Below are positions 1 to 64,000 of a stretch of 64,000 nucleotides of DNA, in pieces (positions within the stretch are counted from its first letter, which is position 1; every line of letters begins with the position of its first letter). The position numbers and the translations under genes were made by a program. Origin of the DNA: Prevotella sp. GTDB taxonomy: Bacteria > Bacteroidota > Bacteroidia > Bacteroidales > Bacteroidaceae. Where the stretch lies: assembly GCA_017619375.1 (NCBI GenBank), contig JAFZSL010000068.1:24011-88010 (forward strand), read 5' to 3'. The notes below the pieces were generated by a model. That model saw nothing but the letters and a program-made list of their open reading frames with translations, ran no database searches and was not told the DNA's origin.

Positions 1-129
1 GATGATGGTGTCGAACTTTGCCGGGTCGAGTTTGGATACTGTAAGATTGTTTTCTTGGCTTGCCGTGCAAGCGGAGAGCATGGCAATGGCCAGTCCTGCT
101 CCCAAAATCATTCCTTTAAAATTTTTCAT
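1..129 (-). CDS. Aldose 1-epimerase-like lipoprotein, N-terminal fragment
   Basis: Only the first 43 codons lie in the window; the gene runs off the left edge. The start is the ATG at 127-129 on the minus strand. The translation begins MKNFKGMILGAGLAIAMLSA followed by Cys, a lipoprotein signal peptide with a lipobox ending in S-A-C. The next residues (LTVSKLDPAKFDTII) resemble the segment just before the GalM domain in the gene at 3050-4138 (GLKRENFQTTINGK). The gene follows galK on the same strand at the end of the galactose operon. A membrane-anchored mutarotase is therefore the likely product. The lipoprotein signal is seen directly; the GalM identity is inferred from this short segment and the context. 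Confidence 0.55.
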   Translation of the reverse strand, partial: MKNFKGMILGAGLAIAMLSACTASQENNLTVSKLDPAKFDTII

Positions 130-342
130 AAAATCGTTGGTTTTTCGTGATGTTGCGTTTTGGGTGTAAAAATACAATTTATTTTTCAAACCACAAGCAA
201 TTTTTTTATGTTTTACAGCATGAAAGTGTATTTATAACACTTTTTAAGGATTGCTCGTGTGCTTGGCTAGAATTTGGCCGTCAACATTTGTTCGTTGAGT
301 GGCAATATTGTGTTTTTCCGCCTTTTGGGGATGAAATGAAAA

Positions 343-370
343 ATCGGCGGGAAAGCACTTTCCCGCCGAT
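343..370 (-). terminator. Rho-independent terminator after galK
   Basis: A perfect 13-bp stem (343-355 with 358-370) has a three-base loop and lies 16 bp beyond the galK stop. On the minus strand it is followed by a T5 run. It would end, or partly attenuate, galactose operon transcription before the lipoprotein GalM gene at 1-129. Confidence 0.8.
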
Positions 371-385
371 GATTCCATAAGGTGT

Positions 386-1549
386 TTAGCAAATCTTGCG
401 AGAGCCGTCTCCGATGACCACATCGATGACTTTCAACTCCTTGCCGAATTTCTCAGCATACCTCTTCTTCGCGTCGGCGATGAATTGGTCATAAAGTTCG
501 TCTTTCACCAGGTTGATGGTGCATCCACCGAAGCCGCCACCCATGATGCGGCTGCCAGTGACGCCGTCCTCCTTGGCGATGTCGTTGAGGAAGTCGAGTT
601 CTTCGCAGCTCACCTCATACTCCTTGCTCAGGCCATAGTGGGTCTCGTACATCTTCTTTCCTACGGTCTCGTAGTCGCCGGCGACAAGGGCGTCGCAGAC
701 GGCGAGCACGCGGTCCTTCTCTCCGAGGACGAAATGTGCGCGGGTGTAGTCTTCCTCGCCCACTTCGGCACGCACTTCCTCGAGTTGCTCCCAAGTGCAG
801 TCGCGGAGGGTCTCAAACTTTCCTTCCGGATGCTTGGCAGCGATGTGTTTCACCACGTTCTCGCAGGAATTGCGGCGGTCGTTGTAGGGAGAACCCACCA
901 ACTCGTGCTTCACGCAGGAGTTGAGCAGCACCACTTTGTATCCCACGGGGTTGAAGGGGAAGTACTCGAATTCGCGTGAGCGGCAGTCGAGGCGCATGAG
1001 GTTGCCTGCCTTGCCGAAGACGCTGGCGAACTGGTCCATGATGCCGCAGTTGACGCCGATGTATTTGTGTTCGGTGGCTTGTCCTGCGAGGGCGATGTCC
1101 CATTTCGACACCTTGTTGTCACCAAAGAGGTCGTTCAGGCCGCAGCCGAAGCAACTCTCCATAGCAGCGGAAGAGGACATGCCGGCGCCAAGAGGCACGT
1201 CGCCGGCGAAGGCGATGTTGAATCCCTTCACGGGTACGCCGAGGGCTTCCATCTCCAGGGCCATGCCGTAGATGAAGCGTGCCCAGGTGGCACGGGGGCC
1301 TTGTCCGTCATGGAAGTCAAAGTCCACGCGGTCTTTCAGGTCGATGGAGTAGGCACGGATGGTGCTCTCTGTGCCGTTGGGGCGCATCTCTGCCATGATG
1401 CCGAGGTTAACGGCTCCTGGGAAGACGAAGCCACCGTTGTAGTCGGTGTGCTCGCCAATGAGGTTGATACGTCCGGGAGAATGATAAATGTTGCCGGTCT
1501 GACCGTCAAAATGCTTGATGAAGCGACTTCTTACAAATTCGATGTCCAT
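386..1549 (-). CDS. galK: Galactokinase
   Basis: A 387-residue cytoplasmic GHMP-family kinase that phosphorylates galactose to galactose 1-phosphate in the Leloir pathway. The galactokinase signature SPGRINLIGEHTDYNGG is near residues 25-41. The ATP-binding GHMP loop GAGMSSSAAMES is near 121-132. CGIMDQFASVFG near 168-179 carries the catalytic Asp, and SRIMGGGFGGC is near the C-terminus. Length matches the family. It lies 51 bp downstream of the sugar transporter gene, on the same strand, and ends before a strong hairpin terminator. No galT or galE is present in the window, so the rest of the Leloir pathway must be encoded elsewhere. Confidence 0.96.
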   Translation of the reverse strand: MDIEFVRSRFIKHFDGQTGNIYHSPGRINLIGEHTDYNGGFVFPGAVNLGIMAEMRPNGTESTIRAYSIDLKDRVDFDFHDGQGPRATWARFIYGMALEMEALGVPVKGFNIAFAGDVPLGAGMSSSAAMESCFGCGLNDLFGDNKVSKWDIALAGQATEHKYIGVNCGIMDQFASVFGKAGNLMRLDCRSREFEYFPFNPVGYKVVLLNSCVKHELVGSPYNDRRNSCENVVKHIAAKHPEGKFETLRDCTWEQLEEVRAEVGEEDYTRAHFVLGEKDRVLAVCDALVAGDYETVGKKMYETHYGLSKEYEVSCEELDFLNDIAKEDGVTGSRIMGGGFGGCTINLVKDELYDQFIADAKKRYAEKFGKELKVIDVVIGDGSRKIC

Positions 1550-1557
1550 GTTATTTA

Positions 1558-1600
1558 GTTTTGAGAATTTAGTTTTGAGAATTGAGATTTCAAATCTATT
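1558..1600. repeat. Short tandem repeat in galK/transporter gap
   Basis: The spacer between the transporter stop and the galK start holds two copies of a 13-base unit (TTAGTTTTGAGAA), followed by TTGAGAATTGAGATTT. That last string recurs in the gap after nhaD near 39668. The array lies in the intercistronic mRNA of the galactose operon. Confidence 0.6.
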
Positions 1601-2929
1601 TCAGTCCACTGGGATGTCCTTGTTGACGTTCTTGCAGCCGATGAGGGCGTAGTAGAGGATATAGGCGAGCATGGCGATGACCAGCCAGTAACTGGCGATG
1701 GGGCCTGCGCTCTTTGCGATTGCTTCCTGGATGAGAGGCATGATGCCACCGCCCACGACCATCATCATGAAAATACCTGAAGCAGCCTCGGTGTATTTGC
1801 CGAGTCCCTCGACGGAAAGATTGAAGATGCCTCCCCACATGATGGAGGTGCAAAGACCGCAGAGTGCGATGAAGATGGCTTTTGTGGGAACTTCAAATAC
1901 GCCCGTTTCAGGAAGTTTGAAGAAACTCCTCACCCAACCGGGGAAAGACGCTGTGTTCAATGACATCGTGTTGGTTTCTGGCATGAAGATAGCAATCAGA
2001 AGCAATATGATGGCTACTGAGGATACCACGGTCAACTGCAGTTTGGTTGACACTTTACCAGAGAGGTAGCTTGAACTTGCCCTGCCGACAAGCATCATCA
2101 ACCAGTAGGAGGCAGCCAAAGCACCACCGATGGCGGCCGAACCCTCGAAGCCAAGGTCTGTGATATAGAAGTTAAGCTCCATGGGGATACCGATTTCTAT
2201 GCCTACATAGAAGAAGATGGCAATCACTCCCAAAAGACAGTGACGGAAGGCGATGGGGCTGTGCTCATATTTTGGCCTTTCCTTTCCAAGGGTGGGCTCG
2301 GGAATGTCAACACGGCTGATGATGATGAAAGCAAGTGCGAAGACTGCCATTCCAATGAACAATAGTGGAGATACGTCAGTCATACTTGTCTTATCGGTCA
2401 CCGTACCCACGAGTACACCTGTCAACAGCGGGGTGAGCGTGGCGGTGAGTGAGTTCATGGTGCCGCCGATCTGGATGAACTGGTTGCCCCTGTTGCCACC
2501 ACCACCAAGGATGTTGAGCATCGGGTTGACAACGGTGTTCAGCATACAGACGCAGAAACCGCAGATGAATGCTCCGAGGAGATAGATGATGAGATTCAGG
2601 GCGACAGGTATTCCGTCGTATTTGAACACAAAAGTACCAGCTCCTGCAATGCTGGAAAGGTATTGCAGTGCAAGACCCACGATGCCCACCACAAGGGCGA
2701 TAAGGGCAGTCTTTTTGTAGCCGTACTTGATAAGCATCTTACCGGCAGGTATGCCCATGAACAGATAAGCGGCGAAGTTCATCAGGTTACCCCACGCCTT
2801 TGCAAAAGGATAAGTGAATCCCCAGATGTTGCCGAAAGGTGCACCCATATTGGTAACGAAACTGATCATCGCGAAGATGAAGCACATGGTGACAATGGCA
2901 ACAATGTTGGTTTTCTTTTCTTGACTCAT
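1601..2929 (-). CDS. Sugar MFS transporter (glucose/galactose type)
   Basis: A 442-residue polytopic inner-membrane protein of the major facilitator superfamily, resembling the FucP/GluP sugar:H+ symporter group. About twelve hydrophobic helices can be read, from IVAIVTMCFIFAMISF near residue 10 to SYWLVIAMLAYILYYALIG near the C-terminus. Conserved family features include the early NMGAPFGNIWGF segment and the VVNPMLNILGGGGNRGNQFIQIGG segment after helix 4. Its position between galM and galK makes galactose (or glucose) the likely substrate. It is co-transcribed with both: the galM gap is 120 bp and contains an inverted repeat, and the galK gap is 51 bp. Confidence 0.9.
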   Translation of the reverse strand: MSQEKKTNIVAIVTMCFIFAMISFVTNMGAPFGNIWGFTYPFAKAWGNLMNFAAYLFMGIPAGKMLIKYGYKKTALIALVVGIVGLALQYLSSIAGAGTFVFKYDGIPVALNLIIYLLGAFICGFCVCMLNTVVNPMLNILGGGGNRGNQFIQIGGTMNSLTATLTPLLTGVLVGTVTDKTSMTDVSPLLFIGMAVFALAFIIISRVDIPEPTLGKERPKYEHSPIAFRHCLLGVIAIFFYVGIEIGIPMELNFYITDLGFEGSAAIGGALAASYWLMMLVGRASSSYLSGKVSTKLQLTVVSSVAIILLLIAIFMPETNTMSLNTASFPGWVRSFFKLPETGVFEVPTKAIFIALCGLCTSIMWGGIFNLSVEGLGKYTEAASGIFMMMVVGGGIMPLIQEAIAKSAGPIASYWLVIAMLAYILYYALIGCKNVNKDIPVD

Positions 2930-2991
2930 GTTGTCTTTTTAAATTTGATGGTTGTTATTGGTTAGATTTGTTTTTTCGGTAAAGCCCTTAT

Positions 2992-3031
2992 GCTGTTGGT
3001 CATTTGGACAATGGTTCTAATGACCAACAGC
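2992..3031. repeat. Perfect 12-bp inverted repeat in the galM-transporter gap
   Basis: GCTGTTGGTCAT at 2992-3003 is exactly complementary to 3020-3031, with a 16-base spacer; the flanking CCCTT and AAGGG extend the pairing. No clear U-tract follows on the minus strand. It may be an intercistronic mRNA hairpin (attenuation, processing or stability) or a regulator site. Which of these applies cannot be told from sequence. Confidence 0.65.
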
Positions 3032-3049
3032 CAAGGGTGTCATTCTTCC

Positions 3050-4138
3050 TTATTTCCTCACGCCGAATTGGTAGATGGTCTTTTGCTTGTAGCGACGGCC
3101 GGGTTTCAGCACTACAGAGGGGAAATAGGGATGGTTGGGGGTGTCGGGGAAGTGCTGTGCCTCGAAGCAGACAGCACTACGGCGTGGGAAGGTGGCACCA
3201 TTCTGTCCCTTCTCGCCTTGACCATAGTTGTCGGTGTAGAATTGCACGCCGGGCTCGGTGGTGTAGACGTCCATCGTGCGACCGCTCTTCGGTTCGTAGA
3301 TACGTGCTGCGAAACTCAGTTCGCCTTCCTCACGCTTGTTGAGCACATAGCAGTGGTCGTAGCCCGAGCCGTTGCGGATTTGCTCGTTGTCGGCGTCGAT
3401 GTCCTGACCGATGGGTTTTGGTGTGCGGAAGTCGAAAGGTGTGTCCTTGACGAAGCGGATTTCGCCGGTGGGGATGGAAGTCTCGTCGATGGGGATGTAG
3501 TAGTCGGCGTTGATCTCGCACTCCAGGTCCTCGATGGTCGGTGTCGGGTCGGCGATGCCGGTGAGGCTGAAGAAGCCATGGTTCGTCAGGTTGATGATGG
3601 TCATCTTGTTTGTCGTGGCCAGGTATTCAATCATCAACTCGTTCTCGTTGGTCCAAGTATAGACCACCGTCACTTTCACCTCGCCGGTGTAGCCTTCCTC
3701 ACCATAGGCGGAGATGAGTTCGAGCACCAGCGACTGGTCGTTCATCTGGACAGCATCCCACACACGGGCGTGGAAGCCTTTCGGACCGCCATGGAGGGCG
3801 TTGACACCGTTGTTGATGGCCAACTGGTAGTCCTTGCCGCGCAGGCGGAATTGTCCGCGGCAGATGCGGTTGCCGTAACGGCCGATGAGGGTGGACAAAT
3901 AAGGTTGTGGTGATTCTAAGGCTTCTTTAATGCTGTTGTAACCTTGGATGACATTGGCGTAGTTGCCGTCCCGGTCGGGTACCATGATGCCTACGATGGC
4001 GCCGCCATAATTGGTGATGGCTACTTCATTGCCAAGGCTGTTCTTGAGAATATACAAATCGGTCTGTTTGCCGTTGATGGTGGTCTGGAAATTCTCTCTT
4101 TTCAGGCCACAAAGATTTTCTGTTTCGGTTGTCTTCAT
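3050..4138 (-). CDS. galM: Aldose 1-epimerase (mutarotase)
   Basis: A 362-residue enzyme that interconverts alpha and beta anomers of galactose or glucose. Family landmarks are NYGGAIVGIMVPDRDG near residues 44-59, YGNRICRGQF near 100, the substrate-binding stretch ALHGGPKGFH (catalytic His), NLTNHGFFSL, and GVQFYTDNYGQGEKG near the C-terminus. The frame extends 12 codons upstream, but a TTTG-N20-TTATTTTG promoter at 4172-4203 places the transcription start just before the ATG at 4138, so this start is preferred. It has no signal peptide, unlike the lipoprotein mutarotase at the other end of the operon. It is the first gene of the galM-transporter-galK operon. Confidence 0.93.
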   Translation of the reverse strand: MKTTETENLCGLKRENFQTTINGKQTDLYILKNSLGNEVAITNYGGAIVGIMVPDRDGNYANVIQGYNSIKEALESPQPYLSTLIGRYGNRICRGQFRLRGKDYQLAINNGVNALHGGPKGFHARVWDAVQMNDQSLVLELISAYGEEGYTGEVKVTVVYTWTNENELMIEYLATTNKMTIINLTNHGFFSLTGIADPTPTIEDLECEINADYYIPIDETSIPTGEIRFVKDTPFDFRTPKPIGQDIDADNEQIRNGSGYDHCYVLNKREEGELSFAARIYEPKSGRTMDVYTTEPGVQFYTDNYGQGEKGQNGATFPRRSAVCFEAQHFPDTPNHPYFPSVVLKPGRRYKQKTIYQFGVRK

Positions 4139-4171
4139 AATACTTAGCGTTGTTAGTAATATAGTAGTCCG

Positions 4172-4203
4172 CAAAATAAGTAAAAAAAAACGAGAACCGC
4201 AAA
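4172..4203 (-). promoter_or_regulatory. Promoter of the galactose operon
   Basis: On the minus strand there is a TTTG -33 box (4203-4200), a 20-base spacer and a TTATTTTG -7 box (4179-4172), close to the Bacteroidetes primary sigma consensus. Transcription would start near 4165, upstream of galM at 4138. Confidence 0.6.
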
Positions 4204-4260
4204 CGAAACAAAAAAAAAGTGTATTTCTACAACTGTTAAAAACTCTTAAAAGAGATTGTA

Positions 4261-4348
4261 GGTGGTTATAGGTAGTCTTAGGTAGTCCTAGGTAGCCCTA
4301 GGAAGTCCTAGAGGGTCCTAGGATCCTAGGAAAGTCTAGGATATCCTA
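4261..4348. repeat. Decamer tandem array at the 3' end of folC
   Basis: At least six successive 10-base units based on GGTAGTCCTA run in perfect register from 4261 to 4320. They are followed by shortened or diverged copies up to about 4348. The array fills the gap between the galM promoter region and folC. It continues into the last codons of folC, so the folC C-terminus is made partly of repeat. Confidence 0.9.
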
Positions 4349-5628
4349 TAAAATCCCAAAAAATCTGCCACCACGTAGCTGCTGCCGCCGACAAAGATGA
4401 AATCCTCTGGTGCGGCGTCGCGTCGTGCAGCCTCGAAAGCTTCCTTCACGGTGTGGAAGGCTTGGCCGTGCAGCCCTTTTTGCTCTCCCGTTTCACGCAC
4501 CTTCTCTTCGTCGATGGCTCGGTGGCTGCTGGCCCGGGTGAAATAGTAGTCGGCGTCGGGTGGCAAGAGACCCATCACGGTGTCGAGGTCCTTGTCGTCC
4601 ACCATGCCGAAGACGATGCGCATGCGGCGGCATTCCACCTCGCGCAGTTGTCGTGCCAGCCACTGCCAGCCACCCACGTTGTGTCCAGTGTCCAATACCA
4701 CGGTCGGCCGTTCGCCCACTTGTTGCCATCGACCCATCAGCCCAGTATTCCTGCAAACCTTGCCGAGTCCTTGTCGGATGTCCTCGGTGGTGATGGGATA
4801 GTCCATGTCCTGTAAAAGGGAAATGGCGTGGAGGATGGTGTCGGTGTTGCGGGTCTGGTAGTGCCCGCCGAGGTCGCTGTCAAAGTCGCCAAAGGGTTGG
4901 GTGAGGTAGTGGCGCGTGTAATGTGGTCCGTCGGTGGCGGCGATGACAAAGGGATGGTCCTCGGCAAAGGTGATAGGGGCTCCCGCTTCGGCGGCTTTCG
5001 CCTCGAATACGGGACGCGTCTCCTCGGTGGCCTCGCCGATGACCACGGGGATGCCGGGCTTGATGATGCCGGCTTTCTCTGCGGCGATTTTGGCGACGGT
5101 GTCGCCTAAGAACTGCGTGTGGTCCAGACTGATGTTGGTGATGACGCAGAGGTCGGGAGTGATGATATTGGTGCAGTCGAGGCGTCCGCCAAGGCCCACT
5201 TCCACGACGGCTACGTCGACCGCTTGCTTGGCGAAATAGTCGAAGGCCATCGCAGTGGTCAACTCGAAGAAAGACGGGTGGAGGGGCTCGAAGAAGTCGC
5301 GGTGGTGCGCCACGAAGTCGACCACGTATTCCTCGCTGATGCATACGCCGTTGATGCGGATACGTTCGCGGAAGTCGACGAGGTGCGGAGAGGTGTACAA
5401 CCCCACGCGGAGGCCAGCCTCTTGCAGGATAGAGGCGATGGAATGCGAGACGGACCCCTTGCCGTTTGTGCCTGCCACATGGATGGTCTTGAAAAGGCGG
5501 TGGGGATGGCCGAGGCGGGTGTCGAGGGCGTGGGTGTTGGAAAGGCCCTCCTTATATGCACCAGCCCCGATCTTCTCAAAGACCGGGGTGCAGTTGTAAA
5601 GGTATTCCACCGTTTCCTTGTAGGTCAT
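4336..5628 (-). CDS. folC: Bifunctional folylpolyglutamate synthase/dihydrofolate synthase
   Basis: A 430-residue cytoplasmic Mur-ligase-family enzyme that adds glutamate to dihydropteroate and folates in an ATP-dependent reaction. The P-loop HVAGTNGKGSVSHSIASIL is near residues 50-68. YTSPHLVDFRERIRING follows, then VEVGLGGRLDCTNII near 143-157, with LDHTQFLGDTVAKIAAEKAGIIKPG in the central domain. The frame is open for 32 codons upstream, but those codons read through a 9-base tandem array (NSYYSDNSDYSDYF), so the ATG at 5628 (MTYKETVEYLYN) is taken as the start. The last residues (FYRIS) are encoded inside the decamer array at 4261-4348. Confidence 0.94.
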   Translation of the reverse strand: MTYKETVEYLYNCTPVFEKIGAGAYKEGLSNTHALDTRLGHPHRLFKTIHVAGTNGKGSVSHSIASILQEAGLRVGLYTSPHLVDFRERIRINGVCISEEYVVDFVAHHRDFFEPLHPSFFELTTAMAFDYFAKQAVDVAVVEVGLGGRLDCTNIITPDLCVITNISLDHTQFLGDTVAKIAAEKAGIIKPGIPVVIGEATEETRPVFEAKAAEAGAPITFAEDHPFVIAATDGPHYTRHYLTQPFGDFDSDLGGHYQTRNTDTILHAISLLQDMDYPITTEDIRQGLGKVCRNTGLMGRWQQVGERPTVVLDTGHNVGGWQWLARQLREVECRRMRIVFGMVDDKDLDTVMGLLPPDADYYFTRASSHRAIDEEKVRETGEQKGLHGQAFHTVKEAFEAARRDAAPEDFIFVGGSSYVVADFLGFYRIS

Positions 5629-5641
5629 GGGCAAGGATTTG

Positions 5642-5686
5642 TCGAAGTAGTCGGAGTAATCGGAATTGTCGGAGTAATAGGAGTTA
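5642..5686. repeat. 9-base tandem array upstream of folC
   Basis: Five contiguous 9-base units in register: TCGAAGTAG, TCGGAGTAA, TCGGAATTG, TCGGAGTAA, TAGGAGTTA. The array sits immediately 5' of the chosen folC start, in its presumed leader. Confidence 0.85.
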
Positions 5687-5741
5687 ACGAAAATAGTGTT
5701 GTCATTCGCGGGGTTTTGTCGCAAACTTCGAGCGTATCGAT

Positions 5742-5793
5742 AACTTCTCTAACTTCTTTAACTTCGAAATTTTAAAACTTCTCTAACTTCTCT
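5742..5793. repeat. 9-base tandem array at the dnaJ 3' end
   Basis: Units of AACTTCTCT with variants (AACTTCTTT, AACTTCGAA) repeat at a 9-base period from 5742. The register is interrupted once at about 5769-5775 and then resumes with two AACTTCTCT copies. The array abuts the dnaJ stop codon at 5792-5794. Confidence 0.85.
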
Positions 5794-6955
5794 AATTGTT
5801 GAAATAATTCTTGAAACGTTGGAAGATGCTTTGTTTCGTGGCTTTGTCGCTCTTGAAATTGTCGCTCTTCTGCATCTTCTCCAAAGCTTCGCGTTCTTCA
5901 CGCGTGAGCGTCTTCGGCACATAGATGCTGATGTTGACGATGATGTCGCCCGTCCCATGGCCATAGCCTTGAACGGCGGGAAGGCCCTTGCCGCGGAGTC
6001 GCTTGGTGGTGCCGGGTTGGATGCCAGGCTCGAGGTTGATTTTGACGTTCTTGCCATCCACGGTGGGGATTTTCACCTCGCCGCCGAGAGCAGCGGTGGG
6101 GAAATCGAGCAATAGGTTGTATATCAAGTCGTTGTCCTGACGCACAAAGGTGTTGTTTTCTTCCTCGGAAATGAACACCTGGATGTCGCCTGCCACACCA
6201 TTGTGGATGCCAGCATTGCCTTTCCCTTGCACGGTGAGTACCATGCCGTCGGCCACGCCGGCGGGGATTTTGATTTCCACCACTTCCTCGCCTTTCACCA
6301 CACCGTCGCCGGCACAGTGTTGGCACTTGTTCTTGATGACCGTGCCTTCTCCGTGGCAGGTGGGGCAGGGACCTTGCGACTGCATGATGCCGAAGAGCGT
6401 CTGCTTCGTCTGCACCGTGTAGCCGCTGCCGTGGCAAGTGGGGCAGGATTCGGGGGCGCTGCCGCCCTCGCAGCCCGTGCCGTGGCAGTCGGGGCAGGTG
6501 ATGTCCTTCTTCACGCGGAATTTCTTCGTCACGCCGCTGGCCACCTCCTGTAGGCTCAACTTCACCTTCAGGCGAAGGTCGCCGCCGCGGTATTTGCGCT
6601 GGCTGCTCCTTTGCTGGCCACCACCAAATCCGCCGAATCCGCCGAAACCACCGAATCCGCCTTCGAAAACGCTGCCGAACATCGAGAAGATGTCGTCCAT
6701 GGAGAAACCGGCACCGCCGAAGCCGGCACCGGGAGCGTTGAAGCCGAACTGGTCGTATTGTTGGCGTTTCTGGGGGTCGTGAAGCACGTCGTAAGCCTCG
6801 GCGGCTTCCTTGAACTTCTCCTCGGCCACCTTGTCGCCAGGGTTGCGGTCGGGGTGGTATTTGATGGCTATCCTGCGATAGGCTTTCTTGATGTCATCTT
6901 CATTGGCGTCTTTCGACACGCCAAGCACCTCGTAGTAGTCTCTCTTCTCTGCCAT
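5792..6955 (-). CDS. dnaJ: Chaperone DnaJ
   Basis: A 387-residue Hsp40 co-chaperone that delivers unfolded clients to DnaK and stimulates its ATPase. The J domain has the HPD tripeptide ([10 protein letters not shown] near residues 31-40). A Gly/Phe-rich region follows ([15 protein letters not shown], then [13 protein letters not shown]). The zinc-finger region has four CxxCxGxG motifs ([32 protein letters not shown]), and the C-terminal substrate-binding domains are typical. It lies 9 bp downstream of grpE on the same strand, so the two are co-transcribed, probably from the promoter upstream of the ABC-F gene. Confidence 0.97.
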
Positions 6956-6964
6956 TGTGCTTGC

Positions 6965-7591
6965 TTATTGTCCTACTGCCACTTTGGCATAGCGGATAAC
7001 CTTGCCGTTGAGTGTATAGCCTGTCTGAACACAGTCGATTACCTTGCCTTTCTTGTCGTCGCCCATGCCAGGGACCATGGCGATGGCCTCGTGGTAGTCG
7101 GTGTTGAAATCCTCGCCCACGGTGGCGATGAGTTCTACGCCTTCACCTTCGAGGATTTTCAAGAATTTCTTGTAAATCAGGTCCATGCCTTCACGAAGGG
7201 TGGCTACGTCATCGGTCTTTTCGCCATTGGCGATGGCCCGCTCCATGTCGTCGATGATGGGAAGGATTTTCGTGATGGTCTTCTCACCACCATTGAGGAT
7301 GAGTTCGGTTTTTTCCTTGAGCGTGCGCTTGCGGTAGTTGTCGAATTCAGCCACCTTGCGTATGTATTTGTCATTCAATTCGGCGATTTTCTCCTTGGCC
7401 ACCTCCAAGGGGTCGCGCTCCTCCTCTTCAGCAGGGGCGTCGGCAGCGTCTTGCTTGCCTTCTTCCTCATTTTCTTCAGCGGAGGCACTTTCTTGCTCCT
7501 GCTCTTGTTCTTGTTCTTGTTCTCGTTGTTCCTCTTGTGGAGTCAACTCCTCTTCCAGCTCTTCAGCCTTTTTATCTTTATTTTCGTCCAT
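6965..7591 (-). CDS. grpE: Nucleotide exchange factor GrpE
   Basis: A 208-residue DnaK nucleotide exchange factor. The acidic N-terminal region contains an unusual Gln-Glu repeat (EQEQEQEQEQE) coded by a slippage-prone hexamer array near 7492-7535. The GrpE core follows: AEFDNYRKRTLKEKTELI, then DDMERAI, and a beta domain ending YTLNGKVIRYAKVAVGQ. The frame extends to an ATG at 7663 that overlaps the ABC-F stop as ATGA, which could couple translation. The ATG at 7591 (MDENKDKK) is preferred because it begins the acidic segment usual for the family, but the upstream start cannot be excluded. dnaJ follows directly. Confidence 0.93.
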   Translation of the reverse strand: MDENKDKKAEELEEELTPQEEQREQEQEQEQEQESASAEENEEEGKQDAADAPAEEEERDPLEVAKEKIAELNDKYIRKVAEFDNYRKRTLKEKTELILNGGEKTITKILPIIDDMERAIANGEKTDDVATLREGMDLIYKKFLKILEGEGVELIATVGEDFNTDYHEAIAMVPGMGDDKKGKVIDCVQTGYTLNGKVIRYAKVAVGQ

Positions 7592-7659
7592 GATGTTGTT
7601 GTTTTTGGTCTTTTCCTTTCTTCTAGCAAAAACCTTGCCAAAATGCCGATTCCGTTTGC

Positions 7660-9485
<1,826 letters not shown>

Positions 9486-9526
9486 AGCCCATTTGTCGTA
9501 ACCATTTCAGTGAAAAAAGATGATAA

Positions 9527-9560
9527 TTGTTGTTTTCACTTGATAACCATCGTAATTTTG
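9527..9560 (+). promoter_or_regulatory. Promoter of outer-membrane barrel gene
   Basis: A TTG at 9530-9532, a 20-base spacer and TAATTTTG at 9553-9560 match the Bacteroidetes consensus. The start codon is at 9611 after an A-rich leader. Confidence 0.65.
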
Positions 9561-9610
9561 CATCGTCAAAAGAAAAAAATAACAATTAAAAAATAAAAAT
9601 AATTACAATT

Positions 9611-10210
9611 ATGAAAAAGATGATGATGATGGTCGCAGTCGCCTTAATGACAGCAATGAGTGTTAACGCACAGAGTGAGAACTTGAAGAATGAGTTAAGC
9701 CTGTCGTATGGCTTTGGTAGCACATCTCAAATGGGAGACGGTCTCGGCGAAGGACTCAGTTCGATCTTCTCAGACACCGAGTATGATGACGGTGCAATTC
9801 TTGGCCCCATTTCCGTAGAGTATTTCCGCCATCTCAATAATCCCAGACTGGCCGTCGGTGGTTTCGTGTCGTATTCAAAGTGGGATAGCGACATCCAAAA
9901 GAAAGGTGGAAATCATGAGAAAGTAGGAGAGCGCAATCGTAGTTACATCGCTGTGATGCCGGCCATCAAGTGGTACTGGATCAACAAGAACAGTTTCGGT
10001 CTCTATTCTAAGGGTGCTGTTGGTGTTGCATTCCTGAATAGCACGGAGAAAGACCTCGCCACCAATACATCGAAAGACGAAAACAGTACCCACTTCATGT
10101 ACCAAGCCTCATTCCTCGGTGTGGAGTTCGGTAATAAGTTCCGCGGATTTGCCGAAGCAGGTGTCGGTGAGCAGGGCTTCCTTCTGGCAGGTATTCGCTA
10201 TAAGTTCTAA
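9611..10210 (+). CDS. Small outer-membrane beta-barrel protein
   Basis: A 199-residue exported protein. The Sec signal peptide (MKKMMMMVAVALMTAMSVNA, cleavage before Q) is clear. The mature part shows alternating amphipathic strands rich in Gly and aromatic residues (LSLSYGFGSTSQMG, GPISVEYFRHL, LAVGGFVSYSKW, AVMPAIKWYWI, FGLYSKGAVGVAFL). It ends in AGIRYKF, an aromatic-terminated last strand typical of outer-membrane barrels. This fits the outer membrane beta-barrel family (OmpW/PF13505-like size). It stands alone between its own promoter and a strong terminator. Its ligand or function cannot be told. Confidence 0.75.
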   Translation: MKKMMMMVAVALMTAMSVNAQSENLKNELSLSYGFGSTSQMGDGLGEGLSSIFSDTEYDDGAILGPISVEYFRHLNNPRLAVGGFVSYSKWDSDIQKKGGNHEKVGERNRSYIAVMPAIKWYWINKNSFGLYSKGAVGVAFLNSTEKDLATNTSKDENSTHFMYQASFLGVEFGNKFRGFAEAGVGEQGFLLAGIRYKF

Positions 10211-10277
10211 AAAACCAAATGGTATTGGATAACAAGAATCAAGTTGAAATAAAACTCGTTGATAAAGAATAATTTGT

Positions 10278-10319
10278 ACTTTTGCATACCCTGGTTTTGG
10301 GGTGTGCAAAAGTTTTTTT
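10278..10319 (+). terminator. Strong terminator of the barrel gene
   Basis: A 14-bp stem (10278-10291 with 10300-10313, one G-T pair) with an 8-base loop is followed directly by a T7 run at 10313-10319. Confidence 0.9.
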
Positions 10320-10336
10320 AGATATTATTCACGTGA

Positions 10337-10369
10337 AAATCGGCAACAAATCACATTCATTGCCGATTT
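10337..10369 (-). terminator. Terminator of the 10403 lipoprotein gene
   Basis: The stem AAATCGGCAA (10337-10346) pairs with 10360-10369. On the minus strand the stem ends in a run of T. It serves the convergent lipoprotein gene. Confidence 0.7.
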
Positions 10370-10402
10370 CATATACAATTTCCAAACAATAACAAACCTC
10401 AG

Positions 10403-10915
10403 TTATTCGTTCCAAATTATATATCTTACAGTGTCAGACGCTGCTTTATATTTTACCTTGATGGAGTCTGTAATTGCATAATCATTTATGTTGAAATCAT
10501 AGAATCCCCCTCTACACTTATAAGGCAGGGCGTAATGTAGCCTGTATATGTCCTCAGATATGCTGTCAATCTGGATGAATTCCAGAAACCAGCACTTGCG
10601 CAGCCTGGCTTCTATGCTTTGTTCAAGAGAATCACAGTCGTCAGAAAGATAATACCTCTGGCTTGTGATTTGCACGTTGTACTTTTTAATGAAATCATTC
10701 CTGTAGATGGCAAATCTTCCGTCTTCATCAAAGCCATACAAACGCGCTATATCAGTACTGTCGAGCACCTTGTTGACAATACGGGTGGCATCGAATTTGC
10801 AGGCCACATCTTGTTTTTCCTGTGATTTCCCCTTGACATCTGTATTCGAATGGCATCCAAGGAATTGGATAACCAAGGCACAAAAGATGAAGACAGGGAT
10901 GACTCTATTTCTCAT
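10403..10915 (-). CDS. Hypothetical lipoprotein
   Basis: A 170-residue protein I do not recognise. It starts with a hydrophobic signal (VIPVFIFCALVIQFLG) followed by Cys, consistent with a lipobox (F-L-G-C), so it is probably membrane-anchored. The mature part is mixed alpha/beta with three further Cys residues and no visible catalytic motif. It ends in an aromatic-rich strand (DTVRYIIWNE). It lies 29 bp downstream of the GH43 gene on the same strand, so it may be read through from that operon, and it has its own terminator at 10337-10369. Confidence 0.65.
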   Translation of the reverse strand: MRNRVIPVFIFCALVIQFLGCHSNTDVKGKSQEKQDVACKFDATRIVNKVLDSTDIARLYGFDEDGRFAIYRNDFIKKYNVQITSQRYYLSDDCDSLEQSIEARLRKCWFLEFIQIDSISEDIYRLHYALPYKCRGGFYDFNINDYAITDSIKVKYKAASDTVRYIIWNE

Positions 10916-10944
10916 TTGACTTTTTTCTTAAAGTTACATTTTCC

Positions 10945-13092
10945 TTACTTAAGCATTCCGAAGGATGCTTCTTCCCATTGTAACACTGCTCCGTTTCTGC
11001 GGGCGGGGTCGGGTCCGGTGAAGTCCATGGAGTAGGAACTGCCGGTGGTGGGACTCTTGCCGATGTATCGGTGGTTGTGCAGGGAGAAGAGCATGAAGTC
11101 GTGATCCAAGTAGTCTTGCCAGAGGAAAGTTTCGGCTTCCATGATGTCGGTGGTGAGGCGCACGTCGCCCGGGAGTCCGTCGCCAAAGACCTTGACGTAG
11201 CGGCCATCAGCGCATTGCAGGGAGACGATGCCGCAACCTCGGTCGTCGATGGTGAACTTTGTCTGCTCGCTCTTGTCGCCGGGATGTGTGTCGTGGAGCA
11301 AACCGTGTTTGAGGGCGATGGCGGGACGTCCCGTGGCCTTGTTGATGATGCGGAAGGTCTTGCCGTAGGGGATGTTGCCGCTACGGTCGGCACAAGGTTC
11401 ATCTACCGTGAAATTGTCAAACTCCGCATAGCCACCGTTCCTGCCCTTCACGTTGAAGGCGAAGAGGGCGTGGCGCGAACCTTGGAAGGTGATGAGTTGA
11501 TAGGTGAGGGGCATCATGCGGCCGAGGGTTTGGAATGTCTTGCCGTCAGTGGAGTAGGCATACTGTGCCTGGTTGTCATCATACTCTCCGATGCAGCGCA
11601 GCCAAATCTTGTTTTGCGGCAATGTCACGGGCACGTCCACGGTGTCGTTGGTGAGTTGTTCGAAGCAGCGGAGAATGAGTCTGTTGCCTTCTTTCACTAT
11701 GCCTATCCACGAACAAGGCACGTTGATGTTGCCCAAGCCGCAGACGTCGCCGTCTTTCATCCCCTTGACATAGAGTTCCACGGTTGTGATGGACTTGGGA
11801 CCGATGACACGCTGGGTGAGCGTGTTGCGAGCCCACATCAGTTGGTCGGATGGCAGGGTGTTCAACCTCAGTTTCCCTCCTTTCAGACTCCACATCTTGT
11901 CATCGGGGTTGTGGTTCCACTGCCAGACGCGGCCCAATGCCTTCCCGTCGAAGTTTTCGTTGCGCTCATAGGGAGCACTGATGGGCTGTGGCCCATCGCC
12001 GCCGTAAAGGCTCCAAGAGGTGCCGTAGCATTTCATGGATGCATCGGGCTTGAACCAGGTGCGGGGGGCGCGGCCAAGGTTACCCTCCAATCCCACCATC
12101 GGCCAGCCATCAACCCATGTCATCGGCATGAGGCACACGGTGCGACCGATGGAGTGGAAGTCCTGCATGAGGAGCGCCCACCATTTGCCGTCCTTGGCCT
12201 GCACGATGCCGCCTTGATGGGCATTGTCACACCCCGTGGCGTCTGGGCTGGCAGGTGCGATGCTGAATTTCGTGCCGTCGCCGCCGATGCGGAACTGCTC
12301 TCCCCGTGGCACCTGTGTGCGTCCCACGCCGTGATAGCCGTAGGTCTCGTCGGCAGAGATGACGCGGGTCTCATAGGGTCCCCAGATGTTTTTCGAACGG
12401 GAGCATAAGGTGCGTCCGTTGGGGCTGTAGTCGGTGGAGATGAGATAGTACATCCCATCAATCTTGTACATGTGGTGTCCTTCGCCCACGCCGTTGCCTT
12501 CAGGGATGATAACCCGGTCGGTCTCTTCTATCGGGCCGCTCATGTCTGCTTTCAGTTCGGTGCAGTGCACCTCGCCGTAGCCATGGATGGCATAGATTTT
12601 CCCGTCGTCGTCGAAGAGAACGCCGAGGTCGTAGATGCGCCCTTGCATGTTGTGATGCTTCCATGGGCCGTGGATGTCTTTCGACGTGTAGCATTGCAAC
12701 CCCTTGCCATTGATGTTGGAGAAGACATAGAACTGTCCGTTGGCGTAGCGTATGCAAGGTGCCCAGATGCCTTGTCCATAGATTTCTTTCTTGTCTTTCA
12801 GCGAGAAGGCGTCGTCGTCGAAGTCGAAGCGGTCGAAACAATAGGAGATGTTCTCCCAGTTCACCAAGTCCTTGGAATGGAGGATGACGAGTCCCGGCAC
12901 GCTGTGCATGGTGGTGCCGGCGAGGTAGTAGTCATCGCCCACACGGATGATGTCGGGGTCGCTGAACTCGTCATAGAACAATGGGTTGGTGAACGTTCCG
13001 TTGCCGTTGTCGGCGGTCCACGATGTGGGTTGTGCTTGGATGTAAAGGCTGGCGAAGGCCAATGCCACTGTGAGGATTGTTATTCTTTTCAT
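10945..13092 (-). CDS. Glycoside hydrolase family 43 enzyme with C-terminal trefoil-like domain
   Basis: A 715-residue secreted glycosidase, probably a beta-xylosidase or alpha-L-arabinofuranosidase. The Sec signal ends in IQAQ. The five-bladed propeller of GH43 is shown by the catalytic base Asp in EFSDPDIIRVGDDYYL (near residue 42), the pKa-modulating Asp in the YDLGVLFDDDG segment (near 155) and the acid Glu in GVGEGHHMYK (near 205). Residues from about 385 to 575 form a lectin-like sandwich typical of GH43 xylosidases (GRVWQWNHNPDDKMWSL, YAEFDNFTVD). The last 120 residues resemble an AbfB-type beta-trefoil (TFRIINKATGRPAI, HNHRYIGKS). It is third in the operon with the SGNH esterase and the DUF5703 hydrolase, with a 24-bp gap. 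Substrate specificity is not certain. Confidence 0.9.
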   Translation of the reverse strand: MKRITILTVALAFASLYIQAQPTSWTADNGNGTFTNPLFYDEFSDPDIIRVGDDYYLAGTTMHSVPGLVILHSKDLVNWENISYCFDRFDFDDDAFSLKDKKEIYGQGIWAPCIRYANGQFYVFSNINGKGLQCYTSKDIHGPWKHHNMQGRIYDLGVLFDDDGKIYAIHGYGEVHCTELKADMSGPIEETDRVIIPEGNGVGEGHHMYKIDGMYYLISTDYSPNGRTLCSRSKNIWGPYETRVISADETYGYHGVGRTQVPRGEQFRIGGDGTKFSIAPASPDATGCDNAHQGGIVQAKDGKWWALLMQDFHSIGRTVCLMPMTWVDGWPMVGLEGNLGRAPRTWFKPDASMKCYGTSWSLYGGDGPQPISAPYERNENFDGKALGRVWQWNHNPDDKMWSLKGGKLRLNTLPSDQLMWARNTLTQRVIGPKSITTVELYVKGMKDGDVCGLGNINVPCSWIGIVKEGNRLILRCFEQLTNDTVDVPVTLPQNKIWLRCIGEYDDNQAQYAYSTDGKTFQTLGRMMPLTYQLITFQGSRHALFAFNVKGRNGGYAEFDNFTVDEPCADRSGNIPYGKTFRIINKATGRPAIALKHGLLHDTHPGDKSEQTKFTIDDRGCGIVSLQCADGRYVKVFGDGLPGDVRLTTDIMEAETFLWQDYLDHDFMLFSLHNHRYIGKSPTTGSSYSMDFTGPDPARRNGAVLQWEEASFGMLK

Positions 13093-13116
13093 ATCGGAAA
13101 GGTGATTTTGTCGTGC

Positions 13117-15309
13117 TTATGGGAGGACGGTCCACGTGGCGTTGCCGTCCCTCATCTCGCCTTCCACCACGCGATGGCCAGTGGCATGGAGGCGGAAATG
13201 GACGTTCCACTCCTTCGGCCATGCGGGGAAGGGGAGGAGGGTGCCGTCGGGAGCCTCTTGCAAGAGCATTTCCTGCAGGCCGGTCATCGCCGCACCGCCG
13301 CGGTTGAGGTCGGGAGCCCAGTCGAAGCCGGCATCCCAGAAGGCAGGATAACGATAAGGGCCGTCGGCAAGTTTCTCGTTATTCAACCGTCGGGCTTCAT
13401 CAACGAGTCCGAGGCAAGCCGCCCAGATGTTGTCTTGTTTCCATCCCTTTGTGTCGCGCATGGCCACGGCGTGCGGGTCCTTCAGGTAGGTGTTGCGGGA
13501 GATTTCCAACCCCTCGCGCCCCATGCCGTAGAGGCGCCAGGGGAAGACGGGGTAGAGTTGGGGAGTCTCTGTGTTCTGAATGCGAGCCCATGTCACGGCG
13601 GGGGAGATGCAGGTGTCGCCGTCGATGACTCGCAGAGGGATGTCGGGGATGCGTTCCATGGGCAGCGGCCCCTCTTTCCGCCAGGATGTCACGGCTCGCA
13701 GGGCGGCGATGGTGCTGGAGGGGTTGTAAGCCATCTTGTAGGTCTCGCAACCCGAACCAGGATAGATGACGAGGCGGCCGTGTTCGTCGAGGGATTTCGC
13801 GCCAAGGCGAAGGGCCTGGTACTGGTAGTGCTCGTCGAAGAAACGTAGGCATTCGTCCACCAACGGGGCGTATCTTGTGACGAAACTGCTGTCGCCGGAA
13901 TGGCTGGCGGCCTGGAGGGCCATCATGCCGAACTCCAATGCCGTGTCCCACTCATATTCCAGCCAGGCGTTGTTCTCCACGCCAGGGTCGCTGCCCTCAG
14001 GGTGCTTGCCGTATTCGGCGGGATTGGGCAGGCCGAAATTCTCCATCTGTTCGGTGAATGATGCGCCACCGTGCCCCCAGTAATGGCGGGTGCGTGCCAC
14101 GGCTGTGGGCAGCAGGCGCAGGTAAGTGTCCAACTGCACGCTCAGCAGGTCGTAGTCGCCACTCTTCACCATGGGCCAGTAGACCAGGCGCTGGTTCTGC
14201 GCCGTCATCGTCCCGCCGCCCCATTTGCGGTAGTCGGGGGTGAAGGGGTTGGAGGGCGTGCCGTCCCCCTTGGGTGGCTCCACATATTCGGGGTCGAAGG
14301 TGAAGAGGCCGCCGTTGTATTTCGTCGGCCATTGCCCATGGGCGTTGCAACCTAAGAGGTAACGCATCAACTCGTAGTTGCGCACCATCCGGGCGGCATC
14401 GGCGTTGCTGCCGTCGGTCGTTATCCAACTGCGTTGCCAGAAATCGTGCCACCAACGGGCACTGGCACGGCGGGAGATACGGGCGTCTTTCCGAATGGGC
14501 GGGGTGGGGTTGTCGCCGTTGTCCAGTGTGATGGTGATGGTGGCGTGGCGCAGGCGAGGGTGGAGGTATTGCCAGGCATGATGGTCGGTGGAGGCGTAAG
14601 AACCCTCGCTGCTGCTTGAAAAGCGGAAGTGGGGTGCGAACATCGTCCCTCGCATCTCCTTGTTGCCGATGGGATTGTAGAGGCCGTCCTTGATGGCTTC
14701 AAGTCCCTCGCGGGCTACGGTGTAGTCAAAAACGGTCTGGGCGAGGTTCTTGTGGATGAAGGTCAATTGACTCTCTTCTGCGATGATGCTGTCGGCACGG
14801 GTGACGCAGTCGGAGGGCACTTGCCACTTGTAGGAGCATTGCTGGCACTCCGCCTTGCTCACGGGGCGGTCGCGGTGGCGCCAACTCTCATAACTCAGGG
14901 TGGTGGCAGTGGCACGGCGGGAGGTGATGTCCACGAAGACGTTGGGGCTGGAAGTGTCTGCCCATATGCTGACTTCCACACCGCCGCCTTTCACGCCAAC
15001 CCATCCCTCGTCGAGGCATAGCCGCTGCTCGAAGTCGGCACCTCCGAAAGGGTCGCCTTCGAAATGCAGACGCCAGCGTCCGGCTTTCAGCAGCGTGTTG
15101 TTCTCGTCAAACCACCCGCTTTGGGAAATGTAAAAAAGCAGGTCGCCATCTTCCACCCAGATGTTCATCCCGATGTCGTGCCCGCCACAGGGCATCGACT
15201 CGCTGGAATTCTTGCTCGGAGTGGTCCACACCAGGTCACGAGGAGTGTAATCGCCGGCGTGGAGCACTAACGACAACGTCAGGGTGATGGCTAACAGGGC
15301 TTTTCTCAT
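13117..15309 (-). CDS. DUF5703-type secreted putative glycoside hydrolase
   Basis: A 730-residue exported protein (signal MRKALLAITLTLSLVLHAGD). The N-terminal beta-sandwich begins DLVWTTPSKNSSESMPCGGHDIGMNIW, the pattern of DUF5703 proteins. The C-terminal half resembles an (alpha/alpha)6 barrel of the GH95 type: HGQWPTKYNGGLFTFDPE near 325, WPMVKSGDYDLL, then WLEYEWDTALEFGMMAL and the acid-rich VIYPGSGCETYK. Conserved Glu and Asp residues in these stretches are candidates for catalysis. It sits between the GH43 gene (24 bp) and the acetylesterase gene (63 bp with a 9-base array). I infer a role on acetylated hemicellulose or pectin side chains. No activity can be assigned with confidence. 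Confidence 0.8.
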   Translation of the reverse strand: MRKALLAITLTLSLVLHAGDYTPRDLVWTTPSKNSSESMPCGGHDIGMNIWVEDGDLLFYISQSGWFDENNTLLKAGRWRLHFEGDPFGGADFEQRLCLDEGWVGVKGGGVEVSIWADTSSPNVFVDITSRRATATTLSYESWRHRDRPVSKAECQQCSYKWQVPSDCVTRADSIIAEESQLTFIHKNLAQTVFDYTVAREGLEAIKDGLYNPIGNKEMRGTMFAPHFRFSSSSEGSYASTDHHAWQYLHPRLRHATITITLDNGDNPTPPIRKDARISRRASARWWHDFWQRSWITTDGSNADAARMVRNYELMRYLLGCNAHGQWPTKYNGGLFTFDPEYVEPPKGDGTPSNPFTPDYRKWGGGTMTAQNQRLVYWPMVKSGDYDLLSVQLDTYLRLLPTAVARTRHYWGHGGASFTEQMENFGLPNPAEYGKHPEGSDPGVENNAWLEYEWDTALEFGMMALQAASHSGDSSFVTRYAPLVDECLRFFDEHYQYQALRLGAKSLDEHGRLVIYPGSGCETYKMAYNPSSTIAALRAVTSWRKEGPLPMERIPDIPLRVIDGDTCISPAVTWARIQNTETPQLYPVFPWRLYGMGREGLEISRNTYLKDPHAVAMRDTKGWKQDNIWAACLGLVDEARRLNNEKLADGPYRYPAFWDAGFDWAPDLNRGGAAMTGLQEMLLQEAPDGTLLPFPAWPKEWNVHFRLHATGHRVVEGEMRDGNATWTVLP

Positions 15310-15324
15310 TAGGTGTTTTTTTTT

Positions 15325-15360
15325 CTAATATTCCTAAAGGTCCTAATATTCCTATTTTTT
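15325..15360. repeat. 9-base tandem array between esterase and DUF5703 genes
   Basis: Four units in register: CTAATATTC, CTAAAGGTC, CTAATATTC, CTATTTTTT. The same CTAATATTC unit appears in the array at 18281-18352 on the far side of the two esterase genes. Confidence 0.8.
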
Positions 15361-15372
15361 CTCTCTGTTTTT

Positions 15373-16779
15373 TTATTCCTCCCAGTCGTCGCTGCGGAAG
15401 GAGCTGACGGGGAGGCCGTCGCAGAAGAGGTCGCCGTCGGCCCAGTTGCGGAAGGCGTATCTCACCGCAACGGGGTGTGGTACATCATCGCTACGGAGGT
15501 AGACACGGTTGCGGTTGATCCAGGCCTTAGCGGGATGGAACACCTTGTCGGCACCGGCGATTTCAAACAGGTCGCTCGTCGTGCCACGATTGAAGTACAC
15601 CCACTCGCGGGAACGGTCGAAACGCACCACGGCGGTGTCGCCTTGGAACTCGACCCCTTCGTAGCGGGCGAACACCGGTATGCCTGCCACATCATAAGTC
15701 TTTCCCAAGGCAAGGAGGGCGAGGCGCTCGCCTGCCTCACGTTTCTTGCGTGGATGGATGCCGTATTCCAAACCGGCATCCATCAGCACGGCCATGCTGG
15801 TGTTGGGTACTTGGTGCTCTACGAGGGCCTGCTGCTCGCGTAGCAGGGCGCTGTTCACATTCCAGTCGATGAGGCTGTAGTCATAGGGTGCGATTTGGCA
15901 ATAGTAGAAAGGGAAGTCGCCCTGCTGCCACAAGGCGCGCCATCCGTTCACCATCGCTCCGAGCATGGCGGCATAGGTGGGATGACGTGGCACGTTGTCC
16001 TCGCCTTGATACCAGATGACACCGCGCATGGTGAAGCCTATCAACGGGTGCAGCATGCCGTTGAAGAGTACCGTGGGGGTGCGGTTGGGTGACTTGATGT
16101 CGCTTGCGCTTTGAGGCACCTTGGCGTCGGGGAAGGCACGAAGCCAGTCGGCGGTCATCCATGCCTCGCATGCAGAACCGCCCCACGAGGTGACAATCAA
16201 ACCAACGGGGACGTGCAGCACCTGACGCAACTCCCGACCGAAATAATAGGCGGTGGCACTGAAGTCGCGCGTGTGTGACGGACTGGCAGAGAGCCAACAG
16301 CCGCTGACGGTGTCGACGGGAGCAAACTGACTGTTGCGTTTCACGGTGAACATTCGGAGCAGGGGGTCATCGCTGTGGAGGCAGTCGATGACGGCGCCTT
16401 CCACCGGCTGCCCCTTGAAGCCTTTCATCGGCATCTCCATATTGCTCTGGCCGCTGCAAACCCACACCTCGCCGATGAGAATGTCGCCAAGGGTGGTCTT
16501 CTCGCCGTCGTCGAAGGTGATGACATGGGGACCGCCGGCGGAAGGGGTGTCGATGGACAGCCGCCACCGACCGGCACCGTCGCTGTGGGTGGTGTATGTG
16601 CGGTCGTCCCAAGAGGTGGTGACCTTCACCGTGGCGGATTTGCGGGCCTCACCCCAGAGATTGGCTTTCGTTGACTGCTGGAGCACCATTCCCTCCCCAA
16701 AGATTTTCGGGAGGGTCACCCTCGCACCGGACACCAATGCCGTGAGGGAACAGATGGCCAAAAGAATCGTTCTCTTCAT
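15373..16779 (-). CDS. Sialate O-acetylesterase-type SGNH hydrolase
   Basis: A 468-residue secreted esterase (signal ending LVSGA). After an N-terminal jelly-roll (LPKIFGEGMVLQQ) the catalytic SGNH core has GEVWVCSGQSNMEMPM near residues 106-121 (nucleophile Ser), TSWGGSACEAWM (oxyanion Gly), GVIWYQGEDN near 260 and a catalytic DxxH-like YGIHPRKKREAG segment near 335. Family members remove acetyl groups from sialic acids or from plant polysaccharides. Next to GH43 and DUF5703 the latter is more likely. It is the first gene of this three-gene minus-strand operon and is divergent from the CE1 esterase. Confidence 0.9.
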   Translation of the reverse strand: MKRTILLAICSLTALVSGARVTLPKIFGEGMVLQQSTKANLWGEARKSATVKVTTSWDDRTYTTHSDGAGRWRLSIDTPSAGGPHVITFDDGEKTTLGDILIGEVWVCSGQSNMEMPMKGFKGQPVEGAVIDCLHSDDPLLRMFTVKRNSQFAPVDTVSGCWLSASPSHTRDFSATAYYFGRELRQVLHVPVGLIVTSWGGSACEAWMTADWLRAFPDAKVPQSASDIKSPNRTPTVLFNGMLHPLIGFTMRGVIWYQGEDNVPRHPTYAAMLGAMVNGWRALWQQGDFPFYYCQIAPYDYSLIDWNVNSALLREQQALVEHQVPNTSMAVLMDAGLEYGIHPRKKREAGERLALLALGKTYDVAGIPVFARYEGVEFQGDTAVVRFDRSREWVYFNRGTTSDLFEIAGADKVFHPAKAWINRNRVYLRSDDVPHPVAVRYAFRNWADGDLFCDGLPVSSFRSDDWEE

Positions 16780-16795
16780 TTTTCCGTATTTTCTG

Positions 16796-16803
16796 CAAAT
16801 GTA
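16796..16803 (-). promoter_or_regulatory. -7 box of the esterase-DUF5703-GH43 operon
   Basis: TACATTTG on the minus strand matches TAnnTTTG and lies 17-24 bases upstream of the esterase start at 16779. No clear -33 TTTG was seen at the usual distance. Confidence 0.45.
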
Positions 16804-16945
16804 ACAAAAAAATATGAATTGCCGGCTTGCCGATGAAAGAAATGTTAATCTTTCACAAAATAACGGTGTTCTTTTTACCTTTTTTACGATTTTGCGTCTA
16901 AAGGTTAGTCAAGAGGAACTAACTGATTATCTATCATATTTGTAA

Positions 16946-18268
<1,323 letters not shown>

Positions 18269-18280
18269 TTTCTGGGATTT

Positions 18281-18352
18281 TCTAATATTCTTAGTGCCCC
18301 CAATATTCCTAGTGTCCCTAGAGCCTCTGGTACTCCTGGAGCCTATAGGGAC
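18281..18352. repeat. 9-base tandem array after the CE1 esterase gene
   Basis: Eight consecutive 9-base units in register from 18281: TCTAATATT, CTTAGTGCC, CCCAATATT, CCTAGTGTC, CCTAGAGCC, TCTGGTACT, CCTGGAGCC, TATAGGGAC. They start 12 bases after the stop codon. Confidence 0.8.
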
Positions 18353-18413
18353 ACAGGCTTTTGAAAGGCTTTTTTGCGTTTATGTGAGCAAAGTGGAAAA
18401 AATAATGTCAAAA

Positions 18414-18446
18414 TTGCAGTTTTTCGGGTGAAAAGTTGTAATTTTG
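18414..18446 (+). promoter_or_regulatory. Promoter of asd
   Basis: TTG at 18414-18416 and TAATTTTG at 18439-18446 are separated by 22 bases, slightly long for the Bacteroidetes consensus. The asd start is at 18489. Confidence 0.5.
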
Positions 18447-18488
18447 CCACCCAAACAATTTCGATTATTATAAATAAAAAGAAAAAAG

Positions 18489-19499
18489 ATGAAAGTAGCG
18501 ATTGTTGGTGCAAGTGGCGCCGTGGGGCAGGAGTTCCTCAGAGTGCTCGAAGAGCGTGATTTCCCCGTCGACGAATTGGTGTTGTTTGGCTCGACGCGTA
18601 GCGCGGGCAGGAAGTATGTGTTCAAAGGCAAGGAACACGAAGTGAAACTCTTGCAACACAACGATGACTTCAAGGATGTGGACATCGCCTTCACATCGGC
18701 AGGAGCCGGAACTTCCAAGGAATTTGCCGACACCATCACCCGCCATGGTGCTGTGATGATCGATAACTCCAGCGCCTTTCGCATGGACGAAGACGTTCCT
18801 CTCGTGGTGCCGGAGTGCAATGCCGCCGACGCCCTCGACAGGCCCAGAGGCATCATCGCCAACCCCAACTGCACCACTATCATGATGGTTGTGGTTTTGC
18901 AACCATTGGAACAACTCTCGCACATCAAGCGCATACATGTCTCCAGCTATCAGAGTGCCAGCGGAGCAGGTGCCGCCGCCATGGCTGAACTCGAACAGCA
19001 ATACCGCGAACTTGTGGAGCAGAAACCTGTCACCGTAAAGAAATTCCCCTACCAACTCGCCTATAACGTCATCCCGCAAATCGACGTGTTCCAACCCAAC
19101 GGATACACCAAGGAGGAGATGAAGATGTATAACGAGACACGGAAGATCATGCATTCCGACGTGAAATGCTCCGCCACTTGCGTGCGTGTGTCATCGTTGC
19201 GCTCACATTCCGAGAGCGTGTGGATTGAGACGGAAAGTCCCATTACCGTGGAGCAGGCACAGGCCGCCATCGCCGCAGCACCGGGGTGCACCCTCTGCGA
19301 CGACCCCGCCAATCTTGTCTACCCCATGCCGCTCGACACCGCAGGGCACGACGACATCTATGTGGGACGCGTGCGCAAGGACCTTTCCGACGATTGTGGA
19401 CTCACGCTTTGGCTCAGTGGCGACCAAATCCGAAAAGGGGCTGCACTCAATGCCGTGCAAATCGCCGAATATCTCATCAAGGTGGGTGACGTGAAATAG
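18489..19499 (+). CDS. asd: Aspartate-semialdehyde dehydrogenase
   Basis: A 336-residue cytoplasmic enzyme that reduces aspartyl phosphate to aspartate semialdehyde on the way to lysine/diaminopimelate, threonine and methionine. The NADP-binding start [19 protein letters not shown] is at residues 2-20. The active-site Cys is in [13 protein letters not shown] near 132-144, [13 protein letters not shown] is near 155, and the catalytic His region [18 protein letters not shown] is near 218. Length matches the family. It has its own promoter and is not obviously in an operon; the next gene starts 117 bp away. Confidence 0.97.
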
Positions 19500-19564
19500 G
19501 AAATGTTTTGCTGAATGAAAGCAGGTGTTCGTAGATTTATCTTTCTCCAGACACTTTTTCGACT

Positions 19565-19572
19565 TACTTTTG
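19565..19572 (+). promoter_or_regulatory. -7 box upstream of the VTC operon
   Basis: TACTTTTG matches TAnnTTTG and lies 45-52 bases before the start at 19617. The -33 box is weak. Confidence 0.4.
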
Positions 19573-19616
19573 CGTCATCTTCTCAGTAAAGTATTGAAAT
19601 ACTCCCTCATCGCCCC

Positions 19617-20372
19617 ATGGAAAAAATCCTCGCCAAATACGACCCCATCTCCTTGGACGAGATGAGCGGTATCAGGTTGATGAACCGCATCGACACCAAA
19701 TTCGTCACCACCATGCCGGTGCTCGAGACCTTGCTCGGCATGGCCTTGGAGGACTATATGGTGCAGGAAATCGATGGGCAGCGCAACATGCGGTATAGCA
19801 CCACATATTACGACACTGTGGACTACGACATGTTCTACACTCATCAGCATGGTCACGCTGGAAGGCAGAAGATACGCTTCCGCACTTATGTGAGCAGCAA
19901 CCTTCAGTTCATGGAGGTAAAGACCAAGAACAACCATGGGAGGACGAAGAAAAAGCGCATGCAGGTGGACGGGATGGATTTCGACGAGGAGAAACTGCAA
20001 TTCCTGGCAAAACATCTCAAATATGATGCCGGCACGCTCATGCCTGCCATACACAACGATTTCGACCGCATCACATTGGTCAACAAGGCCAGGACGGAGC
20101 GACTCACCATCGACACCAACTTGCAGTTTCACAACCTTGTCACAGGAAAGGACAAGGCCATGTTCCCGTTGGTCATCGTCGAACTCAAGCGCGACGGACT
20201 GTGTTACTCTCCGGTTCTCGAGATGCTGCGCACGCTACGAGTCTTCCCGCACGGTTTCAGCAAATACTGCATGGGGTCGGCACTCACCAACCATCACCTC
20301 AAGGTGAACAGGTTCAAGCCCAAACTCGTTGACATCAGGAAAATCGCAGAAACTGCCACAAAGGCCGATTAG
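19617..20372 (+). CDS. Polyphosphate polymerase (VTC) domain protein
   Basis: A 251-residue cytoplasmic protein with a VTC/CYTH-type triphosphate tunnel fold. Visible landmarks are the basic RLMNRIDTKFVT start (residues 20-31), STTYYDTVDYDMFYTH (60s-70s), RQKIRFRTYV (basic strand), FMEVKTKNNHGRTKKKR, ERLTIDTNLQF and the acidic IVELKRDG strand. In yeast the Vtc4 domain makes polyphosphate from ATP; bacterial homologues are unproven. It starts an operon with the DUF4956 and DUF2490 genes (gaps of 52 and about 84 bp). Confidence 0.88.
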   Translation: MEKILAKYDPISLDEMSGIRLMNRIDTKFVTTMPVLETLLGMALEDYMVQEIDGQRNMRYSTTYYDTVDYDMFYTHQHGHAGRQKIRFRTYVSSNLQFMEVKTKNNHGRTKKKRMQVDGMDFDEEKLQFLAKHLKYDAGTLMPAIHNDFDRITLVNKARTERLTIDTNLQFHNLVTGKDKAMFPLVIVELKRDGLCYSPVLEMLRTLRVFPHGFSKYCMGSALTNHHLKVNRFKPKLVDIRKIAETATKAD

Positions 20373-20424
20373 TCTGATTACGCCGACAAAAATCAAGAAA
20401 TAAAAATCATAACATAATCATTAA

Positions 20425-21096
20425 ATGAAAGAAATTCTCAGTTACGTCTCGGATGCCTATAAGCTCATGATGGTGAGGTTCGCCATCTGCATGATAGTCA
20501 ACTGGATCATCGTCCATTTGCTCTATTACCCGAAGAGTAGAAGGCGTGACTTCTACTTCACCTTCATCCTCATCGGAGTGTCCATCTTCTTCATCGTCTT
20601 CTTCATGATATTCGTATTGGAGGATATGAAAGGGAAGACCGGCATCGGTGTCGGCATCGGCATGTTCGGCATCTTCAGCATCATGAGATACAGGACGGAT
20701 GCCATGCCCGTCAGGGAGATGACTTACCTGTTCATCGTGCTCTGTCTTTCCGTGGTCAACGCGCTGGCATCAACCATGCCGATTGCCGAACTGATAGTCA
20801 CCAACGTGCTCATCGTCCTCGTCGTGTGGATGTGCGAGCATTTCCTAAAGGTGGAGCCTTGCAAACTCATACAGTATGACCGCATCGAACTCATCAAGCC
20901 TGAGAGGAAAGAGGACCTCATCGCCGACCTCAAGGAGAGAACTGGATTGGAGATCATCAAGGTGGAGGTGGGAGGCATCGACATGCTTCGCGACATGGCC
21001 GTGCTGAAAGTCTATTATAGGAATCCCAACAAATCGGGCACCAATCCCGTCGATGGAAAGGTGAAATTGCGCAACTCGGAAATGCAGGACATATAA
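20425..21096 (+). CDS. DUF4956 family membrane protein
   Basis: A 223-residue inner-membrane protein of the DUF4956 type. At least four hydrophobic segments are visible in residues 10-140: FAICMIVNWIIVHLLYY, FTFILIGVSIFFIVFFMIFV, MTYLFIVLCLSVVNALAS and LIVTNVLIVLVVWM. A family hallmark lies between them (GIGVGIGMFGIFSIMRYRTDAMPVREM, near 72-98). A soluble C-terminal domain of about 80 residues follows (DLIADLKERTGLEIIKVEVGGIDMLRD). The family commonly neighbours VTC-domain genes, as here. It could form the membrane partner of the polyphosphate polymerase; that role is inference. Confidence 0.85.
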   Translation: MKEILSYVSDAYKLMMVRFAICMIVNWIIVHLLYYPKSRRRDFYFTFILIGVSIFFIVFFMIFVLEDMKGKTGIGVGIGMFGIFSIMRYRTDAMPVREMTYLFIVLCLSVVNALASTMPIAELIVTNVLIVLVVWMCEHFLKVEPCKLIQYDRIELIKPERKEDLIADLKERTGLEIIKVEVGGIDMLRDMAVLKVYYRNPNKSGTNPVDGKVKLRNSEMQDI

Positions 21097-21180
21097 ATGC
21101 TCGCCTCTTCTTCGTAAATGCCGGTTCCGGTACGTGAGAAGTCTGCCAAACACCTCAAATACATCACCCCAAAAACAAGG

Positions 21181-21966
21181 ATGACCATGATGAAAAAAAT
21201 GATGACTCTACTGGCCATCGTGCTACTGCCGATGGCGGGGATGGCCCAAAGTGACGACTTTGGCACGATGCTTTCCATTGAAGCCACGAAGAAGATAGAC
21301 AAGAAACTCTCCGTGGGAGCAGAGGTGGAAATGCGCACACGCGACAATGTGAAGACCGTCGACAGATGGTCGGCTACCGCCGGGGCAAGCTATAAACTCC
21401 TCTCATGGCTCAAGGTCGCTGCACGATACACCTTCCTCTATGACAACAACGAGCGCATCTCCTATTTCGATAGCGAGGACGGAAAGGTGCAAAGAGGTCT
21501 TGTGAATATCGGCGACCCCAAGAAATGTGCTCAGTATTGGGGAACGAGACATCGTTTCGACATATCCCTCACTGGCAGCCACAAGATAGGAAGGGTGGAA
21601 CTATCGCTGCGTGAAAGGTGGCAATACACCTATCGCCCGGAATATACGGTCGATGAGCGGTGGAGCTACTATGAGCAGGGATGGGACGGCGAGGAGCATG
21701 TCTATAGCGGAAAGGGCAAGAACGTGCTGAGAAGCCGCTTGATGGCGGAATACAAGACCAAGGGATTCCCCATCACTCCCTATGTCAGCGCCGAGGCTTT
21801 CAATGCGTGGAAATTGGAAAAGATGCGATTCTATGTCGGTGCTGACTATAAAATCAACAAGCAGAACGAATTAGGCCTCTTTTATGGCTACCAGACCGTG
21901 CACGACGACTCCGACCTCGAACCTGACCGCCATTACGTCGGACTCGCCTACAAGGTGAAGTTCTGA
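21181..21966 (+). CDS. DUF2490-type outer-membrane protein
   Basis: A 261-residue exported beta-barrel-like protein. The signal peptide (MMKKMMTLLAIVLLPMAGMA, then Q) shows the start is near 21181-21190 rather than the frame's first ATG at 21118. Repeated amphipathic strands (FGTMLSIEATKKI, LSVGAEVEMRTRD, WSATAGASYKLL, VAARYTFLYDN, RFDISLTGSHKIGRVELSLRERWQYTY) and a final strand HYVGLAYKVKF fit DUF2490. Third gene of the VTC operon, which suggests an envelope-linked function for that operon. Function unknown. Confidence 0.82.
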   Translation: MTMMKKMMTLLAIVLLPMAGMAQSDDFGTMLSIEATKKIDKKLSVGAEVEMRTRDNVKTVDRWSATAGASYKLLSWLKVAARYTFLYDNNERISYFDSEDGKVQRGLVNIGDPKKCAQYWGTRHRFDISLTGSHKIGRVELSLRERWQYTYRPEYTVDERWSYYEQGWDGEEHVYSGKGKNVLRSRLMAEYKTKGFPITPYVSAEAFNAWKLEKMRFYVGADYKINKQNELGLFYGYQTVHDDSDLEPDRHYVGLAYKVKF

Positions 21967-21992
21967 GAAGATTGAAGATTATGCCAAGAATG

Positions 21993-22041
21993 GCGGTAAG
22001 TTTTAGGGACGGGTCTTTTGCCCGCCCGTAAAAAGAACCGC
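21993..22041. terminator. Long intergenic hairpin after the VTC operon
   Basis: Nested complementary segments make one long imperfect stem with a short loop: GCGGT/ACCGC outside, TTTTA/TAAAA in the middle and GGG-CGGG/CCCGCCC inside. It follows the DUF2490 stop by 27 bases and precedes the next gene by 35. It probably acts as a terminator, although a downstream T-run is lacking. Confidence 0.6.
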
Positions 22042-22076
22042 CCGCTAAAAATCATTGAGGATACCTTTTTTTTCCT

Positions 22077-22505
22077 ATGAAAATCTATGTGGCAAGTAGT
22101 TGGAGAAACACCTATTTCCCCGAAGTGGTAACCGCCTTGAGAAAGGCCGGCCATGACGTTTATGACTTCCGTAATCCGCCAAGTGGAGGCAACGGCTTCA
22201 GGTGGTCGGACATCGGAGAGGACTGGATGGAATGGTCGCCGGAAGAATACCGCGACCAACTCTCACATCCCAAAGCCGAAAAGCAGTTTGCCAACGACAT
22301 CGAGGCGATGCGTTCTTGCGACGGATGTGTATTGTTGCTCCCTTGCGGCAGGTCGGCTCACACCGAGGCGGGATGGTTTGCCGGACAGGGCAAACCGGTT
22401 TTCTTGCTTATTCCCGAGCGTCAGGAACCAGAACTGATGTACAAACTTTTCCATAGTGTCTGCTGTTCCACGGAGGAACTGATAGAGAAATTACAAGAAG
22501 GATAG
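22077..22505 (+). CDS. Nucleoside 2-deoxyribosyltransferase-like protein
   Basis: A 142-residue cytoplasmic protein that begins KIYVASSWRNTYFPEVVTAL and continues GHDVYDFRNP, the nucleotide-binding start of the nucleoside 2-deoxyribosyltransferase superfamily. AHTEAGWFAGQGKPV near residues 101-115 carries the Glu that is the nucleophile in characterised members. MRSCDGCVLLLPCG matches the central strand. Members act in nucleoside salvage or in sensing of nucleotide-like molecules. The start at 22077 is the only good ATG. The gene stands alone between a hairpin and the convergent DUF3307 gene. Confidence 0.75.
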   Translation: MKIYVASSWRNTYFPEVVTALRKAGHDVYDFRNPPSGGNGFRWSDIGEDWMEWSPEEYRDQLSHPKAEKQFANDIEAMRSCDGCVLLLPCGRSAHTEAGWFAGQGKPVFLLIPERQEPELMYKLFHSVCCSTEELIEKLQEG

Positions 22506-22535
22506 TCTTGGTCTTCCTCTAAACCCTATTTCATC

Positions 22536-22982
22536 CTAAAAATATAGTCTTGCCAGAACTACTGTGACGAGGATGTGCAGCAGTTGGTCAAATCCATACA
22601 CCATCCAGTTGGGCTTGCGCCTGGTGTCTCTCAACGCTTCATACATGACGGAGAGTTTGCTCTTGATGGTGTCGATGACGAAATGCGAACCCAACTCGAT
22701 GAGGAAGGCCGCCACGCAGCCTTGCAGTGACACGCTAAACAGTGCCAGAACCATCGTCATCAGCACGGCATGCACGCCGGCGTGAAGGAGTATCGGCAAG
22801 TATTCCTTACCACTCGACTTCGCCCGTATCATCGACTTGGTGGTGAGACAAAAGTCGCCAAGGTAATGACACAGCAACAATGCCGACAAAACCAGGCTCC
22901 ATTGATGTTGCTCGCTGCCTAAATGTTGACAGGAAGTCAATAAAAGGAAAAGGGGTAAAAACCTAACACCGTTTCTCGTCAT
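22536..22982 (-). CDS. DUF3307 family membrane protein
   Basis: A 148-residue inner-membrane protein. Four hydrophobic segments can be read: an N-terminal FLPLFLLL, LVLSALLLCHYLGDFCLTT, LLHAGVHAVLMTMVLALFSV, and the C-terminal YGFDQLLHILVTVVLARLYF. The H-x-x-G-D-F motif (CHYLGDF), LLHAGVHA and FDQLLH are typical of DUF3307, a family of unknown function. The N-terminal 25 residues look like an extra segment compared with the usual start, but no internal ATG precedes the conserved motif. It converges with the deoxyribosyltransferase gene. Confidence 0.75.
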   Translation of the reverse strand: MTRNGVRFLPLFLLLTSCQHLGSEQHQWSLVLSALLLCHYLGDFCLTTKSMIRAKSSGKEYLPILLHAGVHAVLMTMVLALFSVSLQGCVAAFLIELGSHFVIDTIKSKLSVMYEALRDTRRKPNWMVYGFDQLLHILVTVVLARLYF

Positions 22983-23083
22983 TGAAAATGTCCGTCATTT
23001 TGATATTAAGCTTCCGCTCGGATTTGCCGCTTGGCTTGTCCAAGAATCTTCAAAATCACATTTTTTCGTGGTTGGCTTAGTAG

Positions 23084-23107
23084 AGACGGGAAGAATCCCG
23101 CCTCCAC
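23084..23107. repeat. Intergenic hairpin motif GTAGAGACGGGA...CGCCTCC
   Basis: GAGACGGGA pairs with TCCCGCCTC around AGAA, with one mismatch. A diverged copy lies at 37014-37038. It sits in the gap between the DUF3307 and lipoprotein genes. Confidence 0.55.
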
Positions 23108-23135
23108 AGTGCGCTCAGCCCGGATGGTTAATCTC

Positions 23136-23212
23136 AGCCTCGCTGTTTTTTGTTGCGACTCGGCATAGTTCAAACAAGTTTGACTCTGCACTCGCTGCTT
23201 TAAAAATTCACT
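23136..23212. repeat. Dispersed repeat R2, copy 1
   Basis: About 77 bases that can be aligned almost throughout with 63908-63982. Shared landmarks are the CGCTG start, GCGACTCGGCA, an inverted repeat around CAAAC-AAGTTTG and the CTCGCTGCT end. It lies at the 3' end of the lipoprotein gene and overlaps its stop codon, so it would be transcribed as a 3' hairpin. Confidence 0.8.
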
Positions 23213-23972
23213 TCTTTACGGTGAAAGTTTGTCCATCCCAAATCATCTGGAACGATGTGGTGTCGTAGGAGTCCATATCGTTTTCGGTGAAGGTCATGAC
23301 TTCGATGTTCTTGCCTTTGTCGGGAAGGACAACAGAATAGTTTGCAAATGATGCTACGTTCTTTTCCACCAAATCCGTCAACTGTGGTTCCGGGGTCAGC
23401 ATGTCGGTCTCGGGGTCATAGTCATAGAACAGCACCAGTTTCGCATCATCCTCCACATTCTCATGCCCCTCTGTCAGCCAGACAGCAAGCAGTTTATGAC
23501 CATTTTTGCGGTTCCAGTAGCAGCAGTCGGTGTTCCAGTCGAATTGCGACATGGCGCGGCAGGTGACATAGCCGTTGCGCTCCTCGAGGTTGACATGGCA
23601 ACCCGTTTTTTCCTCGTTGTAATTCTGGGGTTGGGTGAGGTATTCATACAAAGCAGCATTCGGCTTGTAGTCCTTGAATTCTCCACAGAAAGCAAAGGCT
23701 AACTGCATGATTCCGACGGGACCGTCGCCAGATCCCACATCGATTTTTTTTGTTTTCCATTCCTTCCTGATTTGGTTGATGACACTCCCGTCATCATTGC
23801 GCTCGTCGATGGACGCTTTCTCATCAACAGTTTTATTCTCACTCTTGGAAGTTGTCTCTGCAATCTGGTCTTTTACGATTTCCTCAGACGCTTTCTCTCC
23901 GCTTTTGTTGCCGCAAGCCCAAATGGCGAGTGCCATGGCCAGGAATGCGATGGTCAATGTGTTCTTTTTCAT
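23208..23972 (-). CDS. Hypothetical lipoprotein
   Basis: A 254-residue protein I do not recognise. From the ATG at 23972 the signal MKKNTLTIAFLAMALAIWA is followed by Cys, a lipoprotein start. The frame extends 16 codons upstream, but the promoter at 23998-24027 rules that out. After a charged, low-complexity linker (KSGEKASEEIVKDQIAETTSKS) comes a globular domain with four Cys and many aromatics (AMSQFDWNTDCCYWNRKNGHKLLAVWL, LVLFYDYDPETDMLTPEP). The gene is divergent from the kinase-WG operon and shares a 158-bp promoter region with it, which may or may not reflect a shared role. Confidence 0.65.
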   Translation of the reverse strand: MKKNTLTIAFLAMALAIWACGNKSGEKASEEIVKDQIAETTSKSENKTVDEKASIDERNDDGSVINQIRKEWKTKKIDVGSGDGPVGIMQLAFAFCGEFKDYKPNAALYEYLTQPQNYNEEKTGCHVNLEERNGYVTCRAMSQFDWNTDCCYWNRKNGHKLLAVWLTEGHENVEDDAKLVLFYDYDPETDMLTPEPQLTDLVEKNVASFANYSVVLPDKGKNIEVMTFTENDMDSYDTTSFQMIWDGQTFTVKK

Positions 23973-23997
23973 TTCTCTCTTATTTGGTTTGGAAATG

Positions 23998-24027
23998 CAA
24001 ATGTAGTGAAAAAATGACATAATGCAA
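23998..24027 (-). promoter_or_regulatory. Promoter of the 23208 lipoprotein gene
   Basis: Minus-strand TTG (24027-24025), 19 bases, TACATTTG (24005-23998). It lies 26 bases upstream of the start at 23972. Confidence 0.65.
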
Positions 24028-24080
24028 TAGGTTTCTCCAAAAACAAGTTTGAAAATGGAAAAAGAAAAACCTCCTCATTC

Positions 24081-24111
24081 TTGGACATTTCGCATAATTG
24101 CCTTATTTTTG
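24081..24111 (+). promoter_or_regulatory. Promoter of the kinase-WG operon
   Basis: TTG (24081-24083), a 20-base spacer and TATTTTTG (24104-24111) match the Bacteroidetes consensus. Transcription would begin a few bases before the ATG at 24131, giving a very short leader. Confidence 0.7.
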
Positions 24112-24130
24112 TGCCAAAATAGTTAAATCC

Positions 24131-25939
24131 ATGCAACATCTTCAGTTAGGCGCCTTTTTGCAAAACGGGAAATACAGGATAGTGAAAGTGCTTGGCCAAG
24201 GTGGTTTCGGCATCACCTACATGGCGGAGCAATACCCGTTGAAGAAAAAGGTTGCCATCAAGGAGTTCTTCATACAAGACTTGTGTTTCCGCGACAACAC
24301 GGCGAACGTGCGCACCCTAACGCAGTCCGACATGGTGGACCGATACCGCCAGAAATTCTTCAAGGAAGCGCAGATCCAGGCACAATTCAACCACCCAAAC
24401 ATTGTCCGGGTGATCGACTTTTTCAAGGAAAACGGCACGGGGTATTATGTGATGGATTATCTGGAAGGGGAGAACCTGGCAGAAATCATTGCGAAAAACG
24501 GACCTTTGTCTGAATCGACTGCGCTGCGATACATCAGGAAGGTGGCTGACGCGCTGGACTACATCCACCAGGCCAAAGTCAATCATCTCGACATCAAGCC
24601 TGCCAACATCGTGGTGTGTCGTGATAATGACGAGCCGGTCATCATCGATTTCGGCGTGTCGAAACAGTATGACGAGCAGAAAGACCAGTCTACAACCACG
24701 CCGCCGGGTGTGAGCAATGGCTATTCGCCCATAGAGCAGTATGAATCGGGAGGTGTCAGCAAGTTCTCACCCCAAGCCGACATCTATGCCTTGGGGGCGA
24801 CGCTTTACAAACTGCTGACAGGGAACACGCCCCCGAAAGCATCCTGTCTGCTCAATGAAGGCCTGCCACCATTACCAAGCCATATCTCCACACAAGTATG
24901 TTGGGCGATAGAGAATGCCATGCAACCCCGCCGATATGACCGCCCCGGGAGCATCAGGGAATTGATGGCGATGCTGCCTGCTGCCGATACGGAAGAAACA
25001 GAAGCGGTTTCTCCAACAATCGACAACGTATATGAAACGCCCATCCCAGTATCAGACGAACCGGAAGAGGTGGTGTATCCCTATGAAGAGATATCCTATG
25101 AAAGGAAACGTCCCTTCCCCTATTTTTGGTTGATTTTCCCGTTGGCGGGCCTTCTCTTGGGAGGATTGGTGATGTATTTTGTCCTGAAAAGCAACTCGTC
25201 TGCTGCAGGGAATGACGGCGATGGCATGGAAAATACTCTTGAGGATGTAAAAGAGGTGGGTAATCCCATTATCGACAACCTTGTCAAGAACATGGTCAAG
25301 GTGGAAGGAGGCACGTTCACCATGGGCGACACTTCGGGGGCTTATGTGGAAAACAATGAATATCCCTTGCATCAAGTGACTCTTTCCTCGTTCCATATCG
25401 GCCGTTACGAAGTGACACAGGAGGAATGGCAAGCGGTGATGGGCAACAATCCCGCCAGTTTCAGTGACCCCAAGCGTCCAGTGGAATTCGTTAGTTGGGA
25501 TGACTGCCAATTGTTTATAAGAAAACTAAACACCTTGACAGGAAAGAAATTCCGTCTGCCTACAGAGGCGGAGTGGGAGTTTGCTGCTAGAGGTGGTGTG
25601 GAAAGTCATGGATACATCTATTCGGGAAACAATGACCTCGGTACCGTGGCATGGTATTCGGCAAATAGTGGCAGCTCCACCCAGGCCGTCGGTCAGAAAC
25701 AACCCAATGAATTGGGGCTGTATGACATGACGGGCAATTTATGGGAATGGTGCAGCGACTGGTATGGAGGGTATGATTCCAACAAGCAGGATAATCCCAC
25801 GGGACCCTCGTCGGGTTCGCAGCGCGTGCTCAGAGGCGGGGGATGGAACGGGGGCGCCAAGAACTGTCGTGTTTCCAATCGTGATAGCCGGTTTCCCGAT
25901 TACAGCAGCGACCGTCTTGGATTGCGCCTTGCACATTAG
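24131..25939 (+). CDS. Transmembrane Ser/Thr protein kinase with C-terminal FGE/SUMF1-like domain
   Basis: A 602-residue, single-pass membrane protein. Residues 15-290 form a PknB-like kinase domain: P-loop GQGGFGITY (22-30), VAIKEF Lys, catalytic loop HLDIKPAN (152-159, Leu in place of the usual Arg), DFG at 173-175 and a Thr-rich activation segment (STTTPPGVSNGYSPIEQY). One hydrophobic helix (about 329-351) follows. The outer part from about 390 is a formylglycine-generating-enzyme-like domain (GGTFTMGDTSG, EVTQEEWQAVMGNNP, FRLPTEAEWEFAARGG, GNLWEWCSDWYGG, RVLRGGGWNGGAKNCR). Of the two FGE catalytic Cys positions only the second appears to be kept, so it may bind rather than oxidise. Two WG-repeat genes follow on the same strand. 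Confidence 0.92.
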   Translation: MQHLQLGAFLQNGKYRIVKVLGQGGFGITYMAEQYPLKKKVAIKEFFIQDLCFRDNTANVRTLTQSDMVDRYRQKFFKEAQIQAQFNHPNIVRVIDFFKENGTGYYVMDYLEGENLAEIIAKNGPLSESTALRYIRKVADALDYIHQAKVNHLDIKPANIVVCRDNDEPVIIDFGVSKQYDEQKDQSTTTPPGVSNGYSPIEQYESGGVSKFSPQADIYALGATLYKLLTGNTPPKASCLLNEGLPPLPSHISTQVCWAIENAMQPRRYDRPGSIRELMAMLPAADTEETEAVSPTIDNVYETPIPVSDEPEEVVYPYEEISYERKRPFPYFWLIFPLAGLLLGGLVMYFVLKSNSSAAGNDGDGMENTLEDVKEVGNPIIDNLVKNMVKVEGGTFTMGDTSGAYVENNEYPLHQVTLSSFHIGRYEVTQEEWQAVMGNNPASFSDPKRPVEFVSWDDCQLFIRKLNTLTGKKFRLPTEAEWEFAARGGVESHGYIYSGNNDLGTVAWYSANSGSSTQAVGQKQPNELGLYDMTGNLWEWCSDWYGGYDSNKQDNPTGPSSGSQRVLRGGGWNGGAKNCRVSNRDSRFPDYSSDRLGLRLAH

Positions 25940-26006
25940 CCACCTGCTATAGATAGTAAGAACATTCTTAATCAATTATCATCAACCTTATAAAAAATGT
26001 AAAACT

Positions 26007-27641
26007 ATGACTGTTTTCAATCGATTCTTGATTTTACTGGGCCTGTTCCTGTCTTTCCATCTCAATGCCTTTTGTCAGAATGATGATGAGGAGGATGAAG
26101 ATGTGAACGCCAAGATTGTCGAGCAACTTCGCCAGAAGTATGATGATGCTGAGTATTTCGAAGATGGCTTCTTTGTGAAGCAAAACGGGCGATGGGAATT
26201 TGCCGATGAAAACGGCAAGGTTCTCACCAATATGCACATAGAGAATGTCGAGAACTATTATTTTTCTGCAGAATTGACCATCAAGGGCAATAAATACGAA
26301 GTCAGTGCCCCATTCGAAGATGGTAAGGTGCTGGTAGGAAGATATGAGCATTTCGCATATATGGACAGTGATGGCGATTTAATCACGCGATTCATCTATG
26401 ATAGATATGGCGAGGAAGTCGATGGCGATCCGGCGGAGATAGAAGCCATCATCAACATCAGCGACCAGATCCTTCGGGTTTACAAAGAGGTGGAACAAGG
26501 CAGTTATTCCTCTGTGAAATCGCTTGAGAAGAGCATAGGTTTCGAACAAGCAGAAAAATTGAGTTCAGAGATAGCAGACTCCTTGTTGGTGCTTTTGTGC
26601 AAGACCTACGACAACAGCCCCAAGAACATCGATATGAAAATCGCCGAGGACTTGTTTGAGGCAACCATAGCGCCTTGTGGACAAGTCGGTTGCGAGGCTG
26701 TGCTTGCCTATTACAAGTCCAATGGTTTGGACCAGAAGAAAAGGCTTGGGTATGTGAGACAATTGGCTGATGACTATGGCCAATACCATGCCTATGAGAT
26801 GATGGGTGATTTTTTTGTCGAGGGTGCCCTTTGCCCTAAAGACATTCAAGGAGCCATCAATTATTATAAGAAGGTGATTGAGGTTGATGCCCAGGATTTT
26901 GGGGAGAGTTCGCGCAAGAAACTGGCAGACCTTTGGAACAAATATGGCACTCAATACGAGAATCTTTTGGGAAAACTCTGTGCGGAAAACGAGTTGGTGG
27001 AATATTTCAATGATGATTATTTCATGTTGACGAATGGCACACAGAAAATGTTGGTGGACACGCTGTGCCAAGAAGTCCTGCCCAAGGGCGAATATGACAT
27101 CTATGGCGTTGTATCGGACTTTTTCATCATTGGTGGCGAGATGTCAGGAGTTCAATTGGTGAAGAAGGGTGGGGTGCCTGTCATCAATCAGAAATTTGAA
27201 GATATCAAGTCAATCAGCGATGATGATGACTTGCAATTTGTGATGAAGAAAGATGAGAAATGGGGATTTTTTGACAAGGATGGCAAGCCCATCACATCGA
27301 TGATCTTCGATGATTATTCATCAGGCTATTCCTCCAATCCTTTTGTTGAACTTAACAAGGAGGAATATTCCATCAACTCGTTGTTTGACCATGGGATGAT
27401 GATTCTGGGCAAGGATGACAAGATGGGATGTATCGACACCAATGGAAATGTCGTCATTCCTTTTGTCTATGAGGGCTTGGCGTTCACACCCAAGGGAAAT
27501 ATCTTGGTCAAGAAAGGTGAGAAAATTGGCGCCATCGATAGAAATGGCAAGGAAATCCTGCCTTGCCAATATGACGACATCGATTTTGACACGGAAGAAG
27601 GGAAATTCAAACTGAAAAAAGTGGAATTCTTCGACTTGTAA
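26007..27641 (+). CDS. Exported WG-repeat protein, paralogue 1
   Basis: A 544-residue protein with a Sec signal (MTVFNRFLILLGLFLSFHLNAFC, then QND). WG-type beta repeats occur at both ends. Near residues 50-75 there is VKQNGRWEFADENGKVL and near 120 YMDSDGDLITRFIYD. From about 360 on are LVKKGGVPVINQKFEDI, VMKKDEKWGFFDKDGKPITSMIFDDY, KMGCIDTNGNVVIPFVYEGL and KIGAIDRNGKEILPCQYDDI. The middle (150-330) is helical and includes a SEL1-like stretch (VEGALCPKDIQGAINYYKKVIE). It lies 67 bp after the kinase gene with no terminator between. It closely resembles the next gene throughout, so the pair arose by tandem duplication. Role unknown; it would meet the kinase's outer domain in the periplasm. Confidence 0.85.
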   Translation: MTVFNRFLILLGLFLSFHLNAFCQNDDEEDEDVNAKIVEQLRQKYDDAEYFEDGFFVKQNGRWEFADENGKVLTNMHIENVENYYFSAELTIKGNKYEVSAPFEDGKVLVGRYEHFAYMDSDGDLITRFIYDRYGEEVDGDPAEIEAIINISDQILRVYKEVEQGSYSSVKSLEKSIGFEQAEKLSSEIADSLLVLLCKTYDNSPKNIDMKIAEDLFEATIAPCGQVGCEAVLAYYKSNGLDQKKRLGYVRQLADDYGQYHAYEMMGDFFVEGALCPKDIQGAINYYKKVIEVDAQDFGESSRKKLADLWNKYGTQYENLLGKLCAENELVEYFNDDYFMLTNGTQKMLVDTLCQEVLPKGEYDIYGVVSDFFIIGGEMSGVQLVKKGGVPVINQKFEDIKSISDDDDLQFVMKKDEKWGFFDKDGKPITSMIFDDYSSGYSSNPFVELNKEEYSINSLFDHGMMILGKDDKMGCIDTNGNVVIPFVYEGLAFTPKGNILVKKGEKIGAIDRNGKEILPCQYDDIDFDTEEGKFKLKKVEFFDL

Positions 27642-27705
27642 CAATAGTAAACACTTTATGCTAAATATTATACAACAAATCCAAACCTTGAAATATTGTA
27701 AGACC

Positions 27706-29334
27706 ATGACTATTTTCAATCGTTTCTTAATCATATTGGGGCTCTTCATGTCATTCCATCTCAATGCCTTCTGCCAGGAAGATGACGAAGAGGATATGAA
27801 CGACAAAATTGCCGAACAACTTCGCCTGATGTATGATGATGTAGCCCATTTCAATGATGTCTTCTTCGTGAAGCAAAACGGGGTGTGGGAATTTGCCAAT
27901 GAGTATGGCAAGAAGCTCACCAACATGCGCATTGAGAACGTGGAGGCTGCGTATGTTTCTGCAGAATTGACCATCAAGGGCAAGAAATACACTGTCTACA
28001 GTCCGTTCGAAGATGACAGGGTGCTTGTGGGAAGATACGGGTATTTTGCCGCAATGGACAAGAATGGCAATGTGGTCACACCCTTCATGTATGATGGCGA
28101 TGGAGACAAGATTGACATCGACCCGGAGGAGGCTGCTGCCATCATCAGCGTCAGCGACCAGGTATTGCAGGTCTACCAAGAAGTGGAGCAAGGCCGATAC
28201 GCCTCGGTGAAGGCCCTTGAAAAGAGCATCAGCCTTGAACAAGCTGAAAAATTCACTTCCGAAGTGGCAGATTCCTTGTTGACGCTCTTGTGCAAGACGT
28301 ATGAAAAAAGCCCCAAGCATGTTGATATGAAAATCGCAGAGAACCTGTTCGAGGCGACCTTGGTTAATTGTGGAGTCCTCGGCAACGATGTCGTGCTTGA
28401 CTATTATGAGACGCATGGCTTGGACAAACAAAAAAGGTTTGATTATGTGAGGGATTTGGTTGACAATTACCCTACGACACGTAGCTATATAATGATGGGT
28501 GATTTCTTGGTCGAGGGTGCCCTTTGTCCCAAAGACATTCAAGGAGCTATCAATAGTTACAAGGCCGTGGTCATGGACGGTTCAGATGAAGGTGGTGTCG
28601 CCCACGACAAATTGGCAGAGTTATGGAAGAAATATGGAACCCAATACGACAATCTGGTGGGAAAACTCTGTGCGGAAAACGAACAGGTGGAATATTTCGA
28701 TGATGAAAACATCATGCTGACCAATGGCAAACAGAGGATGGTGGTCGATGCGCAGCAACAAGTAGTCCTGCCTAAGGGCGATTATGAAATTGCCGGCTAT
28801 AATGGCGACCTTTTCTTCCTTTTGGATGATTCCTCACAATATCAATTGGTTAAGAAGGGGGGCGAACCATTGGTGAATGGGAAGTTTGACGATTATTTCA
28901 TCCTTTCCATGGAGATGGACGAGGCTCAATATGTTTTGAAGAAGAATGGGAAATGGGGCTTCTATGGAACGGATGGAAAGCCTGTCACATCGATGGTCTT
29001 TGATGATTATGAACCTGAAATGTGGGAAGAGCCAAGTCTTGAAATCAATGGGGAGAAATACACCGTCCATTCTTTGTTCAACAGCGGGATGATGATTGTG
29101 GACAAGGAAGATGCATATGGCTGTATCGACACTAATGGGAAAGTGGTTGTTCCCCTTGTCTATGACCAGATGACGTTTACTCCCAAAGGCAACCTTGTGG
29201 TGCTTAAAGGTGGAAAATATGGTGTCATTGACAGAAACGGCAACGAACTCCTGCCTTGCAAATATGACAACATCGAATATGATGAGGATGAAGGAAGGTT
29301 GAAAGCAATCGTGGAAGAATCCATCGACATTTAG
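27706..29334 (+). CDS. Exported WG-repeat protein, paralogue 2
   Basis: A 542-residue paralogue of the preceding protein with the same order: Sec signal (MTIFNRFLIILGLFMSFHLNAFC, then QED), N-terminal WG repeats (VKQNGVWEFANEYGKKL), helical middle with VEGALCPKDIQGAINSYK, and C-terminal WG repeats (LKKNGKWGFYGTDGKPVTSM, AYGCIDTNGKVVVPLVYDQM, KYGVIDRNGNELLPCKYDNI). The frame opens 16 codons earlier, but the ATG at 27706 aligns with the signal peptide start of paralogue 1. Divergence is greatest in the acidic N-terminal linker and just before the last repeats. It ends the operon, 37 bp before a strong hairpin. Confidence 0.85.
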   Translation: MTIFNRFLIILGLFMSFHLNAFCQEDDEEDMNDKIAEQLRLMYDDVAHFNDVFFVKQNGVWEFANEYGKKLTNMRIENVEAAYVSAELTIKGKKYTVYSPFEDDRVLVGRYGYFAAMDKNGNVVTPFMYDGDGDKIDIDPEEAAAIISVSDQVLQVYQEVEQGRYASVKALEKSISLEQAEKFTSEVADSLLTLLCKTYEKSPKHVDMKIAENLFEATLVNCGVLGNDVVLDYYETHGLDKQKRFDYVRDLVDNYPTTRSYIMMGDFLVEGALCPKDIQGAINSYKAVVMDGSDEGGVAHDKLAELWKKYGTQYDNLVGKLCAENEQVEYFDDENIMLTNGKQRMVVDAQQQVVLPKGDYEIAGYNGDLFFLLDDSSQYQLVKKGGEPLVNGKFDDYFILSMEMDEAQYVLKKNGKWGFYGTDGKPVTSMVFDDYEPEMWEEPSLEINGEKYTVHSLFNSGMMIVDKEDAYGCIDTNGKVVVPLVYDQMTFTPKGNLVVLKGGKYGVIDRNGNELLPCKYDNIEYDEDEGRLKAIVEESIDI

Positions 29335-29371
29335 TCGACGATACAGACAAAAGGACGTGATGTAAAAAATT

Positions 29372-29404
29372 CACTCCGTGCAGGCCAATGGCTTGCACGG
29401 AGTG
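29372..29404. terminator. Bidirectional terminator between WG operon and aldose epimerase
   Basis: A perfect 11-bp stem (29372-29382 with 29394-29404) plus an inner GCC/GGC pair is flanked by an A6 run on the left and a short T-run on the right. It can end the kinase-WG operon and the convergent epimerase transcript. Confidence 0.85.
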
Positions 29405-29461
29405 TTTGGTGAATGGTCATCCGCGTTCTTGGAATCAACGGTCTGGCCCTTTTGTTATCTT

Positions 29462-30334
29462 CTATTCGCCAATGGTGATGACATACTCGCTCATGAACGA
29501 TGCACCGGGCATCAGGTGGTTGATGACGGGCTTGTCTTTGAACTCTCCCTCGTAGCCTCGAGGGTCGCCCACGCCATACCATGGCTCCAGGCAGACGAAG
29601 GGGGCGTTTTTCTGGTATGGACTCCAGAAAGCAATGATCGGACACTTATAACTGAGCCGCACGGCCACGCTGCCGTCGGGATTGAGTAGTTCCACGCTGC
29701 TCGTCTGGCTGTCGTGCAACTTCACTGAGTCATGGGCGAAGAACTCATCGTCGAAACAGATCAGGCCGTCTTGAGAGGCAATCTCAATCTCTTCCATCTC
29801 CACCGAACCATCGATGTGGCTTTTCAATCCCTTCAGCGCCCCCTTGTTGTCAACACGGAGCACGCCTTTCAAAGGCTTGCCTGCCTCGCAGCCAGGGGCA
29901 AGGAAGGCAGGATGGCCGCCAATCTGGAAATGCATCTCCTTTTTGCCTGTATTCTCTACGTGCCAGACCACGTGGATCTTGTTGCCATCGAGTTTGTAGC
30001 TCACTGCAAGGTTGAACGGGAAGGGGAAGACCTTCAATGTCTCCTCGTTTTCATGAAGGGCGAAGACCGCCTTGTTGTCCGACTGGGCCACAAGGTTGAA
30101 CTCGGTGTCGCGGGCAAAGCCATGGCGTGGAAGATGGTATTCTTGGCCATCCACGATATAGGTGTCGTTTTCCACGCTGCATACGATGGGGAAAAGGATG
30201 GGTGAATGGCGTGGCCAATACTGCGGGTCGGCTTGCCAAAGATACTCTTGCCCGTTGCTATCGATAATACTCTGGAGCTCGGCTCCCATTTCTGCGACCT
30301 TGATGGTCAGTTGTTCATTGCTGAGTTCAATCAT
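29462..30334 (-). CDS. Aldose 1-epimerase family protein (LacX-like)
   Basis: A 290-residue cytoplasmic mutarotase-fold protein of the LacX/YeaD-like group, shorter than GalM. Landmarks are QEYLWQADPQYWPRHSPILFPIVC near residues 28-51, HLPRHGFARDTEF near 67-79 (catalytic His), FQIGGHPAFLAP near 137-148 and CLEPWYGVGDPRG with the catalytic-type Glu near 250. It follows the cellobiose 2-epimerase-like gene on the same strand with a 48-bp gap, which fits mutarotation of sugars entering that pathway. The exact sugar is unknown. Confidence 0.88.
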   Translation of the reverse strand: MIELSNEQLTIKVAEMGAELQSIIDSNGQEYLWQADPQYWPRHSPILFPIVCSVENDTYIVDGQEYHLPRHGFARDTEFNLVAQSDNKAVFALHENEETLKVFPFPFNLAVSYKLDGNKIHVVWHVENTGKKEMHFQIGGHPAFLAPGCEAGKPLKGVLRVDNKGALKGLKSHIDGSVEMEEIEIASQDGLICFDDEFFAHDSVKLHDSQTSSVELLNPDGSVAVRLSYKCPIIAFWSPYQKNAPFVCLEPWYGVGDPRGYEGEFKDKPVINHLMPGASFMSEYVITIGE

Positions 30335-30382
30335 AAGTCAGGTTGTTAGGGTTGGATATGGTATGATGATTAATGAATAGGA

Positions 30383-31654
30383 TTACTCTCTTTCGATGAT
30401 TTCCAGACACATGCGTGAGTTGTGGTAGGGGCATTTCCAAAAACCGGCCTTGTCGTCTCGATGGTTGATGTTCCCTTCCTGGTCGCAACTCCACCACCAT
30501 TCGCCACCATCCCGGTCGATGAGGTGGTCCTTGATGTATTGCCAGCAACGAATGGCTTTCTGCAAGGCTTCCTCGTCGCCGAAATACTGATAGAGATTGT
30601 AGAATCCCACCACCGTCTCTGCCTGCACCCACCAGTGACGGTCGGCGTCGACATGGCCCGTGTCGAGGTTGGCTTCGTGCACCATCGAGCCATCGGCATT
30701 GAGACCTTTCTCCGAAGCCTTGGCCACCATCCTGACCACTTTTTCCACCTTCTGCAACACGACCCTGTCGCCAAGCACCAACGCGGCCTCATGCATCAGC
30801 CAGGAACACTCGATGTCGTGTCCGTAGCTCTCGAGCCGTCCGCCCCCGCGCTTCCAGTCCATGCCGAAGAAAAGGTCGAGATGATGGGTTTTGGGGTTGA
30901 GGATGCGGTCGGTGAAGATGTCGATGAGGTTGCGCAGCGCCACTGCGACACGTTCGAAGGTCTCTTGCGGCACGGTGATGTCCACTGGCATCACGGCCCC
31001 GATGGAGGGCACGTAGTTGCACAGGTTGGACTCGCGCATCTCCCTCAGGCAGCGGAAGAGGTTGGTGTAGGGTTCGATGATATGCAGATGCGTGTTCTGC
31101 GACTTGGGATAGTTGGCGTCCAAGTCGGACAGCCGCATGTCGGCCATCTCCCCCCATTCGCGGGTGCAAGCCTCTATGTATCCATTGTGCTCGTGGTCGA
31201 ACGCATGCTCCTCGATGCAGTCAAAGAGTTCCAAGGCATAGTCGAGGGCCTCGGGGTCGCTGGTGGCACGGGCATACTCCGACAAGCCGTAAACGGCGAA
31301 GCCTATGGCATAGAACTGCTTCTTGGTGTCTTTGGGTTGCCCTGTACTGTCAAGGCTCCAAAACACGCCGCCATATTCCGGGTCGTAGAAATGGTCGATG
31401 ACATAGCGCTTTGCCCGTGTGGCGGCCTCCAGGTATTCCGGCTTTCTCAGTACGCGGTAGGCGGCGGAGAAGGCCCACAGGATGCGGGCGTTGAGGACGG
31501 CGCCCTTTTCTGCGTCTGGATGAATCACGCCATTGCCGTCCATGCGGCCAAGGAAACCGCCGTTTTTCTCGTCTGTCATCTTGCCGATCCAAAAGGGCAG
31601 GATGTTCTTTTCGAGAACATCACGCATTTCTTTTTTTAGTGAAGAGATGTTCAT
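30383..31654 (-). CDS. AGE-family epimerase, probably cellobiose 2-epimerase
   Basis: A 423-residue cytoplasmic (alpha/alpha)6-barrel enzyme. Visible family features are NGGFLGRMDGNGVIHPDAEKG (residues 32-52), VLNARILWAFSAAYR, DPEYGGVFWSLDSTG, KKQFYAIGFAVYGLSEY and the cellobiose 2-epimerase stretch YPKSQNTHLHIIEPYTNLFR near 182-201. Further on are SYGHDIECSWLMHEAALV and MVHEANLDTGHVDADRHWWVQAE, which carry the catalytic His residues. Such enzymes convert cellobiose or mannobiose to the glucosyl- or mannosyl-mannose form for phosphorolysis. It shares an operon with the LacX-like epimerase. Confidence 0.88.
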   Translation of the reverse strand: MNISSLKKEMRDVLEKNILPFWIGKMTDEKNGGFLGRMDGNGVIHPDAEKGAVLNARILWAFSAAYRVLRKPEYLEAATRAKRYVIDHFYDPEYGGVFWSLDSTGQPKDTKKQFYAIGFAVYGLSEYARATSDPEALDYALELFDCIEEHAFDHEHNGYIEACTREWGEMADMRLSDLDANYPKSQNTHLHIIEPYTNLFRCLREMRESNLCNYVPSIGAVMPVDITVPQETFERVAVALRNLIDIFTDRILNPKTHHLDLFFGMDWKRGGGRLESYGHDIECSWLMHEAALVLGDRVVLQKVEKVVRMVAKASEKGLNADGSMVHEANLDTGHVDADRHWWVQAETVVGFYNLYQYFGDEEALQKAIRCWQYIKDHLIDRDGGEWWWSCDQEGNINHRDDKAGFWKCPYHNSRMCLEIIERE

Positions 31655-31800
31655 AGTTTACCTGTTTTTGCGCCATTTAGATTGGGTGTGATTGGCAAAT
31701 TCTTGATTGTCAAGTAGTTGGTGGGTTTTATGTTTTGTCGGAAATCTCGATGGCCTTTGATGGCGCAATTCAAGGACATGCAAAATATCGACTAACGTGG

Positions 31801-31808
31801 CAAAGATA
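31801..31808 (-). promoter_or_regulatory. -7 box upstream of the AGE epimerase gene
   Basis: Minus-strand TATCTTTG matches the consensus. It would give a leader of about 140 bases before the start at 31654. No convincing -33 box was found. Confidence 0.4.
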
Positions 31809-31885
31809 ATACATAAAAACGAGATAATGACCGCTTTTGGTGGAAATACATTTCGTACCCTCATCGGCGGCCTCCTTGTTGGATG

Positions 31886-34483
31886 TCAAGGGGTCTTGGT
31901 GATGGTCAACACTCCGGCGGCCAGGGCGGGAACAGGGAGCAGGACATCGTTTCCATCGGTCTTCGCGGTTGCCTTCTTGAGCGAGACGGCACTCTTGTCC
32001 TCCATGCTGTTGGCCACCAAGAGCGAGCCAGGGGCGTAATATTCGAACTCCGCAGCCGACACCCCCTTCCAGTCTCCCTTGATGCGCAAGGTGGCTGGCG
32101 TGTCGGTGGGGTTCACCACCTTGACAATTACGGCGGCGCCGTTTTCCGACAAGGTGGTGCTCACGCTGACATCGCCGGTGTCGCCGCTGAATGCCAGGCG
32201 ATATTTGGAGAAATGGTCGTACCAAAGTTCGGTGACTTGGCAGTTGGGAGCCTTGAACAAATCCTTGTAGTCAAAGTTAATGAAAGCGTTGTTCCAGTCG
32301 GGAGCATCGGTGCGGCGTATGAACAGGGCCGCAGCCCCCATGGCCACCACGTCGCGGGATTCGCACATGTTGAGGAATCCGCCGGCAAACAAGCCCGTGC
32401 GCCAGTCGATGCTGTTCAGGTTCCATTCCGATATGAACAGCTTGATGTTAGGATTGGGGCCATCGGCAATCATCTTGGCGTAGCGGTCATACTGTTGTCC
32501 CAAACGCAGCGGCCCGGTGGCGTAGCCGCCCTGTTGCTCATAGTGGTGCAGGCTCAGGTAGTCGAAATAACTGCCGCTGCGGTGGATGAACTGCTCGTCC
32601 TCACGGAATCCGCCGCAGGCGATGATTTTGATCGATGGGTCGATCTTGCGCATCGCGGTGCTGAAGTCTCGGACGCACTTCTCATAACGGTCGATGCCCA
32701 TCTCCCACATCTCATTGTCTATCTCCCAATATTTCACATTATACGGTTCGGGATGCCCGTTGGCGGCGCGTTTTGCACCCCATTCGTCGGTGGCGGGGGC
32801 GTTGCAGTAGCGAAGCCAGTTCACCGCATCTTGAAGGATGCGGTCATACTCGTCGGCGGGGCGTTCAAACTTGACGCTCACGACGATGATGGGTTCTGAG
32901 CCCACCTCGCGGCAGAAGCGGATGAACTCATCGGTGCCGAAGCAGTTCTGGTCGTAGTCCATCCACATCCAGTGTGCCCAGCGTTCGCGCTGTTCCTGAG
33001 GGCCGATGCCCCATTTCCAGTCATATTGGGCGACGTATCCGCCACCCGGCCACCGCATGCAGGTGGGATGCAATTCCTTCACGGCCTGCAGGATGTCGGG
33101 ACGGAACCCGCCCAGGTCGAGGCCGGTCTGGGTGGTCATGGTAGCCATGTCCACCTGCACCGTTCCGTTCTTGACCATGATGACGAAATCGCCGTCACAG
33201 CTATTCTTGGTTATCGCCTTTGGTGTTTGGCTTTCATCCCTGGAGAGTCTGAGATCACCTTCGATTTTCTGGAGTTCCAGCGTGAATTCATATTTCTTCC
33301 AATTCTTGCTCACCTTGCCCAATGACTGGCGGGCGATAATATTGCCTTTCTTGTTGCGAAGTCCCACAATCAGTTCGCCCTTGCCTTTGGCATAAATCGA
33401 GCCTACATATTTCTCACCTGCGATGATGTTCTGGGGACCTTGGAAGATGCCTGCCTCAGTCTTGCCCGCAGTAATCTCCTGCGAATAGCGCATGTTCACG
33501 GCATCGTCCTTGACCAGACGGTACTTGCCGCCTTCGCCGAAAGCCGTCCACTGTTGTGCCACTGCAGGGATTTGTACGTCTCCGGGTGTGCCCTCGAACA
33601 GCACTTTGCCGTCAGGAGTCGTCAACTTGATATTGCGGTAGGTGGCCTCGGTGTAATTGACCCAGAATGTCAGATGGTTGCGGTCGGCCTTCTCAAGACC
33701 ATCATAACTGACCACCTCCTTGCCGTCCCAGTAGACGGTCGCCTTGCAGCCACGACTCACCACGCGCAGTTTGTGCCACTGCTGCTCTTCGTTCACCTGC
33801 TCCTTCGTGGCCGGAGCCGATGCCAGTGGGACCAGCATGTTCATGCGGCGGCCGGGACGCCCTCCGAAGCCGGTCGACTCACGCTCTTCCATTGTGCAGA
33901 TGGAGAAATCGGCCGTGGTACTCTGCTGCTGAAGCGCAGCGCGTGCTGCTGCCTCGTTTGCCGCGTCGATTTGCGACTGGGTCTGCGCCGGGGTGAATGT
34001 GCGGCTCTCATAATACGGGTCGTGTATGCGGACGAAATAGGGCGTTCCATCGGTCTTGTTACGGAAGGCGAAACGGATGTCCATCAGCCCGCCGCTCCAT
34101 GCGCGTCGCGCCAACTTGTATGAACGCCAGTTGACGTCCATGGTCAGGTCGAAGTCGCAAGTCTCCATGCTGTCGATCTTGAGCGGCTGCTCATAGCGGG
34201 TGGGGGAGTGCAGCACCATGTCGTCCTCCATGAACCAGCCGTCAAAGTATCCGTCACGTGGATGGATGCCAGGAAACTGTTCCGGTTCGAATGAACGTTC
34301 TTGGATGAGTTCCTGCCACACACCGTTGTTGGCACTGAAATAGATGTGCTCGAAAAGTTGGCCGTAAAGCATCTCGTCAATGACTCCCGAGGGCTGTTTG
34401 CTCTCCACCGTGATCTCATACTCGCTTTGGGCCCTGGCAATCATTCCAATCACCAAAAAAGCCAACAACAGGTGTTTTCTCAT
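31886..34483 (-). CDS. Alpha-L-arabinofuranosidase, family GH51
   Basis: An 865-residue secreted glycosidase (signal ending MIARAQ). The N-terminal part contains an inserted beta-sandwich (about 130-310, with HKLRVVSRGCKATVYWDGKEVV) and a CBM-like domain (VNMRYSQEITAGKTEAGIFQG). The (beta/alpha)8 GH51 domain starts near 460 with MRWPGGGYVAQYDWKWGIG. The acid/base Glu is in YWEIDNEMWEMG near 587 and the nucleophile Glu in LFISEWNLNS near 695. Family members release arabinofuranose from arabinoxylan and pectic arabinan. The gene stands alone on the minus strand; the AGE epimerase gene is 231 bp downstream. Confidence 0.92.
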   Translation of the reverse strand: MRKHLLLAFLVIGMIARAQSEYEITVESKQPSGVIDEMLYGQLFEHIYFSANNGVWQELIQERSFEPEQFPGIHPRDGYFDGWFMEDDMVLHSPTRYEQPLKIDSMETCDFDLTMDVNWRSYKLARRAWSGGLMDIRFAFRNKTDGTPYFVRIHDPYYESRTFTPAQTQSQIDAANEAAARAALQQQSTTADFSICTMEERESTGFGGRPGRRMNMLVPLASAPATKEQVNEEQQWHKLRVVSRGCKATVYWDGKEVVSYDGLEKADRNHLTFWVNYTEATYRNIKLTTPDGKVLFEGTPGDVQIPAVAQQWTAFGEGGKYRLVKDDAVNMRYSQEITAGKTEAGIFQGPQNIIAGEKYVGSIYAKGKGELIVGLRNKKGNIIARQSLGKVSKNWKKYEFTLELQKIEGDLRLSRDESQTPKAITKNSCDGDFVIMVKNGTVQVDMATMTTQTGLDLGGFRPDILQAVKELHPTCMRWPGGGYVAQYDWKWGIGPQEQRERWAHWMWMDYDQNCFGTDEFIRFCREVGSEPIIVVSVKFERPADEYDRILQDAVNWLRYCNAPATDEWGAKRAANGHPEPYNVKYWEIDNEMWEMGIDRYEKCVRDFSTAMRKIDPSIKIIACGGFREDEQFIHRSGSYFDYLSLHHYEQQGGYATGPLRLGQQYDRYAKMIADGPNPNIKLFISEWNLNSIDWRTGLFAGGFLNMCESRDVVAMGAAALFIRRTDAPDWNNAFINFDYKDLFKAPNCQVTELWYDHFSKYRLAFSGDTGDVSVSTTLSENGAAVIVKVVNPTDTPATLRIKGDWKGVSAAEFEYYAPGSLLVANSMEDKSAVSLKKATAKTDGNDVLLPVPALAAGVLTITKTP

Positions 34484-34647
34484 TATCGTGTTTTTTATGC
34501 TGTAACCTTTTTCGTTTCACCGTCCGATGGATGCTTGTCCCGCCTGGGTGCTTCCTTCCATAAGACAGAGGAACTGTTTGCGGCTGTAAAATTACAAATT
34601 GTTTTGCATATTTTATAACAAATGGCGTGGATATGTTTCTTTTTTTC

Positions 34648-34655
34648 TATCTTTG
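34648..34655 (+). promoter_or_regulatory. -7 box of the HD-protein gene
   Basis: TATCTTTG at 34648-34655 matches the consensus; a weak GTGG sits at -33. The implied transcription start near 34662 excludes the upstream ATG of the open frame. Confidence 0.5.
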
Positions 34656-34739
34656 CCATGCCGCCCGATAAGGACACCTGGAATGATGGCGTACCCAAGG
34701 GGATTCAACACAACACCCATACCAACGAATGCTGAACGA

Positions 34740-35204
34740 ATGCAGGAAATAGTAAGACAAATACGTGAACTTGTCCTTTCCCGATGGACAAACGGTGAAG
34801 TGCATGGCGTCAGCCACTGGGACAGGGTCTATGGCTACGGTATGCGACTCATTGCTCCTGGGGTAGACCCTCTTGTAGTGGCTTTGTTCGCCTACCTCCA
34901 CGACTCATGCCGGATGAATGATGGATACGACACGTACCACGGGCCGATGGCCGCAGTGTGGATGGACAGCCTCAGGGATACCTATCTGAAGCCTTTGTCT
35001 GATGAGCAGATGAGACTGCTCAAAGAGGCCTGTCGGCTCCATACCACCACTCACAAAACAGGGAATCCCACCATCGATGCGTGCTTTGATGCCGACCGCC
35101 TGGATCTCTGGCGCGTCGGCATCAAACCCGACCCGAAAAGGATGGCCACGGCAAAGGGCAGGAAGATTGCACAAGAGACGGACTACAATGCCATGAGGGA
35201 TTAA
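34740..35204 (+). CDS. HD-domain-like phosphohydrolase
   Basis: A 154-residue cytoplasmic protein with an HD-type metal site: GVSHWDRVYGYG (first His), AYLHDSCRMND (HD pair), HTTTHKTG and FDADRLDLWRVG (last Asp). Such small HD proteins are often phosphohydrolases of unknown substrate. The open frame begins at 34599, but the promoter at 34648-34655 leaves ATGs at 34683, 34686 and 34740. The last is chosen because it starts at the domain (MQEIVRQIREL); 34683 remains possible. Its stop overlaps the convergent DUF1232-like remnant. Confidence 0.72.
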   Translation: MQEIVRQIRELVLSRWTNGEVHGVSHWDRVYGYGMRLIAPGVDPLVVALFAYLHDSCRMNDGYDTYHGPMAAVWMDSLRDTYLKPLSDEQMRLLKEACRLHTTTHKTGNPTIDACFDADRLDLWRVGIKPDPKRMATAKGRKIAQETDYNAMRD

Positions 35205-35494
35205 GGCTTTTCCTCCTTTTCGGTTGGCTGATTGGATGTTGGTGTTTGGCAATGGAGAAGATTTAATGCATAGTCCAGCACCACCAGGTCATCTACAAAT
35301 CCCATCCCATGGATGTCGTCATGAATGACATCTTCGTCGTCAAAGAAATAAGTCAGTGCCCATTGGGCAATCAATTTCCTGTCGCTGTCATTTTCGTTTT
35401 TGAGGAAGGCATATAATGCCAATACCCTTTTCTTCTGTTCGGAAAAGGATGGGTCGTCGTCCGGGCTGTTGATGATTTCATGGACCAGTATGCC
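35201..35494 (-). pseudogene. DUF1232-like remnant without a start codon
   Basis: The minus-strand frame is open for 97 codons after an in-frame TAG at 35495-35497 but contains no ATG or GTG at its beginning; a TTG at 35422 is the only weak option. The translation EIINSPDDDPSFSEQKKRVL, then LIAQWALTYFFDDEDVI and MGFVDDLVVLDYALNLL, resembles the core of DUF1232 (YkvA-like) proteins: a membrane-proximal helix followed by GxxDDxxV. The N-terminal half seems lost. I read it as a 5'-truncated gene; a short TTG-initiated protein is the alternative. Confidence 0.45.
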
Positions 35495-35542
35495 CTACGG
35501 ATTTTTTCGGGCAATCATGAAAAAAAATTACCCGTGCTGTGA

Positions 35543-35550
35543 TATTTTTG
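35543..35550 (+). promoter_or_regulatory. -7 box of the third WG gene
   Basis: TATTTTTG matches the consensus and is 59-66 bases upstream of the start at 35609. The -33 region is A-rich with no TTTG. Confidence 0.45.
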
Positions 35551-35608
35551 CTTTTCATTGCCTCTATATAAGATGAAAGTTATTGTCTTATTCTAAATCA
35601 TTGTAATC

Positions 35609-36751
35609 ATGGGTTCTGAAAAGTGTTCAAGAATGCGTAAACTGCGCATGTATGTGAAATTGAAAAAATGTCTTGTGAAAGTGTTGGCGGCTGCTATCAT
35701 GTTTTTCATTTGCGTGATGGTCTACTTTGTCGGTCATTGGGGGTATTATGGCATCAGTCAAATCTACCATGTCTACATCAAGGATGATGCGAATGATGCT
35801 TTCAATAGCAGCAAGGCGCTCAATGCGAATTATCGTTTCTATGAAAACGGGGGGCATAGCTATGTGCGGGATGTCCAGACAAGGAAGAAAGTGCTGAAGA
35901 ATATTTGCTGGATGGCAGGTGCGGACAACCTGGAGGATTCGCTCTTATGTTTCGCCAGTGATGGCTATCGGGGCTTTTTCAATAGGAATTCGGGCGAAGT
36001 GTCAATCCCTGCCGACCGATATAGGAAAGCCTGGCTGTTTTCCGACGGGGTGGCGGTTGTCATGGAAAGTGACAGCACGTTGAAATTCATCAATCCGGCG
36101 GGAAAGGTCGTTGCCGACCCGAAGGTCAAGTATGCAACGCTTTCAGCCAATCGTGGATATCTTTTCAAGAATGGCAACTGTCCAGCAAAAGGGGAAAACC
36201 AACTGTGGGGACTGTTGGACAAGAAGGGCGGATGGAGTGTCACTCCTGAATACGATGACATCGTGTTCACAAGAAACAATTGCTTGATATGCTATAAGAA
36301 TGGCAAACAAGGATTGCTGGACGACAAACTGCAACTCGTGGTGAAGCCTGACTACAGAGAGGTCCTGGTCACAGACAAAGGGATAGAGGTGTTGTTGGAG
36401 GACTACACTCGGCAACTGCTTGATTTCAACGGGGAAATCCTGGAACACCACATTTACACGAATATCAGGGAACTTTCCTACAAGTCATCTGTCGACGATG
36501 ATACGTCTGATGGATATGGATACGAACTGTCTCCCTATCTGGAATACCAAACGACCTACACGTCGAGGATGCCTGCCCGGGTGGGACTGATGGACCCCAA
36601 CGGCAACCCCGTGACACCTCCATTGTACACCTCGATAGAGGCTGTCAACGCCAATTGCTTCAGATGTTTCTTCGCCGACATGGACCAAGACTCTGCTGAT
36701 GATGAGGTGGCGTCAATACTCATCAACCAGAAAGGCCAACGGATTGAATAG
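35609..36751 (+). CDS. Membrane-anchored WG-repeat protein
   Basis: A 380-residue protein with a basic N-terminus and one transmembrane helix (LVKVLAAAIMFFICVMVYFVGHW, about residues 22-44) that leaves most of the chain outside the cytoplasm. WG-like beta repeats follow: LLCFASDGYRGFFNRNSGEVSIPADRY, LKFINPAGKVVADPKV, LWGLLDKKGGWSVTPEYDDI, KQGLLDDKLQLVVKPDYREV and RVGLMDPNGNPVTPPLYTSI. It is related in repeat type, not in overall architecture, to the two WG proteins at 26007-29334. It has its own -7 box and is followed by a repeat-rich gap. Function unknown. Confidence 0.78.
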   Translation: MGSEKCSRMRKLRMYVKLKKCLVKVLAAAIMFFICVMVYFVGHWGYYGISQIYHVYIKDDANDAFNSSKALNANYRFYENGGHSYVRDVQTRKKVLKNICWMAGADNLEDSLLCFASDGYRGFFNRNSGEVSIPADRYRKAWLFSDGVAVVMESDSTLKFINPAGKVVADPKVKYATLSANRGYLFKNGNCPAKGENQLWGLLDKKGGWSVTPEYDDIVFTRNNCLICYKNGKQGLLDDKLQLVVKPDYREVLVTDKGIEVLLEDYTRQLLDFNGEILEHHIYTNIRELSYKSSVDDDTSDGYGYELSPYLEYQTTYTSRMPARVGLMDPNGNPVTPPLYTSIEAVNANCFRCFFADMDQDSADDEVASILINQKGQRIE

Positions 36752-36851
36752 CTAAATCCGATTCCTGTCGTGCGACGTAGGGGGACCATTTCAACCACAA
36801 CAAGGATGGCAGTGCAGTAAACCGTGCCCCTGCGGAAAGTCGTTCTCAATA

Positions 36852-36991
36852 GGTCTACGGACTTTTAGGACTAAAAGGACTTTATGCGCCAGAGGCGCCT
36901 TGTGATTGTCTACGGAGTCAAGGAGTTGGGGAGTTTTCATGCGCCATGGCGTATTCTCCTTTCCTCCTCAACTCCGTAGATATTTTTCAAG
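36852..36991. repeat. Dispersed repeat R1, copy A
   Basis: About 140 bases whose reverse complement aligns along its whole length with 44041-44180. It contains three 9-base units (GGACTTTTA, GGACTAAAA, GGACTTTAT), the hairpin GCGCC-AGA-GGCGC and a larger inverted repeat bounded by GTCTACGGAGT and ACTCCGTAGA. No open frame is shared. Confidence 0.88.
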
Positions 36992-37013
36992 AATGATCAT
37001 AACTGTGCGCACT

Positions 37014-37038
37014 GTAGAGACGTGATTCTTCTCGCCTC
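37014..37038. repeat. Diverged copy of the GTAGAGACG...CGCCTCC hairpin motif
   Basis: GTAGAGACGTGATTCTTCTCGCCTCC matches the motif at 23084-23107 at both ends. The preceding GCGCACTGT is the reverse complement of the ACAGTGCGC that follows the other copy. Confidence 0.5.
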
Positions 37039-37162
37039 CCTGCGGAAAGCCGTTCTCAGATGGCTTGAGGAGGTGGGAAATCCTGTCTATACTTTGCGTA
37101 AAAACGGAGAGGCGTGGAGATTTTTTTGCGAGTGATGCAGAGAAGATTCATTGAAAATGTGT

Positions 37163-37170
37163 TATCTTTG
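37163..37170 (+). promoter_or_regulatory. -7 box of the GNAT-hydrolase operon
   Basis: TATCTTTG matches the consensus. It lies 22-29 bases before the ATG at 37192 and shows that the earlier ATG of the frame (37114) is not the start. Confidence 0.55.
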
Positions 37171-37191
37171 CACGTGTTTTTCAATGAGCCC

Positions 37192-37638
37192 ATGCCACCT
37201 GTATTGCACATCAAAACATTCAAGGAGTTGACGACGGATGAACTGTATGAACTTCTGAGAATAAGAAGCGAGGTGTTCGTCGTCGAGCAGAATTGCGTCT
37301 ATCAGGACTTGGACGGCGATGACCAGAAGTCCATCCATCTCTGGCTGACGGTGGATGAGAGGGTGGTGGCCCTGGCTCGCGTATGCCCTGCTGGTACTCA
37401 TATGAAGGAGATATCCATCGGCAGGGTTGTCACCACTGAACGAGGCAAGGGATATGGCAAGCAGGTGATGCTTCATGCCATTGATGCGGCGATTGAACAT
37501 TTCCGTGCCGCACGCATCGATATCGAAGCGCAGGAGTATGCCAGGGGCTTTTATGAGGAAGTAGGATTCAAACAGTCGTCGGACACCTTCATGCTCGATG
37601 GCATCCCCCACATCAAAATGACATGGACGAAAGGATGA
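37192..37638 (+). CDS. GNAT-family N-acetyltransferase (ElaA-like)
   Basis: A 148-residue cytoplasmic acetyltransferase. The ElaA-type start LYELLRIRSEVFVVEQNCVYQDLDGDDQKSIHLWL is at about residues 22-55. The acetyl-CoA loop follows as IGRVVTTERGKGYGKQVM near 88-105. The C-terminal YARGFYEEVGFKQSS and IPHIKMTW complete the fold. The substrate is unknown. Its stop overlaps the next start as ATGA at 37635-37638, so translation of the two is probably coupled. Confidence 0.88.
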   Translation: MPPVLHIKTFKELTTDELYELLRIRSEVFVVEQNCVYQDLDGDDQKSIHLWLTVDERVVALARVCPAGTHMKEISIGRVVTTERGKGYGKQVMLHAIDAAIEHFRAARIDIEAQEYARGFYEEVGFKQSSDTFMLDGIPHIKMTWTKG

Positions 37639-38222
37639 AAAAGATCGTGTTCCTTCACGGCTTCTATGCCAGTGGACAGTGCATTCCCGCCTTGTCTTTG
37701 CGGAACGCGTTTGAGGGTAAGGCGCTGGTGCTGACACCTGACTTGCCGACGTATCCGCGGTTGGCGTTGGAACAAGCAAGGAGTCTTTGCGACAAGGAGA
37801 AGCCCGACCTCCTTGTGGGCAACAGTTGCGGCTCTTTCTATGCCCAGATGCTTGCACCTGTTGTCGGCATACCTGCCTTGTTGGGCAATCCACATTTCAA
37901 AATGACGGAGTTCCTGAAGCCACGCATCGGCGAACATGAGTACAAGTCGCCACGCAAGGACGGCAACCAGCAGTTTGTCATCGACGAGGCCTTGATTAAG
38001 GAGTTCGAAGAACTGGAGGTCATCCAGTTCGATTCCTGCCACGCCGAAGACAAAGACCGCGTCTGGGGCTTGTTCGGAGAACAGGACACATTGGCGCATT
38101 TCGAACCGTTGTTCTTGGAACATTACAGCCATTCTTTCCACTTCCCCGGCGGCCATACCCCTACAGCTGATGAAGTCCGCACATGGTACGTGCCGCTGAT
38201 AGAGAAACTGCTGATGGTGTGA
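37635..38222 (+). CDS. YqiA/YcfP-like alpha/beta-hydrolase
   Basis: A 195-residue cytoplasmic serine hydrolase of the UPF0227 esterase group. It begins KKIVFLHGFYASGQC; the nucleophile elbow is VGNSCGSFYAQM near residues 68-79 (GNSxG); the acid lies in GLFGEQDTLAHF near 146-157; and the catalytic His is in FHFPGGHTPTAD near 169-180. ATG at 37635 (ATGA overlap with the GNAT stop) is preferred to ATG at 37623. Family members hydrolyse small acyl esters in vitro; the natural substrate is unknown. Confidence 0.85.
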   Translation: MKKIVFLHGFYASGQCIPALSLRNAFEGKALVLTPDLPTYPRLALEQARSLCDKEKPDLLVGNSCGSFYAQMLAPVVGIPALLGNPHFKMTEFLKPRIGEHEYKSPRKDGNQQFVIDEALIKEFEELEVIQFDSCHAEDKDRVWGLFGEQDTLAHFEPLFLEHYSHSFHFPGGHTPTADEVRTWYVPLIEKLLMV

Positions 38223-38291
38223 AGATGGTGAAATTGCAATCGTTTGAGTGAAAAAAATGCGCCAATCGTATGTTTTTCGCAATATGTGTCT

Positions 38292-38299
38292 TACCTTTG
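38292..38299 (+). promoter_or_regulatory. -7 box of nhaD
   Basis: TACCTTTG at 38292-38299 matches the consensus. A TTTTTC stretch lies about 20 bases upstream in place of the usual TTTG. The start codon is at 38337. Confidence 0.5.
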
Positions 38300-38336
38300 C
38301 ATACAAATTCGAAAAACAACAAAATCTTGAAGTGAT

Positions 38337-39665
38337 ATGACATCATTGACCACGGCGATAGTAATCGTCTTTATTGTGGGCTACCTGTGCATAGCCCTGG
38401 AGAGTGTGACAAAGATCAACAAGGCGGCGATAGCCTTGCTGATGTGTGTGGGATGCTGGACCTTGCTGATGTTTGCGCCAGGTACTTACTACCCGGATGT
38501 GCCGGCTGCCGATGTGGTGCACAAGGTTGCCGAGGTGATAGAGCATCATCTGGGTGATGCCGCCGGGACGCTGTTCTTCCTCATGGGCGCCATGACCATC
38601 GTCGAGATTGTTGACTCCAACGGCGGGTTCAACTTTGTCCGCGATGCCATCAAGACACGTTCGAAGAGGAAACTGATGTGGCGCATGGCATTCATGACGT
38701 TCTTCCTCTCCGCCATCCTCGACAATCTCACCACCTCCATCGTGATGATCATGGTGCTTCGCAAACTGGTGCAGGAGCGGAAGGAGCGACTTGTCTATGC
38801 CGCCATGGTGATTATTGCCGCCAACTCGGGTGGTGCCTTCTCGCCCATTGGCGATGTGACCACCATCATGCTGTGGATCAAGGGGGTCATCACCACCCAG
38901 GGTGTGTTGTCGGAGATTTTCATCCCCTCGCTCGTTTCCATGCTCGTGCCTGCGATCATCTTGCAATATATGCTCAAGGGGAAGTTTGACAAGTCCCAAA
39001 ACCTGCCTGCGGCTGCCGTGAGCCAGTTCACCAAGACGCAGCGCAATATCATCTTCTGGCTTGGTGTCGGAGGTCTGGTTTTCGTGCCTATTTTCAAGAC
39101 GTTGACGCACCTGCCGCCGTTCATGGGCATCCTGTTGGTGCTGGGACTGCTGTGGACCACCACCGAGATTTTCCATCATAACACCGACGAGGACGACACC
39201 ATGGCCAAGCGTGTGAGCGACTTGCTTTCGCGCATCGACCTTTCCACCATCATGTTCTTCCTGGGCATCCTCATGGCTGTCGCTGTCTTGCAGGAAGTGG
39301 GTGTGCTCACGGCTCTCGGGCAGTCATTGGACGAGATGTCGGGTGGCAACCATTACCTGGTGACGGGTGTCATCGGCGTGCTCTCATCGATAGTGGACAA
39401 TGTGCCGTTGGTTGCAGGATGCATGGGTATGTATCCGGTGGCTCCCTCTGGCGACTTGGCCGTGGATGGCATCTTCTGGCAATTGTTGGCCTATTGTGCC
39501 GGCGTGGGTGGTTCCATCCTGATTATCGGCAGCGCCGCCGGCGTCGTGGTGATGGGTCTCGAGAAAATCACCTTCGGGTGGTATATGAAGCGCATTTCAT
39601 GGATTGTACTCATTGGCTATCTTGTCGGCATGTTCTCCTATTGGCTGATGAAGATGGTCGTATGA
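38337..39665 (+). CDS. nhaD: NhaD-type sodium:proton antiporter
   Basis: A 442-residue inner-membrane antiporter of the ion-transporter superfamily with about twelve hydrophobic helices. It starts with AIVIVFIVGYLCIALES. Family motifs are ILDNLTTSIVMIMVLRKLV near residues 122-140 and IIAANSGGAFSPIGDVTTIMLWIKG near 157-181, where acidic residues bind ions in NhaD proteins. The second half has SSIVDNVPLVAGCMGMYP and AGVGGSILIIGSAAGVVVMG. Likely role: sodium export and pH homeostasis. It has its own promoter and stands alone. Confidence 0.92.
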   Translation: MTSLTTAIVIVFIVGYLCIALESVTKINKAAIALLMCVGCWTLLMFAPGTYYPDVPAADVVHKVAEVIEHHLGDAAGTLFFLMGAMTIVEIVDSNGGFNFVRDAIKTRSKRKLMWRMAFMTFFLSAILDNLTTSIVMIMVLRKLVQERKERLVYAAMVIIAANSGGAFSPIGDVTTIMLWIKGVITTQGVLSEIFIPSLVSMLVPAIILQYMLKGKFDKSQNLPAAAVSQFTKTQRNIIFWLGVGGLVFVPIFKTLTHLPPFMGILLVLGLLWTTTEIFHHNTDEDDTMAKRVSDLLSRIDLSTIMFFLGILMAVAVLQEVGVLTALGQSLDEMSGGNHYLVTGVIGVLSSIVDNVPLVAGCMGMYPVAPSGDLAVDGIFWQLLAYCAGVGGSILIIGSAAGVVVMGLEKITFGWYMKRISWIVLIGYLVGMFSYWLMKMVV

Positions 39666-39683
39666 AGAATTGAGAATTGAGAT

Positions 39684-39757
39684 TTGAGCCTACTTGAAAA
39701 AGCGGGCTCAATTGCTAATTATTAATTATTAATTGTTAATTATAAATTATTAATTTT
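39684..39757. repeat. Hairpin and 7-base AT-rich array after nhaD
   Basis: TTGAGCC (39684-39690) pairs with GGCTCAA (39705-39711). Then six 7-base units follow from 39716 (TAATTAT, TAATTAT, TAATTGT, TAATTAT, AAATTAT, TAATTTT), running over the stop codon of the convergent gene. The hairpin may terminate nhaD. Confidence 0.75.
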
Positions 39758-40529
39758 TCTCCATCCATTCTTTGCGCTCTTTCTCGTCCATTTTCTCAAT
39801 GGCGTAACGCAGGGTGGTGCGGTGCATTTCGTGAGCGTGTTTCCGGAGGAATTCGCGCAGCAGGTCCATGCTGACGCGCTTGCCCATTTCGCGGAGCATC
39901 CATCCCACCGCCTTGTGCATCAAGTCGTGGGGATGATGCAGATGGAATTCGGCATAGCGGAGGCACCATGAAGGGTCGCCCTGCTGCGAAGTCTTCCACG
40001 TGCTGACGATGCTCATCCGCTGCCTCCATAGGTTGTTGCTTTTGGCCAGGTCGTCCATCACTTTTAGTTTGTCTCCGAGGTGTGTGGGCAGCAATAGCCA
40101 GTGGCCGAGGATTTTTGGTGCTGAAAGGTCCACCAAATCCCAGTTGTTCGCACGTTCGGCATTTTTCAGGTATGTAGCCACTATTTTGTCGCGTTTTTTG
40201 ATGGCACTTTCGTTGCTTTCCAATCGTTTGGTGGTCAACTTCTCGAATTGTGCCACCATCACCAGCAAGCCTGCCAGACGCACCTCGTGCCAGCGGGAGG
40301 CCAACAGCTTTTCCACCTCGTCGAGACTGATGTCTGCGGCTACTGTTTTTGCCACCTGCCGTGTCTCAGGCACTTTCAGGCCAAGGAAATCATCGCCATG
40401 GCCATATTCCCCTGGTCCTGTCTTGAAGAACTGCATCAATATTTTGCGTTGCTCCTCATTGCGTTGCGTCACCATGAAGTCGATGATGTCCGAAGCGGTG
40501 GCCTTGCCATTGTAAGTGATGGTTCGCAT
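39750..40529 (-). CDS. DNA alkylation repair protein (AlkD-like)
   Basis: A 259-residue protein built of HEAT-like helical repeats. Family features are MQFFKTGPGEYGHGDDFLGLKVPETRQVAK near residues 31-60, WHEVRLAGLLVMVAQFEK near 81-98, NNWDLVDLSAPKILGHWLL near 130-148, NLWRQRMSIVSTW near 165-177 and DLMHKAVGWMLREMGKR near 203-219. AlkD-type glycosylases excise N3- and N7-alkylated purines. The ATG at 40529 (MRTITYNGK) is preferred to the frame's first ATG at 40550. Confidence 0.9.
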   Translation of the reverse strand: MRTITYNGKATASDIIDFMVTQRNEEQRKILMQFFKTGPGEYGHGDDFLGLKVPETRQVAKTVAADISLDEVEKLLASRWHEVRLAGLLVMVAQFEKLTTKRLESNESAIKKRDKIVATYLKNAERANNWDLVDLSAPKILGHWLLLPTHLGDKLKVMDDLAKSNNLWRQRMSIVSTWKTSQQGDPSWCLRYAEFHLHHPHDLMHKAVGWMLREMGKRVSMDLLREFLRKHAHEMHRTTLRYAIEKMDEKERKEWMEKN

Positions 40530-40877
40530 ATTGTATTTTTTCGTTTTCAAATTGTATGTGAAGGTAATAATATTTCGTGGTATGACCTTGAAGCCACAAG
40601 CAAATCAGTGGTGTGAATTATTGTTGCTGCATGGCCTTTTAGCTTCAAAAGTCTAATTTATGATGAAAGGGTTTGTGGATGTCTTTTGTCCAATGACAAT
40701 CCCTTTGCAAAAGTACAAAAAAAGTTTTTTTATGTACAAGACGTGAAAATTCTTTTTTTTAATTAATTTTGCAGTGTCCTATTTGGTATGCTGGTGTTTC
40801 ACCCTTGGCTACTGCTGTTGAGGCATCGGCGGACCATTACCTATATCTTGAGCAACCTAACTTGAAACGATGGAAAA
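40530..40877. other. Divergent intergenic region, 348 bp
   Basis: No gene is supported. The right half holds the likely promoter of the GH28-GH5 operon (TAATTTTG at 40764-40771) and a leader of about 100 bases. I see no palindrome or known riboswitch fold. A short open frame at 40769-41029 overlaps the GH28 gene and is rejected. Confidence 0.55.
40764..40771 (+). promoter_or_regulatory. -7 box of the GH28-GH5 operon
   Basis: TAATTTTG matches TAnnTTTG; a GTG lies 19 bases upstream at the -33 position. Transcription would start about 100 bases before the GH28 start. Confidence 0.5.
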
Positions 40878-42191
40878 ATGATGAGAAGACTATTGATGGT
40901 GCTGATGTGCGCCGTGGCTTTGACAGCCGGTGCGAAGAAGAGGGTGAAGGTGGCCGTTTTCCCCGATGGCACGCCCATTCCCGAGTGGTTCTCCAAAACA
41001 TCCAAGGTGGATGTGGACACCTTGGGTAGGAAATACGTGGTGACCGACTATGGTGTGACTCATGACAGCACCATGGTGCAGACCGAGCGGCTGCAAGCGG
41101 TCATCGACCGTGCCGCGCAGGAAGGCGGCGGCGTGGTGGTCATTCCCGAGGGAACCTTCCTCAGTGGTTCGCTCTTCTTCAAGCCTGGCACGCACCTCCA
41201 TGTCGTGGAGGGCGGCAAACTCAAAGGTTCCGACCGCATTCGTGATTTCAAGTTGGTCGACACCCGTATGGAGGGGCAGTCCATCAAGTATTTCGCCGCA
41301 TTGGTGAATGCCGACGGGGTGGATGGCTTCACCATCACCGGCCATGGCACCATCGATGGCAATGGCTACAACTACTGGGAGGAGTTTTGGATTCGCAGGG
41401 AATACAACCGCCAGTGCACCAATTTGGAGGCGATGCGGCCGAGGCTCACCTATGTCTCCAACAGCAAGAACGTCACCGTGCAGGATGTCAGACTCGTCAA
41501 CAGCCCGTTCTGGACCAACCATGTCTACAAGAGCGACCACGTGAGGTTCCTCGACTGTTACATCTATTCCCCCACGTCGGGCGTCAAGGCACCAAGTAGC
41601 GACGCCATCGACCTCGATGTGTGCCACGACGTGTTGGTGAAGGGTTGCTACATGAGTGTCAACGACGATGCCGTGGTGCTCAAGGGCGGCAAAGGCACAT
41701 GGGCGGACAAGGCTCCCGAGAACGGTCCCAACTACAACATCATCGTGGAGGATTGCACCTATGGCAAGGTGCATGGATGCCTCACCCTCGGCAGCGAGTC
41801 GATTCATGACAGGAACATCGTGCTGAGGCGCTGCAAGGTGACCGACGCCAGTCGCGTGCTGTGGCTGAAGATGAGACCCGACACACCGCAACATTATGAG
41901 TTTGTCACCGTGGAGGACATCGTGGGCAACTGTTCCAGTTTCCTCGTTGTTCGGCCTTGGACCCAGTTCTACAAGCCGGAGGAAAGGGAGGATATGCCGC
42001 TCTCCACCTGCAACAACATCGTCATACGCAACATCAACATGGATTGCAAGAACTTCTTCGACGTGGGTGCATCGGATAAATACCGATTGACAGACTTCAC
42101 GTTCGACAACATCCAGGTGCGCGATGAGAAAAAGGCTTTTGACCCTTCGCTCATCGAAAACTGCATCGTCAACAAGGTGGTGATAGAATAG
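40878..42191 (+). CDS. Glycoside hydrolase family 28 (polygalacturonase-like)
   Basis: A 437-residue secreted right-handed beta-helix enzyme (signal MMRRLLMVLMCAVALTAGA). The pectate-lyase-like start ERLQAVIDRAAQEGGGVVVIPEGTFLSG is near residues 71-98. The catalytic region of GH28 is spread over APSSDAIDLDVC (the NTDG-like motif, near 237), SVNDDAVVLKGG (DD motif, near 257), CLTLGSES (near 297) and VLWLKMRPD (the RIK-like position, near 328). The substitutions suggest a rhamnogalacturonan- or exo-type specificity rather than plain polygalacturonase; that is inference. The GH5 gene follows after 36 bp. Confidence 0.87.
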   Translation: MMRRLLMVLMCAVALTAGAKKRVKVAVFPDGTPIPEWFSKTSKVDVDTLGRKYVVTDYGVTHDSTMVQTERLQAVIDRAAQEGGGVVVIPEGTFLSGSLFFKPGTHLHVVEGGKLKGSDRIRDFKLVDTRMEGQSIKYFAALVNADGVDGFTITGHGTIDGNGYNYWEEFWIRREYNRQCTNLEAMRPRLTYVSNSKNVTVQDVRLVNSPFWTNHVYKSDHVRFLDCYIYSPTSGVKAPSSDAIDLDVCHDVLVKGCYMSVNDDAVVLKGGKGTWADKAPENGPNYNIIVEDCTYGKVHGCLTLGSESIHDRNIVLRRCKVTDASRVLWLKMRPDTPQHYEFVTVEDIVGNCSSFLVVRPWTQFYKPEEREDMPLSTCNNIVIRNINMDCKNFFDVGASDKYRLTDFTFDNIQVRDEKKAFDPSLIENCIVNKVVIE

Positions 42192-42227
42192 TGCTTTACA
42201 TAATCAACAATAAAAGAAACTGAGGAT

Positions 42228-43907
42228 ATGAAAAAATTGGCAACAGTGGCTATCGCTCTTTGCATGGCCATAAGCGGCTACGCACAGGCTGTAGCCCCCG
42301 ACAGCGAAGGCATGAACCTTAGCGCACAGGAATGGACCCGCAACGTGTTGATGGGGTGGAACTTGGGCAACTCTCTCGAATGTCCCAACAATGAGACAGA
42401 ATGGGGGAATCCGAAGACCACGAAAGCGATGATTCACGCAGTGGCTGAGTCAGGATTCAATGCAATCCGCATCCCCGTGAGATGGGGCAACCATGTCACC
42501 AACACCAGTACGATGACCATTGACCCCAACTGGCTTTCTCGTGTGAAAGAGGTGGTGGATTGGTGCCTGGAAGAAAACATGTATGTCGTCATCAACAGTC
42601 ACCACGAAGAATGGTATGACCGCAACCCGTATTACAACAAGCAAGCGGAGAACAATGCCAAAATCTCCGCGATGTGGACTTCCATCGCCACCTTTTTCCG
42701 TGACTATGACGAGCGGCTGATTTTCGCCGGCACCAATGAGACAACCGTCAACTGGTCGGCTCCCACTACCGAGCAGCAAGCCGTGCAGAACAGTTACAAC
42801 CAAACCTTCGTGAATGCGGTGCGCGAGACCGGCGGCAAGAACTACTACCGCAACCTGGTTGTGCAGACATTCGCTTGCAGTCCCTACCACGGACTCAGTG
42901 GTTTCACCATTCCGCAGGACAAGGTGGAAGGCCGCCTCAGCGTGGAATTTCACTATTACGACCCCTACGAATATTGTGGCAACTGCACTTATTACTATTG
43001 GGGCAACGCCTATAAGGACAAGGGCAACATTCTCACGAGCAGCACCGAACAGACCATCACATCGCTCTTCGACCGCATCACCAACACCTGGATGAAGAAA
43101 GGGTTGGGCGTGGTCATGGGTGAGTATGGTGTATCCAACCACTACACGGAGAATGACAAGCAGACACAGCAGGAAAACATGCAATATTACCTGAAATGCG
43201 TGGTGAGTGATGCCCGCACGCATGGTTTTGCCGCTTTCGTGTGGGACAACAATGCTTTCGGCAATGGTCCGGAAAATTTTGGCATCTTCAGACGGTGGCA
43301 GAACATGACCGTGGGAAACACCTATTTCCTGAGGGGTATCACCGAGGGGGCCGGTGCTGAATACAAGGAGCCAGACCCACCGGGCGATGATGATCCCGGC
43401 GAGGGTGAGACCATATGGGAAGGCGACGCCTTGTTGGACTGGGGCAACGGACTTCAACTGACCATCCCGGGTTCGCTCTTTGAGGAGAAGGGCGAGAATG
43501 TGCAGTTGGTGCTTGCTTATACGCAAGAATACACGGACTACGATGACATCCAGATTTTCTATGGCGACTGGAGTTCGATGGTTACATACACAGTCGGCGG
43601 CAACAGTTTCACGGGGGATTTCATTCCCAGCAATGCCTATGCCACCGGTAGTGGCACCAGTCATGTCACGGCTTTCTCTTTCGCGCCTGATGTGCTCAGA
43701 ATTATCTACCAGAAGGGTATTGTCATCCAAGGGCACGGCATCCGGTTGAACAAGGTTTCGTTGACAGACCCCACGGGCATAGCCACCATCACGTCTGACA
43801 GCAACCGTATGCATCGTTCGGGCATCTACACCATCGATGGGCGTCGTGTGTCTCAGCCACAGCCAGGGCATCTCTACATTAAAGATGGAAAGAAGTATGT
43901 GAAGTAG
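42228..43907 (+). CDS. Glycoside hydrolase family 5 endoglucanase-like enzyme with C-terminal sorting tail
   Basis: A 559-residue secreted enzyme (signal MKKLATVAIALCMAISGYA, then QA). The GH5 barrel has LMGWNLGNSLE (residues 41-51), SGFNAIRIPVRWGNH, MYVVINSHHEEW near 121-132, the acid/base Glu in FAGTNETTV (NET in place of the usual NEP, near 167), VEFHYYDPYEYCG near 244-256, and the nucleophile Glu in VVMGEYGVSNH near 302-312. After an Asp/Pro/Gly linker (PDPPGDDDPGEGE) comes a beta-sandwich module. The last 30 residues (GIYTIDGRRV to YIKDGKKYVK) look like a cell-surface sorting signal, matching the GH106-like protein's end. Likely substrate: beta-1,4-glucan or related. Confidence 0.9.
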   Translation: MKKLATVAIALCMAISGYAQAVAPDSEGMNLSAQEWTRNVLMGWNLGNSLECPNNETEWGNPKTTKAMIHAVAESGFNAIRIPVRWGNHVTNTSTMTIDPNWLSRVKEVVDWCLEENMYVVINSHHEEWYDRNPYYNKQAENNAKISAMWTSIATFFRDYDERLIFAGTNETTVNWSAPTTEQQAVQNSYNQTFVNAVRETGGKNYYRNLVVQTFACSPYHGLSGFTIPQDKVEGRLSVEFHYYDPYEYCGNCTYYYWGNAYKDKGNILTSSTEQTITSLFDRITNTWMKKGLGVVMGEYGVSNHYTENDKQTQQENMQYYLKCVVSDARTHGFAAFVWDNNAFGNGPENFGIFRRWQNMTVGNTYFLRGITEGAGAEYKEPDPPGDDDPGEGETIWEGDALLDWGNGLQLTIPGSLFEEKGENVQLVLAYTQEYTDYDDIQIFYGDWSSMVTYTVGGNSFTGDFIPSNAYATGSGTSHVTAFSFAPDVLRIIYQKGIVIQGHGIRLNKVSLTDPTGIATITSDSNRMHRSGIYTIDGRRVSQPQPGHLYIKDGKKYVK

Positions 43908-43980
43908 TTGTTGGTATGAGGATCCGCCAACGTTGCTTTTCTTCATTCAGAGGAAAATTTTAACAAGATAGTACAACTCG

Positions 43981-44020
43981 ACAGCAAAGGCAAAAACCAC
44001 CGTGTTTTTGCCTTTGCTGT
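43981..44020 (+). terminator. Terminator of the GH28-GH5 operon
   Basis: A perfect 17-bp stem (43981-43997 with 44004-44020) with a 6-base loop is followed by CCCTTTTT. It is the strongest hairpin in the window. Confidence 0.88.
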
Positions 44021-44040
44021 CCCTTTTTGCCTAAGGTTGT

Positions 44041-44180
44041 CTTGAAAAGCGTCTACTGAGTTGAGGAGGAAAGGAGAATGCGCCTTGGGCATGAAAACTC
44101 CCCATCTCCTTGACTCCGTAGACAATTGCAAGGCGCCTCTGGCGCATATAGTCCATTTAGTCTTGAAAGTCCAAAGACAA
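44041..44180. repeat. Dispersed repeat R1, copy B (inverted)
   Basis: The segment aligns with the reverse complement of 36852-36991 over about 140 bases, sharing GAGTTGAGGAGGAAAGGAGA, CATGAAAACTCCCC, CTCCTTGACTCCGTAGACAA and AAGGCGCCTCTGGCGCAT. It contains the same internal hairpins and three 9-base units ending in AGTCC or AGTCT. Confidence 0.88.
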
Positions 44181-44239
44181 TTACAAGAGACTTTGTTCAC
44201 TGGAGATTCTCGGTGTGTGTGAAATATCACGATGAAAAA

Positions 44240-44265
44240 GGCGGCCTCCCTTGTGGGAAGCCGCC
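44240..44265 (-). terminator. Terminator of mscL
   Basis: GGCGGCCTCCC at 44240-44250 pairs with 44255-44265 (one mismatch). On the minus strand the stem is followed by TTTTTC, 27 bp after the mscL stop. Confidence 0.85.
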
Positions 44266-44291
44266 AGATATGTGCTTAAAGAATTGATTCC

Positions 44292-44678
44292 TTATTTCTT
44301 CTTCAGCAGGTCGCGGATATCGGTGAGGAGCTCTTCCTGTGTTGGGCCGGCGGGAGCAGCAGGCTCTTCCTTCTTCGGCATCAGTTTGTTCATAGCCTTG
44401 ATCATCAAGAAGATGCAGAATGCGATGATGAGGAAGTCGACGATGTTTTGAATGAAAACGCCATACTTCAGCACGGCGGCATTTTCACCTTCGCCAAACT
44501 TGCAAACCAGTTTCGTGAAGTCCACATTTCCGGTTGCCATACCGATGAGAGGCATCAACACGTCGTCTACGAGAGAAGACACGATTTTGCCGAACGCACC
44601 GCCGATGATCACACCGACAGCCATGTCCATCACGTTGCCTTTCATGGCAAACTCTTTGAATTCTTTAATAAATCCCAT
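44292..44678 (-). CDS. mscL: Large-conductance mechanosensitive channel
   Basis: A 128-residue inner-membrane channel that opens under hypo-osmotic stress. The N-terminal amphipathic helix and TM1 read [44 protein letters not shown] (the pore-lining Gly-rich helix). TM2 is [26 protein letters not shown]. The cytoplasmic bundle after a Pro/Ala linker ends [10 protein letters not shown]. Length and order are standard. It is a single gene with its own terminator; no promoter could be assigned. Confidence 0.96.
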
Positions 44679-45029
44679 AATCTTATAAATTTAAAGTTGA
44701 AAAAAGTGGTTCCATATTTCATCAGCACGATGACAAGCCATGCTTTAGGAGTGTAATAAACACCCATTTTGTCAAGTGCATTTAGCAATCTTACATTTCC
44801 AAGAGATGGTTTTTGCGATTTTTCTCATTTCCACCTCCAATTTTATATTTTTTAAATCTCTATTATGATGCAAAATTAGAAAAAAAATTGTAACTTTGCA
44901 CGCAAATAAGAAAAAAATTGTCTCGAGGGGCTTTTTTTTTGATGAAAGGTCGATTTCAAGGCCAGGTAAAGGGATAATCGAGTAAAGAATACATATTTTC
45001 CAACCTTTTAATAAATTTAAGTAACACAA
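44679..45029. other. Divergent intergenic region between mscL and gap, 351 bp
   Basis: No gene is seen. It contains the gap -7 box (TAACTTTG at 44891-44898) and a leader of about 125 bases with a T9 run near 44932. No mscL promoter, palindrome or repeat was recognised. Confidence 0.6.
44891..44898 (+). promoter_or_regulatory. -7 box of gap
   Basis: TAACTTTG matches the Bacteroidetes consensus. The -33 region (near 44868) has no clear TTTG. The leader to the start at 45030 is long, about 125 bases. Confidence 0.55.
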
Positions 45030-46058
45030 ATGATTAAAATTGCTATTAATGGATTCGGCCGCATCGGTCGTCTCGCTTTCCGTCAGATGTTTGAGGCTGA
45101 TGGTTATGAGGTAGTTGCTATCAATGACTTGACCAGCCCGAAAATGCTCGCTCACCTGCTCAAGTATGACACCTGCCAGGGTGGTTTCGCCGGTAAGTTC
45201 GGTGAGAACAAGCACACCGTAGAGGCTACGGATAACTCTATCATCGTCGATGGTAAGGAGATCACCATTTATGCCAAGCCCAACGCAGCAGAACTGCCTT
45301 GGGGTGAGCTCGGTGTTGACGTCGTCCTCGAGTGCACTGGTTTCTACACATCCAAGGAGAAGTCAATGGCTCACATCAACGCTGGTGCCAAGAAAGTCGT
45401 TATCTCCGCTCCTGCTGGCAACGACCTGCCTACCATCGTTTACAACGTGAACCATGACAAGCTGACTCCTGCCGACACCATCATCTCTGCAGCTTCCTGC
45501 ACCACCAACTGCTTGGCTCCCATGACGAAGGCCCTGAACGACTACGCTCCGATTCAGAGCGGCATCATGACCACTGTACACGCTTACACTGGCGACCAGA
45601 TGATTCTCGACGGTCCTCAGCGCAAGGGTGACGTGCAGCGTGCTCGTGCCGGTGCTCAGAACATCGTGCCCAACTCAACAGGTGCTGCCAAGGCCATCGG
45701 TCTTGTGATTCCCGAGCTTAATGGCAAACTTATCGGTGCTGCTCAGCGCGTTCCCACCGCAACTGGTTCCACCACCATTCTGCACGCTGTCGTGAAGAAG
45801 GACGAAGTGACCGTTGAAGGTATCAATGCCGCTATGAAGGCACAGGCCAACGAGTCTTTCGGCTACACAGAGGAGAAGCTCGTCAGCTCCGACATCGTCG
45901 GCATGCGCTTCGGTTCACTCTTCGATGCCAACCAGACCATGGTTTCCAAGATCGCTGAGGGTGAATACCTCGTTCAGGTTGTTGCTTGGTATGACAACGA
46001 GAACTCCTACACTTCTCAGATGGTCCGCACCATCAAGTGCCTTGCCGAGCTCAAATAA
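45030..46058 (+). CDS. gap: Type I glyceraldehyde-3-phosphate dehydrogenase
   Basis: A 342-residue cytoplasmic glycolytic enzyme that oxidises glyceraldehyde 3-phosphate to 1,3-bisphosphoglycerate with NAD. The NAD-binding start [19 protein letters not shown] is at residues 2-20. The active-site Cys is in [18 protein letters not shown] near 152-169, the His in [16 protein letters not shown] near 184-199, and [16 protein letters not shown] is near the end. Codon use looks strongly biased (CTC, GGT, AAG), as in highly expressed genes. It has its own promoter and terminator. Confidence 0.97.
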
Positions 46059-46084
46059 TCACAGCTTGTAGCAATTACACATAG

Positions 46085-46119
46085 GAAGCCGTCTGGAATG
46101 CCAGACGGCTTTCTTTTTC
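46085..46119 (+). terminator. Terminator of gap
   Basis: GAAGCCGTCTGG pairs with CCAGACGGCTTT around AATG (46085-46112), followed by CTTTTT. It lies 27 bp after the stop codon. Confidence 0.88.
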
Positions 46120-46128
46120 TCACCTAAA

Positions 46129-46160
46129 TTTGCACGAGTCAAAAAAAAGACGTAATTTTG
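46129..46160 (+). promoter_or_regulatory. Promoter of miaA-DAGK operon
   Basis: TTTG (46129-46132), 20 bases, TAATTTTG (46153-46160): a textbook Bacteroidetes promoter, 36 bases before the miaA start. Confidence 0.8.
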
Positions 46161-46195
46161 CCCGTCAACGATAAGAAACTTAGCCCGTAACCCCC

Positions 46196-47185
46196 ATGAC
46201 CACCATTCCCGTTCCCATGATCACCATCCTCGGCCCCACGGCCAGCGGAAAGACACGGCTGGCAGCGGTCCTTGCCGCCGACATCGACGCCGAGGTCATC
46301 AGCGCCGACAGCCGGCAGGTGTATCGTCGTATGGATATCGGGACGGGCAAGGACCTTGACGACTACGTGGTGGACGGAAAGCGTGTCCCATGCCATCTTG
46401 TAGACATCTGCGAGCCAGGCACCCGCTATAATGTCTATGAATACCAGCACGACTTTCTCCAGGCCTATGACGACATCACTTCTCGTGGAAAGCGGGTGGT
46501 GCTCTGCGGAGGCACCGGACTCTATCTTGAAGCCGTGCTCAAAGGCTACCATCTCTCACCCGTGCCGCAGAATGCCGAACTGAGGCAGAGGTTGGAAGGG
46601 AAGACACTTGGCGAACTCACTATCCTGCTCGAGGAACTCAAGCGCCGCAACGGTTCCGCCATGCACAACACCACTGATGTCGACACCGCACAACGAGCCA
46701 TCCGTGCCATTGAGATTGAGGAATACAACTTGGAACATCCCGTGGATGACAGATTCTTCCCCCGATTCCACTCTCTTGTAATAGGGGTGGACATCGACCG
46801 CGAGGAGCGGCGCCAACGCATTACCCGACGGCTCAGACAAAGGCTCGAGGAAGGGATGGTGGACGAGGTGCGGCAACTGCTCGATAGCGGCATCCCTGCA
46901 GAAAACCTCATCTACTACGGCTTGGAATACAAGTACGTCACCGAATACGCCATCGGGAAAATCTCTTATGAAGAGATGTTCTCACAACTTGAAATCGCCA
47001 TACATCAGTTTGCCAAAAGGCAGATGACATGGTTCAGAGGCATGGAACGAAGGGGGACCATCATCCACTGGATTGATTACAGCCTTCCCCTGTGGGAAAA
47101 AGTGGAGGCCATCAAACTCCTCGACGCCAACCATGCTCCTAACGACATTACATCATCACCATCAAAAGACCAAGACCATGGCTGA
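46196..47185 (+). CDS. miaA: tRNA dimethylallyltransferase
   Basis: A 329-residue cytoplasmic enzyme that isopentenylates A37 of tRNAs reading UNN codons. The P-loop is ILGPTASGKTRLA (residues 11-23), followed by EVISADSRQVYRRMDIGTGK near 33-52, HLVDICEPGTRYNVYEYQ near 67-84, and VLCGGTGLYLEAVLKG near 101-116. Later motifs include RAIRAIEIEEYN, GLEYKYVTEYAIG and AIHQFAKRQMTWFR. A second ATG at 46217 (MITILGP) is an alternative start. The stop overlaps the next gene by 8 bp. Some Bacteroidales carry two MiaA paralogues; whether this is the only copy cannot be told. Confidence 0.93.
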   Translation: MTTIPVPMITILGPTASGKTRLAAVLAADIDAEVISADSRQVYRRMDIGTGKDLDDYVVDGKRVPCHLVDICEPGTRYNVYEYQHDFLQAYDDITSRGKRVVLCGGTGLYLEAVLKGYHLSPVPQNAELRQRLEGKTLGELTILLEELKRRNGSAMHNTTDVDTAQRAIRAIEIEEYNLEHPVDDRFFPRFHSLVIGVDIDREERRQRITRRLRQRLEEGMVDEVRQLLDSGIPAENLIYYGLEYKYVTEYAIGKISYEEMFSQLEIAIHQFAKRQMTWFRGMERRGTIIHWIDYSLPLWEKVEAIKLLDANHAPNDITSSPSKDQDHG

Positions 47186-48113
47186 CAACAGCAACAAATG
47201 GGGCATCATCTTCTGTCCCAAGAGCGGATCATTCAGACCACACGCCAAGTGGGAGAAAGTGGAGAAATGCCTTAAGGAGAAAGGCATCGACTACGATTAT
47301 GTGCAAAGCGAGAACTCCAGCAGCGTGGAGCGTCTTGTCAAAATGATGGTGGGCAATGGCTACAAGACGCTTGTCATCGTGGGAGGCGACTCCGCACTCA
47401 ACGAAGCGGTCAACTGCCTCATGTCGGTGCCCAAGGCTGAGCGGGACACCATTTCGCTCGGTGTCATCCCCAATGGATTGATGAACGACTTCGCCCATTT
47501 CTGGGACATCAAGGACAACGATGTGGAGGCGTGTATCGACATGATAGCGAAGAAAAGGGTGAGAAGCATTGACATGGGGTGCATCCGCTACACCAACGAA
47601 AAGGGTGAGAAATGCCATCGCTATTTCCTCAACTGCCTCAGCATCGGTCTTGTGGCATCTGTCATCAAGCAAAGGAGGATGGCCAGCGGGTCCTTCGGAT
47701 GGAGGAAACTTGCCTTCATCCCTTCATCCCTTCTCATGATTTTCCAAAGGCTGGAGTACAAGATGAAGCTTCGCATCAATAGCGATGTCATCGATAGGAA
47801 GGTGATGACCGTCTGCATAGGTAATGCACAGGGATATGGCTTCACCCCCAACGCAGTCCCATACAACGGGTTGCTCGACGTCTCCGTTGTCTATCATCCG
47901 GAAATGGGGCAACTCTTGGAAGGACTCTATCTGTTGTATAGCGGGAAGATTCTCAATCACCGCAGCGTGCACCCTTACCGCACGAGGGAAATCCAGGTGG
48001 ACAAGGCCGAGCGGGCACTTGTGGGAGTGGACGGACGTATCATGAAGACGCCGGTGGGCTCCTTCTGCGTCAATGTGGAACAAGAGGTGTTGCAGTTTAT
48101 CATTCCTTCCTAA
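47178..48113 (+). CDS. Diacylglycerol kinase-like lipid kinase
   Basis: A 311-residue protein of the DAGK catalytic superfamily, which phosphorylates diacylglycerol or related lipids. The start KWGIIFCPKSG leads to TLVIVGGDSALNEAVN near residues 57-72, where the usual GGDGT reads GGDSA. GVIPNGLMNDFAHFW follows near 95-109, in place of PxGTxNDFA. NCLSIGLVASVI and GNAQGYGFTPNAVPYNGLLDVSVV match the C-terminal beta domain. VQVDKAERALVGVDGR-like and C-terminal elements are typical. The start at 47178 lies inside the end of miaA. Altered nucleotide motifs make the substrate uncertain. Confidence 0.82.
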   Translation: MADNSNKWGIIFCPKSGSFRPHAKWEKVEKCLKEKGIDYDYVQSENSSSVERLVKMMVGNGYKTLVIVGGDSALNEAVNCLMSVPKAERDTISLGVIPNGLMNDFAHFWDIKDNDVEACIDMIAKKRVRSIDMGCIRYTNEKGEKCHRYFLNCLSIGLVASVIKQRRMASGSFGWRKLAFIPSSLLMIFQRLEYKMKLRINSDVIDRKVMTVCIGNAQGYGFTPNAVPYNGLLDVSVVYHPEMGQLLEGLYLLYSGKILNHRSVHPYRTREIQVDKAERALVGVDGRIMKTPVGSFCVNVEQEVLQFIIPS

Positions 48114-48119
48114 GGGGAA

Positions 48120-48152
48120 GGAGGTTTTGGGAGATAATAGGAGGTTTTAGGG
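48120..48152. repeat. Decamer tandem array between convergent genes
   Basis: Units GGAGGTTTTG, GGAGATAATA and GGAGGTTTTA in register from 48120, with a partial GGGG start of a fourth. The array lies between the DAGK stop and the Crp stop. Confidence 0.65.
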
Positions 48153-48157
48153 GTGCA

Positions 48158-48865
48158 TCATCCCAGTTGTGAGATGCGCCTCAGTTCGTCCTCACGCACG
48201 ATTTTGATTTTCTTCCCATCTATGGCGACGAGTTGCTCGTCGGCAAAAGTGGAAAGCGTCCTTATGGCGTTGCTTGTCGTCATGTTGGAGAGGTTGGCCA
48301 AGTCCTCGCGGCTCAAGTAGATGCCCAATGTGCAACCGTCCTCTTCCACGTCGTAGTTGTCTTTGAGGAAGAGCAAAGCCTCGGCGAGCCTTCCGCGTAT
48401 GTGCTTCTGTGTCAAATTCACCGTGCGCTCGTCAGACTGGCCCAGCAGCACAGACAAGTGACGCACCACCTGCAGGCCCATCAACGCGTTGCCCCTCATC
48501 AATCGTTCCACCAACTCCATGGGCGCTGAGGCCACCACCGATGGTTCCAAAGCCGTAGCAGTGGTGAGATGTGGCGCACCTGCGAACCAGGCGCGGTAGC
48601 CGAACATTTCCACGGGTTTGATGACACGCACGATCTGGTCGCGACCGCCAACGCCGTTCTTTGCCACCTTCACCTTGCCTTGCACCAGGACATACATCTG
48701 GTCGGGCGCGTCCTTCACACCATAGACCACATCGTTCCTCTTGCAATGGAGGACCCTCAGATGGCTTGTCAAATCCTGACGCTCCTGGGCTGTCAGAGAA
48801 GGCCATATGCCGCAGACGGCATTAGAAATGGCGGAGAGGTCTGTCAAGACAGAAGGTGGTGCCAT
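48158..48865 (-). CDS. Crp/Fnr-family transcriptional regulator
   Basis: A 235-residue DNA-binding regulator. The cyclic-nucleotide-type sensor domain spans about 25-140 (KRNDVVYGVKDAPDQMYVLVQGKVKV and VIKPVEMFGYRAWFAG). No FNR-type Cys cluster is seen. A C-helix follows, then a Crp-type winged helix (GRLAEALLFLKDNY; recognition region YLSREDLANLSNMTTSNAIRTLSTFADEQLV near 178-208). The ATG at 48865 fits the -7 box at 48894-48901. It is divergent from the glycogen operon, whose promoter overlaps an inverted repeat at 48974-48996, so control of that operon is a reasonable inference. Confidence 0.88.
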   Translation of the reverse strand: MAPPSVLTDLSAISNAVCGIWPSLTAQERQDLTSHLRVLHCKRNDVVYGVKDAPDQMYVLVQGKVKVAKNGVGGRDQIVRVIKPVEMFGYRAWFAGAPHLTTATALEPSVVASAPMELVERLMRGNALMGLQVVRHLSVLLGQSDERTVNLTQKHIRGRLAEALLFLKDNYDVEEDGCTLGIYLSREDLANLSNMTTSNAIRTLSTFADEQLVAIDGKKIKIVREDELRRISQLG

Positions 48866-48893
48866 GGGAATAGGGATGAATTGGTGAATGGTG

Positions 48894-48901
48894 CAAAAAT
48901 A
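48894..48901 (-). promoter_or_regulatory. -7 box of the Crp/Fnr gene
   Basis: Minus-strand TATTTTTG (48901-48894), 29 bases upstream of the ATG at 48865. A TTTG at 48920-48917 gives a short 15-base spacer. Confidence 0.5.
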
Positions 48902-48973
48902 GCATTTTTCCGCCAACAAACACCTTGTTTTGCAAAAAAATGTTTTCTACAACATAAAAAAGCCCGTTTTTGG

Positions 48974-48996
48974 CAAAATTTGCTGCAATAATTTTG
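48974..48996. promoter_or_regulatory. Inverted repeat over the glycogen operon -33 box
   Basis: CAAAATT-N9-AATTTTG is a perfect 7-9-7 inverted repeat whose right arm contains the TTTG -33 box. The spacing suits a dimeric regulator such as the adjacent Crp/Fnr protein. The assignment is inference. Confidence 0.45.
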
Positions 48997-49023
48997 AATA
49001 GTTGGCAAAAAATACTACCTTTG
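48993..49023 (+). promoter_or_regulatory. Promoter of the glycogen operon
   Basis: TTTG (48993-48996), 19 bases, TACCTTTG (49016-49023). The start codon is at 49117, so the leader is about 85 bases. Confidence 0.75.
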
Positions 49024-49116
49024 AGGAAAAATCACTTCATGCGCATTTTCATATGCGTGTGTTGCGAATATGTAATGTAAATCTGATACGTTTTTTAAAA
49101 CCTTAATACAGCAACT

Positions 49117-51066
49117 ATGAGTTATCTACGATTAGAAAAGGCGCTGATGACCAACTTGCAGGAGTCTCTGCCACGAGAATTGTTGAGAACCAACCGTTCC
49201 GGGGCTTACTCATGCTCCACCATCGTCGATTGCAACACGAGGAAGTATCATGGGTTGCTCGTGGTTCCCATCCCGGAGTTGGATGACGAGAACCACGTGC
49301 TGCTCTCCTCTCTCGATGTCACCGTCGTGCAGCATGGGGCGGAATTCAACCTGGGGCTCCACAAGTATCAGGGCAACAACTACAGCCCGAAAGGGCACAA
49401 GTACATCCGTCAGTTCGACTGCGACAAGGTGCCTACCACCATCTACCGTGTAGGAGGTGTCATCCTCAAGAAGGAGGTGGTGTTCCAGCACTATGAGGAC
49501 AGGATTCTCATCCGCTACACTCTCGATGACGCGCACTCTGAAACCATCCTCCGTTTCCGACCGTTCCTGGCCTTCAGAAGCGTGAGGGCGTTCACTCACG
49601 AGAACTACACTGCCAGCCGTGACTACACCCCGGTGGACAACGGCATCAAGACTTGCATGTATGCCGGCTACCCCGACCTTTACATGCAGTTCAGCAAGAA
49701 AAACGAGTTCATCTTCCGCCCCGACTGGTATCGCGGCATTGAATACCCCAAGGAGCAAGAGAGAGGCTATGCCTCTAATGAAGACCTCTACGTACCAGGT
49801 TATTTCGAGATGAAAATCAAGAAGGGCGAGAGCATCGTCTTTGCCGCCTCCACCTCGAAAATCCGTTCCAACACCCTGAAAAAACTCTTTGAAAAGGAAG
49901 TGGATGAGCGCAACCCTCGCGACAACTTCTTCCATTGTCTGGTCAATGCCGCACACCAGTTCCACAAGAGGATGCCCAACGACGAACGCTATCTCCTGGC
50001 CGGATATCCTTGGTTCAAGTGCCGCGCACGCGACACCTTCATCTCCCTCCCGGGACTCACTCTCGCCATTGAGGAGCAAGACTATTTCGAATTTGTCATG
50101 CATACCGCCGAGCGCGAACTCAGGGCTTTCATGGACGACAAACCCATCAAGGGCCAGATTTATGAGATGGAGCAACCCGACGTGCCCCTATGGGCCGTGT
50201 GGGCCGTGCAACAATATGCCAAGGAATGTGGTAGGGAGAAATGCTGGAAGATGTATGGCAAACTCATCAAAGACATCATTGCCTACATCATCGACGGCGG
50301 CCATCCCAACCTATGGCTTGAGGAGAACGGCATGCTGCGCACCGAAGGCCGCGACAAGGCCGTGACATGGATGAACTCCACCGCCAACGGTCGCCCCGTC
50401 GTTCCACGCACCGGCTACATCGTCGAGTTCAACGCCCTATGGTACAACACTCTCCGCTTCGTTGCATCACTCGCTGCCGAAAACGGTGAGAACGAGTTGG
50501 CCGAAGATCTTTTGGCAAGGGCTGAGAAATGCAAGACATCCTTTGTCAGCACCTTCCTCAACGAATACGGCTATCTCTATGACTATGTGGATGGCAACAT
50601 GATGGACTGGAGTGTCAGACCCAATATGATTTTCGCAGTAGCCTTCGACTACTCACCGCTTTCACAAGAGCAGAAGAAGAGCGTCCTCGACGTATGCACC
50701 AGGGAGTTGCTCACTCCCAAGGGACTAAGGTCGCTGTCGCCGAAGAGTGGCGGCTACAACCCCATGTACGTGGGGCCGCAGACGCAGCGCGACTATGCCT
50801 ACCACCAAGGCACCGCTTGGCCTTGGCTCGGAGGATTCTACATGGAGGCATGTCTCAAACTCTACAAGAGGACAAGGCTCAGTTTCATCGAGAGGCAAAT
50901 GGTGGGATACGAGGATGAGATGAATTATCACTGCCTCGGCACCATCAGCGAACTCTTCGACGGCAACCCGCCATTCCTCGGCAGGGGAGCCATGTCGTTT
51001 GCTATGAACGTGGCGGAGATTCTGCGCTCGCTCAACATGCTCGAAACCTATAAATATAAAAATTAA
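49117..51066 (+). CDS. Glycogen debranching enzyme (GH133, amylo-alpha-1,6-glucosidase type)
   Basis: A 649-residue cytoplasmic enzyme. The N-terminal domain starts REWLLTN-like as PRELLRTNRSGAYSCSTIVDCNTRKYHGLLVVP (about 19-51), the hallmark of bacterial debranching-enzyme N-domains. The (alpha/alpha)6 catalytic domain has LLAGYPWFKCRARDTFISLPGLTLA near 291-315, LWLEENGMLRTEGRDKAVTWMNS near 400-422 and HQGTAWPWLGGFYMEA near 563-578, holding the catalytic acids. It hydrolyses alpha-1,6 branch points of glycogen. It is first in an operon with a GT4 gene (14 bp) and a GH57 gene (18 bp). Confidence 0.93.
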   Translation: MSYLRLEKALMTNLQESLPRELLRTNRSGAYSCSTIVDCNTRKYHGLLVVPIPELDDENHVLLSSLDVTVVQHGAEFNLGLHKYQGNNYSPKGHKYIRQFDCDKVPTTIYRVGGVILKKEVVFQHYEDRILIRYTLDDAHSETILRFRPFLAFRSVRAFTHENYTASRDYTPVDNGIKTCMYAGYPDLYMQFSKKNEFIFRPDWYRGIEYPKEQERGYASNEDLYVPGYFEMKIKKGESIVFAASTSKIRSNTLKKLFEKEVDERNPRDNFFHCLVNAAHQFHKRMPNDERYLLAGYPWFKCRARDTFISLPGLTLAIEEQDYFEFVMHTAERELRAFMDDKPIKGQIYEMEQPDVPLWAVWAVQQYAKECGREKCWKMYGKLIKDIIAYIIDGGHPNLWLEENGMLRTEGRDKAVTWMNSTANGRPVVPRTGYIVEFNALWYNTLRFVASLAAENGENELAEDLLARAEKCKTSFVSTFLNEYGYLYDYVDGNMMDWSVRPNMIFAVAFDYSPLSQEQKKSVLDVCTRELLTPKGLRSLSPKSGGYNPMYVGPQTQRDYAYHQGTAWPWLGGFYMEACLKLYKRTRLSFIERQMVGYEDEMNYHCLGTISELFDGNPPFLGRGAMSFAMNVAEILRSLNMLETYKYKN

Positions 51067-51080
51067 GGAGGACACGCAAT

Positions 51081-52346
51081 ATGAAAGTTTTAATGTTTGG
51101 CTGGGAGTATCCTCCTCATGTGTTTGGTGGACTGGCAACCGCCAATTATGGAATTTCTCAAGGACTGCATGCGCAAGGCGACATTGACATCACCTTGTGC
51201 CTGCCCAAACCTTTCGGCGACGAGGACACCGCGGCATGCAAGATTGTTGGCATGTGTGCCGTCCCCATCGTATTCCGTGACGTGGACTACGACTATCTTA
51301 AGGGACGCATCGGCAACATTATGTCGCCGGAGTACTACTACAAGTTGAGGGAGCATCTTTATGGCGATTTCAATTACATGCACGTCAACGACCTTGGATG
51401 CATGGAGTTCGCAGGAGGCTATCCCACCAACCTTCACGAGGAGATCAACAACTACTCCATCATCGCCGGAGTAGTGGCCAGGACGGAAGAGTTCGACATC
51501 ATACACGCTCATGACTGGCTCACCTATCCTGCAGGTATACACGCTAAGAATGTCAGTGGCAAACCCCTTTGCATTCACGTCCATGCCACCGACTTCGACA
51601 GAAGCCGCGGCAAGGTGAACCCAACCGTCTATTCCATAGAGAAAGACGGCATGGACAACGCCGACTGCATCATGTGCGTCTCTGACCTCACCAGGCGAAC
51701 CGTCATCAACCACTACCACCAAGACCCCAAGAAGGTGTTCACCGTGCATAATGCCGTCTATCCGCTCCGGCAGGAACTGCAAGACATCCCCAGGCCCGAC
51801 CACACCGGCAAGGAGAAGGTCGTCACCTTCCTCGGACGCATCACCATGCAGAAGGGACCAGAATATTTTGTCGAAGCAGCCACCATGGTGCTCCACCGTA
51901 CAAGGAACGTGAGGTTCTGCATGGCCGGTTCCGGCGACATGATGGATGCCATGATACAACTCGCTGCCGAGAGAGGCATAGCAGACAGGTTCCATTTCCC
52001 CGGATTCATGAGGGGAAAGCAAGTGTATGAATGCCTCAAGGCTTCCGATGTCTATGTCATGCCCTCTGTGAGCGAACCTTTCGGCATCTCGCCCCTGGAG
52101 GCCATGCAATGCGGCACGCCGTCCATCATCTCTTGGCAGAGCGGCTGCGCGGAAATCCTGGATAACTGCATCAAGGTAGATTACTGGGACATTCACGCCC
52201 TGGCTGATGCCATCTATTCCATCTGCCAAAATGACAGCCTTTTCCATTACCTGCAGGATGAGGGAAAGAAAGAGGTTGACCAAATCACCTGGGAGAAGGT
52301 GGGGCGTTGGATCAAGGAACTTTACATCCGCACACTCAACAAGTAA
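51081..52346 (+). CDS. GT4-family glycosyltransferase, glycogen-synthase-like
   Basis: A 421-residue cytoplasmic GT-B transferase. The start VLMFGWEYPPHVFGGLATANYGISQGLHAQG has the glycogen-synthase-type glycine loop (GGLA). Further landmarks are DIIHAHDWLTYPAGIHAK near 135-152, HVHATDFDRSRGK near 164-176, VFTVHNAVYPL, VTFLGRITMQKGPEYFVEA near 247-265 and the nucleotide-sugar site VYVMPSVSEPFGISPLEAMQCGTPSII near 326-352 (ExxxxxxxE). In Bacteroidales this gene sits between the debranching enzyme and GH57 genes and is presumed to elongate glycogen. The donor (UDP- or ADP-glucose) cannot be told. Confidence 0.9.
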   Translation: MKVLMFGWEYPPHVFGGLATANYGISQGLHAQGDIDITLCLPKPFGDEDTAACKIVGMCAVPIVFRDVDYDYLKGRIGNIMSPEYYYKLREHLYGDFNYMHVNDLGCMEFAGGYPTNLHEEINNYSIIAGVVARTEEFDIIHAHDWLTYPAGIHAKNVSGKPLCIHVHATDFDRSRGKVNPTVYSIEKDGMDNADCIMCVSDLTRRTVINHYHQDPKKVFTVHNAVYPLRQELQDIPRPDHTGKEKVVTFLGRITMQKGPEYFVEAATMVLHRTRNVRFCMAGSGDMMDAMIQLAAERGIADRFHFPGFMRGKQVYECLKASDVYVMPSVSEPFGISPLEAMQCGTPSIISWQSGCAEILDNCIKVDYWDIHALADAIYSICQNDSLFHYLQDEGKKEVDQITWEKVGRWIKELYIRTLNK

Positions 52347-52364
52347 CCAAAAAAATCCATCAAA

Positions 52365-53783
52365 ATGAAAACAATTTGCATGTATTTTGAGATTCACCAA
52401 ATCATACATCTCAAAAGATATCGGTTCTTCGACATTGGTACCGACCATTACTATTACGACGACTATGAGAACGAGCGCTCCATCACCGACATCGCCAACC
52501 GCTCGTACCTCCCAGCATTGGAAGCCATCCAGGAGATGGTCAACCAGCACGGCGACTATTTCAAGGTGGCCTTCTCGCTCTCCGGCACGGGCATCGAGCA
52601 ATTGGAGATGCACGCCCCGCAGGTGTTGGAGAAACTGCAGGAACTCTCCAAGACAGGATGCGTGGAATTCCTCGCCGAGCCTTATTCACACGGACTGTCA
52701 GCACTGGCCAACGAGGCTTCTTTCGAACGCGACGTAAGAAAGCAGATGGTCAAGATGAAGGAGTATTTCGGACAAGAGCCGAAGGTGTTGCGCAACTCCT
52801 CACTCATCTACAGCGACGACATCGGCGGACAGGCTGCCGCCATGGGATTCAAAGGCATGCTCACCGAGGGTGCCAAGCACGTGCTGGGATGGAAGTCGCC
52901 GCACTATGTCTACAACTGCGCCATCGCTCCCGACCTGAAACTGCTTCTCCGCGATGTCACCCTCAGCGATGACATCTCCTTGAGATTCAACAACAGTGAA
53001 TGGGAGGGCTACCCGCTCTTCGCCGACAACTACATCGACCGCATTGCCAACTTCCCTGAAGAGGAGCAAGTCATCAACATCTTCATGGAACTGTCGGCAC
53101 TTGGCATTGCCCAACCTTTGTCGAGCAACATCCTTGAGTTCCTCAAGGCATTGCCCGCTTGCGCCAAGCAGAGAGGCATTACCTTCTCCACTCCTACGGA
53201 AATCTGCATGAAGATGAAGAGCGTGGGCAACCTCGATGTGCCCGACACTCTCTCGTGGGTGGATGAGGAGCGCGATGTGAGTTGCTGGCTCGGCAACCCG
53301 ATGCAGAGAGAGGCTTTCCAAAAACTCTACAGCATTGCCGACAGGCTCCGCATCATCGACGACCCGCGCATCAACCAGGACTGGGACTACCTGCAGGCCT
53401 CCAATAACTTCCGCTTCATGACCACCAAACCTTCCACAGTGATGTTTGACCGTGGCATGTACCAAACGCCATTCGATGCTTTCACCAACTATATGAACAT
53501 CTTGGGCGATTTCATCACACGTGTCAACAACGTCTATCCGCTCAGCATCGAGAATGACGAATTGGAACCGCTGCTCAACACCATCCGCAACCAGGGTGAC
53601 GAGTTGGAGAAGAAAGGAAAGGAAATCATACGTCTCCAGGCGAAAATCGACAAGATGCAGAAAGAGGAGGACAAACTAAAGGCTAAACTGGATAAAGCCA
53701 AGGAAGGTGCTCCTGCCAAGAAACCGGCCACGCGTCGCAAGAAGGCAGAACCAGCTGAAAAAGCTGAGAAACCGAAAGAATAA
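52365..53783 (+). CDS. GH57 alpha-amylase-like enzyme with basic coiled-coil tail
   Basis: A 472-residue cytoplasmic protein. The GH57 start MKTICMYFEIHQ holds the conserved His-Gln motif. VEFLAEPYSHGLSALA near residues 101-116, LRNSSLIYSDDIGGQAA near 143-159 and LTEGAKHVLGW near 165-175 follow the family pattern. After the barrel, residues 410-445 form a coiled coil (GDELEKKGKEIIRLQAKIDK). The last 25 or so are Lys/Ala/Pro-rich, like a histone-H1 or DNA-binding tail (KKPATRRKKAEPAEKAEKPK). It ends the glycogen operon. Likely role is glycogen or maltodextrin cleavage or branching. The tail may tether it to polymer, membrane or nucleic acid. Confidence 0.88.
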   Translation: MKTICMYFEIHQIIHLKRYRFFDIGTDHYYYDDYENERSITDIANRSYLPALEAIQEMVNQHGDYFKVAFSLSGTGIEQLEMHAPQVLEKLQELSKTGCVEFLAEPYSHGLSALANEASFERDVRKQMVKMKEYFGQEPKVLRNSSLIYSDDIGGQAAAMGFKGMLTEGAKHVLGWKSPHYVYNCAIAPDLKLLLRDVTLSDDISLRFNNSEWEGYPLFADNYIDRIANFPEEEQVINIFMELSALGIAQPLSSNILEFLKALPACAKQRGITFSTPTEICMKMKSVGNLDVPDTLSWVDEERDVSCWLGNPMQREAFQKLYSIADRLRIIDDPRINQDWDYLQASNNFRFMTTKPSTVMFDRGMYQTPFDAFTNYMNILGDFITRVNNVYPLSIENDELEPLLNTIRNQGDELEKKGKEIIRLQAKIDKMQKEEDKLKAKLDKAKEGAPAKKPATRRKKAEPAEKAEKPKE

Positions 53784-53801
53784 CGAGACTACACAGAGGC
53801 A

Positions 53802-53837
53802 GCCTTAAGGCCCTTAAAGACCTTGAGACCTTTGAAA
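53802..53837. repeat. 9-base tandem array downstream of the GH57 gene
   Basis: Units GCCTTAAGG, CCCTTAAAG, ACCTTGAGA, CCTTTGAAA in register. The same CCTTAAGG core recurs in the array at 54964-54999, so two like arrays flank the Zn-dehydrogenase gene. Confidence 0.8.
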
Positions 53838-53844
53838 AACCAAG

Positions 53845-53876
53845 CAGGACCGATGCCCATTTGAGCATCGGTCCTG
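53845..53876. terminator. Terminator between glycogen operon and Zn-dehydrogenase
   Basis: A perfect 12-bp stem (53845-53856 with 53865-53876) with an 8-base loop. On the minus strand a T5 run follows 6 bases later, so it mainly serves the dehydrogenase gene; it could also stop the glycogen operon. Confidence 0.75.
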
Positions 53877-53930
53877 TCGTATAAGCCGATTATTGCAAGT
53901 AGTCCACTGCCGTTGTCGCGGCACTCCTTG

Positions 53931-54950
53931 TCATTGCATGTCGACGAGGATGCGGAATACCTTTCCCGGCTGTTCCGCCCATTGGTTCATGGCGTCGCAA
54001 GCCTCTTCGGGCTTTGCCACCTTGGTGATAAGGCAGTCCACGGGGCAGTTGCCTCGCTCGAGGTAATGGATGACGGCGCGGAAGTCGGAGGGCAGGGCGT
54101 TGCGCGACCCGCGGATGTCGAGTTCCTTTTGCACGAAGAACTTGGTTTGGAACGACACCTCCGTCTTGGCATAGCCAATGCAGACGGTGCGTCCTGTGAA
54201 GGCCACCTCGTTGACGGCCATCTGGTAGGTGGGTACGCTACCCACGGCCTCGATGACGACGTCGGGACCGAAGCCGGATGTGATTTCCGCCAACTTCTCG
54301 TGAGCGTCCTCGGTTCGGGTGTTGATGGTGTAGGTGGCACCCATCTGATGGGCAAGGACGAGTTTCTCGTCGTCGATGTCGGCGGCCACCACGGTGGCAC
54401 CACGCAGCGCACTTCTTACCACGGCCCCCATGCCCACCATGCCGCATCCGATGACGAGGACGGTGTCGATGTCGGTGACCTCGGCGCGTGAGACGGCGTG
54501 GAAGCCCACGCTCATGGGTTCGATGAGAGCGCAAGTGCGCGGTGAGAGTTGTCCGGCGGGGATGACTTTCTCCCAAGGCAGTGCCACGTATTCGCACATC
54601 GCTCCGTCACGCTGCACGCCGAGCGTTTCATTGTGCTGGCAGGCGTTGAAACGTCTGTTGCGGCAGGAAGCGCATTTTCCGCAGTTGGTATAGGGATTGA
54701 CGGTGACAGTCATACCGGGTTTGATGTCCTCTGGCACGTCGGCGCCGACGGCTTCCACCACGGCTCCCACCTCATGTCCCGGGATGACGGGCATGTGCAC
54801 CATGGGATTCCTCCCGAGGAAGGTGTTGAGGTCGGAACCGCAGAAGCCTACGTAGTTCACTTTGAGGAGCACGTCGCCGGCTCCCATCACAGGCAGGTCG
54901 ATGTCCACCACCTGCATCTGCCTTTCGGCAGGTATCTTGATTGCTTTCAT
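53931..54950 (-). CDS. Zinc-dependent medium-chain dehydrogenase
   Basis: A 339-residue cytoplasmic polyol/sugar-acid dehydrogenase. The catalytic zinc ligands are in NYVGFCGSDLNTF near residue 37 and PGHEVGAVVEA near 59. Structural-zinc Cys residues are in NCGKCASCRNRRFNAC near 89-104. The Rossmann loop is VLVIGCGMVGMGAV near 164-177. GSRNALPSDFRAVIHYLERG near 280-299 resembles L-galactonate/sorbitol-type dehydrogenases such as E. coli LgoD. It follows the aldo-keto reductase gene on the same strand (49-bp gap with a 9-base array). Together they would oxidise L-galactose or L-fucose to keto acids; the substrate is inferred from the partner. Confidence 0.85.
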   Translation of the reverse strand: MKAIKIPAERQMQVVDIDLPVMGAGDVLLKVNYVGFCGSDLNTFLGRNPMVHMPVIPGHEVGAVVEAVGADVPEDIKPGMTVTVNPYTNCGKCASCRNRRFNACQHNETLGVQRDGAMCEYVALPWEKVIPAGQLSPRTCALIEPMSVGFHAVSRAEVTDIDTVLVIGCGMVGMGAVVRSALRGATVVAADIDDEKLVLAHQMGATYTINTRTEDAHEKLAEITSGFGPDVVIEAVGSVPTYQMAVNEVAFTGRTVCIGYAKTEVSFQTKFFVQKELDIRGSRNALPSDFRAVIHYLERGNCPVDCLITKVAKPEEACDAMNQWAEQPGKVFRILVDMQ

Positions 54951-54963
54951 GTCTTTTTGCTTT

Positions 54964-54999
54964 TTTATAAGGGCCTTAAGGTCTTTAGAACCCTTAAGG
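54964..54999. repeat. 9-base tandem array between aldo-keto reductase and Zn-dehydrogenase
   Basis: Units TTATAAGGG, GCCTTAAGG, TCTTTAGAA, CCCTTAAGG in register, filling the intercistronic gap. The unit matches the array at 53802-53837. Confidence 0.8.
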
Positions 55000-55935
55000 T
55001 CAACTGTTCTTCCACCTCACTCTTTGTTGGTCGCCGATGATTTCCTTCACCTTTTCCACCAGTTGTGCGTCGGCGGGTTGCGAGACGTAGTCGATGTTGC
55101 GCAGGACGTTGGCGGGGTTGGCGCTGCTGAAGAGCGTCGTGGTGATGCGCGGGTTGAGTTGGGTTGAGAATTGCATGGCGAGTTGCTCGATAGGGTAGCC
55201 TTGTGCGTCGCAATAGAGGGCGGCCTTGCGGCAGGCTTCACGCAGCGATTCTGGTGCGGGGTGCCAGTCGGGTGCGCCTCTCATGGAGAGAAGACCCATG
55301 GAGAGCGGTGAAGCGTTGATGACACCGATGCCACGCTCTTCGAAGAAATCGAGATAGTCGAGCAGCATGTCGTCGTTGAGGCAGTAGTGGCAGAAGCAGA
55401 GCACGCTTTCCACGGTGCCTTCCTCGCTGTGCTCGATGACCCATTTGATGTTCTCTGGTTGGAGGTCGGTGATACCCACGTGTCCCACCACGCCTTTGCG
55501 ACGCAGTTCCACCAAGGCGGGAAGGGTTTCATTCACCACTTGGTTGAGGTCGGCAAACTCTATGTCGTGAACGTTGATGAGGTCGATGTAGTCGACATTC
55601 AGTCGCTCCATGCTCTCATAGACGCTCTCCGTGGCACGTTTGGCAGAGTAGTCCCAATAGTTGACACCGTCCTTGCCATACCTTCCCACCTTGGTGGAGA
55701 GAAAGTATTTGTCTCGCTGGATGTCCTTGAGTGCCTTTCCCAGCACCATTTCCGCTTTCAGGTGTCCGTAATAAGGTGAGACATCGATGAAGTTGATGCC
55801 GTTGTCTATGGCTACGTTGACGGCACGGATGCCTTCTTCCTCCCTTACGCCGTGGAAGACGCCGCCGAGAGAGGATGCCCCGAAACTGAGATTCGACAGT
55901 CGAAGGCCGGTTTTTCCTAATTCGTTGTAAATCAT
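55000..55935 (-). CDS. Aldo/keto reductase, L-galactose/L-fucose dehydrogenase type
   Basis: A 311-residue cytoplasmic NAD(P)-dependent enzyme. The barrel shows GINFIDVSPYYGHLKAEMVLGKAL near residues 50-73 (catalytic Asp and Tyr), FLSTKVGRYGKD near 78-89 (Lys) and NVHDIEFADLNQVVNETLPAL near 120-140. SVLCFCHYCLNDDMLLDYL near 176-194 and IGVINASPLSMGLLSMRGAPDWHPAP near 201-226 follow. The pattern HDIEF, CHY-ND and ASPLxMGLL with WHPA closely matches plant L-galactose dehydrogenase and bacterial L-fucose dehydrogenases, as I recall those sequences. It is the first gene of a two-gene operon with the Zn-dehydrogenase. Confidence 0.87.
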   Translation of the reverse strand: MIYNELGKTGLRLSNLSFGASSLGGVFHGVREEEGIRAVNVAIDNGINFIDVSPYYGHLKAEMVLGKALKDIQRDKYFLSTKVGRYGKDGVNYWDYSAKRATESVYESMERLNVDYIDLINVHDIEFADLNQVVNETLPALVELRRKGVVGHVGITDLQPENIKWVIEHSEEGTVESVLCFCHYCLNDDMLLDYLDFFEERGIGVINASPLSMGLLSMRGAPDWHPAPESLREACRKAALYCDAQGYPIEQLAMQFSTQLNPRITTTLFSSANPANVLRNIDYVSQPADAQLVEKVKEIIGDQQRVRWKNS

Positions 55936-55977
55936 GAAGTATTATTGATTGTGATGACTATTCTCCTTCCGCAGATG

Positions 55978-55985
55978 CAAAAGTA
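55978..55985 (-). promoter_or_regulatory. -7 box of the aldo-keto reductase operon
   Basis: Minus-strand TACTTTTG matches the consensus, 43 bases upstream of the start at 55935. The -33 TTG at 56004-56002 gives a short 16-base spacer. Confidence 0.45.
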
Positions 55986-56131
55986 TGAAAAAAAAACGAA
56001 ACAACTTTTGATTTGCTTTATCTTTTTCAGTAAAAGGATGAAGGGCGCTGCACATTTCACTTGGCCGTCGTCTTATTCCATGAAATGGATTGGGTTCTTT
56101 GGAAATCATGGAATAAAAAAAGGTTCCAAAA

Positions 56132-56163
56132 TTTGGTGGTGATGTAAAAAAACATTATCTTCG
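56132..56163 (+). promoter_or_regulatory. Promoter of the HD-domain gene
   Basis: TTTG (56132-56135), 20 bases, TATCTTCG (56156-56163), one mismatch from the consensus -7 box. The start is at 56194. Confidence 0.65.
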
Positions 56164-56193
56164 CAACGTTAAGAAACTGTTAGGAATCTCACT

Positions 56194-56835
56194 ATGATAG
56201 ACAACAATGTGAGTCTCGACTTGATGGAGTTTGTCGAGCAAAAGATTCTCCCCCGTTACAATGAGTTTGACAAGGCGCACAACCTTTCGCATGCCATGCA
56301 AGTGATCCGCCGGTCGGTGGCTTTGGCGCGTAAGTTTGGCGCTGATGTCAATATGTCGTATGCCATTGCCGCCTATCACGACCTGGGTATGGAAGGCCCA
56401 CGTGCCATCCACCATATCACGAGTGGAAAGATTCTGGCTGCCGACCGTCGCTTGCAGCGTTGGTTCTCCGATTCACAACTTCAGGTGATGCGTGAGGCGG
56501 TGGAGGACCATCGCGCCTCGGCCTCCCATGCGCCAAGGAGCATTTATGGCAAGATTGTGGCTGAGGCCGACCGTGACATGGATCCTGAATTGGTCATCCG
56601 CCGCACCATCCAATACGGCCTCAGCCATTATCCCGAGAAGGACAAGGAAGAGCAATGGCGTCGTTTCATGGAACATATGGACAACAAATATTCCATCCAC
56701 GGTTACATCAAGTTGTGGTTGCCTGGTTCTGACAATGAAAGCAAACTCAATCTGTTGCGTGAATACATCTCCCATCCTGACCAGATGCGTCCCATCTTCG
56801 ACCGCATTTACGGGGAGGAGACGTCTGCTGGTTGA
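56194..56835 (+). CDS. HD-domain phosphohydrolase
   Basis: A 213-residue cytoplasmic protein with an HD metal-binding core: KAHNLSHAMQVIRRSV near residues 29-44 (first His), AIAAYHDLGMEGPRAIHH near 58-75 (HD pair), REAVEDHRAS near 100-109 and IVAEADRDMDPELVIRR near 121-137 (last Asp). The C-terminal third (EQWRRFMEHMDNKYSIHGYIKLW) is helical. Such proteins are often nucleotide or signalling-nucleotide phosphohydrolases; the substrate is unknown. It has its own promoter and converges with the GH106 gene, with 12 bp between stops. Confidence 0.85.
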   Translation: MIDNNVSLDLMEFVEQKILPRYNEFDKAHNLSHAMQVIRRSVALARKFGADVNMSYAIAAYHDLGMEGPRAIHHITSGKILAADRRLQRWFSDSQLQVMREAVEDHRASASHAPRSIYGKIVAEADRDMDPELVIRRTIQYGLSHYPEKDKEEQWRRFMEHMDNKYSIHGYIKLWLPGSDNESKLNLLREYISHPDQMRPIFDRIYGEETSAG

Positions 56836-56847
56836 GCATTAGCCAAG

Positions 56848-59800
56848 TCATTTCACCATCACCTTTTTCCGGTTTTTGATATAAACGCCCTTGATGGGTC
56901 GTGCCACACGCATGCCTTGGAGATTGTAATAGGTGTCGTCGCCTTTGCAGTCAGTGCTTAGGGTGACAATGCCTGTCAAGTCGCTGATGGGTTGGTAGAC
57001 GCATAGGGAGCGGTAGATGTGGTAACGGGCGCTCGATGGCATGTCCAAGGTGAGTGCATCGCCGTTGTCATCGCACCATTTGAAATAAAGGATGGAGTCA
57101 GCCGCGTTGTAGGCTGTGGAGCCATCGCCCACGAGGTAGGAGAGTTGGCACAGCGTGCCACGCTTCACGCTGTCCACACTCACGATGAAGTCATTGGGAC
57201 AGTTCATTCCATATCCTGGGAAGTAGAAATAGTAGGTCGATTTCTCACAGTTGAAGGTAAGACCATCGTAAAGGGTGGTGACCGTCTTCCCGTTGTCGTT
57301 GGCTCGATACCAGGTTTGCTTTCCCGTTTCGCTGAATCCCTTGATTTCGCTCGTAGATGGCAGTTTCATCCACCCGTCTCCGGGAGCCTCCTCCGTGGTG
57401 AAGTCTATGTCGATGGTGCGGTCGTAAGGCCCAAAGGCCGGAATGTAGGTGAAGGCATTCATTCCACCTTCATTGGTGGCTTGCAACACGAGGTCCGTTT
57501 CCGTCGCACCTTTCACGATGATATGGAATACGCCGTTGTCGTCTTTGGCCTTCTCGTATTTGTCGAAGGCGTTGCCGGCTTGGTCGGTGAGGGTGATGTC
57601 GGCGATGGGCTGGTGGTCGTTGGCTTCTACCGAGAAAACCATATGGAACAGCCCGTTTTCATCGGTTTTCATCTCTTCTAAGCGTGCGGTGACACCCTCG
57701 TTGGCATTGGCCAATGGGATGAGGGCCACCTTGGAGTTGAGTCCAGAGGGCACTGGCTCCCATTCGGCATAACTGGCAGTGCTGATGTTGGAGAAATTGA
57801 TGTCCTCGAAGATGCGCCATGCCACACCGTCGCGGTCCATCTGGCTGATGCGGTTGGCGGGGAGGTTGGTGACCTCCACCCTCAACGTGTTGGCACCCTC
57901 CTTCACCCTTTCGCCTAAGTCCAGCGTGTAAGGCACCGCCCATGCACATCCCATGTATTCTCCGTTGAGCCACACTCGTGCACTCTCCCTCACGTCGCCA
58001 AGGTCGAGGAGGAAGCCTTCCGGAGCCGTTTGCAACTGACGCGCTGTGACGTGGAAGGTGGTTTCGTAGATGCCGGTGCCCATCAGTCGGGTGGTTTGGA
58101 TGTCGAGGTCTTGCCAAGGTTGAGGGCCTTCCAGGCGGTAGGTGTTGGATATGGCTGGTTGGCTGTCGTCGGTGAAGGTGAGTGTCCATTCCCCGTCGAT
58201 GGCTATTCTGCCGTGTTGTTGTTTTGGAGTGGCGACTGTCCCTGAGGTCACGGCATGGTCGTAGGTGCGGAGGATGATGGATTCGCCCGACTTGAGGCTC
58301 ACCCACACCTCTCCTTCATCATTGACAAAGGCATCGGTGATGTTGCCGTCCATGGGGTTGAAGTAGATGGCGCTGGTTAAGTCCACGGCGAGGGGTGCGA
58401 AGCCTTCCACGTCGCTGTCGGTGAGGTTGGCGATGAAATAGTGGTGTCCGTCGTCGTTGCTCCTTCGGATGACGCTCAGCCCGAATAGCGTGCGCATTGC
58501 CTCGGGCTTGGCCTCGATGGCTTGCAGCGCTGCAGCGTCGCGCCCATGGATGATGTTTGCTCCCATGGCCGACAGTTGGTCGAGGTGTGCCTTGACACTG
58601 TCGGGCAGGTTGTCGTCGACGGGGATGACGAGGGTGGAGTAGGGGATGCCTCCAGCCGTGACGAGGTGGCCGTTGGCGTAGGCGGTCAACATGAGTTGCC
58701 GTTCGCTGGTGTAGTCGCAGTCGTAGCCGGCTGCCTCGAGGTTGTTGACGCATTGCTCCAATTCTGCCATCTTCGTGCCCATCGTGTTGATGTCGAAGAG
58801 CAGGAGTCGGTTTTGGAACGAACCTGTTGTCTTGTGCATGGCGTTTGCGAAAGGTGCGTAGACAAGGATGTCGTTGTCGGGCTTGCCCATTTGTAGGAAA
58901 CTCTGTGCGTGTGCGATGTATTGCATGAGGGATGGCGCATCGCGCCAGATGCTGTTGGTGGGACTCATGTCGATGGCGGCGTAGAATTTCCATCCGGGCC
59001 ATGGCGCATCTTTAGGAGAGTAGGAGGTGCCGTGGAAGAGGACGTGGTTGATACCGGAGGTGAAGAGGAGGTCGAGTTCGGGCTTGATTTGCGACAACGA
59101 GGTGCGGAAATGTTCGGTCAGCCAGGTCATCGACTCGCTGGAAGCAAGTGGCTTCCCGGTGATGTGTGCCGCGCTGGAGGCATATTTCAGTGTCGCCCTG
59201 GTACTGAGTGCCTTCATGGAAAAGCCGGGGTCTTTGCGCAAACCCTTGATGCCGAAATCGTTCTGGTAGAAGTTCTCTGCCTCAGGGATGTCTGCTTCGG
59301 CGTAGAGGTCGATGAGGTTGCCGGGTGAGCCATGGGCTTGACTGCGTGTGGTGGCGCCATGGCTGTGTGCCCATGTTGTCCACTGATGGGTGAAATTATC
59401 GCGCAGCAGGTCGGCAAGGGTTTGGCGGTAGTCGGCATAGACATCTGGGTCGCGCTTGAGCAATAGGTCCATGTGCTCTTCCAATTTGTATCCACGACGA
59501 CGCTCAAACTCCTCAAACATCTTTGGTGTCCAGTCAGCCTGGTTGATTTCGTAGGAGTCGTTGAAGAAGGAGTGGGGCCAAGGCGAGCCTGCAGAGGCGA
59601 AACGTTGGTCGAAATGTGCGAGGTAATGTGCGACGGACGTGGAGTCGAAATGGTCCACCACATAGCCTTCGCTGCCGGGGGATGGGCGTTTCACCTGCAT
59701 CACACGGTATTGGTTGTAAATGGCGATGATTTGCCATTTGCCTTCTGGTGCCACCCAATTCATTTTCCCGCTTTCTACAAGTGAGGTGAGGTCTGTGACG

Positions 59801-60321
59801 AGGCCGTCGTTGTCAGTTTGCGGATAGGCCATCACCTTCTGTAGAGTGCCGTTGGAAGGGTTGATGGTCATTGTGGTGGTGGAATGGCCGTCGCCAGCGA
59901 CATCCATCGTCTCCGTCACCAGTTTGCTCGCACTCTCCTCGGCTTTCACCTGAGGACCGCCGAAGGGCCATCCCGTTCCTGTGGTCATGTCGATGTCGAT
60001 GCCGTATTCCTCGCCCAACTGTTGTGTGTATCGGAGAATCTCCAACCATCTGTCGCTGAGGAACGGGATGTTGCGGGAGGCATTGCCGCTCACCCCGTAG
60101 ATGGGGGTGATCTCCAATGTGCCGAAGCCGGCAGCGGCATATTGGGCCATATTCCAACGGAGATTTTCCTCATCCACTGCCGACCCCATCCACCACCAGC
60201 GGCTACCGGCTTTCGCTTCACGGGTGACTTCCGGCCATGTGACTTGTTGTGCTTGTGATGCCAGCATGGAGGACGACAGGACAATGATGAGCATGATGGC
60301 TCTTGGCAACGATTTCTTCAT
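56848..60321 (-). CDS. GH106-like alpha-L-rhamnosidase with C-terminal sorting tail
   Basis: A 1157-residue secreted enzyme. From the ATG at 60321 the signal is KKSLPRAIMLIIVLSSSMLASQA, then Q. The GH106 start GSRWWWMGSAVDEENLRWNMAQYAAAGFGTLEITPIYG is near residues 39-76. IDMTTGTGWPFGGP (near 110), SHGATTRSQAHGSPGNLIDLYAEADIPE (near 325-352) and LASSESMTWL (near 393) carry likely catalytic Glu and Asp residues. A galactose-binding-like sandwich follows (ARVWLNGEYMGCAWAVPYTLDLGERVKEGANTLRVEV near 785-820). The end (YYNLQGMRVARP to YIKNRKKVMVK) matches the GH5 protein's sorting tail. Family activity: release of rhamnose from pectic rhamnogalacturonan. Confidence 0.87.
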   Translation of the reverse strand: MKKSLPRAIMLIIVLSSSMLASQAQQVTWPEVTREAKAGSRWWWMGSAVDEENLRWNMAQYAAAGFGTLEITPIYGVSGNASRNIPFLSDRWLEILRYTQQLGEEYGIDIDMTTGTGWPFGGPQVKAEESASKLVTETMDVAGDGHSTTTMTINPSNGTLQKVMAYPQTDNDGLVTDLTSLVESGKMNWVAPEGKWQIIAIYNQYRVMQVKRPSPGSEGYVVDHFDSTSVAHYLAHFDQRFASAGSPWPHSFFNDSYEINQADWTPKMFEEFERRRGYKLEEHMDLLLKRDPDVYADYRQTLADLLRDNFTHQWTTWAHSHGATTRSQAHGSPGNLIDLYAEADIPEAENFYQNDFGIKGLRKDPGFSMKALSTRATLKYASSAAHITGKPLASSESMTWLTEHFRTSLSQIKPELDLLFTSGINHVLFHGTSYSPKDAPWPGWKFYAAIDMSPTNSIWRDAPSLMQYIAHAQSFLQMGKPDNDILVYAPFANAMHKTTGSFQNRLLLFDINTMGTKMAELEQCVNNLEAAGYDCDYTSERQLMLTAYANGHLVTAGGIPYSTLVIPVDDNLPDSVKAHLDQLSAMGANIIHGRDAAALQAIEAKPEAMRTLFGLSVIRRSNDDGHHYFIANLTDSDVEGFAPLAVDLTSAIYFNPMDGNITDAFVNDEGEVWVSLKSGESIILRTYDHAVTSGTVATPKQQHGRIAIDGEWTLTFTDDSQPAISNTYRLEGPQPWQDLDIQTTRLMGTGIYETTFHVTARQLQTAPEGFLLDLGDVRESARVWLNGEYMGCAWAVPYTLDLGERVKEGANTLRVEVTNLPANRISQMDRDGVAWRIFEDINFSNISTASYAEWEPVPSGLNSKVALIPLANANEGVTARLEEMKTDENGLFHMVFSVEANDHQPIADITLTDQAGNAFDKYEKAKDDNGVFHIIVKGATETDLVLQATNEGGMNAFTYIPAFGPYDRTIDIDFTTEEAPGDGWMKLPSTSEIKGFSETGKQTWYRANDNGKTVTTLYDGLTFNCEKSTYYFYFPGYGMNCPNDFIVSVDSVKRGTLCQLSYLVGDGSTAYNAADSILYFKWCDDNGDALTLDMPSSARYHIYRSLCVYQPISDLTGIVTLSTDCKGDDTYYNLQGMRVARPIKGVYIKNRKKVMVK

Positions 60322-60392
60322 GGCTTTTTGGGGAATTATCAAGTAGGATTTTCAGGTATAGGTGGAAAGAAAAGTGTTTTTGAGGAATGACA

Positions 60393-60923
60393 CTATTCCA
60401 TTTCGTAGAATAGGAGCAATTTCTTCATCCTTGTCTCATCTCCAAGTTCTTTGAGGAGGATGGCTTTATAGTCGATGCCGTATTCCTTGCACTCTTCAAT
60501 CGTCTCTTTTGTGGTTTTCCTCATGAAAGAGATTTCAGTTTCTCTTACGATATTCGGACAATTTTCGTAGGCTTCATAAAAGTTGACCATGTTGCTTGTC
60601 AGCCAAAGAGAATCCGCTTGCATGGCTTCTTCCCTTGCTTCTGCTTCTCTTTTCTCCTCTTCTTCCCTTTGTTTTTCCTCTTCTTGGATTTGTCTTTCTA
60701 ACTCTCTGTGCTGTTTGATGATTTCTTGGCTCTTTTCGGATATCTCTTGACTCTTTTTGATGATTTCTTGGGATTTGTTGATCAAATCCTGGCTATTATT
60801 GATAGCCTCTTCTATATTCAGATTGTTGATTTTGTCCTCCTGTGCCTGCGTGGGAATGGATGAGAAGGTGAAAAGGCAAATGACCAGTATGGCCATGAGT
60901 GGGTTGGGTTGGATGGTTTTCAT
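60393..60923 (-). CDS. Exported coiled-coil hypothetical protein
   Basis: A 176-residue protein I do not recognise. It has a Sec signal (AILVICLFTFSSIPTQA, then QED). Residues 35-100 are one long coiled coil: a 7-residue repeat KSQEIIK/EKSQEII, then a charged stretch of Glu, Arg and Lys (EEEKQREEEEKREAEAREEA). The C-terminal 70 residues are helical with two Cys (NCPNIV, IEECKEYG). It lies 71 bp upstream of the GH106 gene on the same strand and could be co-transcribed; its own promoter is at 60948-60979. Role unknown. Confidence 0.65.
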   Translation of the reverse strand: MKTIQPNPLMAILVICLFTFSSIPTQAQEDKINNLNIEEAINNSQDLINKSQEIIKKSQEISEKSQEIIKQHRELERQIQEEEKQREEEEKREAEAREEAMQADSLWLTSNMVNFYEAYENCPNIVRETEISFMRKTTKETIEECKEYGIDYKAILLKELGDETRMKKLLLFYEME

Positions 60924-60947
60924 ATTGGGATGGTTTTGGTTGGTACA

Positions 60948-60979
60948 AATTTAGATATATTTCGGCAATTATATGCCAA
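60948..60979 (-). promoter_or_regulatory. Promoter of the coiled-coil gene
   Basis: Minus-strand TTG (60979-60977), 21 bases, TAAATTTG (60955-60948). It lies 25 bases upstream of the start at 60923. Confidence 0.55.
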
Positions 60980-61134
60980 TTGTGATAAAGAATTTGTTTT
61001 TCTTTAGGATGGAAGTAGCGTATTCTCGCTCGTTTTGGTTGGAGAAATACCCCTGAAAGAAAGAAAAATGAAGGACAATAAAAAAAAGTTGCGATTTCTT
61101 GTTTAGATTGTGGCAGGTCTTTCGTTATATAAGT

Positions 61135-61632
61135 GTGACACAAGAAGATTTCAAATATATGGCCAATGAGACGCGGACAAGAGCCGTGTCGGTAGCAGAG
61201 AAGTACGGGTTCTCCCTGTATGACGCAGAAGACATTGCGCAAGACGTGATGCTTCGGCTGTGGAGCCTGCACGAGCAGTTCACTAATGCTGCCCATCTGA
61301 AAGCCTCTGCAACCATCACTGCACGGCACGCGTGTATTGACAGATGGCGCACTACACATCAGCACAAGGAGATAGACAATGCCACACCCATTGCAGACGA
61401 GGACACGCTCTACGACCGACTCGAATACACGGAACTGGAGCAATGGTTGGAAAAACAGATAGACCACCTGCCTTCCACATCGGCAACGGTGCTGAGGATG
61501 CGCCAGTTGGAGCACCGGGAAGTAAGTGAGATTGCCGATATCTTAGGCATACGTCCCAGTTCAGTCTCCACCTTGCTCTCACGGGCAAGAAACGAATTGC
61601 TAAACAAATTGAAGAGGAGGAACCAACAATGA
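61135..61632 (+). CDS. ECF-type RNA polymerase sigma factor
   Basis: A 165-residue sigma-70-family factor with regions 2 and 4 only. Region 2 reads YDAEDIAQDVMLRLWSLHEQF (near 28-48) with ARHACIDRWRT for promoter melting. Region 4 has VLRMRQLEHREVSEIADILGIRPSSVSTLLSRARNELL (near 122-159), a helix-turn-helix. No ATG fits the full domain: ATG at 61159 would cut into region 2. The GTG at 61135 (VTQEDFKYMANE) is therefore chosen; a TTG at 61099 is another option. Its stop overlaps the next start as ATGA, typical of a sigma/anti-sigma pair. Confidence 0.85.
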   Translation: MTQEDFKYMANETRTRAVSVAEKYGFSLYDAEDIAQDVMLRLWSLHEQFTNAAHLKASATITARHACIDRWRTTHQHKEIDNATPIADEDTLYDRLEYTELEQWLEKQIDHLPSTSATVLRMRQLEHREVSEIADILGIRPSSVSTLLSRARNELLNKLKRRNQQ

Positions 61633-62405
61633 AAAGACAGTACGACAAACAGGAAATAGCCCAGTTGCTAAACAAGTTCATGGCAGGCGAGACAAGCCTT
61701 GCTGAGGAACAAGTGCTGGCACAGTACTTCCGTACGCATGAAGTGGACGAAGAGTGGACGGAATTTAAGGAAATGTTCACGCTATTCGACAACGGCGAGG
61801 TGGACATTGAATTGGAAACCGAAACGTCTGAGCATCTTGACAATGGCGACAGTGGGAAAATTCGAATGCTTCCCAAGACCGTCAGGGAGAAGCCGAAGAT
61901 AGTCGCTCTCAAGTGGCTGGGTGCTGTTGCTGCATGTGTGCTCCTGCTTCTGATATTCCATTTTAGTCAGAAACGAGTAGGGGAAAAGCCCATTGTGGCA
62001 AAGGTGCAGGAAGTGCCAGAGGTGGTAGAGCAGAGCACTCCACAGACCGATTCCCCGACAAAATCCCAGTCCATCGCAGAAGAAAAGAAGGACAAGCAAT
62101 TGGCCGAAGTGCAAACGACATCGAAGCCTGCGAAGAAGCAAAGGAAAGCCGTCAAGAGAAACAGTGCTCAGGAAAAGCCATTGCTTGCGGTGGCAGAACC
62201 AAAGCAGGAAAGCGCAGAACCAAAGCAGGATGGCACAGAACCTGCCAACCATCCCGACGGTCAAGACACGACACCAGCTTTTAGTTCACCCGTGGAAGAC
62301 CCGTTCCTCTTGGCTGCGTCACATGCACAAGACATCCGTTCTCGCGGAGAACGGCTACATCAAGAAATCGCAATGTTAATGAATAACCATTTAATGAATA
62401 ATTAG
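61629..62405 (+). CDS. Single-pass membrane protein, probable anti-sigma factor
   Basis: A 258-residue protein. The N-terminal 45 residues (YDKQEIAQLLNKFMAGETSLAEEQVLAQYFRTHEVDEEWTEF) resemble the cytoplasmic sigma-binding segment of Bacteroidales anti-sigma-like proteins. A single transmembrane helix (ALKWLGAVAACVLLLLIFHF, about 93-112) follows. A long Pro/Lys/Glu-rich periplasmic region comes next (SKPAKKQRKAVKRN, VAEPKQESAEPKQD), and then a short C-terminal helix. The start overlaps the sigma-factor stop by 4 bp, so translation is coupled. The anti-sigma role is inferred from order and topology, not from a known zinc-finger motif, which is absent. Confidence 0.72.
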   Translation: MKRQYDKQEIAQLLNKFMAGETSLAEEQVLAQYFRTHEVDEEWTEFKEMFTLFDNGEVDIELETETSEHLDNGDSGKIRMLPKTVREKPKIVALKWLGAVAACVLLLLIFHFSQKRVGEKPIVAKVQEVPEVVEQSTPQTDSPTKSQSIAEEKKDKQLAEVQTTSKPAKKQRKAVKRNSAQEKPLLAVAEPKQESAEPKQDGTEPANHPDGQDTTPAFSSPVEDPFLLAASHAQDIRSRGERLHQEIAMLMNNHLMNN

Positions 62406-62409
62406 AATC

Positions 62410-63549
62410 ATGAAGAAATATATATATACAATATTGCTGGCTTTTATTACTGCCACAGCACAAGGGCAGCAGCCCAACCAGCGTCTCCAACAATTGGATG
62501 AATTTTTGCAACAGCAAGGCATCAACGTCAACCATAGTCAGACGAATGCCATTGACGGCTGCATCACACATAATATGCATGCCAATCCCAACTTGATCAA
62601 TCTGAACCCCTCTTTTACACAGGATATGAGTGAGGAAGAGAAGCAAAGGCTCATCCACGTGTACGACAGTGTCAATGCTTTGCGTAGCCAGTCTTTCGAC
62701 AACATCCTCGACTCCATCCGCATCACCTTCGCCAGTCTGGGCAAGGAAGCCTCGGAGAATTATATGTACGAATATCACAAGAACGACGTGGATACCATCA
62801 GTTACTCCCTGGCCTTCCAGTTTGAAAACGACACGCTCCGTTCTTCGCGCTACAACAATCTCGTGATTTTTGGCAGAGCACGCGAAGCCGCTTTGTTTGA
62901 CTATCATCAGGGATACAGCGAATGGTTTGGGGGAACTCAGGGGATTGGCAACTACAACCACTCCTACTCCATTCCTACCGGCATCACATGGAACGACATG
63001 CAACCCTTTGACACTGTTGCTTTCAGTTCACACATTCAGCCTGTTCTGAAACAGGTGAAAAAACTGAAGGGGGCGAAGGCATACCCGGTTTACTGGCGGC
63101 ACGACGAAGGCTTTAAGAAAGACGATGATTTCGTTTCTTTGACCACTCGCCAAAGCGAATATAGTGACAACAAGCATACCGGACTGACTACTGGCATTCA
63201 CTATTTCATCCCGTCTCAGCATAAAGACGAGGCAGAAGCCCTCTATCGACAACTCGACTCACTGGCATACGATTATGTCAACAGTCACCCCAAGCAGCCT
63301 TATTCCTACAGTTACACCCAGCGCTTCTCCTTTTTAAATCTCAAGCACATCGTCCAAGGGCATAGTTTTAAAGACGACAGCGAGTACTATCTCAGTTGTA
63401 TGTGCGACAAAGACGGCAATTACCACATCCTCACCCTCAACAACAAGGGCGAACTCTGGATTCCCCGCGACTGGCAGAGCCTTAAGAGTTACATCAACGG
63501 AGAGAGGGTCTATCTCAAAGGAATGGAACCAAAGAAAGAGAACAAGTAG
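62410..63549 (+). CDS. Secreted hypothetical protein of the ECF operon
   Basis: A 379-residue exported protein I do not recognise (signal MKKYIYTILLAFITATAQG, then QQ). It has a Gln-rich start (QPNQRLQQLDEFLQQQG), a helical part (SEEEKQRLIHVYDSVNALRSQSFDNILDSIR) and a mixed alpha/beta body with many Tyr and His (YHQGYSEWFGGTQGIGNYNHSYSIP, PYSYSYTQRFSF). The C-terminal strands read DGNYHILTLNNKGELWIPRDWQSL. It starts 4 bp after the anti-sigma-like gene and shares its operon. It is probably the envelope component sensed or controlled by the sigma system. Confidence 0.7.
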   Translation: MKKYIYTILLAFITATAQGQQPNQRLQQLDEFLQQQGINVNHSQTNAIDGCITHNMHANPNLINLNPSFTQDMSEEEKQRLIHVYDSVNALRSQSFDNILDSIRITFASLGKEASENYMYEYHKNDVDTISYSLAFQFENDTLRSSRYNNLVIFGRAREAALFDYHQGYSEWFGGTQGIGNYNHSYSIPTGITWNDMQPFDTVAFSSHIQPVLKQVKKLKGAKAYPVYWRHDEGFKKDDDFVSLTTRQSEYSDNKHTGLTTGIHYFIPSQHKDEAEALYRQLDSLAYDYVNSHPKQPYSYSYTQRFSFLNLKHIVQGHSFKDDSEYYLSCMCDKDGNYHILTLNNKGELWIPRDWQSLKSYINGERVYLKGMEPKKENK

Positions 63550-63702
63550 TCTATTCATTCACGACCCCGGCAGGCATGGGGCATAGTGATGTGTCCATGG
63601 GCTGCTTGGTGATGAGATGGAGAAGAAGATTGCCGAGATATTCGCTGAATAATAAAACATGCTGCAATCGCATGGTCTTAAATAGCAAATAAAAGAATCC
63701 TA

Positions 63703-63748
63703 TCGGGGCATTGGCCGACAAAAATACGGGCTAATGCCCCGATTTTTA
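63703..63748 (+). terminator. Terminator of the ECF operon
   Basis: ATCGGGGCATT (63703-63713) pairs perfectly with AATGCCCCGAT (63734-63744), with a 20-base loop, followed by a short T-run. It lies about 150 bases after the last gene. Confidence 0.75.
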
Positions 63749-63907
63749 GAAAAAAAGCGACCTGTGCGGTTGAATCAATCGGAAGAATTTTCAAAAGAGT
63801 TCCGTTCTGAAAATTACAAGAATGCTCAATGAGTTAAAAACGCCAAGAATGTCGGGTGGATTTGAAATCCGCCCGAGCGTGAGCAAATTCGACCGTAGGA
63901 TAATTTT

Positions 63908-63982
63908 AGCTTCGCTGATTTTTGTCGCGACTCGGCAGAGTTCAAGCAAGCTTGACTCTGCTCTCGCTGCTCCAAAAATTCA
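63908..63982. repeat. Dispersed repeat R2, copy 2
   Basis: Aligns with 23136-23212 in the same orientation: AGCTTCGCTGATTTTTGTCG at the start, GCGACTCGGCAGAGTTCAAG and an internal inverted repeat (CAGAGTTCAAGC/GCTTGACTCTG), then CTCGCTGCTCCAAAAATTCA. Confidence 0.8.
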
Positions 63983-64000
63983 ATTTTCAATTTTCAATAT

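Follow-up and report, generated by a model that had tools for sequence, protein, structure and literature searches.

A Conserved Prevotella Gene Trio Encoding a Hanks-Type Kinase With an Outer FGE-Fold Domain and Two WG-Repeat Paralogues: A Possible Envelope Receptor

Introduction

Several described systems resemble the locus reported here in part. Cyanobacterial Ser/Thr kinase-CLec variable proteins and their paralogues, hypothesized to be ligand-gated, have a putative serine kinase at the N-terminus and a C-type-lectin-fold domain at the C-terminus, as does our kinase (passages on these proteins in PMC7517822). The same passages tie many of them to diversity-generating retroelements (DGRs), whereas no template copy was found for our kinase in its own genome assembly, and unlike them our kinase has a membrane helix between its domains and is followed by two WG-repeat genes. 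Phage CotH-family kinases with hypervariable C-type lectin domains show a similar pairing of a kinase with a C-type-lectin fold, but they belong to another kinase family, occur in phages, and are termed unstudied in the part of PMC8008677 that presents them.

Other likenesses concern the formylglycine-generating enzyme (FGE) fold. In Bacteroidota, PorK, GldK, and GldJ of the type IX secretion system (T9SS) have an FGE fold that lacks the active-site cysteines and serves as a docking hub, in PorK for a periplasmic partner; they differ from our protein in being outer-membrane-anchored ring subunits without a kinase, and the partner, PorN, is not a WG protein (sections on these subunits in PMC12421860). 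TvpA of Treponema denticola (PDB 2y3c), the solved structure that best matches our outer domain in sequence (2.1e-42, ahead of true FGEs), is, unlike that domain, a hypervariable DGR protein, so named in a passage of PMC7159879. That paper also describes, in the portion dealing with FGS domains, conflict systems in which FGE-fold domains have other functional domains N-terminal to them, as in our kinase; these, however, are vWA-MoxR ternary systems, and FGS is placed there almost only in cyanobacteria.

Here, we describe a kinase-FGE fusion gene and its neighbors in Prevotella. To our knowledge, kinase-FGE fusions have no established ligand or partner. For one of them, a conserved unit of three genes, two of which encode exported proteins as candidate partners, and a neighbor that recurs, DUF3307, make up a small testable set.

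Results

The window (the whole 64,000-nucleotide stretch of Prevotella DNA that was analyzed) encodes a kinase and two WG-repeat proteins, WG1 and WG2, as a trio on one strand. With ORFs called by a greedy longest-ORF script, the relevant features are:

22536..22982, minus strand: DUF3307 small membrane protein, 148 aa (Pfam PF11750, 2.8e-19)
24080..24111, plus strand: sigma-ABfr-like promoter upstream of the kinase, CTTG-N20-TATTTTTG (single mismatch to TTTG/TAnnTTTG)
24131..25939, plus strand: Hanks-type Ser/Thr kinase by domain and motifs, with one predicted membrane helix and an outer FGE-fold domain, 602 aa (Pfam, hydropathy, dN/dS 0.16-0.19)
24173..24838, plus strand: kinase domain, residues 15-236 (Pfam Pkinase best stretch), with VAIK, HLDIKPAN, and DFG present
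25130..25186, plus strand: predicted membrane helix of the kinase, residues 334-352 (mean hydropathy 2.35)
25286..25933, plus strand: FGE/C-type-lectin-fold outer domain, residues 386-601 (Pfam 2.9e-49; TvpA 2y3c 2.1e-42; motif count)
26007..27641, plus strand: WG1, predicted exported WG-helix-WG protein, 544 aa (Pfam, AlphaFold2, dN/dS 0.21-0.24)
27706..29334, plus strand: WG2, predicted exported WG-helix-WG paralogue, 542 aa, 61% identity to WG1 (Pfam, alignment, dN/dS 0.19-0.21)
29372..29404, plus strand: terminator hairpin, kept in the window, G049, and G259

A lipoprotein gene and the kinase gene separate DUF3307 from WG1 in the window.

The sequence-only reading had proposed a kinase with an inner kinase domain, one helix, and an outer FGE-like domain, followed by two exported paralogues with WG repeats at both ends, and this architecture was confirmed. 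The kinase matched PF00069 at 5e-40 with the VAIK, HxDxKPxN, and DFG motifs all found, and its outer domain matched PF03781 (FGE-sulfatase) at 168.5 bits (cut-off 23.3). The gaps were 67 bp from kinase to WG1 and 64 bp from WG1 to WG2. PF14903 matches reached 67.1 bits in WG1 and 76.2 bits in WG2 (curated cut-off 25.6). In each protein, WG-type beta regions at the two ends flank a middle that is helical by AlphaFold2 and weakly Sel1/TPR-like. In the window, this middle region had no Pfam Sel1 match and only a weak match to 1klx (0.019); in a WG-helix-WG homologue from genome G240, Sel1 scored 7.4e-5 and 23.6 bits, below the cut-off of 30.7.

Three species share the trio as a conserved unit on which purifying selection acts. 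It occurs with the same order and terminator in two further Prevotella metagenome-assembled genomes, G049 and G259, the latter also sharing a six-gene upstream flank with the window, and dN/dS was 0.16-0.24 for all three genes by a simple Nei-Gojobori count in which synonymous sites were near saturation in several pairs. Across these species WG1 and WG2 were each nearest to their own orthologue; therefore, the pair predates the divergence of the species. The genomes compared were mostly draft, with 7-10% contamination in G049, G259, and G295.

The site before the window kinase resembles the sigma-ABfr consensus TTTG/TAnnTTTG (as given in a passage of PMC7366714), and its G259 counterpart is CTTG-N20-TATATTTG. 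In both G049 and G259, however, a predicted perfect consensus promoter lies between kinase and WG1, so the WG pair may be expressed separately there; a consensus scan found none between WG1 and WG2 in these genomes.

WG neighbors were rare among related kinases. We sampled 60 distinct kinase-FGE fusions, 18 from the window and loci of our genome set and 42 from the best 80 matches of another search; the kinase loci were hand-picked among the matches listed, the picked rows G156:C7 and G173:C32 were left out, and FGE-only rows with short frames mostly were too. WG genes lay downstream in three fusions, all of one orthologous group. The remaining 57 had no WG gene within the next five same-strand ORFs available (44 of the 47 fusions with 2 kb or more of sequence downstream; 13 of the 60 had less). 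Thus, most homologous kinases of the broad family lack WG neighbors, and the claim of a new kinase-FGE/WG system stands as a conserved unit in three species but not as a general feature of such fusions. Because most related kinases have other neighbors, the trio would seem to be a local variation on an established receptor-kinase design and not a widespread new system.

WG repeats do occur with kinases elsewhere. They are fused to kinases of the same family in three loci; a membrane helix lies between the kinase and WG parts in two of these (L211 and L081), and in the third (L240) hydropathy indicated no membrane helix, which means that the WG part could lie in the cytosol. A kinase cluster in G240, unrelated to the trio, encodes on one strand a kinase, two 8-repeat WG proteins, DUF3307, and the WG-helix-WG homologue (28% identical). 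Among 39 WG loci, a subset drawn from the matches listed, four had a kinase against 0.61 expected (P 0.0027) and 35 had none; the expectation derives from PF00069 counts at 1e-10 and rounded genome sizes, the observed kinases from our own profile at 1e-5, and for L309 and L281, two of the four kinase-containing loci, the kinase match was partial.

Discussion

With middling confidence, we propose from sequence features that the trio encodes a kinase envelope receptor in which a docking FGE domain would work with exported WG partners, possibly together with DUF3307. The kinase would span the inner membrane, with the Hanks-type catalytic domain on the cytosolic side; its FGE/C-type-lectin-fold domain, presumably non-enzymatic, would provide a docking or ligand site in the periplasm, as in the T9SS protein PorK. 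WG1 and WG2, as exported beta/alpha-solenoid proteins, would be co-receptors or scaffolds on the outer side of this membrane and would link the kinase to an envelope ligand, perhaps jointly with the small membrane protein DUF3307. We infer the topology, the physical contact between WG proteins and outer domain, and the direction of signaling. With the kinase domain predicted in the cytosol and the WG proteins predicted to be exported, it is unlikely that the latter are kinase substrates, a role also suggested by the sequence-only reading.

An alternative that we find possible, if rather doubtful, is that the WG pair forms an envelope module of its own with DUF3307 as recurrent partner, the kinase being a lineage-specific neighbor and not a physical partner. 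Such a module would fit the promoter predictions for G049 and G259, where WG1 is preceded by a perfect consensus match and no such site was found in the gap from WG1 to WG2. It would also fit the recurrence of DUF3307 near WG-helix-WG-type genes in four genomes at three unrelated sites (0 of 200 other loci), which is a new observation. Clear homologues of the WG pair were present in seven genomes of the genus, and in three of these (G295, G197, and G238) the stretch examined, in G197 a contig of only 5.9 kb, held no kinase; in G238, where the homologue lacks the N-terminal WG part, DUF3307 was nonetheless nearby. On the other hand, in the window and in G259 the DUF3307 gene is oriented opposite to the trio genes, and the same trio order in three species, the WG-helix-WG gene in the separate G240 kinase cluster, and the WG-kinase fusions argue against independence and agree with the idea that WG proteins belong to the sensing part of the kinase receptor.

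Extending the receptor reading beyond the trio, we tentatively suggest a previously undescribed Bacteroidales envelope-signaling kit, in which a Hanks kinase might read the periplasm through exchangeable modules (fused FGE, fused WG, or exported WG-helix-WG adaptors), the adaptors working with DUF3307. If true, this would provide a functional setting for DUF3307, an uncharacterized protein.

The sequence-only reading had also raised a conflict system, for which the basis is a gene pair next to the trio in two of the three species. In G049, an nSTAND1 protein (9.2e-26) and a SIR2-TIR protein (TIR_2, 1.4e-22) are encoded convergent to the trio, and G259 has homologues of both on the same side. 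The trio could thus belong to a locus for conflict with phages or other bacteria, in which the WG proteins would be the sensors and the STAND NTPase and SIR2-TIR protein the effectors, a reading to which the phage homologues of DUF3307 and the FGE-fold domains of conflict systems (FGS passages of PMC7159879) would add. However, a search of the genome that the window comes from gave no match to the nSTAND1 protein of G049, the gene after the trio there encodes an aldose epimerase, and no relative of the WG pair was confirmed in viral contigs with low-sensitivity patterns. Among the PADLOC matches listed for the kinase (25 of 36), the best, mad6 and PD-T4-6, covered the kinase domain only; WG1 had a single match at E 0.029, WG2 had none, and there was no full-length system match. 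We therefore consider a conflict role improbable.

Modification of the WG proteins by the outer domain, working as a formylglycine-generating or other oxidase, is very improbable. The Pfam FGE-sulfatase match is strong, but TvpA and not a true FGE is the nearest solved structure, and glycine replaces the first catalytic cysteine, the second being kept (RGGGWNGGAKNC); both positions were placed by the spacing of the catalytic-cysteine motif. Given that one catalytic cysteine is missing, the catalytic option considered earlier for this domain is disfavored. Both cysteines were kept in only one of the 60 sampled fusions (seven did not match the motif), and to call most of these proteins formylglycine-generating enzymes is probably a mistake. 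That the outer domain is a DGR target is likewise hardly credible: TvpA is a DGR variable protein and cyanobacterial kinase-CLec proteins are DGR targets (passages of PMC7517822), but a search of the window's genome assembly for a template repeat of the kinase 3' end returned only the gene itself and matches of 24 and 19 bp, and the last 40 residues are kept across three species with dN/dS of about 0.1.

Finally, some metagenome-assembled genomes of Prevotella show an expansion of kinase and FGE domains, with 40 matches to the window kinase protein in G049 and 30 in G259, both at 7-10% contamination.

Gene order and conservation of the trio

ORF coordinates, Pfam and the membrane helix confirmed the same-strand three-gene layout and the kinase-helix-FGE architecture described in the sequence-only reading.

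Genes of the trio in the window (genome G000, 4.26 Mb)
24131-25939, + strand, kinase ORF (best start, ATG at 24131)
26007-27641, + strand, WG1
27706-29334, + strand, WG2

The kinase protein has Pkinase (5e-40) and FGE-sulfatase (2.9e-49) domains with a single membrane helix between them. WG1 follows after 67 bp and WG2 after a further 64 bp; both are exported, are 61% identical to each other and contain four WG stretches each (Pfam). The trio occurs in identical order in the window's genome and in two relatives, G049 and G259, with WG1 and WG2 each clustering with their own orthologues and dN/dS values of 0.16–0.19 (kinase), 0.21–0.24 (WG1), 0.19–0.21 (WG2) and about 0.51 (linker).

Searching with WG2 recovered a full-length relative in one of 148 other genomes, G049, where both WG genes adjoin a kinase 78% identical to that of the window. 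When 398 genus genomes were searched with a profile covering the N-terminal and middle parts of the protein, 10 matched at E ≤ 1e-4, seven with clear homologues and three weakly. Tandem WG pairs are found in G000, G049 and G259 and single homologues in G295, G197 and G240, while the G238 homologue matches mainly in the middle region. At the level of the order (393 genomes from 206 genera), matches outside the own genome were short, confined to the WG part and present in three genomes. The gene order proposed as new is real, conserved in three species and unusual, but narrow in distribution; it amounts to a new variation on the receptor design, already known, that joins a kinase to an FGE/CLec-fold domain.

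Upstream, six genes 77–98% identical occur in the same order in the window and G259. Downstream of the trio comes an aldose epimerase in the window, a convergent pair of nSTAND1 and SIR2-TIR proteins in G049, and homologues of this pair together with two additional genes in G259; the nSTAND1 protein had no match in the window's own genome. A second kinase lies beyond these genes in G259 (L273:15837-17510).

nSTAND1 NTPase with a membrane helix, adjoining SIR2-TIR and convergent to the trio (G049, G259)
L024:827-5902
L273:17732-19999
L233:1-2748

Transcription signals

A single promoter and terminator had been assigned to the trio; all three species share the terminator hairpin, and G049 and G259 carry a match to the promoter consensus before WG1. 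Using a promoter consensus from excerpts of PMC7366714, we found CTTG-N20-TATTTTTG 5' of the window kinase and CTTG-N20-TATATTTG at the corresponding place in G259; the kinase-upstream sequence of G049 differs. G049 and G259, though not the window, have a perfect TTTG-N20-TATTTTTG ahead of WG1; ahead of WG2 the search gave no match in any species. A strict scan of the whole window gave three matches, none inside the trio. From the promoter positions and the conserved terminator, WG1 and WG2 look co-transcribed in all three species, and one transcript including the kinase is best supported in the window species. A sigma-70 scan was set aside, that model being unfitting for the phylum.

How general is the kinase-WG link?

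Because the pooled loci (n = 209) include loci picked for having a kinase or WG gene, their counts are not unbiased frequencies; of the 197 distinct kinases they contain, 60 carry an FGE domain. A WG pair follows three of these 60 fusions, all of one orthologous group; for 47 of the 60, the available sequence extends 2 kb or more past the fusion. On one strand of G240, an FGE-less kinase is followed by two eight-repeat WG proteins, then by DUF3307 and by a WG-helix-WG protein that shares 28% identity with WG1. C-terminal WG repeats are also fused to three Ser/Thr kinases, with a membrane helix preceding the WG part in two.

Kinase-WG fusions of the same Ser/Thr kinase family
L211:7001-9073
L240:7607-9523
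L081:78-2273

At locus L068, two FGE genes flank a WG gene; each of these genes encodes a hydrophobic segment at the N-terminus, and the stretch contains no kinase. WG genes are common (88 of 150 genus genomes); in 39 WG loci chosen from a Pfam search of these genomes, a kinase was present in four versus 0.61 expected (P 0.0027), and WG genes were mostly distant from kinases.

DUF3307 is a neighbour that the sequence-only reading had not picked up. Its profile matched five pooled loci from four genomes: one each in the window, G240 and G238, and two in G259 (L178 and L233). All have a gene of the WG-helix-WG or helix-WG type nearby. Within the pool, the profile matched none of 200 other loci, which contain 2145 ORFs of 100 aa or more.

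DUF3307 small membrane proteins
Window 22536-22982, − strand
L236:9220-9711, − strand
L237:10117-10413, + strand
L233:12744-13178, + strand

DUF3307 directly adjoins a WG gene in G240 and G238 (there shortened C-terminally, 99 aa); in G259 the kinase lies between them, and in the window it is separated from WG1 by a lipoprotein gene as well as the kinase. That lipoprotein-like gene (23208-24020, − strand, between DUF3307 and the kinase) has no Pfam family and is absent at the corresponding place in G259. The window and G259 represent the same site. Since a comparison of all ORFs in the available stretches of the window region, G240 and G238 found nothing common beyond DUF3307, WG-type genes and, with G240 only, a kinase, the three sites are, by gene content, unrelated. 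A 14-kb stretch of G295 had no DUF3307; the G049 contig stops near the kinase start and the G197 contig spans 5.9 kb. DUF3307 homologues (PHROG 2470) occur in 159 phage records, mostly of Salmonella and Escherichia phages. The main rival to a receptor function, in which WG and DUF3307 proteins would form an envelope module and the kinase would be a neighbour specific to this lineage, is possible though doubtful.

The outer domain and a possible mechanism

The closest solved relative of the outer domain is the Treponema DGR variable protein TvpA (2.1e-42), with true FGEs at 9.4e-28 or weaker, and the first catalytic cysteine is replaced by glycine, the second being retained; the domain is thus probably not an enzyme. 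Of the 60 distinct fusions, the first cysteine alone is missing in 36, the second alone in one and both in 15; one has both, and in seven the catalytic motif was unmatched. According to excerpts of PMC12421860, the T9SS protein PorK, an FGE fold without catalytic cysteines, is a docking hub. At roughly even confidence, we favor a ligand-gated or partner-gated kinase, in which the exported WG proteins would dock on the outer FGE-fold domain.

The other readings are less likely than either the gated receptor or the WG/DUF3307 module. A conflict-system role for the trio, also raised from sequence, is improbable. Very unlikely are an active FGE, given the glycine at the first catalytic position, and diversification by a DGR, for which a search of the window's own genome gave no template and against which stands the conservation of the last 40 C-terminal residues across three species.

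Kinase and FGE domains are expanded in G049 (40 matches) and G259 (30) versus the window's genome (4), counts to be read with the 7–10% contamination of the G049 and G259 MAGs. Kinases occur together with PP2C and caspase-domain proteins at L240:7607-17000, a kinase adjoins a row of seven FGE genes at L071, and L071 and L054 have FHA-like and caspase-like neighbors by eye. The window also encodes a further WG-repeat protein (35609-36751, + strand, 380 aa), some 6 kb beyond the trio on its downstream side, with, by eye, a hydrophobic N-terminal stretch.
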